From positions 106,044 to 140,690 of the forward strand of contig JAAXJB010000059.1 in assembly GCA_012270065.1 (NCBI GenBank): DNA of 34,647 nt, written 5' to 3'. Within the stretch, counting starts at the first letter, position 1, and the number at the start of each line of letters is the position of its first letter. The DNA is from Rubripirellula sp. (lineage in GTDB: Bacteria; Planctomycetota; Planctomycetia; Pirellulales; Pirellulaceae). Of the stretch, positions 1 to 34,647 are shown piece by piece. Below the pieces are notes generated by a model. It was not told where the DNA came from, ran no database searches, and saw only the letters and a list, made by a program, of their open reading frames with translations. The position numbers were made by a program, and so were the translations under genes.

Positions 1-27
1 CTGTGTGCTCACTGTGTGCTCACTGTG
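1..27. repeat. 11-bp tandem repeat at the left edge
   Basis: The unit ctgtgtgctca occurs twice in exact head-to-tail order, followed by a partial third copy (ctgtg). The array may continue beyond the window edge, so its copy number is unknown. It lies in non-coding DNA downstream of the minus-strand gene that ends at 221. Confidence 0.8.
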
Positions 28-113
28 CAGGCGAATTCAGGGCTTCGCGGATCGCGGGCGTGCACTTACTAAGCTGATTGGGTTTCAATGCCGAAAGGGA
101 AAAATCACTTCCC

Positions 114-158
114 AGAAAGAAAAGCAGGCCAGCGTCTCCAATTGGAGCCACTGACCTG
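114..158 (-). terminator. Probable intrinsic terminator after the small secreted protein genes
   Basis: Read on the minus strand, three short paired blocks (CAGG/CCTG, CAG/CTG, CTCC/GGAG) nest symmetrically around an AATT loop. They are separated by a 1-nt and a 3-nt internal mismatch on each side. A T-rich stretch, CTTTTCTTTCT, follows. The structure starts about 60 bp past the stop codon of the gene ending at 221, where a terminator would be expected. Confidence 0.55.
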
Positions 159-220
159 AAGCAATGATCCGATGTGTAAAAGATCCAGATGCCGATAGGG
201 GCAGGAATCGCTACCTCGGC

Positions 221-613
221 TTACCAGGGACTCCGAACGTAATAAGTCCCGAATTGATCAGTGTGACTGGGCCATTGTGGTGTTGCATAAAAAACACCTT
301 GCGCCGCACCGGGAGAATTCGCGCTACGCCCAAACTGATGGTAAATGGGATGCATCAGATTCTGGCTGACGCCCCAGGAATAGGTTTGTCGCATGTGCGC
401 GGTCGGTGGGACGATCAAAGCCAGAGGCTGGCCATACATCTGGTTGTAATAGTTCCCATGCCAAGGCCGGTTCATGGAAAAGTTGTGGGACCAGACTTGC
501 GCCATTCCATATGGGTCGCCAGCAGTTGCATGATTCTGGTGCGTGGTGGCGATAGACGCGGTTATCAGGCCAACGGCGAGGATGATTCGATGGATCATAT
601 TGGACTCATTCAT
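221..613 (-). CDS. Small secreted Tyr/Pro/His-rich protein (hypothetical)
   Basis: This 130-residue protein is of no family I recognise. A hydrophobic segment at about residues 7-25, preceded by His-Arg, looks like a signal peptide ending near the Ala-Thr-Ala of residues 29-31, so it is probably exported. The mature part is rich in Tyr, Gln, His, Pro and Trp, has no Cys, and shows no catalytic motif. It resembles the next minus-strand gene upstream (677-1132). Both have an Asn-Tyr-Tyr motif, a Met-Tyr, a Pro-Pro followed by His and Thr-Tyr, then His-Pro and a Tyr-rich tail, which suggests a tandem duplication. An internal Met at residue 6 (position 598) is an alternative start, and neither start has a convincing ribosome-binding site. 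An overlapping plus-strand frame is open, but I prefer this strand because of the signal peptide and the paralogue. Confidence 0.6.
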   Translation of the reverse strand: MNESNMIHRIILAVGLITASIATTHQNHATAGDPYGMAQVWSHNFSMNRPWHGNYYNQMYGQPLALIVPPTAHMRQTYSWGVSQNLMHPIYHQFGRSANSPGAAQGVFYATPQWPSHTDQFGTYYVRSPW

Positions 614-676
614 CAGGGAGTGCTGGATCGGGTTTCAGGTAACAGTCGGGCAGACTTTTGTTTGAATACTTGCGAG

Positions 677-1132
677 CTAACGAGGAATCCGCAGCAAGTT
701 CCAGTAAACATTGCTCGCTGCCTGACGAACGGGTGGATAGTAGTAGGAAGCTCGAGTCCGGTTCATGCCACGGCCGCAGTCATAATGCCGATGAAACGTT
801 TCTGAATGCGGATAAAGCATGTGATGGGGATAGAATGGCTGGTAGGTGTAGTAGGTGTGACCGACGTTTGGCGGAATCGGCATGGGCGACAGGTACATCT
901 GTGCATTGGCTCGATTTGCATGCCCCTGTGTGTAATAGTTGTAAAACAGGTCTGGCTGACCGTAGCCCCGTTGGATTCCGGGTGCAAAGTCACCCACATA
1001 ATGATCCACTGCCGCAGCGGTGTGTGCCTTTTCGCCTTTTTTCTTGGCGGGCTCATCTGCTGACGCCTGAAAAGCGGTTGTGATGCAGATCGCCGAAGCG
1101 ACCACGGCGTAGGAAAGTGCACTGATTTTCAT
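677..1132 (-). CDS. Secreted Tyr/His/Pro-rich protein, paralogue of the neighbouring gene
   Basis: This is a 151-residue hypothetical protein. The start at 1132 is chosen over an upstream in-frame start at 1198. It places a GGAG ribosome-binding site about 9-10 nt upstream, and the protein then begins Met-Lys-Ile-Ser with a clean signal peptide ending at an Ala-Ser-Ala just before Asp-Glu-Pro. A Lys-rich patch follows, then a Tyr/His/Pro/Asn-rich mature region with repeated Tyr-Tyr pairs and many Met and His residues. There is one Cys, so no disulfide within the chain. No enzyme motif is visible. It lies 63 bp upstream of the related gene ending at 221 and is probably cotranscribed with it. 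A role in the envelope or extracellular matrix is only a guess from composition. Confidence 0.68.
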   Translation of the reverse strand: MKISALSYAVVASAICITTAFQASADEPAKKKGEKAHTAAAVDHYVGDFAPGIQRGYGQPDLFYNYYTQGHANRANAQMYLSPMPIPPNVGHTYYTYQPFYPHHMLYPHSETFHRHYDCGRGMNRTRASYYYPPVRQAASNVYWNLLRIPR

Positions 1133-1547
1133 AGGTTCGGCTCCACCGTGAACGTTGCCCGAGCGTGTCGACGGTTGAAATGGTTCGGAATCCAGCACTT
1201 GGAGAGCTGGCGATCGATTCCCGATGATCCATGTCGCCGGAATGCTAAAACCGGCAGCTGCGATAATTGATGGGAATGGATCCTGTTTTCAAGAGATTTC
1301 GGGTGAAAAACGGCTTCCAGTTGATGTTTGCGTCTTCTGCCGCTTCGCTTGATATGATCATTGGGTTCGTTTTCACGGATTTGATCGGTATAACCGGCGT
1401 CTGCGCCGCTCTTTGGTCAAGAGGCTGTAATCGACCCGGATAGCATTAACGGTATAAATTGCCTAATTTCTTGACGTTGGATTTGGTGGCCTCAACGCTG
1501 ATCCCACGGAATATTTCGCACCACTGGCAAGAAAAGGACCTTCTGGC
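1133..1547. other. Divergent intergenic region, small-protein gene versus topoisomerase operon
   Basis: This 415-bp region has no supportable gene. It must carry promoters for both directions. A TATGAT hexamer at 1353-1358 fits a plus-strand -10 box, but the best upstream match, TTGCGT at 1328-1333, is spaced 19 nt, so the call is weak. A small hairpin (GCCGG/CCGGC around a 10-nt loop) lies at 1236-1255. Confidence 0.4.
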
Positions 1548-4034
1548 GTGGCAAAACGTCGAACTCGCAGCAATACGGGCCGAAAGGCAGGATCATCAAA
1601 GTCTGGTGCCAGTCGAAGCCGGTCCCGTAACACGGAAGAAACAGAGTCGCTCTTTGATGCTCAGGATCCATCAATGGTCGCCGTTCCTCTGCGGCAGGCT
1701 GCACAGGAAAAATACCTCAACTATTCGCTGTCGGTGATCACCAGTCGTGCGTTACCGGACGTTCGAGATGGTTTGAAGCCGGTTCAGCGCCGTATCCTCT
1801 ATACCATGAGTCAGCAGGGGCTGACTTTCAGTTCCAAGCATGTCAAGTGTGCCAAGGTGGTTGGAGATGTCATGGGGCGTTTTCATCCCCATGGTGACAG
1901 TTCCATTTACGATGCTCTTGTGCGTATGGCACAGCCGTTTTCGCTACGCATGCCTCTGGTAGACGGTAGCGGAAACTTCGGCAGCGTTGATGGAGACAAT
2001 GCGGCTGCGATGCGATACACCGAGTGTCGGATGACGGCACTCGCATCGGAGATGTTGAAGGATCTTGCTACCCGAACGGTTGCGTTCAAACCGAATTACG
2101 ATGGCAGCAAAGAAGAGCCGGTTGTCCTGCCAAGTCTGGTACCCAATCTGCTGCTCAATGGAGCAACCGGCATTGCTGTTGGAATGGCCACTAACATTCC
2201 ACCGCACAACCTTCGTGAAATCTGCAATGCGTTGCTCAAGCTCCTGCATAACCCTGAGATCAAGGGTTACCAGTTGGTCGCAAATGATGCGATTCAGGGA
2301 CCCGATTTCCCGACTGCGGGACAGGTCATCAATACCAAGGACGAATTACGCGAGATCTATGCTACGGGCCAGGGAACGATCAAGCTTCGTGGAACGACCA
2401 AGTTGGTCACTCAAAAAGGAGTCAAGCTGCTGCAGGTCACCTCGATTCCATTCGGTGTCAACAAGGCGGCGATGGTTGAGCGTATTGCGGAGATCATCTT
2501 CAGTGGCAAGCTGCCGCTGGTGACCGAAGTCCGGGATCTTTCGACGGATGAAGTCCGAATTGATCTTCTTCTCAAAAAAGGTGCTGACGAGCAGAAGGTA
2601 CTTGCTTACCTGTACAAGCACACGCAGTTGCAAAACAACTTCAACGTCAACTTGACCTGTCTGGTACCGACAGAGAACCCGGAAATTGGAGCTCCGAATC
2701 GACTGAGCTTGAAGGAAATGCTTTGGCATTTCCTGCATTTCCGGCTGGAAGTGATTACCGAACGTTTGACAAACGAATTGCAGTCGCTTGAAAAACGAAT
2801 TCACATCCTGAATGGTTTCGCTCTGATTTTTGACGCTCTGGATGCCATTATCCGCATCATCAGGAAGAGCGACGGAAAAGCTGACGCTGCCGAAAAAATC
2901 ATGAAGAAATTTCCCGCTGACGGTCGTGGGCGCGGACTGGACGAGGAACAGACAGATGCCATCCTCGAATTGAAACTCTATCGCCTCGCGAGGCTGGAAA
3001 TCAATCTGATCCTCGACGAACTCAAGGAAAAGAACAAGCGTGCCCGACAGATTCGAAAGCTGCTTGCAGAGGATACGAAGGATACCAACTCCTCAGGACG
3101 TTGGCAGATCGTACGAAAGGAAATTGAATCACTCGTCAATGATTATGGAAAAGACAGTGTCGGCAAAAGGCGGACACTGATCACGACGGTGGAAGAGGAA
3201 CCTGAGTACACGGCAGAAGACTTTATCGTTGCAGAAGATTGCCATGTCCTGGTAACGACTGATGGCTGGGTAAAACGACAGAAGCAGATCGCTGACCCGG
3301 GCAAGAGCCGCTTACGCCAGGGGGACAGTGTGCTGGCATGCGTGGCTGGAAGCACCCGTTCAACGATCGGCTTTTTCTCTTCACTGGGAGTCTGTTACAC
3401 AGCTCGTATGATTGATATTCCAGCGTCAACGGGCTTTGGTGAGCCCATCCAGAAACTTTTCAAAATGAAAGATGGAGAAAAAATCGTATCGGCGATCTCG
3501 TTTGATGCCCGCGCGATGGGAGATTACCGGGAGGATCCAAAAAATCCCGAGTATTGCCCGGAGTGCCATGCACTTGCAGCGTCCACCAATGGTTTTGCCC
3601 TGAGATTCAGTTTTGAACCGTTTGCCGAAACTTCGACTCGTAATGGTCGGCGATTCGCAAGGGTTACCGGGAACGCATCAATTGTGGGTGTGGTACAAGT
3701 CGATGGAACTGAAAATCTGTTGGCTGTATCAAGAGCATGTCGAGCAATGATCTGTACTGTTGAGGAAATCAACTATCTTTCCGGGCCCGGGAAAGGAGTC
3801 ACTCTGATCCGTCTCGCCAGCGGAGACGAATTGCTTGGCTTCAAGGCTTCTACCGGAGACCGTGACCTTTTGACGGTGATGACCAACCGGGGAGCCAAGA
3901 AGACAATTTCGACAGCCAAATATCGGGTAACATCTCGAGGCGGGCGGGGCAATGAAATTCAGAAGAATGGAAAGATTTCCGAAATTGTTCAGGCGGCTCC
4001 CAAGGCTCCAGCACCGTTAGGTGAATCCTCCTGA
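1548..4034 (+). CDS. Type IIA DNA topoisomerase subunit A (GyrA/ParC family)
   Basis: This 828-residue breakage-reunion subunit of an ATP-dependent topoisomerase cuts and rejoins duplex DNA together with the B subunit encoded downstream. The start is GTG with AAGGA 9 nt upstream. Residues 1-40 form a basic, Ser/Arg-rich extension. The winged-helix core follows, with the [11 protein letters not shown] and [17 protein letters not shown] motifs, [17 protein letters not shown] near residue 113, and the Arg-Tyr pair at 156-157, where Tyr157 is the DNA-linking tyrosine. The C-terminal beta-pinwheel starts near residue 565. Its first blade has GKSRLRQG near residue 582 where gyrases carry the QRRGGRG 'GyrA box'; a related SRGGRG occurs only in the last blade, near residue 796. 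A Cys-Pro-Glu-Cys lies near residue 670. These features leave gyrase versus topo IV open. The B gene start at 4108 is 73 bp downstream, so the two form an operon. Confidence 0.93.
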
Positions 4035-4107
4035 CCTTTTGTTTATTTTTTTAACGCATCGGCCCACTTGGCTGAATTCTTATCCAGTTGACGGAACAAC
4101 CATCGAG

Positions 4108-6018
4108 ATGGCAGCAAAAAAACGATACGAAGGCGAAGACATCGTCGTACTCGAGGGGCTTGAGCCCGTTCGAAAACGTCCCGGCATGTACATCGGTGGT
4201 GTCGGCATGGCAGGGTTGCACCACTTGATTTGGGAAGTGGTCGATAATTCCATCGATGAGGCAATGAATGGTCACGCGACCGAAATCAACGTCACTCTGC
4301 ACAAGGATGGTCGCACAGTTACCGTGTCGGACAATGGTCGTGGTATTCCCGTCGACAAACATCCCAAGACGAAAAAGTCAGCGTTGGAAACTGTTCTTAC
4401 CGTTCTGCATGCTGGTGGCAAGTTTGACGGAAACAACTACAAGACTGCGGGTGGCTTGCATGGTGTCGGTGCATCCGTTGTGAATGCACTGAGCAAGGAA
4501 TTGACCGCCGTCGTCAGACGCGGTGGTGCCCAGTACAGAATGGCATTTGCCAAGGGCAAGGCAACTTCCAAGTTACAGAAACTCAAAGGGCAAGTCCGTG
4601 GTACGGGGACAAGCATCAGCTTCACACCGGACCCGACAATTTTTCCAAAAACTGAATTCGATACAAAAATCATCCGCGCAAGGCTGGAAACGGCGAGTTT
4701 CCTTCATCGCGGTGTGAAGGTCACCTACAACGATGAAGTGAACAAAAAGAAGGAGACCTTTTTTCATGAGCAGGGCATCGTGGATTATCTCGCGAAAGTC
4801 CTCAAGGAAAGGAATGCCAAAGCAATTCATGAAACACCGTTTACCCTGAGAAAGGAAGATGACTTTCGCATGGAGTTGACGCTGCAGTGGACTGAGTCTA
4901 CCGATGAGCATGTGCGAAGTTACGTCAATGGAATTCCAACAGGCAGTGGTGGTACACACGAAAATGGATGTCGCAGCGCTCTGAATAAGGCTGTTCGTAA
5001 CTACATTGATACCCACAGCCTGACCCCAAGGGGAGTCAAAATCACGATCGAAGATATTCGTGAAGGGTTGATTGTCATCTTGTCGGTCTTCATCGAAGAT
5101 CCACAATTTCAGGGACAGACCAAGGACCGGCTGAACAACCCCGAGGTACAGTCCGTGGTTGAGGCCGCGATTCGTCCCGCGATGGAGCAGTGGATGAACA
5201 ACAACCGGAGCGTTGCAGATTCGATTGTTGCACGGATCATCGCGGCCGCTCGGGCGCGCGCGGCTTCGCGTGCTGCATCCGCTGCGGTTTCTCGAAAGGG
5301 TGGTGCGAAGCGAACAATGCTGCCCGGAAAACTGAGCGATTGTGTTTCCGGGGGTAAAGGTGATTCAGAGATCTTTATTGTTGAGGGTGATTCGGCAGGT
5401 GGAAGCGCCAAGCAGGGACGCAACCGGAATTATCAGGCGATCCTTCCGCTACGCGGAAAGGTGTTGAACACTGAGAGCGCGACCCTGAAGAAGATATTGG
5501 AAAACAAGGAAATTCAGGATCTCGTTGCCGCACTCGGCTGCGGGATCGGTCCCAATCTGAATCTGGCCGACTTGCGATACGAACGGGTGATCCTGCTTGC
5601 CGATGCTGATTCGGATGGACACCACATCACGACCTTGTTGCTGACGTTCTTCTATCGTCACATGCCCGGTCTGATTGCCGCTGGGCGATTGTTCATTGGT
5701 GTGCCGCCTTTGTACCGGATCGACTTGGGAAAGGAGACTTACTGGGCGGCGGATGAAGCAGCAAGAGAGGAGGTTCTGGCTAATTACACCGGTAGAGCAA
5801 AGCCGGAAATCACCCGCTTCAAGGGGCTTGGCGAGATGATGCCCAAAGTCCTTTGGGATACAACCTTGAACCCGGAAAAGCGTCGTATCCAGAAAGTTGA
5901 GATTGATGACCAACTGGAAACGGATCGGATCATCAGCGACCTGATGGGAAGAGATGCCTCTGCAAGATTCCGGTTCATCATGGACCGTGCCGAGGATGCC
6001 GAGGCGATCGACGTTTGA
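4108..6018 (+). CDS. Type IIA DNA topoisomerase subunit B (GyrB/ParE family)
   Basis: This 636-residue ATPase subunit partners the A subunit just upstream. The ATG at 4108 is preferred over a GTG at 4021 that overlaps the A gene, because the extra 29 residues resemble no GyrB N-terminus and homology begins at the ATG. Motifs in order are LEPVRKRPGMYIG near residue 18, the GHKL Glu43 and Asn47, DNGRGIPV at 75-82, GGLHGVGASVVNALS at 115-129, and the transducer QTKDRL lysine loop near residue 335. The TOPRIM motifs are EGDSAGG with Glu426, PLRGKVLN, and DADSDG at 499-504, followed by KGLGEM. The Ser in DADSDG is ParE-like (E. coli GyrB has Val), but the rest fits either family. Planctomycetes often carry extra GyrA/GyrB-like pairs, so this may not be the sole gyrase. 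Confidence 0.94.
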   Translation: MAAKKRYEGEDIVVLEGLEPVRKRPGMYIGGVGMAGLHHLIWEVVDNSIDEAMNGHATEINVTLHKDGRTVTVSDNGRGIPVDKHPKTKKSALETVLTVLHAGGKFDGNNYKTAGGLHGVGASVVNALSKELTAVVRRGGAQYRMAFAKGKATSKLQKLKGQVRGTGTSISFTPDPTIFPKTEFDTKIIRARLETASFLHRGVKVTYNDEVNKKKETFFHEQGIVDYLAKVLKERNAKAIHETPFTLRKEDDFRMELTLQWTESTDEHVRSYVNGIPTGSGGTHENGCRSALNKAVRNYIDTHSLTPRGVKITIEDIREGLIVILSVFIEDPQFQGQTKDRLNNPEVQSVVEAAIRPAMEQWMNNNRSVADSIVARIIAAARARAASRAASAAVSRKGGAKRTMLPGKLSDCVSGGKGDSEIFIVEGDSAGGSAKQGRNRNYQAILPLRGKVLNTESATLKKILENKEIQDLVAALGCGIGPNLNLADLRYERVILLADADSDGHHITTLLLTFFYRHMPGLIAAGRLFIGVPPLYRIDLGKETYWAADEAAREEVLANYTGRAKPEITRFKGLGEMMPKVLWDTTLNPEKRRIQKVEIDDQLETDRIISDLMGRDASARFRFIMDRAEDAEAIDV

Positions 6019-6115
6019 GTCAGGGATTATCGCCCCTCTCGTTTCCGTGCCTTGCTTTTTGCAGTCCAGATCGGGGCAAGCTGTGTCTGATGCCTGACAA
6101 ATGGATTGACCCGCG

Positions 6116-6151
6116 ATGAGCGACTCTGGCCCACGGAAAGTCGCGGCTCAT
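6116..6151. other. Bulged hairpin between convergent genes (possible bidirectional terminator)
   Basis: The arm ATGAGCGACT at 6116-6125 pairs with AGTCGC and CTCAT at 6139-6151, with a short bulge between the two parts of the right arm. It sits between the convergent topoisomerase B gene and the zinc-ribbon gene and covers the latter's stop codon. No T-run follows on either strand, so a terminator role is only suggested by position. Confidence 0.3.
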
Positions 6152-7851
6152 TGCTCCGAGTCAGTCGGTGCACTGCGATCGGAGCCTTTCTTGACAGGAG
6201 GTTCCTGGACATTCTGGCCAATGGTAAAGGCCAGCCTGCCCATCATCCCGAAATAGGCAAACGCTGCGAAAATACTCAAGCTGATCGAAGCCACGATTCC
6301 AAGAGTAGACGCCACTGAGCACGCTACGGTAATGAACAGGAACAGGCAGATGAAAAGAATCCCTGATGAAAAATAGAATCCCGCCCATTCTTCCTGGCAT
6401 TTGGAGATGCTTCTGGCAAGTTCCGGTGAAAACGGTGTGAAGACACTTCCCATGTCCAGCATCGAAAGCAACACGAAAGGCAGTACCAGATAGATGGCAA
6501 ACATGACAAGAAACACACCCAGTAAGCCGGTTGAACCTGTGATGAAGCAGATGCTCCACATTGGGATTGCCGCTATTCCTGTTGCACCCAGCACCAGGAT
6601 CAACTCGTCGAACCATTGAAAAATGTCCAAGCTTGGCCACTCCTCTACAGCCTCATGACCATTCGCAACTGACAACAGAATCGCAAATGCGCAACTGACT
6701 GTGACTGCTCCCAGTAACAAGCCACCGACCATCATTCCGATGGTTAACAATAATTGTATGGACTCGTAGCTGATGGAGAGCAGCAAGGCGGTAGGCAGCG
6801 CGGCTGCGAAGGAGATGACCAGCCAGTGCATGATTACACTGGGGTCCTTGTAAATCCCGAATACGTTCTTTAGCCACTCAGCAACATTCGGTGTGTCATC
6901 ATAAACCGGACTTGGTGAATCGTCCTCTTCACGCGATGCTTCAGCCAATAGTTCATCAGCCGATTTTCTGAACGGATCGGGTCGGTCTTTAACACCCACA
7001 CTACTTTCGGCAAGATCGAAAGTCTGTGCGTTTTCGATATCAATCTCCGGCTTTTTCCGGACTTTGGGTGGTTGAGGGATGATGATTTCAGAGTAGCAAT
7101 CACCACACGTGGTTTTCGTTCCCGCCTGACTTGCTTTGGCGTAGAGAACTGTGCCGCAGATCTTGCAAGGCACACGATACTCCGAAGCGTATTCAGTTGG
7201 CACTGCCTGTGGACTTGAGGTCGGATTGGGTCCACTTTGACCACTGACGGCTGCCGTTGCCCCCAAGGCACGAATGGCATCGAGTGTGTTGGATTTCACA
7301 GGCTGTTCGGGAGGAGTCGCCTCTTCAGCAGTCTCGGTGAATGCTGAGAGCAGTTTTTCTTCATCTGGAGAAAGAGTGGGGCCTGGTGGATTCCTGCTAC
7401 CAGATGCCGACTTTACTTCCGCGTTCTGCGTGGTGGAAGCTTCAGGAATATGCATCGGCGGCAGATCAGTTTCCGCAAAGAAAGAATCATCATCGTCGGC
7501 GGGTAAAGGGTCAGGATTCGTAGATGACGTGGCAACTTCCGGCGTGAACGGTGTTTTTGTCGTCCTTTTTTCGGGGACCACAGGCATGTCGAGCTGCAGT
7601 TGATTTTCGTCGGCGGAGGATGAATCAGGCGAACCGGACGCATCATCCAGGGTCAACCAGTCATCGTCATCTTCATCCTGATTGCTGTCGTTGGATATGC
7701 CCGGTGCCAGAAAGCTCTGTTCACAGTGCGGACATTGCACGCGTTTTCCTGCAGCGTCATCGGAAATCGAGACAGAGCGATTGCATCGGGGACATAAAAG
7801 CGAATCAGGCACGGCGAGCCCCGGGGTTTTTTTGGGAATAGCAGTGGGCAA
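6148..7851 (-). CDS. Double zinc-ribbon, multi-pass membrane protein (hypothetical)
   Basis: This 567-residue protein has no named family that I can assign. An N-terminal zinc ribbon (Cys20, Cys23, Cys40, Cys43) is followed by an acidic, Pro/Ser-rich, probably disordered stretch to about residue 220. A second Cys4 ribbon follows (Cys229, Cys232, Cys249, Cys252), then another charged linker. From about residue 340 to 540 there are five or six hydrophobic segments, so the C-terminal third is membrane-embedded and the ribbons probably face the cytoplasm. The start is TTG with no clear ribosome-binding site. A GTG at codon 14, just before the first Cys pair, is the only close alternative. The ribbon-linker-membrane plan is common among planctomycete proteins of unknown function. 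The ribbon type also appears at the start of the kinase at 31893. Confidence 0.82.
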   Translation of the reverse strand: MPTAIPKKTPGLAVPDSLLCPRCNRSVSISDDAAGKRVQCPHCEQSFLAPGISNDSNQDEDDDDWLTLDDASGSPDSSSADENQLQLDMPVVPEKRTTKTPFTPEVATSSTNPDPLPADDDDSFFAETDLPPMHIPEASTTQNAEVKSASGSRNPPGPTLSPDEEKLLSAFTETAEEATPPEQPVKSNTLDAIRALGATAAVSGQSGPNPTSSPQAVPTEYASEYRVPCKICGTVLYAKASQAGTKTTCGDCYSEIIIPQPPKVRKKPEIDIENAQTFDLAESSVGVKDRPDPFRKSADELLAEASREEDDSPSPVYDDTPNVAEWLKNVFGIYKDPSVIMHWLVISFAAALPTALLLSISYESIQLLLTIGMMVGGLLLGAVTVSCAFAILLSVANGHEAVEEWPSLDIFQWFDELILVLGATGIAAIPMWSICFITGSTGLLGVFLVMFAIYLVLPFVLLSMLDMGSVFTPFSPELARSISKCQEEWAGFYFSSGILFICLFLFITVACSVASTLGIVASISLSIFAAFAYFGMMGRLAFTIGQNVQEPPVKKGSDRSAPTDSEQ

Positions 7852-7995
7852 AGAATGGAGACAGTTGCATTTTGACTTTCAAGTTATCTCACAAGATGGT
7901 CATGAACGCAGCAGGTTTGGTGCAAGAAAATCGTATCCAGCTGTTATTGCTGCCCCATTTCAGGTGATTTGCTGTTTTGATGCCGAAACATTCCA

Positions 7996-10203
7996 CTATT
8001 TCGTTGATCGTAACTGTGACTGCAAGAAGTTTTCTACTTCCCACATCGTCCATTGAAAGTATTGGTTTTCTTCCCGGCCATAATTGAAGAAACCATGGCC
8101 CGCGTCCGGATACTCAATGAACTTTGATTGTCCACCGACAGCGGCGAGACGTTTTTGGAATTCGCGAATCAATGATGGAGGGATAAGGGAATCTCGGGAA
8201 CCGCTGAGAATCAGCATCGGAGGTAGTCCTGCTCGGACATGGTGAGCCGGAGAAAAATCACGGGGTTCGATCTTCGCCTGAAGGCACTTCTTGCGACCAC
8301 CAGACCAGCCGTTGACCAGGTCAATTACCGGATTGAACAGAATTAAACCTGCAGCTTCTGGTGAATCCGGTCCGGCACTATCGAATTCGATCGTTCTTAA
8401 TGCCAGCGACAAGTGTCCTCCGGCAGATCCACCTGAAATGAAAATCAGGTTTTTATCAATGTGATGTTCGTCAGCATGTTCAAGGATCCATCGATAGGCT
8501 TTTCTTGCATCATCAAGTGTGTCACGTGGAGTCAGTCCATTGCCCGGGCTTCGGAAGTGTATGGAGACAGCGTTGAAGCCGCGTCGTTGCAGATACACAC
8601 ATTGCGGGGCAAGTAATTCAGGCTTGCCGCCCCAGCCACCACCGTGGATGAAAAAAACGCAAGGACGTTTCTCACCCGCTGCAATGTCCAGCGGATTGAA
8701 GATCCATAAACGCTGATTCGCGATGTCAGGGTCTCCATAGGAAAATTCTTTCCCAGTTGTCAGCATGCGCCGATTCAGTTGTGCTGTTTCCTCCCGGTTT
8801 TTTGGCAGGTAAAGCAGGTCGATTTCTGGTTCTCCGTACGCATTGACGAGTTCGGGTTCCTGGGCATTTTTCAGATTCGCTTCAATGAACGAACCCAGAC
8901 GCTGTTTTGCTTTTTGATCAGCTTCAGACATTTTGAGTGGATCAACTTCGATCTCTTCCAACGGTTTGTCTGACAGACGGAACAATCGTCCATTGCGAAA
9001 CAGCTTGTAGTTCTTGTCAAGCGCGAAAACCTCTCGACGAAACCTCTCTTTGTCCCATCCCGGACGTGAGTCGTACCAGAAAAAAGCCGCTTTCCGTCGT
9101 GTCCCCGGCTGTTCGAATAGTCGATGCGCAAAACTGATTCCATCAGTGACTGTGTCTTCGGGAAGTTCCTGGCCCGCCAGTTCCATCAGAGTCGGAAGGA
9201 AATCGGAAGCGTCCACGATTTCGTGATCCACGGAAGGTTTGATTTTTTCAGGCCAGTATGCAATCAGGGGGACGTGGATACCTGTTTGTTTTGAGCTTGC
9301 TTTGCCACCCTGAATCTTTCTTCCGTCCTGCATGCAGGAAGTGACTTTTGCATGTGTTCCATTGTCACTGTAGAAAAGCACAATGGTGTTCTCCAGGAGC
9401 CCCTTGTCTCGCAGTTTGCCAATCAGCGTGCCAACGGTCTTGTCCATGTACTCGATCATGTCGACGATATAGTCGAGGTTCTCGGTTTGCTCGTCGTCAG
9501 GGTTCCACCCCGGTGTGTCTGGTGTTGGTACGAATGGCCAGTGTGGTAAAGCCATCGGGTAGTAAGCGAAGGTTGGCTGATCCCGGGTGGAATCAAGGAA
9601 ATCCACAATCTGGTCGACCCAAACATCTTCACCAAACTTGCCCTGATAGGTTTCAAGCTTTCCATCAGATCCCGCTGTGCCTTCAAGCATGGTGGGATTC
9701 GTATAACGTGATCCCTTTGATTCGGTGTGAAGAGCGTGGAAAAGTGCGTAGCGATCGAATCCGGCGTCCTTGGCGTGCATCCCTGTTCCTCGCCGATTGG
9801 AAGCACCTGGCAGATCAGGCGGATCGTAGGACTGCAACTGCCATTTTCCGAAGATTCCCGTCGTGTAACCGGCATCTTTCAGGTAGTGGCCGAACGTCTT
9901 CTGATTGGGGTCAAGGATGCCGAAGTACTTCCAGTTACGGTGGTTGTACTGACCGGTCATGAATTCGACACGTGTGGGAGTGCATAGCGGCTGGGAGTAG
10001 GCTCTGGTGAAGCGGATCCCGGCGGCTGCCATCTGGTCAAGATGCGGAGTTCGGTAGGAAGTGCCCCCGTAGCATCCCAGGCCCTCGATTCCGACATCAT
10101 CCGCCATGATCAACAGGATGTTAGGGCGTTGTTCTGCCATCAGAAGTGCGCCCGGTGTGGCTGAAAAAACAAACAGCAGGATCACAGCAAAACGTCTGAA
10201 CAT
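7996..10203 (-). CDS. Secreted sulfatase fused to an alpha/beta-hydrolase (esterase-like) domain
   Basis: This 735-residue two-enzyme fusion starts at 10203. In-frame codons upstream to 10350 run through what looks like an intergenic repeat, whereas this Met opens a signal peptide (FRRFAVILLFVFSATPGALLM). Residues 25 to about 450 form a family S1 (arylsulfatase) domain with metal-binding Asp35-Asp36 and the Cys74-Thr-Pro-Thr-Arg78 signature, whose Cys is converted to formylglycine. An FYSDNGTH metal/active-site motif lies further on. From about residue 485 to the end lies a BD-FAE/acetyl-esterase-like hydrolase with an oxyanion HGGGW at 520-524, nucleophile elbow GGSAGG (Ser593), an Asp in SGSRDSLIP and a His in DAGHGFF, so both active sites look intact. 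It could remove sulfate and acyl groups from the same polysaccharide outside the cytoplasm. The substrate cannot be told from sequence. Confidence 0.92.
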   Translation of the reverse strand: MFRRFAVILLFVFSATPGALLMAEQRPNILLIMADDVGIEGLGCYGGTSYRTPHLDQMAAAGIRFTRAYSQPLCTPTRVEFMTGQYNHRNWKYFGILDPNQKTFGHYLKDAGYTTGIFGKWQLQSYDPPDLPGASNRRGTGMHAKDAGFDRYALFHALHTESKGSRYTNPTMLEGTAGSDGKLETYQGKFGEDVWVDQIVDFLDSTRDQPTFAYYPMALPHWPFVPTPDTPGWNPDDEQTENLDYIVDMIEYMDKTVGTLIGKLRDKGLLENTIVLFYSDNGTHAKVTSCMQDGRKIQGGKASSKQTGIHVPLIAYWPEKIKPSVDHEIVDASDFLPTLMELAGQELPEDTVTDGISFAHRLFEQPGTRRKAAFFWYDSRPGWDKERFRREVFALDKNYKLFRNGRLFRLSDKPLEEIEVDPLKMSEADQKAKQRLGSFIEANLKNAQEPELVNAYGEPEIDLLYLPKNREETAQLNRRMLTTGKEFSYGDPDIANQRLWIFNPLDIAAGEKRPCVFFIHGGGWGGKPELLAPQCVYLQRRGFNAVSIHFRSPGNGLTPRDTLDDARKAYRWILEHADEHHIDKNLIFISGGSAGGHLSLALRTIEFDSAGPDSPEAAGLILFNPVIDLVNGWSGGRKKCLQAKIEPRDFSPAHHVRAGLPPMLILSGSRDSLIPPSLIREFQKRLAAVGGQSKFIEYPDAGHGFFNYGREENQYFQWTMWEVENFLQSQLRSTK

Positions 10204-10261
10204 GGCTTCATTGGTGCAGGAAAACAGGGGCAGGGAACCAGAGCCATATTCTAGCCAAGTC

Positions 10262-10284
10262 ACTCTTTCTCTTCGGGAAAGAGT
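10262..10284. repeat. Hairpin resembling an interspersed intergenic repeat
   Basis: Arms ACTCTTTC and GAAAGAGT pair perfectly around a 7-nt loop (TCTTCGG). The sequence lies in the divergent gap between the sulfatase fusion and pheT. Its minus-strand translation (LSRRERV) has the look of the common bacterial intergenic repeats that give LSxRERG-type junk peptides. That likeness is from memory, and other copies cannot be checked inside this window. Confidence 0.4.
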
Positions 10285-10365
10285 TCCGAGGTATTGCGTT
10301 TTCCTCCATTTCGATAGATTGTGGGTCGGATTTTCCATTTCTCCCGCCAATTGCTCCAGTTTTCC

Positions 10366-12429
10366 ATGCTTGTATCACTCAAATGGCTGACCAAATATGT
10401 TGGCCTGCCGATGAGTCACGAAGAACTTGCTCAGCGACTCAGTCTGTCCGGACTCAATCACGAGGGAACAGACCATATCAACGATGACGTGGTGATCGAT
10501 CTTGAAGTAACGAGTAATCGAGGAGACTGTTTGGGGCACATCGGTGTCGCTCGCGAAGTTGGTGTCCTGTATGGACTGCCCACTTGCTGTCCTGAACCGA
10601 GTCTGAAGTGTTCCGGACAAGACATCGGTCAGCTGTTGACCGTTGAAAACCAGTTTGAAGAGGCCTGTCCACGCTACACTGCCCGGGTCATCCAGGGAGT
10701 ACAGATTGGTCCCAGTCCGGATTGGTTGATCGAGGCTTTGCAATCGGTTTTCTGGAAACGGAAAGTCGATGGCACCATAGAGCAGTATCAGAGCATCAAC
10801 AACGTTGTGGACGCAACGAATTACGTTTTGATGGAGTGTGGTCAACCGTTGCACGCATTTGATTATGACAAAATCGATGGTTCCAGAATCATAGTCAGAC
10901 CCGGACATGACGGTGAGAAAATTGATGCGATCGACCACCGGCAATATGAACTGGACGGAACAACCTGTGTGATTGCGGACGCGAGCCGCGCTTCCGCTGT
11001 GGCGGGAGTCATGGGGGGAGCGATTTCAGAAGTCAGCGACGCGACTCGCAATCTCGTCATTGAATCCGCTGTCTTCACACCTCTGTCGGTACGCCGGACA
11101 GCAAGAAGGCTGAAGTTGCATAGTCCATCTTCATATCGCTTTGAACGCAAAGTCGATCCCGTCGGTGTCGAGTGGGCGAGCCAACGGGTCTGCGAAATGA
11201 TTGTGGATCTTGCTGGTGGTGAAGTTGTAAGTGGTGTCATTGATACCGCACCGGAAGTAAAGCCGCGCCAGCCAGTCGTCTTGCGATCAAGTCAATTGGA
11301 GAGAATTCTTGGGATCAGGATCGATGCAGAAGAGGTGACACGTATTCTTGTTGCTCTGGGCTGTGAATCCCAGGCTGGTGATCTGGATTCCGAGTCGGGG
11401 AAATTGTACGTGCCGCCGACTTGGCGACATGACCTGACGCGTGAGGCTGATCTGATTGAAGAAGTAGCTCGAATCCATGGATACGACAAGATCCCAGAGG
11501 ACGCGCCGATTTCGGTCGCGCCAAGCTCGAAAAGGAACTTTGACACCGCAATGGAACGCGTTCGTCAGGTGATGACCGCAGCGGGACTCAGTGAAGCCAT
11601 GACGCCCAGTATCGTGACTCAAAAACTTGATGAGTCACTCAGCCCCTGGACAGACCGGCCAGCGTTGGAAAGCGAAACACCAATGCTCAAGGGTGCACGA
11701 AGGCTGCGAAGAACGTTGCTGCCAAGCCTGATTGAGGGTCGGGCGAAAAACTGGTCTGCCGCAAGCTTGGAGGCCGACCTGTTTGAGATCGCCCACATTT
11801 ACCTTCCCTCCGAAAATGATAACTCCCTTCCTGTCGAACAGTATTCACTTGGTCTGATATCTGGCCGTGAGTTTTTTGAATTCAAAGGCGTCGTGGAAAC
11901 GTTGTGCAAACGGCTTGGTGTTGAGCACGATTTGCAAGTCACGGTGGTGGAGCGTTCCGGATTTGTACCCGGACAGTGTGTTGAGCTGAAAATCAGTGAT
12001 ACCCACCTTGGTTACCTTGGGACCGTGGACGGGAAAACTCTGAAAAACTGGAAAATACCCGGGCCGGTGGTCGTCGCAGAGATTGATTTGCCCCGGTTGC
12101 TTGATGCGTCACGACTTGTCCCGCAGCAGAAATCGGTCAGTGCTTTTCCATCGATACAGCGGGACTTGAATTTTGTGGTCGCTGAATCTGTCCGCTGGAG
12201 TGAGCTGGAGGAAGTTGTCATAACTGCCGTTGGATCTGAACTTGCTGCCGTGAGGTATCGTGAGACTTACCGTGATGCCGGAAAGGACGGCAAAGATCGA
12301 AAGCGTGTCCTGATGAGTGTAGAACTACAAAGCCACGAAGCCACTCTCAGTGGACAACAGGCTGACGATCTTGTGGGACAAGTGATCGGTGCCTGTCGCG
12401 AAAAATTGTCGGCGGAGTTATTGTCCTGA
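10366..12429 (+). CDS. pheT: Phenylalanine--tRNA ligase beta subunit, short form
   Basis: This 687-residue beta subunit belongs to the cytoplasmic (alpha-beta)2 enzyme that charges tRNA-Phe. The ATG at 10366 gives the canonical N-terminus MLVSLKWLTKYV. The motif LEVTSNRGDCLGHIGVAREV follows directly at about residue 46, so the EMAP/Trbp111-like tRNA-binding insertion of longer PheT proteins (about 790 residues in E. coli) is absent. The B3/4 editing region (NNVVDATNYVLMECGQPLHAFD), B5 domain and catalytic-like core (from about residue 390) come next. A complete FDX-ACB anticodon-binding domain (FPSIQRDLNFVV to the end) closes the protein. pheS, which usually precedes pheT, is not adjacent, since upstream lies the divergent sulfatase. 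No Shine-Dalgarno site is evident. A hairpin follows the stop codon. Confidence 0.95.
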   Translation: MLVSLKWLTKYVGLPMSHEELAQRLSLSGLNHEGTDHINDDVVIDLEVTSNRGDCLGHIGVAREVGVLYGLPTCCPEPSLKCSGQDIGQLLTVENQFEEACPRYTARVIQGVQIGPSPDWLIEALQSVFWKRKVDGTIEQYQSINNVVDATNYVLMECGQPLHAFDYDKIDGSRIIVRPGHDGEKIDAIDHRQYELDGTTCVIADASRASAVAGVMGGAISEVSDATRNLVIESAVFTPLSVRRTARRLKLHSPSSYRFERKVDPVGVEWASQRVCEMIVDLAGGEVVSGVIDTAPEVKPRQPVVLRSSQLERILGIRIDAEEVTRILVALGCESQAGDLDSESGKLYVPPTWRHDLTREADLIEEVARIHGYDKIPEDAPISVAPSSKRNFDTAMERVRQVMTAAGLSEAMTPSIVTQKLDESLSPWTDRPALESETPMLKGARRLRRTLLPSLIEGRAKNWSAASLEADLFEIAHIYLPSENDNSLPVEQYSLGLISGREFFEFKGVVETLCKRLGVEHDLQVTVVERSGFVPGQCVELKISDTHLGYLGTVDGKTLKNWKIPGPVVVAEIDLPRLLDASRLVPQQKSVSAFPSIQRDLNFVVAESVRWSELEEVVITAVGSELAAVRYRETYRDAGKDGKDRKRVLMSVELQSHEATLSGQQADDLVGQVIGACREKLSAELLS

Positions 12430-12459
12430 GAAACTGACCGGCATGAGCCGGCCAGTTTC
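12430..12459. terminator. Strong hairpin between convergent pheT and DUF1080 genes
   Basis: A 13-bp stem with one mismatch (GAAACTGACCGGC against GCCGGCCAGTTTC) closes an ATGA loop immediately after the pheT stop. No T-run follows on either strand, so it would be an atypical terminator, possibly acting for both convergent genes, or an mRNA 3'-end stabiliser. Confidence 0.5.
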
Positions 12460-12492
12460 ACTCGCCGATTCCTGTGGTGACTGATGAATCGA

Positions 12493-13317
12493 TCAGTCTT
12501 CGATCGGTGTCTCTTTCGAGCCTTCGCGAATGAAGGGCTTGCGGACCTGTTCACCTTCAGCAGGCGTGAATTTTCGTACCCAGATGTTTCGAAAGCCAAC
12601 TGGATTTCCATGGTCCTGAATCGAAATGGGACCCGTTGCAGCATGCGGTTTGTAAGCAGGTGGTCGGTTGTAGGGTGTATCACCTTTGAGTTCAAAATGA
12701 TTCAGAATCAGCACACCGTTGTGGATCGCTGTGATGTAGGCAGGTGAAAGCAGTTTGCCATCCTTGTCGAACCGGGGTGCGGTCCAGAAGATGTCATAGG
12801 TATTCCACTCGCCCGGTTTACGCATGGCATTGACTGCGGGTGGAGTCTGCTTGTAGATGGCACCAGCTTGACCATCAAAATACGTGGGGTTGTCGTATGA
12901 ATCCAGTACTTGAATCTCGTACCGGTCCATCAGGAAGACGCCACTGTTGCCACGACCCTGGCCATTGCCTTTGACCGGTATCGGAGCTGTCCATTCGATA
13001 TGAAGTTGGCAGTCTCCAAATTCCTCCTTGGAAACGATTTTTCCTTTTCCTGAATATGCCACTCCGTCCTTGACTTCCCATCGCTCGCCATTCTTCCAGT
13101 CTTTCAAGCTCGTACCATCAAACAGGACAACTGCATCTGATGGTGGGGCTGCGTCTGTTTTTCCGGGAGTGACTACGGCCGGCTCTTTCCATTTGATTCC
13201 GTTGAGATATTCCCCCGCGTCAACAGAAGTATTGCTTGCAGGAATACCGGCTGTGACAACAAGCGTGAGTAGAAGGCAAGCGACGCGTCGTCGTGAATTG
13301 ATTGGTTGTTGAGGCAT
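12493..13317 (-). CDS. DUF1080 protein (3-keto-disaccharide hydrolase domain), secreted
   Basis: This is a 274-residue exported protein. The start at 13317 is chosen because it is followed by a basic N-terminus and a hydrophobic signal segment (residues about 10-27). An extra 29 residues to 13404 would precede the signal illogically. The DUF1080 domain (Pfam 3-keto-disaccharide_hydrolase) spans about residues 65-260, with [13 protein letters not shown], a WEVKDG strand, [16 protein letters not shown], the GQAGAIYKQ segment, GEWNTYDI and a final [18 protein letters not shown]. The fold is a concanavalin-like beta sandwich. Members hydrolyse 3-keto glycosides or act on related oxidised sugars, and the family is greatly expanded in planctomycetes. 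It converges on pheT and is divergent from the CxxCH gene. The substrate is unknown. Confidence 0.9.
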
Positions 13318-13582
13318 GGTTGTTGATCTATTCGAGGAAAGGCGGTTGATCTTTTCCGTCCAGAAGGGCGAAATTTGCAGGGCAGAATTATGGTTGGTAA
13401 CCACACGTCAGGCAATCACTTGGTCCGGGAAAGTACCGGATGACACGGAGGGCTACCGTACACAACGTGGCCGGAGCGGTCGTGAGCGATGTTCTTTTCC
13501 ATGAGTTGGCCACATTTGTCCCCTGATTTGCCGCCCCAGCCAGCATTGACGTGGAATTGAAAAAACTGCTATTTCTCGTCGT

Positions 13583-14851
13583 ATGAAAGCCGCTTTTTTC
13601 AACCGATTGACTGCCCTTGTGCCTCTTTTTGCGACCTGCTGGGCGCTTGCCCAAGGGCAGGAACCCGTCTCCGGCTCGCTGCAGTTTGCAGATCACGAGG
13701 CGTCACTGGAAACCGCTCCGACAAATGGCGGCTTCCCAAGTAACGGCACCACTCAGGTCGACCAGACCGACACACAAGCTTGTGTGTTGCTCACCAATGG
13801 CAATGTGCTCTTTGGAAACGCCAGGCAATTGGGGGAGTTTGTGATCGTGACAACTGCTGCAGGTGGTGAAGTACGCCTGCAGCGAGTGAATGTATCCTGT
13901 TGGGCCGACAGTATCAGGAGTCTTTATCAATACCGCGTGGACCAGCGTGGAAATCCAACGCTACGTGACCATCTGCGAGATGCATGGTGGTGCGTACGGT
14001 ATGACCTCTATGATTTGGCAGCAAGGGAATTGATTGCTGCCAAGCGAATTGATCCTGATAACCGTGAGGCGAATGCACTGGAAACCAGGTTGCGCAGTCT
14101 TGTAAATCTGCAGCCTGCGGACGAATCTGGAGTTCGACCCACCGATGCAAATTCAATGAAACCCAACGTTATAACCGGTGAGTCTGGTGCAATTTCCCCA
14201 ACGGTTTTTGAGGAAGAAGATTCGCAGAACTTTGAAGTCGATCCTCTCGTGATTCGACGCTTTGCGAGTCACATTCAGCCCATGCTGTTGAGTCGATGTG
14301 GTGTTTGCCACCAGAGCATGTTGAGGCCGGTTGAACGCGGACTGCCTTTGGCTGACTGGCATTTGATCGTACCCAGTGTCGGTTCTCGTGCTTCGGCTTC
14401 AATCACCCACAATAATCTTCATGGGGTGATTCCCTACATTGATGAGAATAACCCGGAAGAGAGTTTGTTGTTGTCAAAGGCGACCACGCCGCACGGTGGC
14501 GGGGCCGCTCCACTGAATCAACGCAATACAAAAGCAATGCAGTCACTCGGTCAGTGGGTGAGAATGATCGCCAGTTCTTTGCGAAATGTTCAACAGAACC
14601 CCAATGAGCCAAGCGAAGGTTTGAGAAGCACGCATGGCGATCCTGGGGATGGCAACGTTTCTGACGTAACGACTTTGGAAAAAGCTTTGCTACAAAGTGA
14701 AAGTCAATCAGCGTCAGAACCAGTCGTCCAAACAGCTAAAGCCAGCTTCGATCAGGGGGCCAGATCAACGCCACAACGTTTGCCTCCCGTCTTGAATCCC
14801 TTTGACCCTGATTTGTTCAATCGTCGCTTCCATCCTGCTGAGCATGATTGA
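13583..14851 (+). CDS. Secreted planctomycete-type protein with one CxxCH (cytochrome c-like) motif
   Basis: This is a 422-residue exported protein with a signal peptide at about residues 1-25 (cleavage near Ala-Gln-Gly-Gln). Residues 65-125 form a small beta-rich module typical of planctomycete secreted proteins (a Leu-Thr-Asn-Gly-Asn segment through to Tyr-Gln-Tyr-Arg-Val-Asp). A helical TPR-like stretch with Ala-Lys-Arg-Ile-Asp-Pro-Asp-Asn follows at about 130-175. After a Ser/Asp-rich linker, residues 225-330 resemble the planctomycete cytochrome C domain (PSCyt1): a Phe-x3-Ile-x-Pro-Met-Leu lead-in, then Cys239-Gly-Val-Cys242-His243, and an Asn-Pro-Glu-Glu-Ser-Leu-Leu-Leu motif. The Met-Pro-Pro segment usual after that motif is replaced by His-Gly-Gly-Gly, so the sixth heme ligand is uncertain. 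The C-terminal 90 residues look disordered. Heme binding is inferred only. Confidence 0.78.
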   Translation: MKAAFFNRLTALVPLFATCWALAQGQEPVSGSLQFADHEASLETAPTNGGFPSNGTTQVDQTDTQACVLLTNGNVLFGNARQLGEFVIVTTAAGGEVRLQRVNVSCWADSIRSLYQYRVDQRGNPTLRDHLRDAWWCVRYDLYDLAARELIAAKRIDPDNREANALETRLRSLVNLQPADESGVRPTDANSMKPNVITGESGAISPTVFEEEDSQNFEVDPLVIRRFASHIQPMLLSRCGVCHQSMLRPVERGLPLADWHLIVPSVGSRASASITHNNLHGVIPYIDENNPEESLLLSKATTPHGGGAAPLNQRNTKAMQSLGQWVRMIASSLRNVQQNPNEPSEGLRSTHGDPGDGNVSDVTTLEKALLQSESQSASEPVVQTAKASFDQGARSTPQRLPPVLNPFDPDLFNRRFHPAEHD

Positions 14852-15038
14852 GTCTCGCTTTCGCATGCTTGCTTGTTCACTTCTGGGTTTGCGCTTCACG
14901 CATTCCATGCAGAAGGTGGCTGGGGGAAAATCTGTCGTTGTTCCAGCGGAAATGCGTGAGCTGTGACCGCGGCAAGCGCGACAATGGGCTAAACTCGGGT
15001 GATAAAGGAGTCTGTCACCCCCGGCTGGAGATTTGGCG

Positions 15039-16199
15039 ATGCTTGCAATTTACATTTGCCGCAGAACAAGATTCACAATCGTGACCTGCTGTATTTTGAC
15101 TTTCATTTGTGCTAACGCTCACGCGCAGGAAGGCCGGAAGCTTGTTCCCTCCGAGAGTCCCTTTGAACAGTGGGATCAGAATAACGATGGCTTCTTGAGT
15201 AAGGATGAGTTCCCGGATCGTTTTCCTGCGTCTCTGTTTCGCAGGATCGACACCAATGGTGATGGGCGACTTTCGAGAAAGGAAGACGATCACTTTCGAG
15301 CGCTTCGGGGTTCAGGGAGGGACCGAGCCGGAAGTGATCAGGTACGTGGTTCGGGAAATCGCAATCGTTTACCTGAAGGTGCGACCCTTGTTCAGAATGT
15401 CATCTATGAGAAATTGAAGGAACGAGACTTGCCACTGGATTTGTATCGTCCCAAGTCCGGAAAACCTACGCCACTTGTGATCTGGATTCATGGTGGTGGA
15501 TGGAAGAGTGGTTCGAAAGCAGGTGGGGGACCCGGCCTGTTTCAGCTTCTGCGTCGTGGTTACGCCGTCGCATCTGTTGAGTACCGCCTGAGCGGGGAGG
15601 CGATTTTTCCTGCCGCAGTCGAGGATTGCAAAGCAGCTGTCAGTTTCCTGAGATTGAATGCATTGAAATACAATCTGGATCCGGAGCGTTTCGGTGCATG
15701 GGGAGCCTCAGCAGGTGGACACCTCGTATCCATGCTGGGGACAACCAATGATGTGAATGATTTCAATACACATCCTGTGACTCAAAAAGCCTCCCCCAAG
15801 GTGCAGGCGGTCTGCAACTGGTATGGCCCCAGCGACTTTCTGCGCATGAACGATTTTCCGAGCAAGATAGATCATGACAGCGGCAATTCACCAGAGTCTC
15901 TTTTCATTGGTGGTTCAATTCAGCAGAACCCCAAGAAAGTGCAGCGTGCCAATCCAGCCACCTATGCAAGTTCCGGAGATCCACCTTTTCTGCATCTGCA
16001 TGGTGATAAGGATCAGTTAGTCCCATGGAACCAGAGTGAGATCCTGCATGAGGCACTGAAGTCTGCTGGAGTCGAGACAACTTTGTACAAAGTGGTTGGC
16101 GGTGGTCATGGTTTCGGTGGTGCCAGAGACAAACGTGAGGATCTCATCGAAAAAACAGTTGATTTCTTCGACACAGCACTCGAGCCAGCATCACCGTGA
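15039..16199 (+). CDS. Secreted EF-hand plus alpha/beta-hydrolase (BD-FAE-like esterase)
   Basis: This is a 386-residue protein. The ATG at 15039 has GGAG 8 nt upstream; a TTG two codons earlier is too close to that site. The signal peptide covers about residues 1-30 (ends Ala-His-Ala-Gln). Two calcium-binding EF-hand loops follow, Asp46-Gln-Asn-Asn-Asp-Gly to Glu57 and Asp71-Thr-Asn-Gly-Asp-Gly to Glu82. A linker leads to an alpha/beta-hydrolase from about residue 115 with oxyanion HGGGW (151-155), nucleophile elbow GASAGGH (Ser224), Asp in HGDKDQLVPW and His in GGGHGFGG. It resembles the bifunctional deacetylase/feruloyl-esterase group (BD-FAE) and the hydrolase half of the fusion at 7996-10203. 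It probably removes acyl groups from plant or algal polysaccharide, though the substrate is inferred only from family. Confidence 0.9.
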   Translation: MLAIYICRRTRFTIVTCCILTFICANAHAQEGRKLVPSESPFEQWDQNNDGFLSKDEFPDRFPASLFRRIDTNGDGRLSRKEDDHFRALRGSGRDRAGSDQVRGSGNRNRLPEGATLVQNVIYEKLKERDLPLDLYRPKSGKPTPLVIWIHGGGWKSGSKAGGGPGLFQLLRRGYAVASVEYRLSGEAIFPAAVEDCKAAVSFLRLNALKYNLDPERFGAWGASAGGHLVSMLGTTNDVNDFNTHPVTQKASPKVQAVCNWYGPSDFLRMNDFPSKIDHDSGNSPESLFIGGSIQQNPKKVQRANPATYASSGDPPFLHLHGDKDQLVPWNQSEILHEALKSAGVETTLYKVVGGGHGFGGARDKREDLIEKTVDFFDTALEPASP

Positions 16200-16265
16200 G
16201 CATGCTGGGGTAGAAGTCAAACCAGTGCATGAAACAACGATCGAATTTTCATGTTTCCATCGGAA

Positions 16266-17480
16266 TCATTTCTGACGCTGGGCGAGGATGGCATTTGCAA
16301 ATGCCTCTCCCATGACGGCAAACGTCTTCGCGCAACCAAGATAATGGTACCCCGCGTTGGAGGCACCTCGTTCCCATTTCTGACGCTCGGCCTCCGTGAT
16401 CAACTGTGATTCGTATTGAGCTACAAAGTCCTGTTGCTGCTTCGCAGTCATATTGCCATCTTTGTTGGCATGGTTCTTGTTCTGGGTGCGCAACAGGTAT
16501 CGCATTTGACGTACTTTTCCGCGTTTCTCGTCAATCGCCGCCAAGGAATCATCCCAGAAGTCCGCTGTTTGGACGGGAATGACTGTACCCCTGAGATCAG
16601 CGATTTCGGCTGTGGCAGTCATGGCTGCACGAAATTCAGCATTTTTTTCGTTGGGCTGTTTACCGCCTACGCCCATCACTCCGATGACGAATGGCATGTC
16701 AGGAGCATTCAGGTCATGGCGAACATCACGGATCAGGTGAGCCAGATTCTGCGTATATTCTGCAAAGCGGTTGGCGGAACTGTCCTTTGACGGCTCCGGA
16801 TAGGCATTTCGATTCACCATGTCATTGAAACCCTGAAACCAGACAAAGCCTGCGAGTTCATACCCTTCTTGCATTTCATGGTTGGGACAAATTCGGGCAA
16901 TATCCGATAACACAAACTTGACGTGCTCCATCATCAGACGGTAATACTGCCCTGCATTTTCAGGTCGGTTTCGATTCCGTTCCTGGTCATTTTTTGATTG
17001 CTCATACTTGGGAGCACTTGGCGGACGGAAGTCATAAAACAGGGACTTGCCACCCCAAGCGGTTTTGATGATCAGGACGTCTTCATCAAATGCTTCGTCC
17101 ATTGTGATGCCAAAAGTAAACTCAGGGCCTATTTTGCCGCCGTCCTCCGATGGTTTGCGTCTTGCTCCATAACCAGCAGTCAGTTGCCCGAAGCCTTCGC
17201 CATGTGCACCGGTCGGTCCAGTCAGATAAGAAATCCACGCACCAGCACAAACGTGCGGTTTGCCTTCTTTGCTCTGCATCTTTTGCAGCAGGGGAAGTGT
17301 CTTGGGATCGTCACCAAGGTATTTGAATGTTTCTGTTTTGGCATGTCCTTCCATGTTTGATTGGCCTGCAAGGATGAATACCTTGAGAGGACCTTTGCCT
17401 GTGACTGTTGATGCGGGGCCAAAGGTCAGAGCAACAAGAAGGGATGAAGTGAGGAGAATAGGCGTATTGAGAGTGTACAT
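16266..17480 (-). CDS. Secreted SASA-family carbohydrate acetylesterase (sialate O-acetylesterase/CE6-like)
   Basis: This is a 404-residue protein. The start at 17480 is set by a signal peptide (hydrophobic residues about 6-28); the longer frame to 17798 has no supporting features and would overlap the divergent VOC gene. The SASA domain begins at residue 32 with the block-I motif Ile-Leu-Ala-Gly-Gln-Ser-Asn-Met, containing the nucleophile Ser. Ile-Lys-Thr-Ala-Trp-Gly-Gly-Lys-Ser and the Trp-Phe-Gln-Gly-Phe-Asn-Asp block follow. The C-terminus has an Ala-Gly-Tyr-His-Tyr-Leu-Gly segment whose His fits the catalytic base. SASA/CE6 enzymes remove acetyl groups from xylan-type polysaccharide or sialic acids. 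Neither a xylanase nor a sialidase is nearby, so the substrate is open. It converges on the EF-hand esterase gene, 66 bp apart. Confidence 0.88.
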   Translation of the reverse strand: MYTLNTPILLTSSLLVALTFGPASTVTGKGPLKVFILAGQSNMEGHAKTETFKYLGDDPKTLPLLQKMQSKEGKPHVCAGAWISYLTGPTGAHGEGFGQLTAGYGARRKPSEDGGKIGPEFTFGITMDEAFDEDVLIIKTAWGGKSLFYDFRPPSAPKYEQSKNDQERNRNRPENAGQYYRLMMEHVKFVLSDIARICPNHEMQEGYELAGFVWFQGFNDMVNRNAYPEPSKDSSANRFAEYTQNLAHLIRDVRHDLNAPDMPFVIGVMGVGGKQPNEKNAEFRAAMTATAEIADLRGTVIPVQTADFWDDSLAAIDEKRGKVRQMRYLLRTQNKNHANKDGNMTAKQQQDFVAQYESQLITEAERQKWERGASNAGYHYLGCAKTFAVMGEAFANAILAQRQK

Positions 17481-17555
17481 CGAGGACTCAGGTAGACGTG
17501 GCGGTAACAGGGGCCTGGTTAATTGGAAAAAACAAGTCTCATTCCTGAATATGAT

Positions 17556-17603
17556 ACGTTGTTTGATCCTGCAGCAATGATCCGACAAACGTGTCACATG
17601 ACA
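17556..17603. promoter_or_regulatory. Inverted repeats in the divergent SASA/VOC promoter gap
   Basis: An imperfect inverted repeat pairs ACGTTGTTTGATC at 17556-17568 with GATCCGACAAACGT at 17579-17592. A second short dyad, TGTCA-CA-TGACA, follows at 17592-17603. The 236-bp gap between divergent genes is a natural place for an operator, but no regulator can be named and chance is possible. Confidence 0.25.
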
Positions 17604-17716
17604 GAAGGACCACAGTTTTGTAACTTGTCTGTAAGAGTTGGCAGTTTCATATGGAAAGGTGGCGTGTCTTTTCTGGAGCCGTTGGTATCTGGTGGGTTGG
17701 TGATAAGTAATCCAAG

Positions 17717-18154
17717 ATGAGTGAAAATGTACGGGATTCGCAGGCACCGCATGGGATTCTGGAGACGGTGATCTACTGCGACAATCTGGTCGCAGCACGC
17801 GAATTCTACGAACAGGTGGTTGGCTTGCCAGTGGTTTCAGTAGAACCGGGACGGCACGTATTTTTTCAGGTTGGACCAGGCATGTTGCTAGTTTTCAATG
17901 CCAAGGCAACAGAAAACTCAACCGTTCGGATTGGGGATCAGCTGATTCCACGGCATGGCAGTTCCGGGGCTTCGCATTTCGCTTTTGAAATACTGCCAAA
18001 ACAGATCGATCTATTCCGGAAAAGACTGGTGAACTCCCAGATCCCTCTTGAGGCGGAAATCGATTGGCCCGGGGGTGGTCACTCCATTTATTGCCGGGAT
18101 CCCGCAGGCAATAGTGTTGAATTCGCTACTCGCGAACTCTGGTTCGACGATTAA
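17717..18154 (+). CDS. VOC superfamily protein (glyoxalase/bleomycin-resistance/dioxygenase fold)
   Basis: This is a 145-residue cytoplasmic protein with no signal peptide. It has two beta-alpha-beta-beta-beta modules, with a first strand ILETVIYCDNL, a helix AAREFYEQVVGL, and a second module from about residue 84. Likely metal ligands are Glu16, His87 and Glu135, the last in the typical ending RDPAGNSVEFA. Members include glyoxalase I, extradiol dioxygenases, epimerases and antibiotic-binding proteins; nothing here picks among them. It is divergent from the SASA esterase gene and convergent with the sulfatase gene at 18267, so it is probably transcribed alone. There is only a weak ribosome-binding site. 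Confidence 0.85.
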   Translation: MSENVRDSQAPHGILETVIYCDNLVAAREFYEQVVGLPVVSVEPGRHVFFQVGPGMLLVFNAKATENSTVRIGDQLIPRHGSSGASHFAFEILPKQIDLFRKRLVNSQIPLEAEIDWPGGGHSIYCRDPAGNSVEFATRELWFDD

Positions 18155-18172
18155 TGGTCACGGTGTCTGCCC

Positions 18173-18239
18173 CACTGAATCCGTCAAACGCCTGCTGATT
18201 GGATTCACTGTCTGTACCGTCAGCGAAAACTGACGTACA
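18173..18239. terminator. Two consecutive hairpins between convergent VOC and sulfatase genes
   Basis: The first pairs CACTGAATCC (18173-18182) with GGATTCACTG (18201-18210), with one mismatch and an 18-nt loop. The second pairs TGTAC-GTCAG (one bulged C) with CTGACGTACA at 18213-18239 around a CGAAAA loop. Neither has a T-run. Position between two convergent stops suggests a bidirectional terminator without being proof. Confidence 0.35.
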
Positions 18240-18266
18240 TCGGGTTGGAAGTGGACTGCGTTGGGT

Positions 18267-19733
18267 TTATCGAAGAGGCTTCTTGGCTGGTGGATGCTCG
18301 GCCAAAAGCTTTTTCATTTGTTCGAGTACCTTGGGCTTCTGGCCGGCAATGTTTTTCGTTTCCAGAGGGTCGGTCTGGTAATCATAAAGTTCATACTCCA
18401 CAGACTTTGATGATTGAAAAGGTTTCCACTCGACCATGCGATAACGTTTGGTCCGGATCGCCCGCCCAAGCTTTCCGCTTTTTGGAAAGCAGTGGTAAAC
18501 GTGATCTGAAACCGTGTCCGCTTTTCCTTCGAGAATTGGCACAAGACTATCGCCATCGATCGGTTGGGGCATTTTGTTCGCGGGCAATCCTGCCAATTCG
18601 CAGAGTGTTGGATAGATGTCAACCGTTTCCACGGGCGATTGATTGCTTGTGCCGGGACGAGTTTTTCCCGGTGCAACAATCACAAGAGGAATGCGATTGG
18701 CCTGTTCATAGTTGGTGTGTTTGGTCCATGATCCGTGGTCACCAAGGTGATAACCATGGTCCCCCCAAAGCACGATAATCGTGTCGTTTTGCAATTGCAG
18801 TCGTTCGAGTTCGTTGAGTACACGCCCCACTTGCGCGTCCATGTAACTGAGTGACGCATAGTAACCATGGATTAATGTCCGCGTCATCTCTTCAGAGAGT
18901 GGTCCGGTCTGTGGAACGGGTTTGTACTGATTCAATTCGCCCAGGGTCTTGCCGGCGTACTTTGGAGCAGCTTCGGGTGGTTGTGTGAAGCTGGCGGTGG
19001 GAAGTTGAGAGCGATCGTATAAATCCCAGTACTTGCTGGGGGCGCAGAACGGAAGATGAGGTTTTGTAAAACCGAGCGCGAGAAAAAATGGTGTTTTCGA
19101 TTTGTGATAATTGCGAAGACGTCTGATGCCCTCAGTTGCAATGCGGCCATCTGCGTATGCTCCATCCTCGACATCAGCCTTTTCCCACGCGGCTCCCCGA
19201 GGCAGGGTTTTGATTTGCCCGAGTTTCTGATTGCTGAAGTACGCTTCTTCACGTGTAAGTTGTCCATCGGTGCTATCCTCCAGGACGTAGTCAATCACCT
19301 TGTCCGGTTGAAATGGAACACTCCATGACAATTCATCATTGATGTTCCCGTGGCCAATATGAAAGACCTTGCCAATGCCAGCCGAGTGATAACCGTTGTT
19401 CTTGAAATGTTGTGGCAGAGTCACCACGTCGGGGATTGCTTTTCTGATGTGATAGCCAAGGCTGTAAACACCAGTGGATGTAGAACGTGAGCCAATCAGA
19501 AGATTATTTCGGGACGGAGCACAAACAGCCTGATTGCAGTAGGCATGATCGAAACGCATCCCGGATGCGGCAAGCCGATCCAGGTTTGGCGAGTGGACCC
19601 ACTTTTCTCCGTAGGCACCAAAAGAAGGTTTCAGATCATCCACCAATAGCAGCAACACATTGGGTGGGCTTGCATGCAATCGGTTCGTGACGGTCAGCAG
19701 AAGGCAGCAAACAGCCAAAGTGAGGCGAATCAT
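18267..19733 (-). CDS. Secreted sulfatase, iduronate-2-sulfatase-like
   Basis: This is a 488-residue family S1 sulfatase. The start at 19733 is chosen because it opens a signal peptide (IRLTLAVCCLLLTVTNRLHA); a Met 27 codons upstream (19814) would lead through the 5' end of the repeat-rich gap. Metal-binding Asp32-Asp33 are followed by the formylglycine signature Cys71-Ala-Pro-Ser-Arg75. Further on are GKVFH, TKPHLPF, WGDHGYHLGDHG and the closing TDPLETKN motif. The Cys-Ala-Pro-Ser-Arg form with the HLGDHG block resembles iduronate-2-sulfatases, which belong to a subfamily expanded in marine planctomycetes and acting on varied sulfated glycans. It lies downstream of the Fe-S carrier gene on the same strand but is separated from it by a strong terminator, so it has its own promoter. 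Confidence 0.93.
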   Translation of the reverse strand: MIRLTLAVCCLLLTVTNRLHASPPNVLLLLVDDLKPSFGAYGEKWVHSPNLDRLAASGMRFDHAYCNQAVCAPSRNNLLIGSRSTSTGVYSLGYHIRKAIPDVVTLPQHFKNNGYHSAGIGKVFHIGHGNINDELSWSVPFQPDKVIDYVLEDSTDGQLTREEAYFSNQKLGQIKTLPRGAAWEKADVEDGAYADGRIATEGIRRLRNYHKSKTPFFLALGFTKPHLPFCAPSKYWDLYDRSQLPTASFTQPPEAAPKYAGKTLGELNQYKPVPQTGPLSEEMTRTLIHGYYASLSYMDAQVGRVLNELERLQLQNDTIIVLWGDHGYHLGDHGSWTKHTNYEQANRIPLVIVAPGKTRPGTSNQSPVETVDIYPTLCELAGLPANKMPQPIDGDSLVPILEGKADTVSDHVYHCFPKSGKLGRAIRTKRYRMVEWKPFQSSKSVEYELYDYQTDPLETKNIAGQKPKVLEQMKKLLAEHPPAKKPLR

Positions 19734-19827
19734 GAGGCAAGCCAAGTGGTCGTCGGAGGTGTTGGGCAGGATTTGATGGGACACCGAGATGCTAAAGGGC
19801 TTCTCGTTGGACATGGAAAGCTGACAT

Positions 19828-19862
19828 AAAAAAAGGCGGAGTTGTCCCGTGACAACTCCACC
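19828..19862 (-). terminator. Intrinsic terminator of the Fe-S carrier gene
   Basis: On the minus strand a perfect 9-bp stem (GGAGTTGTC with GACAACTCC, extended by two more pairs past one mismatch) closes a 4-nt loop and is followed directly by seven T residues. It begins 80 bp after the stop codon at 19942 and precedes the sulfatase gene start, so it separates the two transcripts. Confidence 0.85.
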
Positions 19863-19941
19863 CTGTTCGGGTCACGCGCGTATCTGTCAGAAGGCACTGA
19901 CGATTGTCGCGTTATCCGTACGAAGTGTGCGACGCGTGCTG

Positions 19942-20274
19942 TTATGCCTGAAATGAGCTTCCGCAACCACAGCTTTTCACGGCATTGGGATTCTCGAATG
20001 TGAAGCCCTGTTTCTCAAGGCTCTCGTACCAGTCGACGGTTGTGCCATCGAGATAAAGAGCGCTCTTCTTGTCAACGACGACTGCGACGCCGTGGCAGTC
20101 GTACTTGGTATCTGCCTTTTCGTCAAAACTGTCGTCAAAATTCAAGGTATAGCTGAAACCGCTGCAGCCACCGGCAGCGATGCCGATTCGAAGCACCATG
20201 TCATCGCCGAAGTTGTGCTCCTTCTGAAAACGCTTGACCTCGTCTGCTGCACGTTCGCTTAGTTTGACTGCCAT
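19942..20274 (-). CDS. A-type iron-sulfur cluster carrier (HesB/IscA/ErpA family)
   Basis: This 110-residue cytoplasmic protein assembles or carries Fe-S clusters for target enzymes. The start at 20274 gives the usual A-type N-terminus ([16 protein letters not shown]), with an AAGGG site about 11 nt upstream; 27 extra upstream codons are Arg-rich and not family-like. The three conserved cysteines are present: one in [10 protein letters not shown] and two in the C-terminal Cys-Gly-Cys-Gly. The Asp/Glu-rich insert and [18 protein letters not shown] segment are typical. No isc or suf genes are adjacent, so it appears as a stand-alone carrier. It has its own probable promoter (20365-20392) and terminator (19828-19862). 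Confidence 0.93.
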
Positions 20275-20610
20275 CTTTTTAATTACCCTTCGTCGTCGAC
20301 GAGAATTGGTCGGTTGGAAAATTGGGGTGTCGATCTGGGAGAGCGAATCGCCCACCCTTCACATATTATGAACCAGGCTACTGATCCGGCAAGTCTCATG
20401 TGGGGACAAGTGGCTGTTCGGATGCCGAATTTGCTGCGAAATACCTGATTCGAACCCGATTTTCCGATCTTTCCTCCGACTTTCCAGACGAGGCGGCATG
20501 GAGGGTTTGTGTGCAAAACGTCACAATGCGGCAGAAGAATTCCCAATTTCTGGCGTTCGTTCACGCTGAAACTGTAACTTTCTGGCGATTTTCAAGACGG
20601 AAATAAATCG
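20275..20610. other. Divergent intergenic region, Fe-S carrier versus rhomboid gene
   Basis: No coding region is supported in these 336 bp. The left part contains the candidate promoter of the Fe-S carrier gene. The right part must contain the rhomboid promoter, but no clear hexamer pair was found there. No hairpin or known riboswitch was recognised. Confidence 0.4.
20365..20392 (-). promoter_or_regulatory. Candidate sigma-70-type promoter for the Fe-S carrier gene
   Basis: On the minus strand, TTGCCG (plus positions 20387-20392) and CATAAT (20365-20370) are separated by 16 nt. They match four and five of six consensus bases. The predicted transcript would have a leader of roughly 80 nt before the ATG at 20274. 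This is inspection only. Confidence 0.35.
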
Positions 20611-21648
20611 ATGCGGCGAATCGGCACACTCGAAAGTCAAGAGTTAGCTCGGCGGTTTTGTGACTATCTCATGACGCGTTCGATCAGCGCGACCTGTGAT
20701 GCGGAGAGTGACGAACAGGACTCTGCGTGGAACATCTGGGTGCGCGACGAGCGACAGATTGAAGAGGCAAAGCAGGAGTTGGTTGATTTTCGTGTTGACC
20801 CCCAAGCGGACCGGTTTCAGGTCGAGCAGGAAGTCAAGCAGATTCGACAAGAGAAAATTGCCGCTGAGATCGCCCGGCGTAAGCAGGCGGCCGAAAATGC
20901 ACGGCGGTCGAACTTGGACAAGTCTGCCTTGGGGCAACCGATCACAGCGCCTCTGAAGCAGACGGGTATCCCCGTCACGATCGCTGTCATTGTTCTGTCG
21001 GTGATCGCCAGTTTGACAACCAATTTTGGTCAGCCCCGTGGATCACGAGTCCCGGGAAAGCTCACGTTGGAGGAAAAAACCTATGACGCACTTTCGTTTG
21101 TGAATCGCGAAGATTTTCTGAAGTCGAAAGGGAACTCCTTTGCATCGGTTGAAACCGGCCAGTTATGGAGATTTGTCACACCCATGTTTCTGCATGGTGA
21201 CGAGTTCCATCTGCTATTCAATATGGTTTGGATCTACTTCCTTGGATCGGTGATCGAAAAATTGCATGGCTCAGCGTTTCTGGCAATCGTGCTGGTCGTC
21301 ACGCAGATTGGAGGAATGCTATTACAGGTGCTGTTGCCAAGTACGGCTGAACTCCAACCGATCTTTCAGGGAACGCCACTTGATTTTCTTGCTGAAACCA
21401 TGAGCGGCTCACCATTCGCAATCGGTGCGTCCGGAGCTGTTTATGGGTTGTTCGGTTTTCTTTGGATACGCCCCAAGGTTGATATTGGGTATCCGATTCA
21501 TCTTGTCAAAACGAATGTTGTTCTGATGCTCGGATGGTTGGTGCTTTGCATCACGCCGTTGATAGGAGATGTCGCCAATGGCGCTCACATTGGTGGCTTG
21601 CTTGCAGGCGTTGGCTTTGGATTTGCGGGAAAGTTCAAAACCCGATGA
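20611..21648 (+). CDS. Rhomboid-family intramembrane serine protease
   Basis: This is a 345-residue membrane protease. Residues 1-65 form a soluble domain reminiscent of the GlpG N-terminal domain, with an alternating alpha-beta pattern and Asp-rich loop. Residues 70-105 are a charged helix. The rhomboid core spans about 118-340 with six predicted membrane segments. The catalytic dyad is Ser274 in GASGAVYG and His326 in AHIGG; the oxyanion-side His195, His200 and Asn204 in HGDEFHLLFN are also present, so it should be active. It cleaves transmembrane segments of unknown substrates. Its stop overlaps the start of the MATE gene by 4 bp (ATGA), so the two are translationally coupled. The ribosome-binding site is weak. 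Confidence 0.93.
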   Translation: MRRIGTLESQELARRFCDYLMTRSISATCDAESDEQDSAWNIWVRDERQIEEAKQELVDFRVDPQADRFQVEQEVKQIRQEKIAAEIARRKQAAENARRSNLDKSALGQPITAPLKQTGIPVTIAVIVLSVIASLTTNFGQPRGSRVPGKLTLEEKTYDALSFVNREDFLKSKGNSFASVETGQLWRFVTPMFLHGDEFHLLFNMVWIYFLGSVIEKLHGSAFLAIVLVVTQIGGMLLQVLLPSTAELQPIFQGTPLDFLAETMSGSPFAIGASGAVYGLFGFLWIRPKVDIGYPIHLVKTNVVLMLGWLVLCITPLIGDVANGAHIGGLLAGVGFGFAGKFKTR

Positions 21649-23090
21649 ACGCGAATCGTTCGCCAGATTCTGTCGATAACCAACGGCAAGACTGTTCGCC
21701 TGCTGATGATTCGTTTTTCCGGATTCTGTTGGAGATCTGGAGCATTGCTCTGCCACTGATGGTCAGCGCGGGTACCTTCTCGCTGGTCCTCTTCGCGGAT
21801 CGCACTCTCTTGCTGTGGTACGACGGGCAGTCAATGAGTGCATCGATGGCGGGTGGCAACTTTTTCTGGGTGCTGGTTTGTCTTCCTGTCGGAATTGCTT
21901 CGATGACGGGAGCCATTGTCAGTCAGTATGTCGGTGCCAACGAGCATGAGAAAATTGGCCGTTTTCTTTGGCAATCCGTCTGGCTCTCACTGCTTTCCAC
22001 ACCGTTGTTCGTCGGGATCGCATTTTTTGCACGGAATTTATTCGAGATCACCGGCCAACCCTCGCATTTGCTGGACCTTGAGGCAACCTATCTCCGCTTG
22101 TTGATGATTGGAGCAGTGGGACTGGTTCTGGAATCTGCATTGAGTGGATTTTTCAGCGGCACCGAGCAGACACGCACCATCATGTGGGTTTCTCTCGCAT
22201 CAGGTGTTGTGAATCTTGTGCTCGATCTGATTCTTGTTTTCGGCGCCGGTCCGATTCCTGCGATGGGGGTTGCCGGTGCTGCGATCGGCAGCGTCATTGC
22301 CTTTTGGACAAAAGCGGTCTGCTACTGTGTCCTGTTACTCAAACCGAAATACGAGGCAATTTTCCATATCCGCCGTGGGTTCGGTTTTGATTTGCGGCTT
22401 GCCTCGAAACTGCTCTTCTTCGGTTTTCCTACGGGGCTGATGTACTTGACAGAGTCGGGTGGGTTCACGGTGATGCTTCTCAGAATAGGCAGCATCGGAG
22501 ATGTACCGCTGCGGGCCACGACCATGGCGATCAATTTCAACATGGTCGCTTTCATTCCACTGGTCGGAGTTTCCATTGCTGCCTCAGTGCTGGTGGGGAG
22601 ACATCTGCTGGAGAACGGTCCGCAGCGCGCTGCCAAAAGCCTGTACGCCGGGTTGCTGATCGGTTGTGCCTACAGCACCATTTGGATGATTGCCTATTTA
22701 GCGATTCCGGATGTGATGATGTCCCTTTATCGATTCAGTGATAACTCGGAATCCTCCCTTGCTGCACTTGAGATCGCAAGGCATCTTCTCGGATTTGTCG
22801 CCATCTATGTGTTGCTGGATTCGGTTCAGCTGATTCTTGCTGGAGCACTGCGTGGTGCTGGAGATACCTGGTTTGTTTTGCTCAGCGGTTTGCTGGCTTC
22901 GGCCATCGCTTTGATGGTTGGTTTTGTATGGGAGCCAGATACCGCTACGGAGACTTTGGCGAGCGAGGAAAACCACCAGGACAAGCTCTACTGGTGGTGG
23001 TGGATGCTCACGCTCTGGATATGGCTACTGGCTACTTTCATGACCACGCGTTTTCTGCAGGGACGCTGGAAACGGATGAGGATGGTATGA
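21645..23090 (+). CDS. MATE-family efflux transporter
   Basis: This 481-residue inner-membrane protein exports organic cations or drugs in exchange for Na+ or H+. The start at 21645 overlaps the rhomboid stop codon (ATGA). An earlier in-frame start would read through the rhomboid gene in another frame and give a non-MATE sequence. About twelve hydrophobic helices are visible in two six-helix halves. The first half has LPLMVSAGTFSLVLFADRTLL and GAIVSQYVGANE; the second has FGFPTGLMYLTESGGF and the typical LAGALRGAGDTWF. A Glu/Asp-rich loop (about residues 428-445) precedes a final helix that begins with four Trp in a row, an unusual feature. The substrate is unknown. Confidence 0.93.
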   Translation: MNANRSPDSVDNQRQDCSPADDSFFRILLEIWSIALPLMVSAGTFSLVLFADRTLLLWYDGQSMSASMAGGNFFWVLVCLPVGIASMTGAIVSQYVGANEHEKIGRFLWQSVWLSLLSTPLFVGIAFFARNLFEITGQPSHLLDLEATYLRLLMIGAVGLVLESALSGFFSGTEQTRTIMWVSLASGVVNLVLDLILVFGAGPIPAMGVAGAAIGSVIAFWTKAVCYCVLLLKPKYEAIFHIRRGFGFDLRLASKLLFFGFPTGLMYLTESGGFTVMLLRIGSIGDVPLRATTMAINFNMVAFIPLVGVSIAASVLVGRHLLENGPQRAAKSLYAGLLIGCAYSTIWMIAYLAIPDVMMSLYRFSDNSESSLAALEIARHLLGFVAIYVLLDSVQLILAGALRGAGDTWFVLLSGLLASAIALMVGFVWEPDTATETLASEENHQDKLYWWWWMLTLWIWLLATFMTTRFLQGRWKRMRMV

Positions 23091-23141
23091 GCCGCCAGTC
23101 TGGCAAAAGCGCGTTCCTGAGGATATTGGCGTGCCGCGCGG

Positions 23142-23186
23142 CCAGTGTTCAGCCAACCAGTGTTCAGCCAACCAGTTTTCAGCCAA
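23142..23186. repeat. 15-bp tandem repeat, three copies
   Basis: The unit ccagtgttcagccaa occurs three times head to tail, with a single g-to-t change in the third copy. It lies in the 210-bp gap between convergent MATE and HtrA genes. Because 15 is a multiple of 3 the array reads open in all frames, giving Ser-Val-Gln-Pro-Thr repeats on the plus strand, but I see no gene there. Confidence 0.85.
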
Positions 23187-23293
23187 CTTGCAAAAGTGAA
23201 ACTGCGCTGGCACCCCGATGATCTGTGCAGGATTCGACCATGGCTGCTTTTGCAAATCAGCACCTCAGCCGATCGTCCAGTTTTTTGAACCGT

Positions 23294-23313
23294 CTTGAGG
23301 TCACTTGAGGTCC
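23294..23313. repeat. 10-bp direct repeat at the HtrA stop codon
   Basis: The sequences cttgaggtca and cttgaggtcc follow each other directly. The HtrA stop codon (minus strand) falls inside, so the last codons of the gene are duplicated just past its end, a small slippage-type duplication. Confidence 0.5.
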
Positions 23314-24488
23314 GTCAGGGTCACGTCAGTCCGGTATCGTTTTCCTTCGCGTAGAATGATCATCGGAATGGAGTCACCCACGTTGGTCAGCCCGACCTGG
23401 GTGACCAGATGATCGTCATTTTCGACTTTGTCTCCATTGAATAGCACGATGATGTCGCCACTGCGCAATCTAGCCTTGGCCGCTGGTGACCCTGCACGTA
23501 CTTCCTTCACCAGGGCTCCCGAGGTATTGCTGTACCCGGCAGTCGCCATGTCAGCGATTGAGAAATTGGGATCGAGAGTGACGCCGAGGTAACCCCTGCG
23601 AAGGCGGCCGTTCTGCACGAGCTGCTCAGCCACCTGCATTGCCATGTTGATCGGGATGGCAAAACCGATCCCTTCACTGCCACCGCTGCTGCTGGCAATG
23701 GCTGTATTCAGGCCAATCACTTCACCCAGCAGATTCAGCAGGGGGCCACCACTGTTGCCGGGATTGATGGCCGCATCTGTCTGGAAAAAATCCTGCAGAT
23801 CAATCTTTTGTGCTCCGAGTGACAAGTCACGGCGACCCTTGGCACTAAGAATGCCGAACGTCACTGAGTGACTCAGGCCGAACGGGCTTCCGATCGCGAT
23901 CACGAAATCACCGATGCCAACGGAGTCGCTGTCACCAAGTCTTGCCGCTGGGATGGCGGGCTGGCTGATCTTCATCACGGCAACATCCGTGTTCGCATCT
24001 GTCAGTACTTTTTCCGGATAAAACTCCGTTCCATTGCTCGCTCGCAGGAGAATCTCCTGAGGCTTTGCACCTTCAACAACGTGCCGATTCGTGAGTACCC
24101 AGTGTTCGTTGTTCGAAAGCTGCAGAACAACACCACTGCCAGCCTCATCGTAGGATTCCCGAGTTCCGCCACGCTCTTCTGTCTTGTGGGCTTCGATGTG
24201 AATGACACTTGGTTTGACCAGAGTCGAGACACGACGGACCAGATTGCCCAGACGATTGAATGCGGAAAACTCCTCGGCAAGTTCGTTGTACAGTCGCTCG
24301 CGTTCCACATCGACCGAAGTCGAGGTCGTGGCGGCAGGAACAGGCGTGTTTTGACGTACGCTGACCGAAAGCTGCTTCGAAATGGTGTCCTGTCCCAGTG
24401 CAACAGAGTGACTGCAAATCAATCCGGCTACGAGAAGGAACAACTGATTCCGTCGCATGGTGAAGCGACGAACGAGGGAGAAAGACAT
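23301..24488 (-). CDS. HtrA/DegP-type periplasmic serine protease with one PDZ domain
   Basis: This is a 395-residue exported protease for misfolded envelope proteins. The start at 24488 gives a signal peptide with a basic start (SFSLVRRFTMRRN), a hydrophobic core and cleavage near Ala-Leu-Gly-Gln. Met11 (24458) is an alternative, and the 34 codons upstream of 24488 look non-coding. The trypsin-like domain (about 85-285) has a complete triad: His136 in TNRHVV, Asp168 in NTDVAVMKI and Ser246 in INPGNSGGPL. One PDZ domain follows (about 295-390, RRGYLGV to the end), as in DegS-like members; DegP has two. A long helix (about 60-90) precedes the protease core. Neighbours give no specific role. 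It lies about 140 bp downstream of a terminator serving the DksA-like gene. Confidence 0.93.
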   Translation of the reverse strand: MSFSLVRRFTMRRNQLFLLVAGLICSHSVALGQDTISKQLSVSVRQNTPVPAATTSTSVDVERERLYNELAEEFSAFNRLGNLVRRVSTLVKPSVIHIEAHKTEERGGTRESYDEAGSGVVLQLSNNEHWVLTNRHVVEGAKPQEILLRASNGTEFYPEKVLTDANTDVAVMKISQPAIPAARLGDSDSVGIGDFVIAIGSPFGLSHSVTFGILSAKGRRDLSLGAQKIDLQDFFQTDAAINPGNSGGPLLNLLGEVIGLNTAIASSSGGSEGIGFAIPINMAMQVAEQLVQNGRLRRGYLGVTLDPNFSIADMATAGYSNTSGALVKEVRAGSPAAKARLRSGDIIVLFNGDKVENDDHLVTQVGLTNVGDSIPMIILREGKRYRTDVTLTDLK

Positions 24489-24894
24489 GTGCTGGAAACC
24501 TGATAGGGAGTGTTCAGGGGGAGGTTCACGTGTTAGGCATCGTCTGTTTACGTCGCTCACTTTTCGCTTCTTGCACTTGGCATCCGTCAACGAAGTAACT
24601 GGAAAAATCGCTATCGGTGGCGCATCAAAAAACGACCGAACATTTGGCCGGTCGTATGGGTTTGCATCACGGTAAATTCACATCATGCCGTGCAACCTGC
24701 CAAGGCATGTGTCAGTAAATCACTTTCAGTTGGGAACATCGCGATGACCGTTCCAGACCGAACGTCCCATAGACCCGATCGGTATCGCGATCATGCCCGG
24801 CAAACACCGCGACATTGGGTGTGCTGGCGCATGAATGAAGTTTGACGATTGATCGGGTTTGATGAGATGGAGCGTGGGGATTCGCGTTCCTGAG
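24489..24894. other. Gap between HtrA and TraR/DksA-like genes
   Basis: This 406-bp gap on the minus side holds the intrinsic terminator at 24626-24655 and must hold the HtrA promoter. An open frame at 24726-24929 (minus) has no ribosome-binding site or recognisable features and overlaps the end of the DksA-like gene, so I do not call it. Confidence 0.4.
24626..24655 (-). terminator. Intrinsic terminator downstream of the TraR/DksA-like gene
   Basis: Read on the minus strand, ACGACCG pairs perfectly with CGGTCGT around a 10-nt loop and runs directly into six T residues. It lies about 240 bp past the DksA-like stop, so the transcript has a long 3' tail or an unseen short gene. Confidence 0.75.
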
Positions 24895-25308
24895 TCAGAC
24901 GGTGTCAGCCTCGACCTGATCAAAGACACGGTTCCACATCATCGCAGATCCACCGGCGCTTCGACTCTCTGCCTTGCGCCGGCATTCGATGCAGTCGGTT
25001 GCGTAGGGGATCGCTCGAAGCCTTCCAATGGGAATCGGTTTACCGCAGACATCACAATCGCCATAAATTCCGCGACCATGCCGGGCGATGGCGTTGTTGA
25101 TCGCTTTGAGTTCCCTGCTCTCTGCTTCGATCAACTGACTGTTGAGTTCGTCTTGAACTGTATCGGCAGCGGCATCGAGCATGTCACCCGTCCGCTCCTG
25201 ATGTAGCTCTCTCAGCATACTCAAGTCACCTTCGATAGCACGATGCAAGGCATCACGTCGCCGGATCAGTTGTTCACGTAGTTTTTTGATTGATTCTTTT
25301 CGTGACAT
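24895..25308 (-). CDS. TraR/DksA-family zinc-finger transcription regulator
   Basis: This is a 137-residue cytoplasmic protein. It starts at 25308 with an excellent GAGGT site 6 nt upstream. An N-terminal helical hairpin (about residues 1-75) carries Asp42-x-x-Asp45-x-Ala47 at its turn, matching the DxxDxA tip with which DksA reaches into the RNA polymerase secondary channel. A Cys4 zinc finger follows (Cys85, Cys88, Cys106, Cys109) with the family sequence CGKPIPIGRLRAIPYATDCIEC. The C-terminal tail of about 25 residues is not conserved in my memory of the family. By family it modulates transcription initiation, often with ppGpp. Whether this short form is a true DksA or a TraR-like relative cannot be settled here. 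Confidence 0.88.
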   Translation of the reverse strand: MSRKESIKKLREQLIRRRDALHRAIEGDLSMLRELHQERTGDMLDAAADTVQDELNSQLIEAESRELKAINNAIARHGRGIYGDCDVCGKPIPIGRLRAIPYATDCIECRRKAESRSAGGSAMMWNRVFDQVEADTV

Positions 25309-25896
25309 CGCATTACCTCATTTTGAAAAGAAGGCCGCCGCGATCAGGCGTGCACTGGGGGGCGGAAAGTCACTCTCAGAGCAACGCTGTGCCTGGCTCC
25401 CTGCAAAACTCATTGCAAATCCAAGCCCTGGCACGGCCTTCTGCTGAATACTGATCTGTACGCAGCAGCATGAGGAGAAGTTTCACCTCATTGTTTCCAA
25501 GCTCCGGAATGATAGGAATTCACTTCCTGATTTCCGCTATTTCACACCCATAATCGAAGGATTACAGTCTTTTTTTGCCGTAAAGTATTTGCAGCAAACG
25601 GTTTATGGCATCTGTGAAACTGTCGTGACACCCGGGGCTGAACCGGACAGTTTTGGTTTCTTGGTGATTGCCCCCTCTGCGGGCGGGATTTGTCCCGCTC
25701 GAGAGACCCTGCGATCAACATGGATTGCTGCACTCGTCCTAATTTGACTAACCGGCTGAACGGTTATTACCGAAAACAAGACAAGGCAGTACCGCGCAGC
25801 TCCGTGATGGTTTTGCGCGCACATCATGCCGGATGCTCGACTTGTCGGGCGTCCCAAACCGGAACAGCGTTGTTCAACACGGAAGGAACAGAGGCG
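25309..25896. other. Divergent intergenic region, DksA-like versus FHA-protein gene
   Basis: These 588 bp contain no gene I can support. Two hairpins are visible: ATGAGG/CCTCAT at 25470-25491 and GCGGGA/TCCCGC at 25683-25698. Open codons in frame with the FHA protein extend back to a TTG at 25690, but that stretch reads as composition-poor and Cys-rich, unlike the protein, so part of this region may or may not be translated. Confidence 0.4.
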
Positions 25897-28800
25897 GTGA
25901 ATACGAACCACAACAACGGATCGCCGTTCGATGATGCTCGAAAAGCGGAACAGGATTCAGCCGGCAACCCGGGTTCTGACCAAGTCGAGGCTGTTGAGGC
26001 TGCGGGGTCGTCTTCCGCGGATCCATTGCCGGAGGTGAAACCGAGTCAGCAAGCTGTTCAGGCCATGTCTCCAGGCAAGCCTGCGATAGAACCTTCCGCC
26101 ACAGGAAGTAACTACGCAAAGTACTCAGTCGAAGGTGTCTCTTCGATACAGAAGCTGGTCCATGCGATGGAGAACACCGGGGAAGGATTTGTTGATGAAG
26201 TGATCGACATGGAGCCGCGCGAGCGGAATTCCATGGAGTTTCGCGTGACCTGTCCCGGTTCACCTGTGCGTCGTCTCCGTTTGACTGGTAACCGTTATAC
26301 CTTTGGCAATGCCGACGGCTGTTCGATTCGATTGACCGACGAGACACTTCGGCCAATGCATGCTGTCTTGTTACGTGATCATTCCAGAATCATTGTGCGA
26401 GCCTACTCTGTGCCGATTCAGGTCAATGGAACGCGAACCACTGAGGCGACTCTGACCGTTGGTGATGTACTGCGTTTGGGGCACTATCAGTTTGAGCTTC
26501 TGTCGGCGAAGCCGGTGGGAATGAATCTGTCGCCGGGATCGAATGATTCTGGTGGTGGAATCGGTTTGGGTGACGCGGCAAAGCAGTCAGGAGATGAGCG
26601 CGCGTTTAAAGGAATGCCAGGTTCCCGTCATGAAAACCGTACTGGCCGTTTTTCTGATACTGGATCAGAGGGGGCTGCCACTGAAGATCTGCTGTGGCGG
26701 GATCGCTTGCGTCGGGAAGTTGACCAGTGGCGAGAAAGGCAACTTGAATGTGATCGCCGCGAGGGACGCATCGATGAACGGGAATCCGAATTGCGGAACC
26801 GGGAAACGGAACTCTGGTCCAGAGCTGAAAATCTTCACCGCCGTGAATCGCGGTTGCAGTCCCAGGAAACAGCCAACTTCCAGTTGTACGATGAGTTTTC
26901 ACAACGACAACAGGAATTGATCACGCTGCGTGAAGAGAATCGTCTCAAAGAAGAGAGTTTTCATGCCCGCGAGATGGTGCTTCGTGACCAGGAGTTGCAG
27001 TACCGCAGTCAGCTGGAAGAGGCGACACGCCGACTTCATGAATCACAGCGACAGGCAGATGCTGCCGCCGAATCTGTTGCCGAAATGCGTGAGCAGTTCG
27101 ATTCACTCAACAACCAGATCGAACTGCTTTCAAAACAGCATCTGGAAATCGAGTCACGAGAAGTGAGTCAACGGGCAGAGCATGAAGAACTGCGCAAAAA
27201 CCTTGAGCAAGCGCGTGATCAAGCCGTTGAAAATCACGCTGCCAGTGAGACACGGAGACAGGTTGCAGAGGAACAGGCTGCTGCACTGGAACAGCAGATC
27301 GTTCAATTGAAAGCAGCTCAGGGGTCCAGCGAGTCCGAGCAACTTCAACGCTTGTCAGAAAGCGAAGCTGAAGCGGAGGCACTCAGGCAGCAAGTCGAAG
27401 AATTGCAGCGATTGGTTTCTGAAGCCAGGCATGAGGCAGAAACACTTCGAGCAGATTATGAAGAAGCTTGCTCATCCGTAAAGCAACTGGAAACTCTCGT
27501 TTCGGAAAGTCAGGACCAGGGTGTTGAGAGTCGCGAGAAGTGGATTGCTGAAACGGGTGAGTTGAGAGCTGCTGTTGAAAAACTGTCTTCGGATATGGAG
27601 CAAGCCAGTCATGAACTCAATCAGTTGCGTGACGCCAACGAAGACCTGAATCGACGTTTGACAGAAGTTCAGCAGGAACGGGATCAAGTGCGTCTTGAAA
27701 TGGACGCAAGACCTGATCAGGAAGAGTTCGATTCACTTCGTGAGCAGTTGCAGTCTGCCAACGAACGTATGGCAAATATGCAATTCGAGCATGAGCAGAC
27801 GTTGGTGAGATTGGAAGCGGCAGAGCAGAAAAACAGATATCAAACAGATCCGGAAGATGAAAACGAGAGTTACCCTGATACAGTTTTGGAGCAGTTGGCG
27901 GATGATCAGGCTGATGACGGGCCCGGTGAACCCGGCATCCCTGAAGGGCAACATGATGTCGAGGATCGGTCCATTGTTGATGAGGAAAGTCCTGAAACAG
28001 CAGTGACTGATCCACACAGTGAGCTCGAAGAACAGGGCTACAACAGTCCGACGGGACATGATGCGGAATCACTGCATGCGGATCTTGAGAAAGAGATGCG
28101 TGTGGGAGGGGAATTGCCAGATGGGGACCAGATCGTTGATGGATCACTTGCCAGTAAATTGATTCAGGATTTTGAATCGGAGGACGTGTTTGCAGCGTCG
28201 CGTTCGGAAGCGATTGAAAGTTCATTGGAGGCGTTTTCCAATCTCGCTTATTCAGGCGAAGAAAACGAAAGCTTGAGCTTCACCGGGTTCATGCGGCCCG
28301 ATTCACAAGACAATCTGGCTGATGATCAGACTTTCAATGAACCAACCGAAGAGGACTCGCGCAGCGAAATTGAGTCCAATGAGCTGAGGGACGAAACGGT
28401 CGCGGGAGGACTTGATGATTCCGGTCGACATGCCAGCGACTACGAAGATGATCCAATCGATGCTGCAGATGACGAGTACGCCACTGAGCAAGCTGTTGAT
28501 GAGACGGTATCCCATGAGTATCAGTCAACGGACAGCGATCCGGATGAACGCGTGGAAGTGGCGAATGAATCAGCGGAGGAGGAAGAGGATACCATTGAAG
28601 CCTACATGAATCGATTGCTGAAACACGTCCGAGGCGACGATGATCAGGAAGTTGATGATGTAACCGATCCGCAGGCTGTTGATTCAGGGCAAACAGACGC
28701 TCCTGATGATGAGATGCTTGAGCCCCTCGATCCCAATGCTCCCTTGGTGCCAAGGTCACTGGCGCCAGAACGGGACTCTGATCTCGATGCCATGCGTGAG

Positions 28801-29112
28801 TTGGCAAATACGTCTGCAAGGATTGCTATCAAGCGTAGTGCACGCTTGCAGTCACGCAACACACAACTCAAGGGACTGATCCGCCTGTCGTATGCTTTGG
28901 GAGCAATCTCGTGCGGTGCTGTTTGTTATTTGTACTTGACCGGTATGGTTGTGTACGTGGCTGTGATGATGACTGGAATTGTTGCTGTTATCTATGTGCG
29001 TGAAGCCATGCAGTTCTTTCAGGAAGCGAGCTATCAGTACAACGCGGCTACCAACGCGTTGCATGATGAAAACAGTTCCGTTGAAGATGACAGCGAATAC
29101 ACCGACGAATGA
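25897..29112 (+). CDS. FHA-domain, long coiled-coil, acidic, C-terminally membrane-anchored protein
   Basis: This is about 1071 residues from a GTG at 25897, chosen for an AGGA-type site about 9 nt upstream; an ATG at 25720, another at 25807 and a TTG at 25690 are in-frame alternatives. After a disordered N-terminus comes an FHA domain (about 113-205). Its recognition loop reads Gly137-Asn138 where phosphothreonine-binding FHAs have Gly-Arg, and Arg152-Pro-Met-His155 where they have Ser-Arg-x-His; the Asn-Gly of the last loop is kept. A coiled coil of about 380 residues follows (about 266-649, Glu/Gln/Arg-rich heptads). A very acidic Asp/Glu-rich region (about 650-950) comes next, then two hydrophobic segments (about 991-1035) and a short tail. 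It may be a membrane-tethered scaffold. It lies upstream of the sigma/kinase block. Confidence 0.85.
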   Translation: MNTNHNNGSPFDDARKAEQDSAGNPGSDQVEAVEAAGSSSADPLPEVKPSQQAVQAMSPGKPAIEPSATGSNYAKYSVEGVSSIQKLVHAMENTGEGFVDEVIDMEPRERNSMEFRVTCPGSPVRRLRLTGNRYTFGNADGCSIRLTDETLRPMHAVLLRDHSRIIVRAYSVPIQVNGTRTTEATLTVGDVLRLGHYQFELLSAKPVGMNLSPGSNDSGGGIGLGDAAKQSGDERAFKGMPGSRHENRTGRFSDTGSEGAATEDLLWRDRLRREVDQWRERQLECDRREGRIDERESELRNRETELWSRAENLHRRESRLQSQETANFQLYDEFSQRQQELITLREENRLKEESFHAREMVLRDQELQYRSQLEEATRRLHESQRQADAAAESVAEMREQFDSLNNQIELLSKQHLEIESREVSQRAEHEELRKNLEQARDQAVENHAASETRRQVAEEQAAALEQQIVQLKAAQGSSESEQLQRLSESEAEAEALRQQVEELQRLVSEARHEAETLRADYEEACSSVKQLETLVSESQDQGVESREKWIAETGELRAAVEKLSSDMEQASHELNQLRDANEDLNRRLTEVQQERDQVRLEMDARPDQEEFDSLREQLQSANERMANMQFEHEQTLVRLEAAEQKNRYQTDPEDENESYPDTVLEQLADDQADDGPGEPGIPEGQHDVEDRSIVDEESPETAVTDPHSELEEQGYNSPTGHDAESLHADLEKEMRVGGELPDGDQIVDGSLASKLIQDFESEDVFAASRSEAIESSLEAFSNLAYSGEENESLSFTGFMRPDSQDNLADDQTFNEPTEEDSRSEIESNELRDETVAGGLDDSGRHASDYEDDPIDAADDEYATEQAVDETVSHEYQSTDSDPDERVEVANESAEEEEDTIEAYMNRLLKHVRGDDDQEVDDVTDPQAVDSGQTDAPDDEMLEPLDPNAPLVPRSLAPERDSDLDAMRELANTSARIAIKRSARLQSRNTQLKGLIRLSYALGAISCGAVCYLYLTGMVVYVAVMMTGIVAVIYVREAMQFFQEASYQYNAATNALHDENSSVEDDSEYTDE

Positions 29113-29701
29113 TGGCGCCGTTTCCGCATTGGTCGGCGGATGTTGAGTATCAGATGAGCAGGGCCATCGAGCGATACCTGCCGGTGTGCCGTTGACCTTT
29201 CACGAACCTCGCGATCTCGATTGAGTGGTCGGATTCAGCCTCAGCCCGAACGATGGTGTTACTCTGAGGGGCTGTAATGACGCATTTGCCAGATCGATCC
29301 GCCTCGACTGGGTCTTGCTGCCGGTTCAGGTGGCTGAAGTGAGCATTTTTCCTCGCTGTTTTCGACACGCGGATGTGCGGACTTGGAATAGTAAATCCCT
29401 TTTTGATTTATTTTCTTCGTTTCTGTTCGCTTTGCTTTGCCAGAAACGCCTGCCAGATAGCGGGGGAAACTGGTGAAAATCAAGTTCAGGAAATGACGTG
29501 GTTCATGGATCCTCATGCTTGCCCGTGGGGATCACGCACTTCGATGATATTTGTCGAAATCCCGAACCAATGATTTGCAGGGTCGACTTTCTGTGACCGG
29601 CGTGGAAAGATGGAATGATCGAGTTTGTCCGTGTAGCGTTACGGAACGGTCTGTCTGTGAATTTGATAAGCGTCCCAAGGGATGCAAATAAGAGGCCTGG
29701 T
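29113..29701. other. Long gap upstream of the ECF sigma gene
   Basis: These 589 bp contain no supportable gene; a plus-strand open frame at 29225-29476 has no ribosome-binding site and a random-looking product. No strong terminator for the FHA gene was found. An AT-rich, pyrimidine-rich segment at about 29395-29440 is the most promoter-like part. Its length suggests regulatory DNA for the sigma gene. Confidence 0.4.
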
Positions 29702-30310
29702 ATGACTGGTCAGAGTGACGACGAGCCAATCAAGGAAGATGAACGTGCATTACAGTTGACCGGTGATTCCAGAATGACCCAGTCAGTCGAGTCCATCTGG
29801 CATCAGTTTGGAAGTCAACTTCGCCGGCGTGCCCGCACACGTCTGCGCCAGTATGGTCTTGTTGGGCAGGCAGAATCGATGGACATTTGCAACGATGTCA
29901 TGGCAGAGATGACGAGAGGTTTCAATGCCAGGGGAGTTACGCCAGATGACGCACTCGCTTATCTGTTGCGTGCCATTGACAATCAGGTTCTGGATACCTT
30001 TCGGCGGCTTGTCAGGCAATGTCGGGATTTTCGTCGTAACGAAGCCAAGTCCATTGATGAACTTCCGGTTGCAACTCAGGATCAGTCTCCAAGCCAGATT
30101 GCTTTGCATAGGGAAGTGATTGAACGTATTCAGGAATTACTCAATCGGGATGACGCACTGGCGGTCAGCATGATGTTGGAGAACCGTGACTGGCAGGAAA
30201 TCGGTCAGAAGCTTGGGGTCAAGGCAGATACCGTCCGGATGCGTGTCAGAAGAGCTTTGGAACGTGTACGCGAGGAAATCGGTTTGACGGATGGAGAATC
30301 CGATGACTGA
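29702..30310 (+). CDS. ECF-like RNA polymerase sigma factor, kinase-linked
   Basis: This is a 202-residue sigma-70-family protein. The start at 29702 has AAGAGG 6 nt upstream; the frame opens earlier at 29615 without a site. After about 25 disordered residues, region 2 (about 27-100) binds the polymerase and -10 DNA, with ESIWHQFGSQLRRRARTRLRQYG and the DNQVLDTFRRL helix. Region 4 (about 125-195) carries the helix-turn-helix DWQEIGQKLGVKADTVRMRVRRALERVREEIG for -35 recognition. There is no region 1.1 or 3, as in ECF factors. It overlaps the pseudokinase gene by 8 bp. Planctomycetes have ECF groups genetically linked to Ser/Thr kinases, and this gene fits that pattern. No anti-sigma gene with a zinc-binding or transmembrane signature is next to it, so kinase-dependent control is a reasonable inference. 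Confidence 0.9.
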   Translation: MTGQSDDEPIKEDERALQLTGDSRMTQSVESIWHQFGSQLRRRARTRLRQYGLVGQAESMDICNDVMAEMTRGFNARGVTPDDALAYLLRAIDNQVLDTFRRLVRQCRDFRRNEAKSIDELPVATQDQSPSQIALHREVIERIQELLNRDDALAVSMMLENRDWQEIGQKLGVKADTVRMRVRRALERVREEIGLTDGESDD

Positions 30311-31733
30311 TTCTTCCATTCTTTCTACAACAACCATTGATGGTCTCGTTCGCTGGCTGAACCGGCAGCGAAGTATCGAGGCAGTCGCTCCCCTGGTTGA
30401 TCTGCTGGAAGGACAGGAAATCAGTCGCCATGTGTTGCTGGATCTCGCTTGCATGGACTTGATGCATCAACATAGAAAAGGTCGGCATGTTCATGTTGAG
30501 GACTACATTCGCGATTTCCCGCAATTGAATCACTCCGGTGATCTGCTGGATCTGATCGATGCGGAATTGTGTGTCGCATCCGAGTTGCAAAAACCCATTG
30601 ATATTGCGGCATACTGTAAACGGTTTCCCGATTTGGCTAGTGAAATCGAGGAGCTGGCGCAACTTGATTTCAATCCAGGCATTTCTGATTTGTCCGGCGG
30701 GAGACAGGAGGTGCGTGTCGATCCGGTTCCCCACAGGGGCATGCATCGTGACTTTGCTTTGTCAACGATGAGTGATGCTGGAAGTCATTCGGACAGTTTT
30801 TCGGTCACCCCGGATTCACAAGTACCGGATGATATGACTGCAGGTGAACCTGCAGTCTCTGTCTCTGACTTGAGAGAAGATTATCCTCTGGCCATTCCGG
30901 ACTGGTTTCTGATTGATGAATGTCTGACGCGGGATCGAGATTTCTGTTTGTTGCGTGGTCGGGATAGCCTGCGTGGCGTATCCATCGCAATGAAGATCAT
31001 CCGCGCGCCTCGAGTGCTGGTGGAGCAGGAGGTGATGGAATTGCTTGACATTTGTGAAGCCGCTTCGCGCGTCCAGAATCCCCACTGGGTAGCCCCGCAG
31101 ATGGCAGCTTTCCAAATGGGATATCTGGGAGTCATTCGCCCATGGCAGTTTGTGAATTCCTGGGAACCAGCTCCACAAGCATTCAACCCCGGAGAAGCAA
31201 GTTCAGAAGAAAAAATCAACAGATCAGGCCAAAGTGATAGCTCCTCTTTTTACCCGCTGGATGACGCATGGGTGCTCAGTCGTTATCAAAATCTGGCGAA
31301 GGTTGCATTTGCAGTGGAAGCGGCACATCGGTCGGGAGCGACGCATGGTGCAATTCATGCACGGAATCTGGGAATGGATCATCGTGGGAAAGTCTGCGTC
31401 CTTGATGCTGCATCGAGTCACCTCTCCTTGCGGCGTTGGCTGATGGATGATGACTGTGGCGTTCTGAGTTTTGATGTCCGGAAGGAATTGGATATTCAGG
31501 ATGTCGTTACTCTGGTTCGCGACCTGGCATCGTGGACGCCAGGGCCGGCGACAAAAAGACTCGTGGAGCAGGTGCAGGGATCTGCCGCGGAATACCGGGA
31601 TTCGTGTTTGGCTTGTATCGGAGAAATATTGATTCAGCATGTCGACCAATATCAGGACAGTTGTCTTTCCCGCACTGAACAGCAGTCCCGATGGCGCACC
31701 AGACTTTCGCGATGGTGGTCACAGCGAGATTGA
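30303..31733 (+). CDS. Apparent pseudokinase in the ECF sigma operon
   Basis: This is a 476-residue protein. The ATG at 30303 overlaps the sigma gene by 8 bp and has GGAG 6 nt upstream. Residues about 10-125 contain the helical module seen before the kinase domain in planctomycete kinases: two sections ending in EDYIRDFPQL and AAYCKRFPDLASEIEEL. After a linker, residues about 200-470 follow a protein-kinase outline. The ATP-anchoring Lys231 is kept (SIAMKII), but the glycine loop is absent. The catalytic HRDxKxxN reads HGAIHARN at 348-355, so the catalytic Asp is missing while Asn355 remains. DFG reads DAA with Asp368. No APE or transmembrane segment is evident. It is predicted to be catalytically dead or strongly impaired, and may act as a scaffold or allosteric partner of the sigma factor or the next kinase. 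Confidence 0.8.
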   Translation: MTDSSILSTTTIDGLVRWLNRQRSIEAVAPLVDLLEGQEISRHVLLDLACMDLMHQHRKGRHVHVEDYIRDFPQLNHSGDLLDLIDAELCVASELQKPIDIAAYCKRFPDLASEIEELAQLDFNPGISDLSGGRQEVRVDPVPHRGMHRDFALSTMSDAGSHSDSFSVTPDSQVPDDMTAGEPAVSVSDLREDYPLAIPDWFLIDECLTRDRDFCLLRGRDSLRGVSIAMKIIRAPRVLVEQEVMELLDICEAASRVQNPHWVAPQMAAFQMGYLGVIRPWQFVNSWEPAPQAFNPGEASSEEKINRSGQSDSSSFYPLDDAWVLSRYQNLAKVAFAVEAAHRSGATHGAIHARNLGMDHRGKVCVLDAASSHLSLRRWLMDDDCGVLSFDVRKELDIQDVVTLVRDLASWTPGPATKRLVEQVQGSAAEYRDSCLACIGEILIQHVDQYQDSCLSRTEQQSRWRTRLSRWWSQRD

Positions 31734-31892
31734 GTGGTGCATCTGGCGATTGAATGATTGCATGATTACCTGGTTGCACGATTACCGGTACGTCAGCCGG
31801 GAATGACCGTGGCTGAAAAAGCGATTGGGTTGGATGGATCTGTTACCATGGCATGCCAACTGTCAGCGGGTTTTGTTCATGGAGACCAGTGC

Positions 31893-34448
31893 ATGCGGAT
31901 CACATGTCCCAATTGCGAGAAATCGCTGTCGTTAGGTCAGGCAAAAAAAGGTCGTTACCGTCCCAAGTGTAAATACTGTGGCGAACCGTTCGATCTGTTC
32001 ATTGAATCAGACGGGCAAGTGAAGATCCGTCAGAGAGTCGGGGGCACACAGCAGTCGGCTGATTCCAGTATGGCCGATGACCCTGGCCCACCTGCAGAGG
32101 CGGGCCGCACCATGGCGGTGATGGAAACTGGAGATCGTGAAGTTGAGATCCCTGATCGTCTGGGAGGCTATCGGATTTTGCGTCTTCTGGGACGCGGTGC
32201 GATGGGGGCTGTCTATGAAGCAAAGCAGATGTCACTTGATCGACTGGTTGCGCTGAAGACTATCCGTGGACGTCTGGCAGACAATCCTGCTTCTCTTGCA
32301 CGATTCACGCGGGAAGCTTACGCAGCAGCTCAGCTGAACCATCACAATGTCGTTCAGATTTATGACTTTGGTGAGGATGCCGGTCTTCATTTTTTCAGTA
32401 TGGAGTGGGTTCGTGGTGGTCCATTGGACCATTTGATTCGGGAGAAAGGCCGACTCGAGCCAAGGCTTGCTGTCAGCTATGCAGTGCAAGCAGCACGCGG
32501 TCTGCAGTTTGCTCATCGCCATGGCATGGTGCACCGTGATATCAAGCCCGCTAATCTTCTTTTGACCAACGATGGTGTCATTAAAGTTGCGGATCTTGGA
32601 CTCGTGAAAATTCCTGACCATGGTGATGCTGTTGCCGAACAGGATGCAGAGGTCGATCTGGCAAGTGGAACGCAGGTCACGATGCAAGGGACAGCGGTCG
32701 GAACGCCGGCGTACATGGCACCTGAACAGAGTGAGAATGCCGCTGGAGTTGATGCTCGCGCTGATATTTATTCACTTGGCTGCACACTGTTTTTCATGCT
32801 CGCTGGTCACCCGCCGTTTCAGGATACGGTCATCACAGACCTGAAGCAGCAACATGCCAACGCTGAGCCTCCGCGTCTCACCGAAATCAATCATCGCGTG
32901 CCGGAAGAAATCGAGACAATTGTTTCCAAAGCGATGGAAAAACAGGTTGAGCGAAGATATGAATCTTTGGCAGAGATGATTTTGGATCTCGAATCTTATC
33001 TTGGTGTGGCCCTGGAAAGTGATTTTTCACCAACAACCCAACAGATAGATGCGTGGGAAGCCGTTGTGACCAAATACCTTCATGCAACGCGTTCGAAAAA
33101 ATGGTGGCGATGGGCCCCGATGTTGTGCATTGCGTCTGCCATCGCGTTGACTTGCCTTGTGGTGTTGTTGGGAGGAGGTGCACGCTGGATCCTGATGGGG
33201 CTTGGTATGATCATTGGCATCATTGGTGCTGATTTGTCCTTGAATGCCAGTCTGGTTGGCAGGCCGGTCGCAACTCATGTTCGAAAGTGGCTGGGGACAT
33301 GGTCGCGGTGGGATTGGTTTCTCAACGGGTTCGGCGTGCTCACGGCATCTTTGCTCATCATGGCAGGAGGACTGTGGCCTGGTATCTTGATTGGAGTTCT
33401 GCTCGGAACAGCAACAGGATATTGCATCCATCGCTTTCTTTTTCTGCCGACCGTAAAGGCAGAGCAAAGCCCCCTCAAGGATGCCGAACAAATGATCCGG
33501 GAACTGAGGGTAGGAGGCTCCGATGAAGATGACCTGCGTTTGTTCGTGGCGCGATACAGCGGCATGGGTTGGCAGACTCTTTATGAGTCCCTGTTCGGAT
33601 ATGAGTCACTTGTGCAAATTCGGGACAAACTGCGGCGAGATTCATCATTCAACAATCCCGTTGATTTGATCTCGGTACGTGATCATTTGTGTGGTTGGCT
33701 TCGTCGAAAAACAGAGGAGCACCAGCAGATAGAGGACCATCGACGCCTCGCAGGGATTGAAGAGCGTGGATTGAAGCAGGAGGGGCTGTCGTCAGGCGAA
33801 GCACGTGACCGCGCATGGCAGATTGCTGCGGCTGTGATGGAAAATACAAGATTCGAACCGCATGCCAATGCCGGTGGTAAATCGGGTGATGCGATGGCTG
33901 TCATGCACAAAAGAGAACGCATGAAACAGATGATTGCTGATGCTCGAAGCGGCAAATACCGTCGACAACGTGAACCCTTGGCTGTTGTCCGATTTGTTCT
34001 CGGAGGTCAGACACGTTTGTTGGCCGGATGTCTGCTGATGACAGTTTTTGCATCATGGGCCTATCGCCATGGCGTGTTTGATCAATTCAAACAACTCAAT
34101 GCCATGGATACCGTGCGTCAGGGAGAGCTTGACTTGGAACAGTTCACCACCATGCTCCAGGGTGTAGCCAGTACCGGCTTGCAAGCTGAATCCAATAGCA
34201 GCCTGTTCGCTGGAACGGTGAATGGCTGGTCTGTTGGAGTGGCCGGTCTGTTGTTGATGCTCGCAAGTTTTGTTTCTGGTTGGAGGATGACACCGTTCGC
34301 TGCAGCAGCGTCGGTGATCATCCTGTTTGGCCCGAACTGGGGAATTCCCGGTATCGGTTCGCTTGCTGAATCATGGATGACTGCTGCTGCGATTGGTGTT
34401 CTGATTTATGTGCCCGGTGTGATCTGGGGAGAACGAAAAGAGGTGTGA
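31893..34448 (+). CDS. Zinc-ribbon membrane Ser/Thr protein kinase
   Basis: This is an 851-residue Hanks-type kinase. The start at 31893 has GGAG 8 nt upstream; an open frame from 31758 adds 45 codons without features. A Cys4 zinc ribbon (Cys5, Cys8, Cys26, Cys29) opens the protein. The kinase domain (about 90-370) is intact: Gly-rich loop GRGAMGAVY at 100-108, Lys122, Glu141, HRDIKPAN with Asp216 and Asn221, DLG at 234-236 in place of DFG (frequent in bacteria), then GTPAYMAPEQ. Four hydrophobic segments follow between about 405 and 520, then a 200-residue charged soluble region with long helices, then three or four more membrane helices to the end. The kinase part should be cytoplasmic. It lies 159 bp after the pseudokinase, same strand, and probably belongs to the same signalling unit. 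Confidence 0.93.
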   Translation: MRITCPNCEKSLSLGQAKKGRYRPKCKYCGEPFDLFIESDGQVKIRQRVGGTQQSADSSMADDPGPPAEAGRTMAVMETGDREVEIPDRLGGYRILRLLGRGAMGAVYEAKQMSLDRLVALKTIRGRLADNPASLARFTREAYAAAQLNHHNVVQIYDFGEDAGLHFFSMEWVRGGPLDHLIREKGRLEPRLAVSYAVQAARGLQFAHRHGMVHRDIKPANLLLTNDGVIKVADLGLVKIPDHGDAVAEQDAEVDLASGTQVTMQGTAVGTPAYMAPEQSENAAGVDARADIYSLGCTLFFMLAGHPPFQDTVITDLKQQHANAEPPRLTEINHRVPEEIETIVSKAMEKQVERRYESLAEMILDLESYLGVALESDFSPTTQQIDAWEAVVTKYLHATRSKKWWRWAPMLCIASAIALTCLVVLLGGGARWILMGLGMIIGIIGADLSLNASLVGRPVATHVRKWLGTWSRWDWFLNGFGVLTASLLIMAGGLWPGILIGVLLGTATGYCIHRFLFLPTVKAEQSPLKDAEQMIRELRVGGSDEDDLRLFVARYSGMGWQTLYESLFGYESLVQIRDKLRRDSSFNNPVDLISVRDHLCGWLRRKTEEHQQIEDHRRLAGIEERGLKQEGLSSGEARDRAWQIAAAVMENTRFEPHANAGGKSGDAMAVMHKRERMKQMIADARSGKYRRQREPLAVVRFVLGGQTRLLAGCLLMTVFASWAYRHGVFDQFKQLNAMDTVRQGELDLEQFTTMLQGVASTGLQAESNSSLFAGTVNGWSVGVAGLLLMLASFVSGWRMTPFAAAASVIILFGPNWGIPGIGSLAESWMTAAAIGVLIYVPGVIWGERKEV

Positions 34449-34526
34449 ATGTTTCGCCACAGGCATTTGCTTCAATGCACCACTGTTTCCGGTTGGAATG
34501 TGTCTTGATGACGTAACCAGTTTCCG

Positions 34527-34600
34527 CGTCCAGATCTCATCTTCCGGGTTTCAGATTTCAGCATCCAGATTGCAGCATTCAGGTTTCAGAGTCCGGATCT
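34527..34600. repeat. Degenerate ~14-bp tandem repeat tract
   Basis: Imperfect copies follow one another after the kinase gene, for example cttccgggtttcag, catccagattgcag and cattcaggtttcag, with a partial cgtccagatctcat before and agtccggatctt after. Spacing is not perfectly regular, so this is an eroded array. No coding frame or terminator was recognised here. Confidence 0.55.
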
Positions 34601-34615
34601 TGGAATCGACATCGC

Positions 34616-34647
34616 ATGGATGTATGGATGTATGGATGTATGGATGT
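34616..34647. repeat. 8-bp tandem repeat at the right edge
   Basis: The unit atggatgt occurs four times exactly and runs into the end of the window, so its true length is unknown. It is in non-coding DNA about 170 bp past the kinase stop. The unit is not a multiple of three, so length changes would shift any frame crossing it. Confidence 0.9.

Follow-up and report, generated by a model that had tools for sequence, protein, structure and literature searches.

Planctomycetes are rich in kinases and ECF factors. Among bacterial pseudokinases, mycobacterial MviN (Rv3910), together with PknB and FhaA, is an example acted on by an active Ser/Thr kinase, and in the eukaryotic JAK proteins a pseudokinase domain (JH2) and an active kinase domain (JH1) work as a pair. 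Direct phosphorylation of a sigma factor by a neighbouring kinase has been described for EcfP/PknT (PMC8999054) and EcfK/PknS (PMC13147305). Both pairs belong to ECF43, and PMC8999054 describes ECF59, ECF61, ECF62 and ECF217 as STK-linked groups with planctomycete examples. Seven families of bacterial pseudokinases (ActPs1-3, GLW, CP1, DYD and DLHK) are described in PMC12599244, where MviN falls in ActPs3, with degenerate VAIK Lys, HRD and DFG; the main text of that article contains neither of the words sigma and planctomyc. A search of the titles and abstract starts of the open-licence literature returned no planctomycete system of a pseudokinase and a sigma factor.

We analyzed a stretch of 34,647 nucleotides from Rubripirellula sp., referred to as the window, in which three genes follow one another on the plus strand: an ECF-type sigma factor gene (29702..30310, ATG start, TGA stop, 202 aa), a pseudokinase gene (30303..31733, ATG start, 476 aa, without a predicted membrane segment) and the gene of an active zinc-ribbon membrane kinase (31893..34448, ATG start, 851 aa). 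The coordinates confirm the layout given in the preliminary description, namely an 8-bp overlap of the first two genes and a gap of 159 bp to a kinase gene on the same strand. The pseudokinase ATG at 30303 is immediately preceded by GGAGA, which supports this start, and GGAGA-[C/T]CAGT[G/A]C-ATG at the kinase start is common to four relatives (G005, G009, G006 and G020); longer alternative starts are possible for both genes. With starts as placed in our analysis, 17 of the 18 unfused loci show the sigma gene coupled to its partner by an overlap (1 to 11 bp), and in the remaining one a gap of 8 bp separates them.

Upstream of the sigma gene lies an FHA/coiled-coil membrane gene (25690-29112), which neighbours 15 of the 16 genus or K23_9 loci with upstream DNA; in G015, it had no match in 3.9 kb of upstream DNA. 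Seven kinase loci of other genera lacked a match to it, and its FHA region matches 73 of 170 family genomes, among them G021, G007 and G016, in which the sigma, pseudokinase and kinase genes are all missing. This gene was rejected as a module partner in an MviN-FhaA-like set and is kept as context only.

The sigma protein is a weak but real ECF factor with regions 2 and 4 only (TIGR02937, E 6.7e-12, above cut-off; Pfam r4, E 1.2e-5), Sigma70_r4 being over the Pfam cut-off and Sigma70_r2 below it, and matches to it were found in 15 of the 22 genus genomes. In region 2.2, the place of DAED is taken by E58-S59-M60-D61 (29873..29884), in which the acids at positions 1 and 4 are kept and position 2 is Ser. 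This motif was invariant in the 14 sigma rows of alignment A3 and was also present in the G188 and G029 rows, all of which were gathered without the motif, and D or E stood at position 4 in all 42 readable other sigma sequences; one of the two register comparisons drew on plus-strand locus rows only. Thirty-six lineage sequences picked by the letters SMD all carried them (36/36), a circular result that was not used, and the scan for sigma relatives was also seeded with ESMDICN. QAES, a former candidate for the DAED place that would have meant an EcfP-like loss of charge, was dropped when alignment to other sigmas moved the register to E-S-M-D. The EcfP type (ECF43) is marked by loss of the acidic DAED, with phosphorylation restoring the charge. 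Such a loss is therefore not seen here, and with an acid still at each end of the site there is no sign of the EcfP charge mechanism.

The middle protein had no Pfam or NCBIfam match at E 1 and a single, meaningless match to PDB sequences (E 0.4). It has a protein kinase fold: the PDB matches of its AlphaFold model were protein kinases (Foldseek, best E 4.8e-8), the MviN structures 3otv and 3uqc among them; its pseudokinase domain (about residues 195-455, 30885..31667) matched the profile of 21 kinases from outside the lineage over 225 columns (hhalign, E 2.1e-18); and three orthologues gave weak Pkinase matches (E 2e-4 to 3.5e-3, below cut-off). The claim that this protein has lost its catalytic residues stood for the HRD Asp but not for the whole set. 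H348-G349-A350 (31344..31352) replaces HRD, and the HRDxK Lys, the glycine loop and the FG of DFG are also missing, whereas K231 (the VAIK lysine, 30993..30995, invariant in alignment A1 and at least 90% in alignment A4), E252, N355 and D368 (the DFG aspartate, now in D-A-A, 31404..31406, invariant in A1 and A4) remain. Thus, of the beta-3 Lys, HRD Asp and DFG Asp, the loss of any one of which marks a pseudokinase, the HRD Asp is gone. It is absent from all 14 congeneric pseudokinases and from 10 of 11 other-genus rows; the eleventh (L104/G029), the most distant and a strongly decayed copy, has an Asp at this position, with other residues in place of its Lys and Asn. The alpha-C Glu, the His-Gly, the loop Asn and the DFG Asp were invariant in the pseudokinase alignments and the VAIK Lys nearly so. 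Alignment A4 comprises 17 of the 22 loci retrieved by a sigma alignment scan of genome contigs, with L090 (a fragment), L101 and L105 (fused), L104 (too distant) and L106 (sigma end only) omitted; a single-protein scan of the contigs found no relative. Because dN/dS of the pseudokinase domain was about 0.16 to 0.35 in five pairs and the motif residues are invariant, we conclude that the domain is under purifying selection, not in decay.

The pseudokinase begins with an all-helical N-domain (residues 1-125, 30303..30677; AlphaFold pLDDT 84 for residues 1-130 alone), followed by a disordered linker (about residues 126-191, 30678..30875; pLDDT <50 for 124-191). The N-domain profile matches 105 of 247 genomes of the order, and the same domain was found on ordinary, active planctomycete ECF-linked kinases. 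All 25 N-domain kinases examined outside the lineage, which were the best-scoring loci and not a random sample, kept the HRD/HFD Asp, in agreement with the earlier statement that planctomycete kinases linked to ECF factors are normally active. A sigma gene lay in the fetched flank of 21 of them (10 on the same strand, 11 on the other). Duplicate loci (L018, L022, L024 and L133) were counted once, and L027, with HRD intact but no N-domain match, was excluded. The pseudokinase domain aligns better with these ordinary kinases, by the profile match given above, than with the neighbouring membrane kinase, whose shallower profile gave E 4.4e-8; as a control, the N-domain compared with the same outside kinases gave E 0.24. 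Trimmed domains were used since the kinase alignment A2 contained fused proteins, and the 21-kinase set includes L215, without an N-domain match, and L023, without a sigma gene in its flank. Duplication of the neighbouring kinase is a less likely origin of the pseudokinase, because the sigma-linked kinases match it more strongly. The shared N-domain and the active kinases elsewhere point to a usual sigma partner that died here, with a kinase of a mostly free-standing family joining it.

An active kinase of a different architecture had been described as the next gene, and this was borne out. The third protein is an intact kinase (Pkinase, 32169..32963, E 1.3e-48; HRD at 32532-32540) with all the marks of an active Hanks kinase (VAIK Lys, alpha-C Glu, HRD, Asn, DFG/DLG and APE), and Lys, Glu, HRD, Asn and DLG are invariant in 14 membrane-kinase rows. 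Its N-terminal zinc ribbon (CPNC...CKYC, 31893..32027) matched Zn_ribbon_4 below cut-off (E 0.022), although the Cys pairs are plain and recurrent; a profile of our own matched 19 of 20 fetched kinase relatives, and the one miss (L181) starts at a contig end. By hydropathy, the membrane region (33003..34445) consists of a soluble stretch flanked by hydrophobic segments at residues 408-505 and 776-846, and seven windows, some of them overlapping, fall into these two groups. Homologues occur in 60 of 170 family genomes. The family is mostly free-standing: 18 of the 20 regions fetched contain no sigma gene, and 32 genomes of the family carry a homologue but gave no match to the pseudokinase, although in one of them (G029) the decayed pseudokinase relative adjoins it. 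The membrane kinase must therefore have other work as well.

The locus is present in 16 of the 22 genus genomes, 14 with the pseudokinase and 2 in a fused form, and none of the genus contigs contradicts the sigma-pseudokinase-kinase order, so that the order does recur and the refutation foreseen in the preliminary description, genes lying apart in close relatives, is not borne out; in the other six genomes, none of the three genes was found by any search. The kinase also adjoins the sigma/pseudokinase pair in K23_9, G188 and G029, and a Ser/Thr kinase conserved beside the sigma gene, as in STK-linked ECF groups, is thus found in the genus and in these three. By contrast, in 11 of 12 g72 (Rhodopirellula/Stieleria-type) genomes only the pseudokinase stands beside the sigma gene, and in these 11 and both g69 genomes the kinase is on a different contig or more than 0.5 Mb from the N-domain gene. 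Sigma and pseudokinase remain paired in the g69 and g72 loci seen, and named strains of Stieleria, Roseiconus and Rhodopirellula carry the pair. The three-gene unit of the preliminary description therefore holds for this genus and a few others but does not define the system, since other genera often have two genes with the kinase elsewhere.

Despite this separation, the parts were retained together. In g1, g62, g69 and g72, the lineage N-domain gene and the membrane kinase were both present in 28 genomes and both absent from at least five, and no genome with one part only was found in the full match lists. For the 33 genomes at least 90% complete among those listed (28 with both, 5 with neither), 1/C(33,5) = 4.2e-6 with kinship ignored, and the five empty genomes may represent fewer independent losses. 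In two separate metagenome assemblies (G014 and G017), moreover, the N-domain lies in one ORF with the active kinase and the membrane part, while both assemblies lack the pseudokinase domain and the zinc ribbon, and no further copy passed the search cut-offs. The kinase tree places this fusion within the three-gene clade (97/93, 93/92); the sigma plus N-domain tree does not settle its placement. One fusion-making deletion would remove both the pseudokinase domain and the ribbon, and their joint loss therefore counts as one event. Fusion of the N-domain onto a working kinase suggests that the dead kinase serves as an adaptor connecting the sigma factor with the enzyme. Together, co-retention and natural fusion support the earlier proposal that the active kinase works with the pair.

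With moderate confidence, we propose that this is an STK-linked ECF module whose catalytic step, once in cis, now takes place in trans, the pseudokinase being an adaptor that docks sigma for the membrane kinase. In the ordinary planctomycete module, sigma is partnered by a single protein that joins a helical N-domain to an active kinase; in the lineage studied here, the partner would have kept the N-domain, and its dead kinase domain would now serve for interaction. We infer the binding and phosphorylation steps and the sign of their effect as follows. The pseudokinase, produced by translational coupling with sigma, would bind sigma through its N-domain and the zinc-ribbon membrane kinase through its pseudokinase domain. 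The kinase, signalled via its membrane part, would phosphorylate the docked sigma, for which Ser59 (region 2.2) and Ser129/Ser131 (sigma2-sigma4 linker) are candidate sites, or the adaptor, and phosphorylation would free or activate sigma. Points against this model are the mostly free-standing habit of the membrane kinase, its distance from the sigma gene in 11 of 12 g72 genomes, the Asp at the HRD place in L104/G029 and the presence of a same-strand sigma gene in the flank of only 10 of the 25 outside kinases. More tentatively, the history may have been that the sigma factor's own kinase lost catalysis and turned into a dedicated adaptor recruiting a free-standing membrane kinase; in the two fused species, the sigma-docking domain joined straight to that kinase would bypass the adaptor.

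It is rather unlikely that the pseudokinase is instead a soluble anti-sigma factor, holding sigma via its N-domain until the kinase phosphorylates the pseudokinase or the linker and so releases sigma. Tight coupling and steady pairing with sigma are typical of sigma/anti-sigma partners, the disordered linker has a Ser kept in the genus (S167, alignment A1), and no recognised anti-sigma domain is present in the three proteins (Pfam; for the pseudokinase, none at E 1). The AlphaFold model of the N-domain, however, had no significant PDB match of any kind, anti-sigma folds included (best E 0.62; 0 at E 0.001), and an anti-sigma fold was rejected on this ground, the cyclin and TPR matches (E >0.6) being meaningless. 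That this N-domain is also carried by active kinases elsewhere speaks for docking to a kinase. In the earlier guess of a docking or anti-sigma-like partner, docking is thus the better half, and the anti-sigma half is without positive support.

We consider it improbable that the membrane kinase is only a neighbour and that control of sigma rests with the pseudokinase alone, which might, for instance, sense a nucleotide or a ligand. The separation of the kinase from the pair in both g69 and 11 of 12 g72 genomes and the mostly free-standing habit of its family agree with this, and the Lys, Glu, Asn and DFG Asp kept in the pseudokinase make nucleotide binding possible; on the other hand, the 28 genomes with both parts and 5 with neither in four genera include no mixed case, the N-domain is naturally fused to the same membrane kinase, and the kinase adjoins the pair in K23_9, G188 and G029. 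Very little probability attaches to a relic whose kinase domain is dying without a role while the N-domain alone matters: the domain is absent in G014/G017, strongly decayed in L104/G029 and, in the G006/G011 pair, evolves faster than the active kinase (dN/dS 0.35 vs 0.13), but its motifs are invariant across g1, g62, g69 and g72 and it is under purifying selection. Least probable is an unusual remaining activity, weak phosphotransfer or another nucleotidyl transfer of the kind that occurs in some atypical kinases, for although the VAIK Lys, alpha-C Glu, loop Asn, DFG Asp and an invariant His360 are kept, the HRD Asp is replaced by A, G, S, N or T, the glycine loop is lost and the hinge is replaced by an invariant Arg-Pro-Trp.

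The trio is defined, the fused form serves as a natural control and named strains of related genera carry the pair, so whether a sigma partner that lost catalysis can act as an adaptor is directly testable. If the adaptor reading is true, a pseudokinase-kinase pair would bring a JAK-like division of labour to transcription control; the conserved Arg-Pro-Trp hinge, His-Gly loop and Asp-Ala would mark out a separate pseudokinase family; and counting a kinase next to a sigma factor would misread some such systems.

The locus resembles STK-linked ECF groups in having an ECF sigma gene beside a Ser/Thr kinase gene and no recognised anti-sigma gene; it differs in that the adjacent partner has no catalytic Asp, a second kinase, a membrane protein of another family, occurs as well and the sigma keeps DAED-like end acids. 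The planctomycete sigma-linked N-domain kinases share the N-domain and a nearby sigma gene, and the pseudokinase domain aligns best to them, but they keep the HRD Asp (25/25 examined). MviN comes without a sigma factor. In JAK JH2, the catalytic loop is likewise H-G-x...N with the VAIK Lys kept; in the window, however, the two kinases are separate proteins, and the comparison is one of kinase folds. The families described in PMC12599244 are, like the pseudokinase studied here, Hanks-fold domains missing at least one catalytic residue, and one CP1 member also has no HRD Asp while keeping the Lys and the DFG Asp, although CP1 pseudokinases are described there as all COG3899-linked and mainly from cyanobacteria and proteobacteria.

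The three genes lie on the plus strand: an ECF-type σ factor gene (29702-30310), a 476-codon gene encoding a putative pseudokinase (30303-31733) and an active kinase gene (31893-34448). As claimed in the preliminary description, the second gene starts 8 bp inside the end of the first, and the kinase gene follows on the same strand after 159 bp. Ribosome-binding sites were visible 5′ of both the pseudokinase and kinase starts, the latter site being conserved in four close relatives. Neither a promoter-like site on the plus strand nor a terminator-like site in the 159-bp gap was recognized, the counts not exceeding those in shuffled sequences. From the sequence, the three genes are likely to share a single transcript. 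Upstream of the σ gene, an ORF at 25690-29112 encodes an FHA region, a long coiled coil and C-terminal membrane segment(s); it adjoins the σ gene in 15 of the 16 loci with upstream DNA from this genus or from K23_9, a relative in another genus, and 73 of 170 family genomes contain a match to its FHA region. Downstream of the kinase gene, a degenerate TTTCAGA repeat precedes two perfect arrays of four ATGGATGT units each, about 120 bp apart, at 34616-34647 (L048:12660-12691 in the fetched locus) and, beyond the window, at L048:12815-12846. Elsewhere in the window, the ORFs for the A and B subunits of a type IIA topoisomerase (1548-6018) overlap by 14 bp.

Pfam and NCBIfam searches of the middle protein returned no match at E 1, and a PDB sequence search gave a single meaningless match. 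An AlphaFold model built from 18 sequences had a mean pLDDT of 74.8 (mostly 76-97 in the kinase region, except for an insert near 292-317), and its PDB matches were protein kinases (best E 4.8e-8), including the pseudokinases PAN3 and mycobacterial Rv3910. When the profile of this domain was compared with 21 kinases that lie outside the lineage, the alignment spanned 225 columns (E 2.1e-18). In all 14 congeneric rows, of which three are cut by contig ends, Ala, Gly or Ser replaces the HRD Asp; among 11 rows of other genera, 10 have Ala, Gly, Ser, Asn or Thr there. The eleventh, from the G029 genome (L104), shows stronger decay, its Lys and Asn having been substituted, but carries an Asp at the HRD place; it was excluded from the cross-genus alignment, in which an Arg-Pro-Trp hinge is invariant. 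The loss of catalytic residues described earlier thus holds for the HRD Asp and the glycine loop, but not for the VAIK Lys, αC Glu, loop Asn and DFG Asp, which are kept (a distant Roseimaritima row lacks the Lys). On its sequence and predicted fold, the middle gene is a pseudokinase. When NG86 dN was divided by dS for the pseudokinase domain, three Stieleria-type pairs gave ratios of about 0.21, 0.28 and 0.23, G006/G011 about 0.35 and G005/G009, where dS (1.4) was near saturation, about 0.16; the whole active kinase gave 0.13 in G006/G011 and 0.17 in G179/G182. These ratios indicate that the pseudokinase is maintained rather than decaying.

Residues 1-125 of the pseudokinase protein are modeled as a compact helical domain (N-domain) with no significant match in the PDB. 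Of 247 genomes from the order, 105 gave a match to its profile, and most ORFs carrying it exceed 600 codons among the matches listed. Outside the lineage, N-domain proteins are kinases that keep the HRD Asp in all 25 distinct examples examined (one as HFD), in agreement with the earlier claim that the usual kinase partner of such a σ factor is active. A purpose-built profile located a σ gene within the fetched flank of 21 of these 25 (10 on the same strand, 11 on the opposite strand), which are the best-scoring loci and not a random sample. Since the outside kinases keep the HRD Asp and often have a σ gene in their flank, the pair in the window looks like a σ-linked N-domain kinase that died in one Pirellulaceae lineage. 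The same genome carries a second σ-kinase pair with an intact kinase (721-codon ORF; contig C100, 50412-53453; L215:1913-4954), a natural active comparator.

Among 22 genomes of the genus, the σ gene was found in 15, the kinase in 15 (G008 has, in addition, a truncated start), the pseudokinase in 14 and the N-domain alone in 2; none of the three genes was found in G004, G007, G010, G016, G019 and G021, three of which are less than 90% complete. Gene order in close relatives was in keeping with the unit first described: the trio lies on one contig in 10 of these genomes and is interrupted by contig ends in G008, G002, G011 and G015. Beyond this genus (contigs labeled Roseiconus, Stieleria, Rhodopirellula or Roseimaritima), σ and pseudokinase remain paired, and the membrane kinase is absent from the fetched flank except in K23_9 and G188, where it adjoins; G029 carries the trio as well. 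Across the four genera concerned (g1, g62, g69 and g72), 28 genomes have the lineage's N-domain gene (26 pseudokinase, 2 fused to a kinase); the membrane kinase is present in every one of them, with E <1e-85 in 26 and E 1e-35 and 1e-43 in the two from g69. At least five (G021, G007, G016, G165 and G177) have neither. The complete match lists held no mixed case in this sample of at least 33 genomes at least 90% complete; genomes with neither may number more than five. Simple counting of 28 with both and 5 with neither gives 4.2e-6, a figure that weakens once kinship is taken into account. The membrane kinase occurs without the σ-pseudokinase pair in 32 family genomes at the cut-offs used; the dependence is therefore one-way. 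In Rhodopirellula/Stieleria-type genomes, the pair comes after a conserved row encoding two PQQ β-propeller proteins, a receiver-domain-like protein and a YdcZ-type exporter (L095, 4098-9808, where families were scanned; L093, L097, L098 and L103 by the same clusters).

In the third gene product, a zinc ribbon at the N terminus is followed by an intact kinase domain and, at the C terminus, by a membrane region. Of 170 family genomes with a completeness of 90% or more, 60 encode homologues of the membrane region, and because 18 of 20 fetched regions (7.8 to 15 kb) around such kinases had no σ gene, the family is mostly free-standing. In several congeners (L039, L040, L041 and L043), the segment linking the zinc ribbon to the kinase domain carries many Thr-Val/Ile/Leu-Asp/Glu units, about nine of them in G013; this was not observed in the window's kinase. 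The segment resembles a region for multi-site phosphorylation or FHA docking.

In G014 and G017, a single ORF (959 and 941 codons) runs from N-domain to active kinase to membrane region, without pseudokinase domain or zinc ribbon, and no other copy was found at the cut-offs used. Misassembly is unlikely to explain this form, since the two proteins, from separate assemblies, have 85% of residues in common. The kinase tree nests the fused kinases, whose branch is long (0.65), within the three-gene clade (supports 97/93 and 93/92), so the fusion is derived; the smaller σ plus N-domain tree left their position open.

The window's σ factor is the second weakest of 39 σ region 2 matches (E 0.01) in its 7-Mb genome. 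Direct phosphorylation of the ECF factor EcfP is reported in PMC8103513 and PMC8999054, and that of EcfK in PMC13147305, at sites that include the σ2-σ4 linker. The DAED-like motif here is E-S-M-D, invariant in the 14-row σ alignment; because it is acidic at both ends, an EcfP-type charge switch is not indicated. A P-S-Q in the linker, preceded by Ser or Thr, is also invariant in the 14 rows, and Ser59 and linker residues are candidate phosphorylation sites. In the simplest account, the N-domain would dock the σ factor; in ordinary pairs the attached kinase would act on the docked σ factor, whereas here the dead kinase domain would recruit the membrane kinase, a step that joining the N-domain to the kinase would make needless. 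In this account, σ binding, phosphorylation and the sign of control are inferences. Searches of open-licence papers gave nothing on a pseudokinase with a σ factor in planctomycetes, and the words "sigma" and "planctomyc" are absent from the main text of a 2025 review on families of pseudokinases in bacteria (PMC12599244). We file the locus with kinase-linked ECF control, as a variant of that control.
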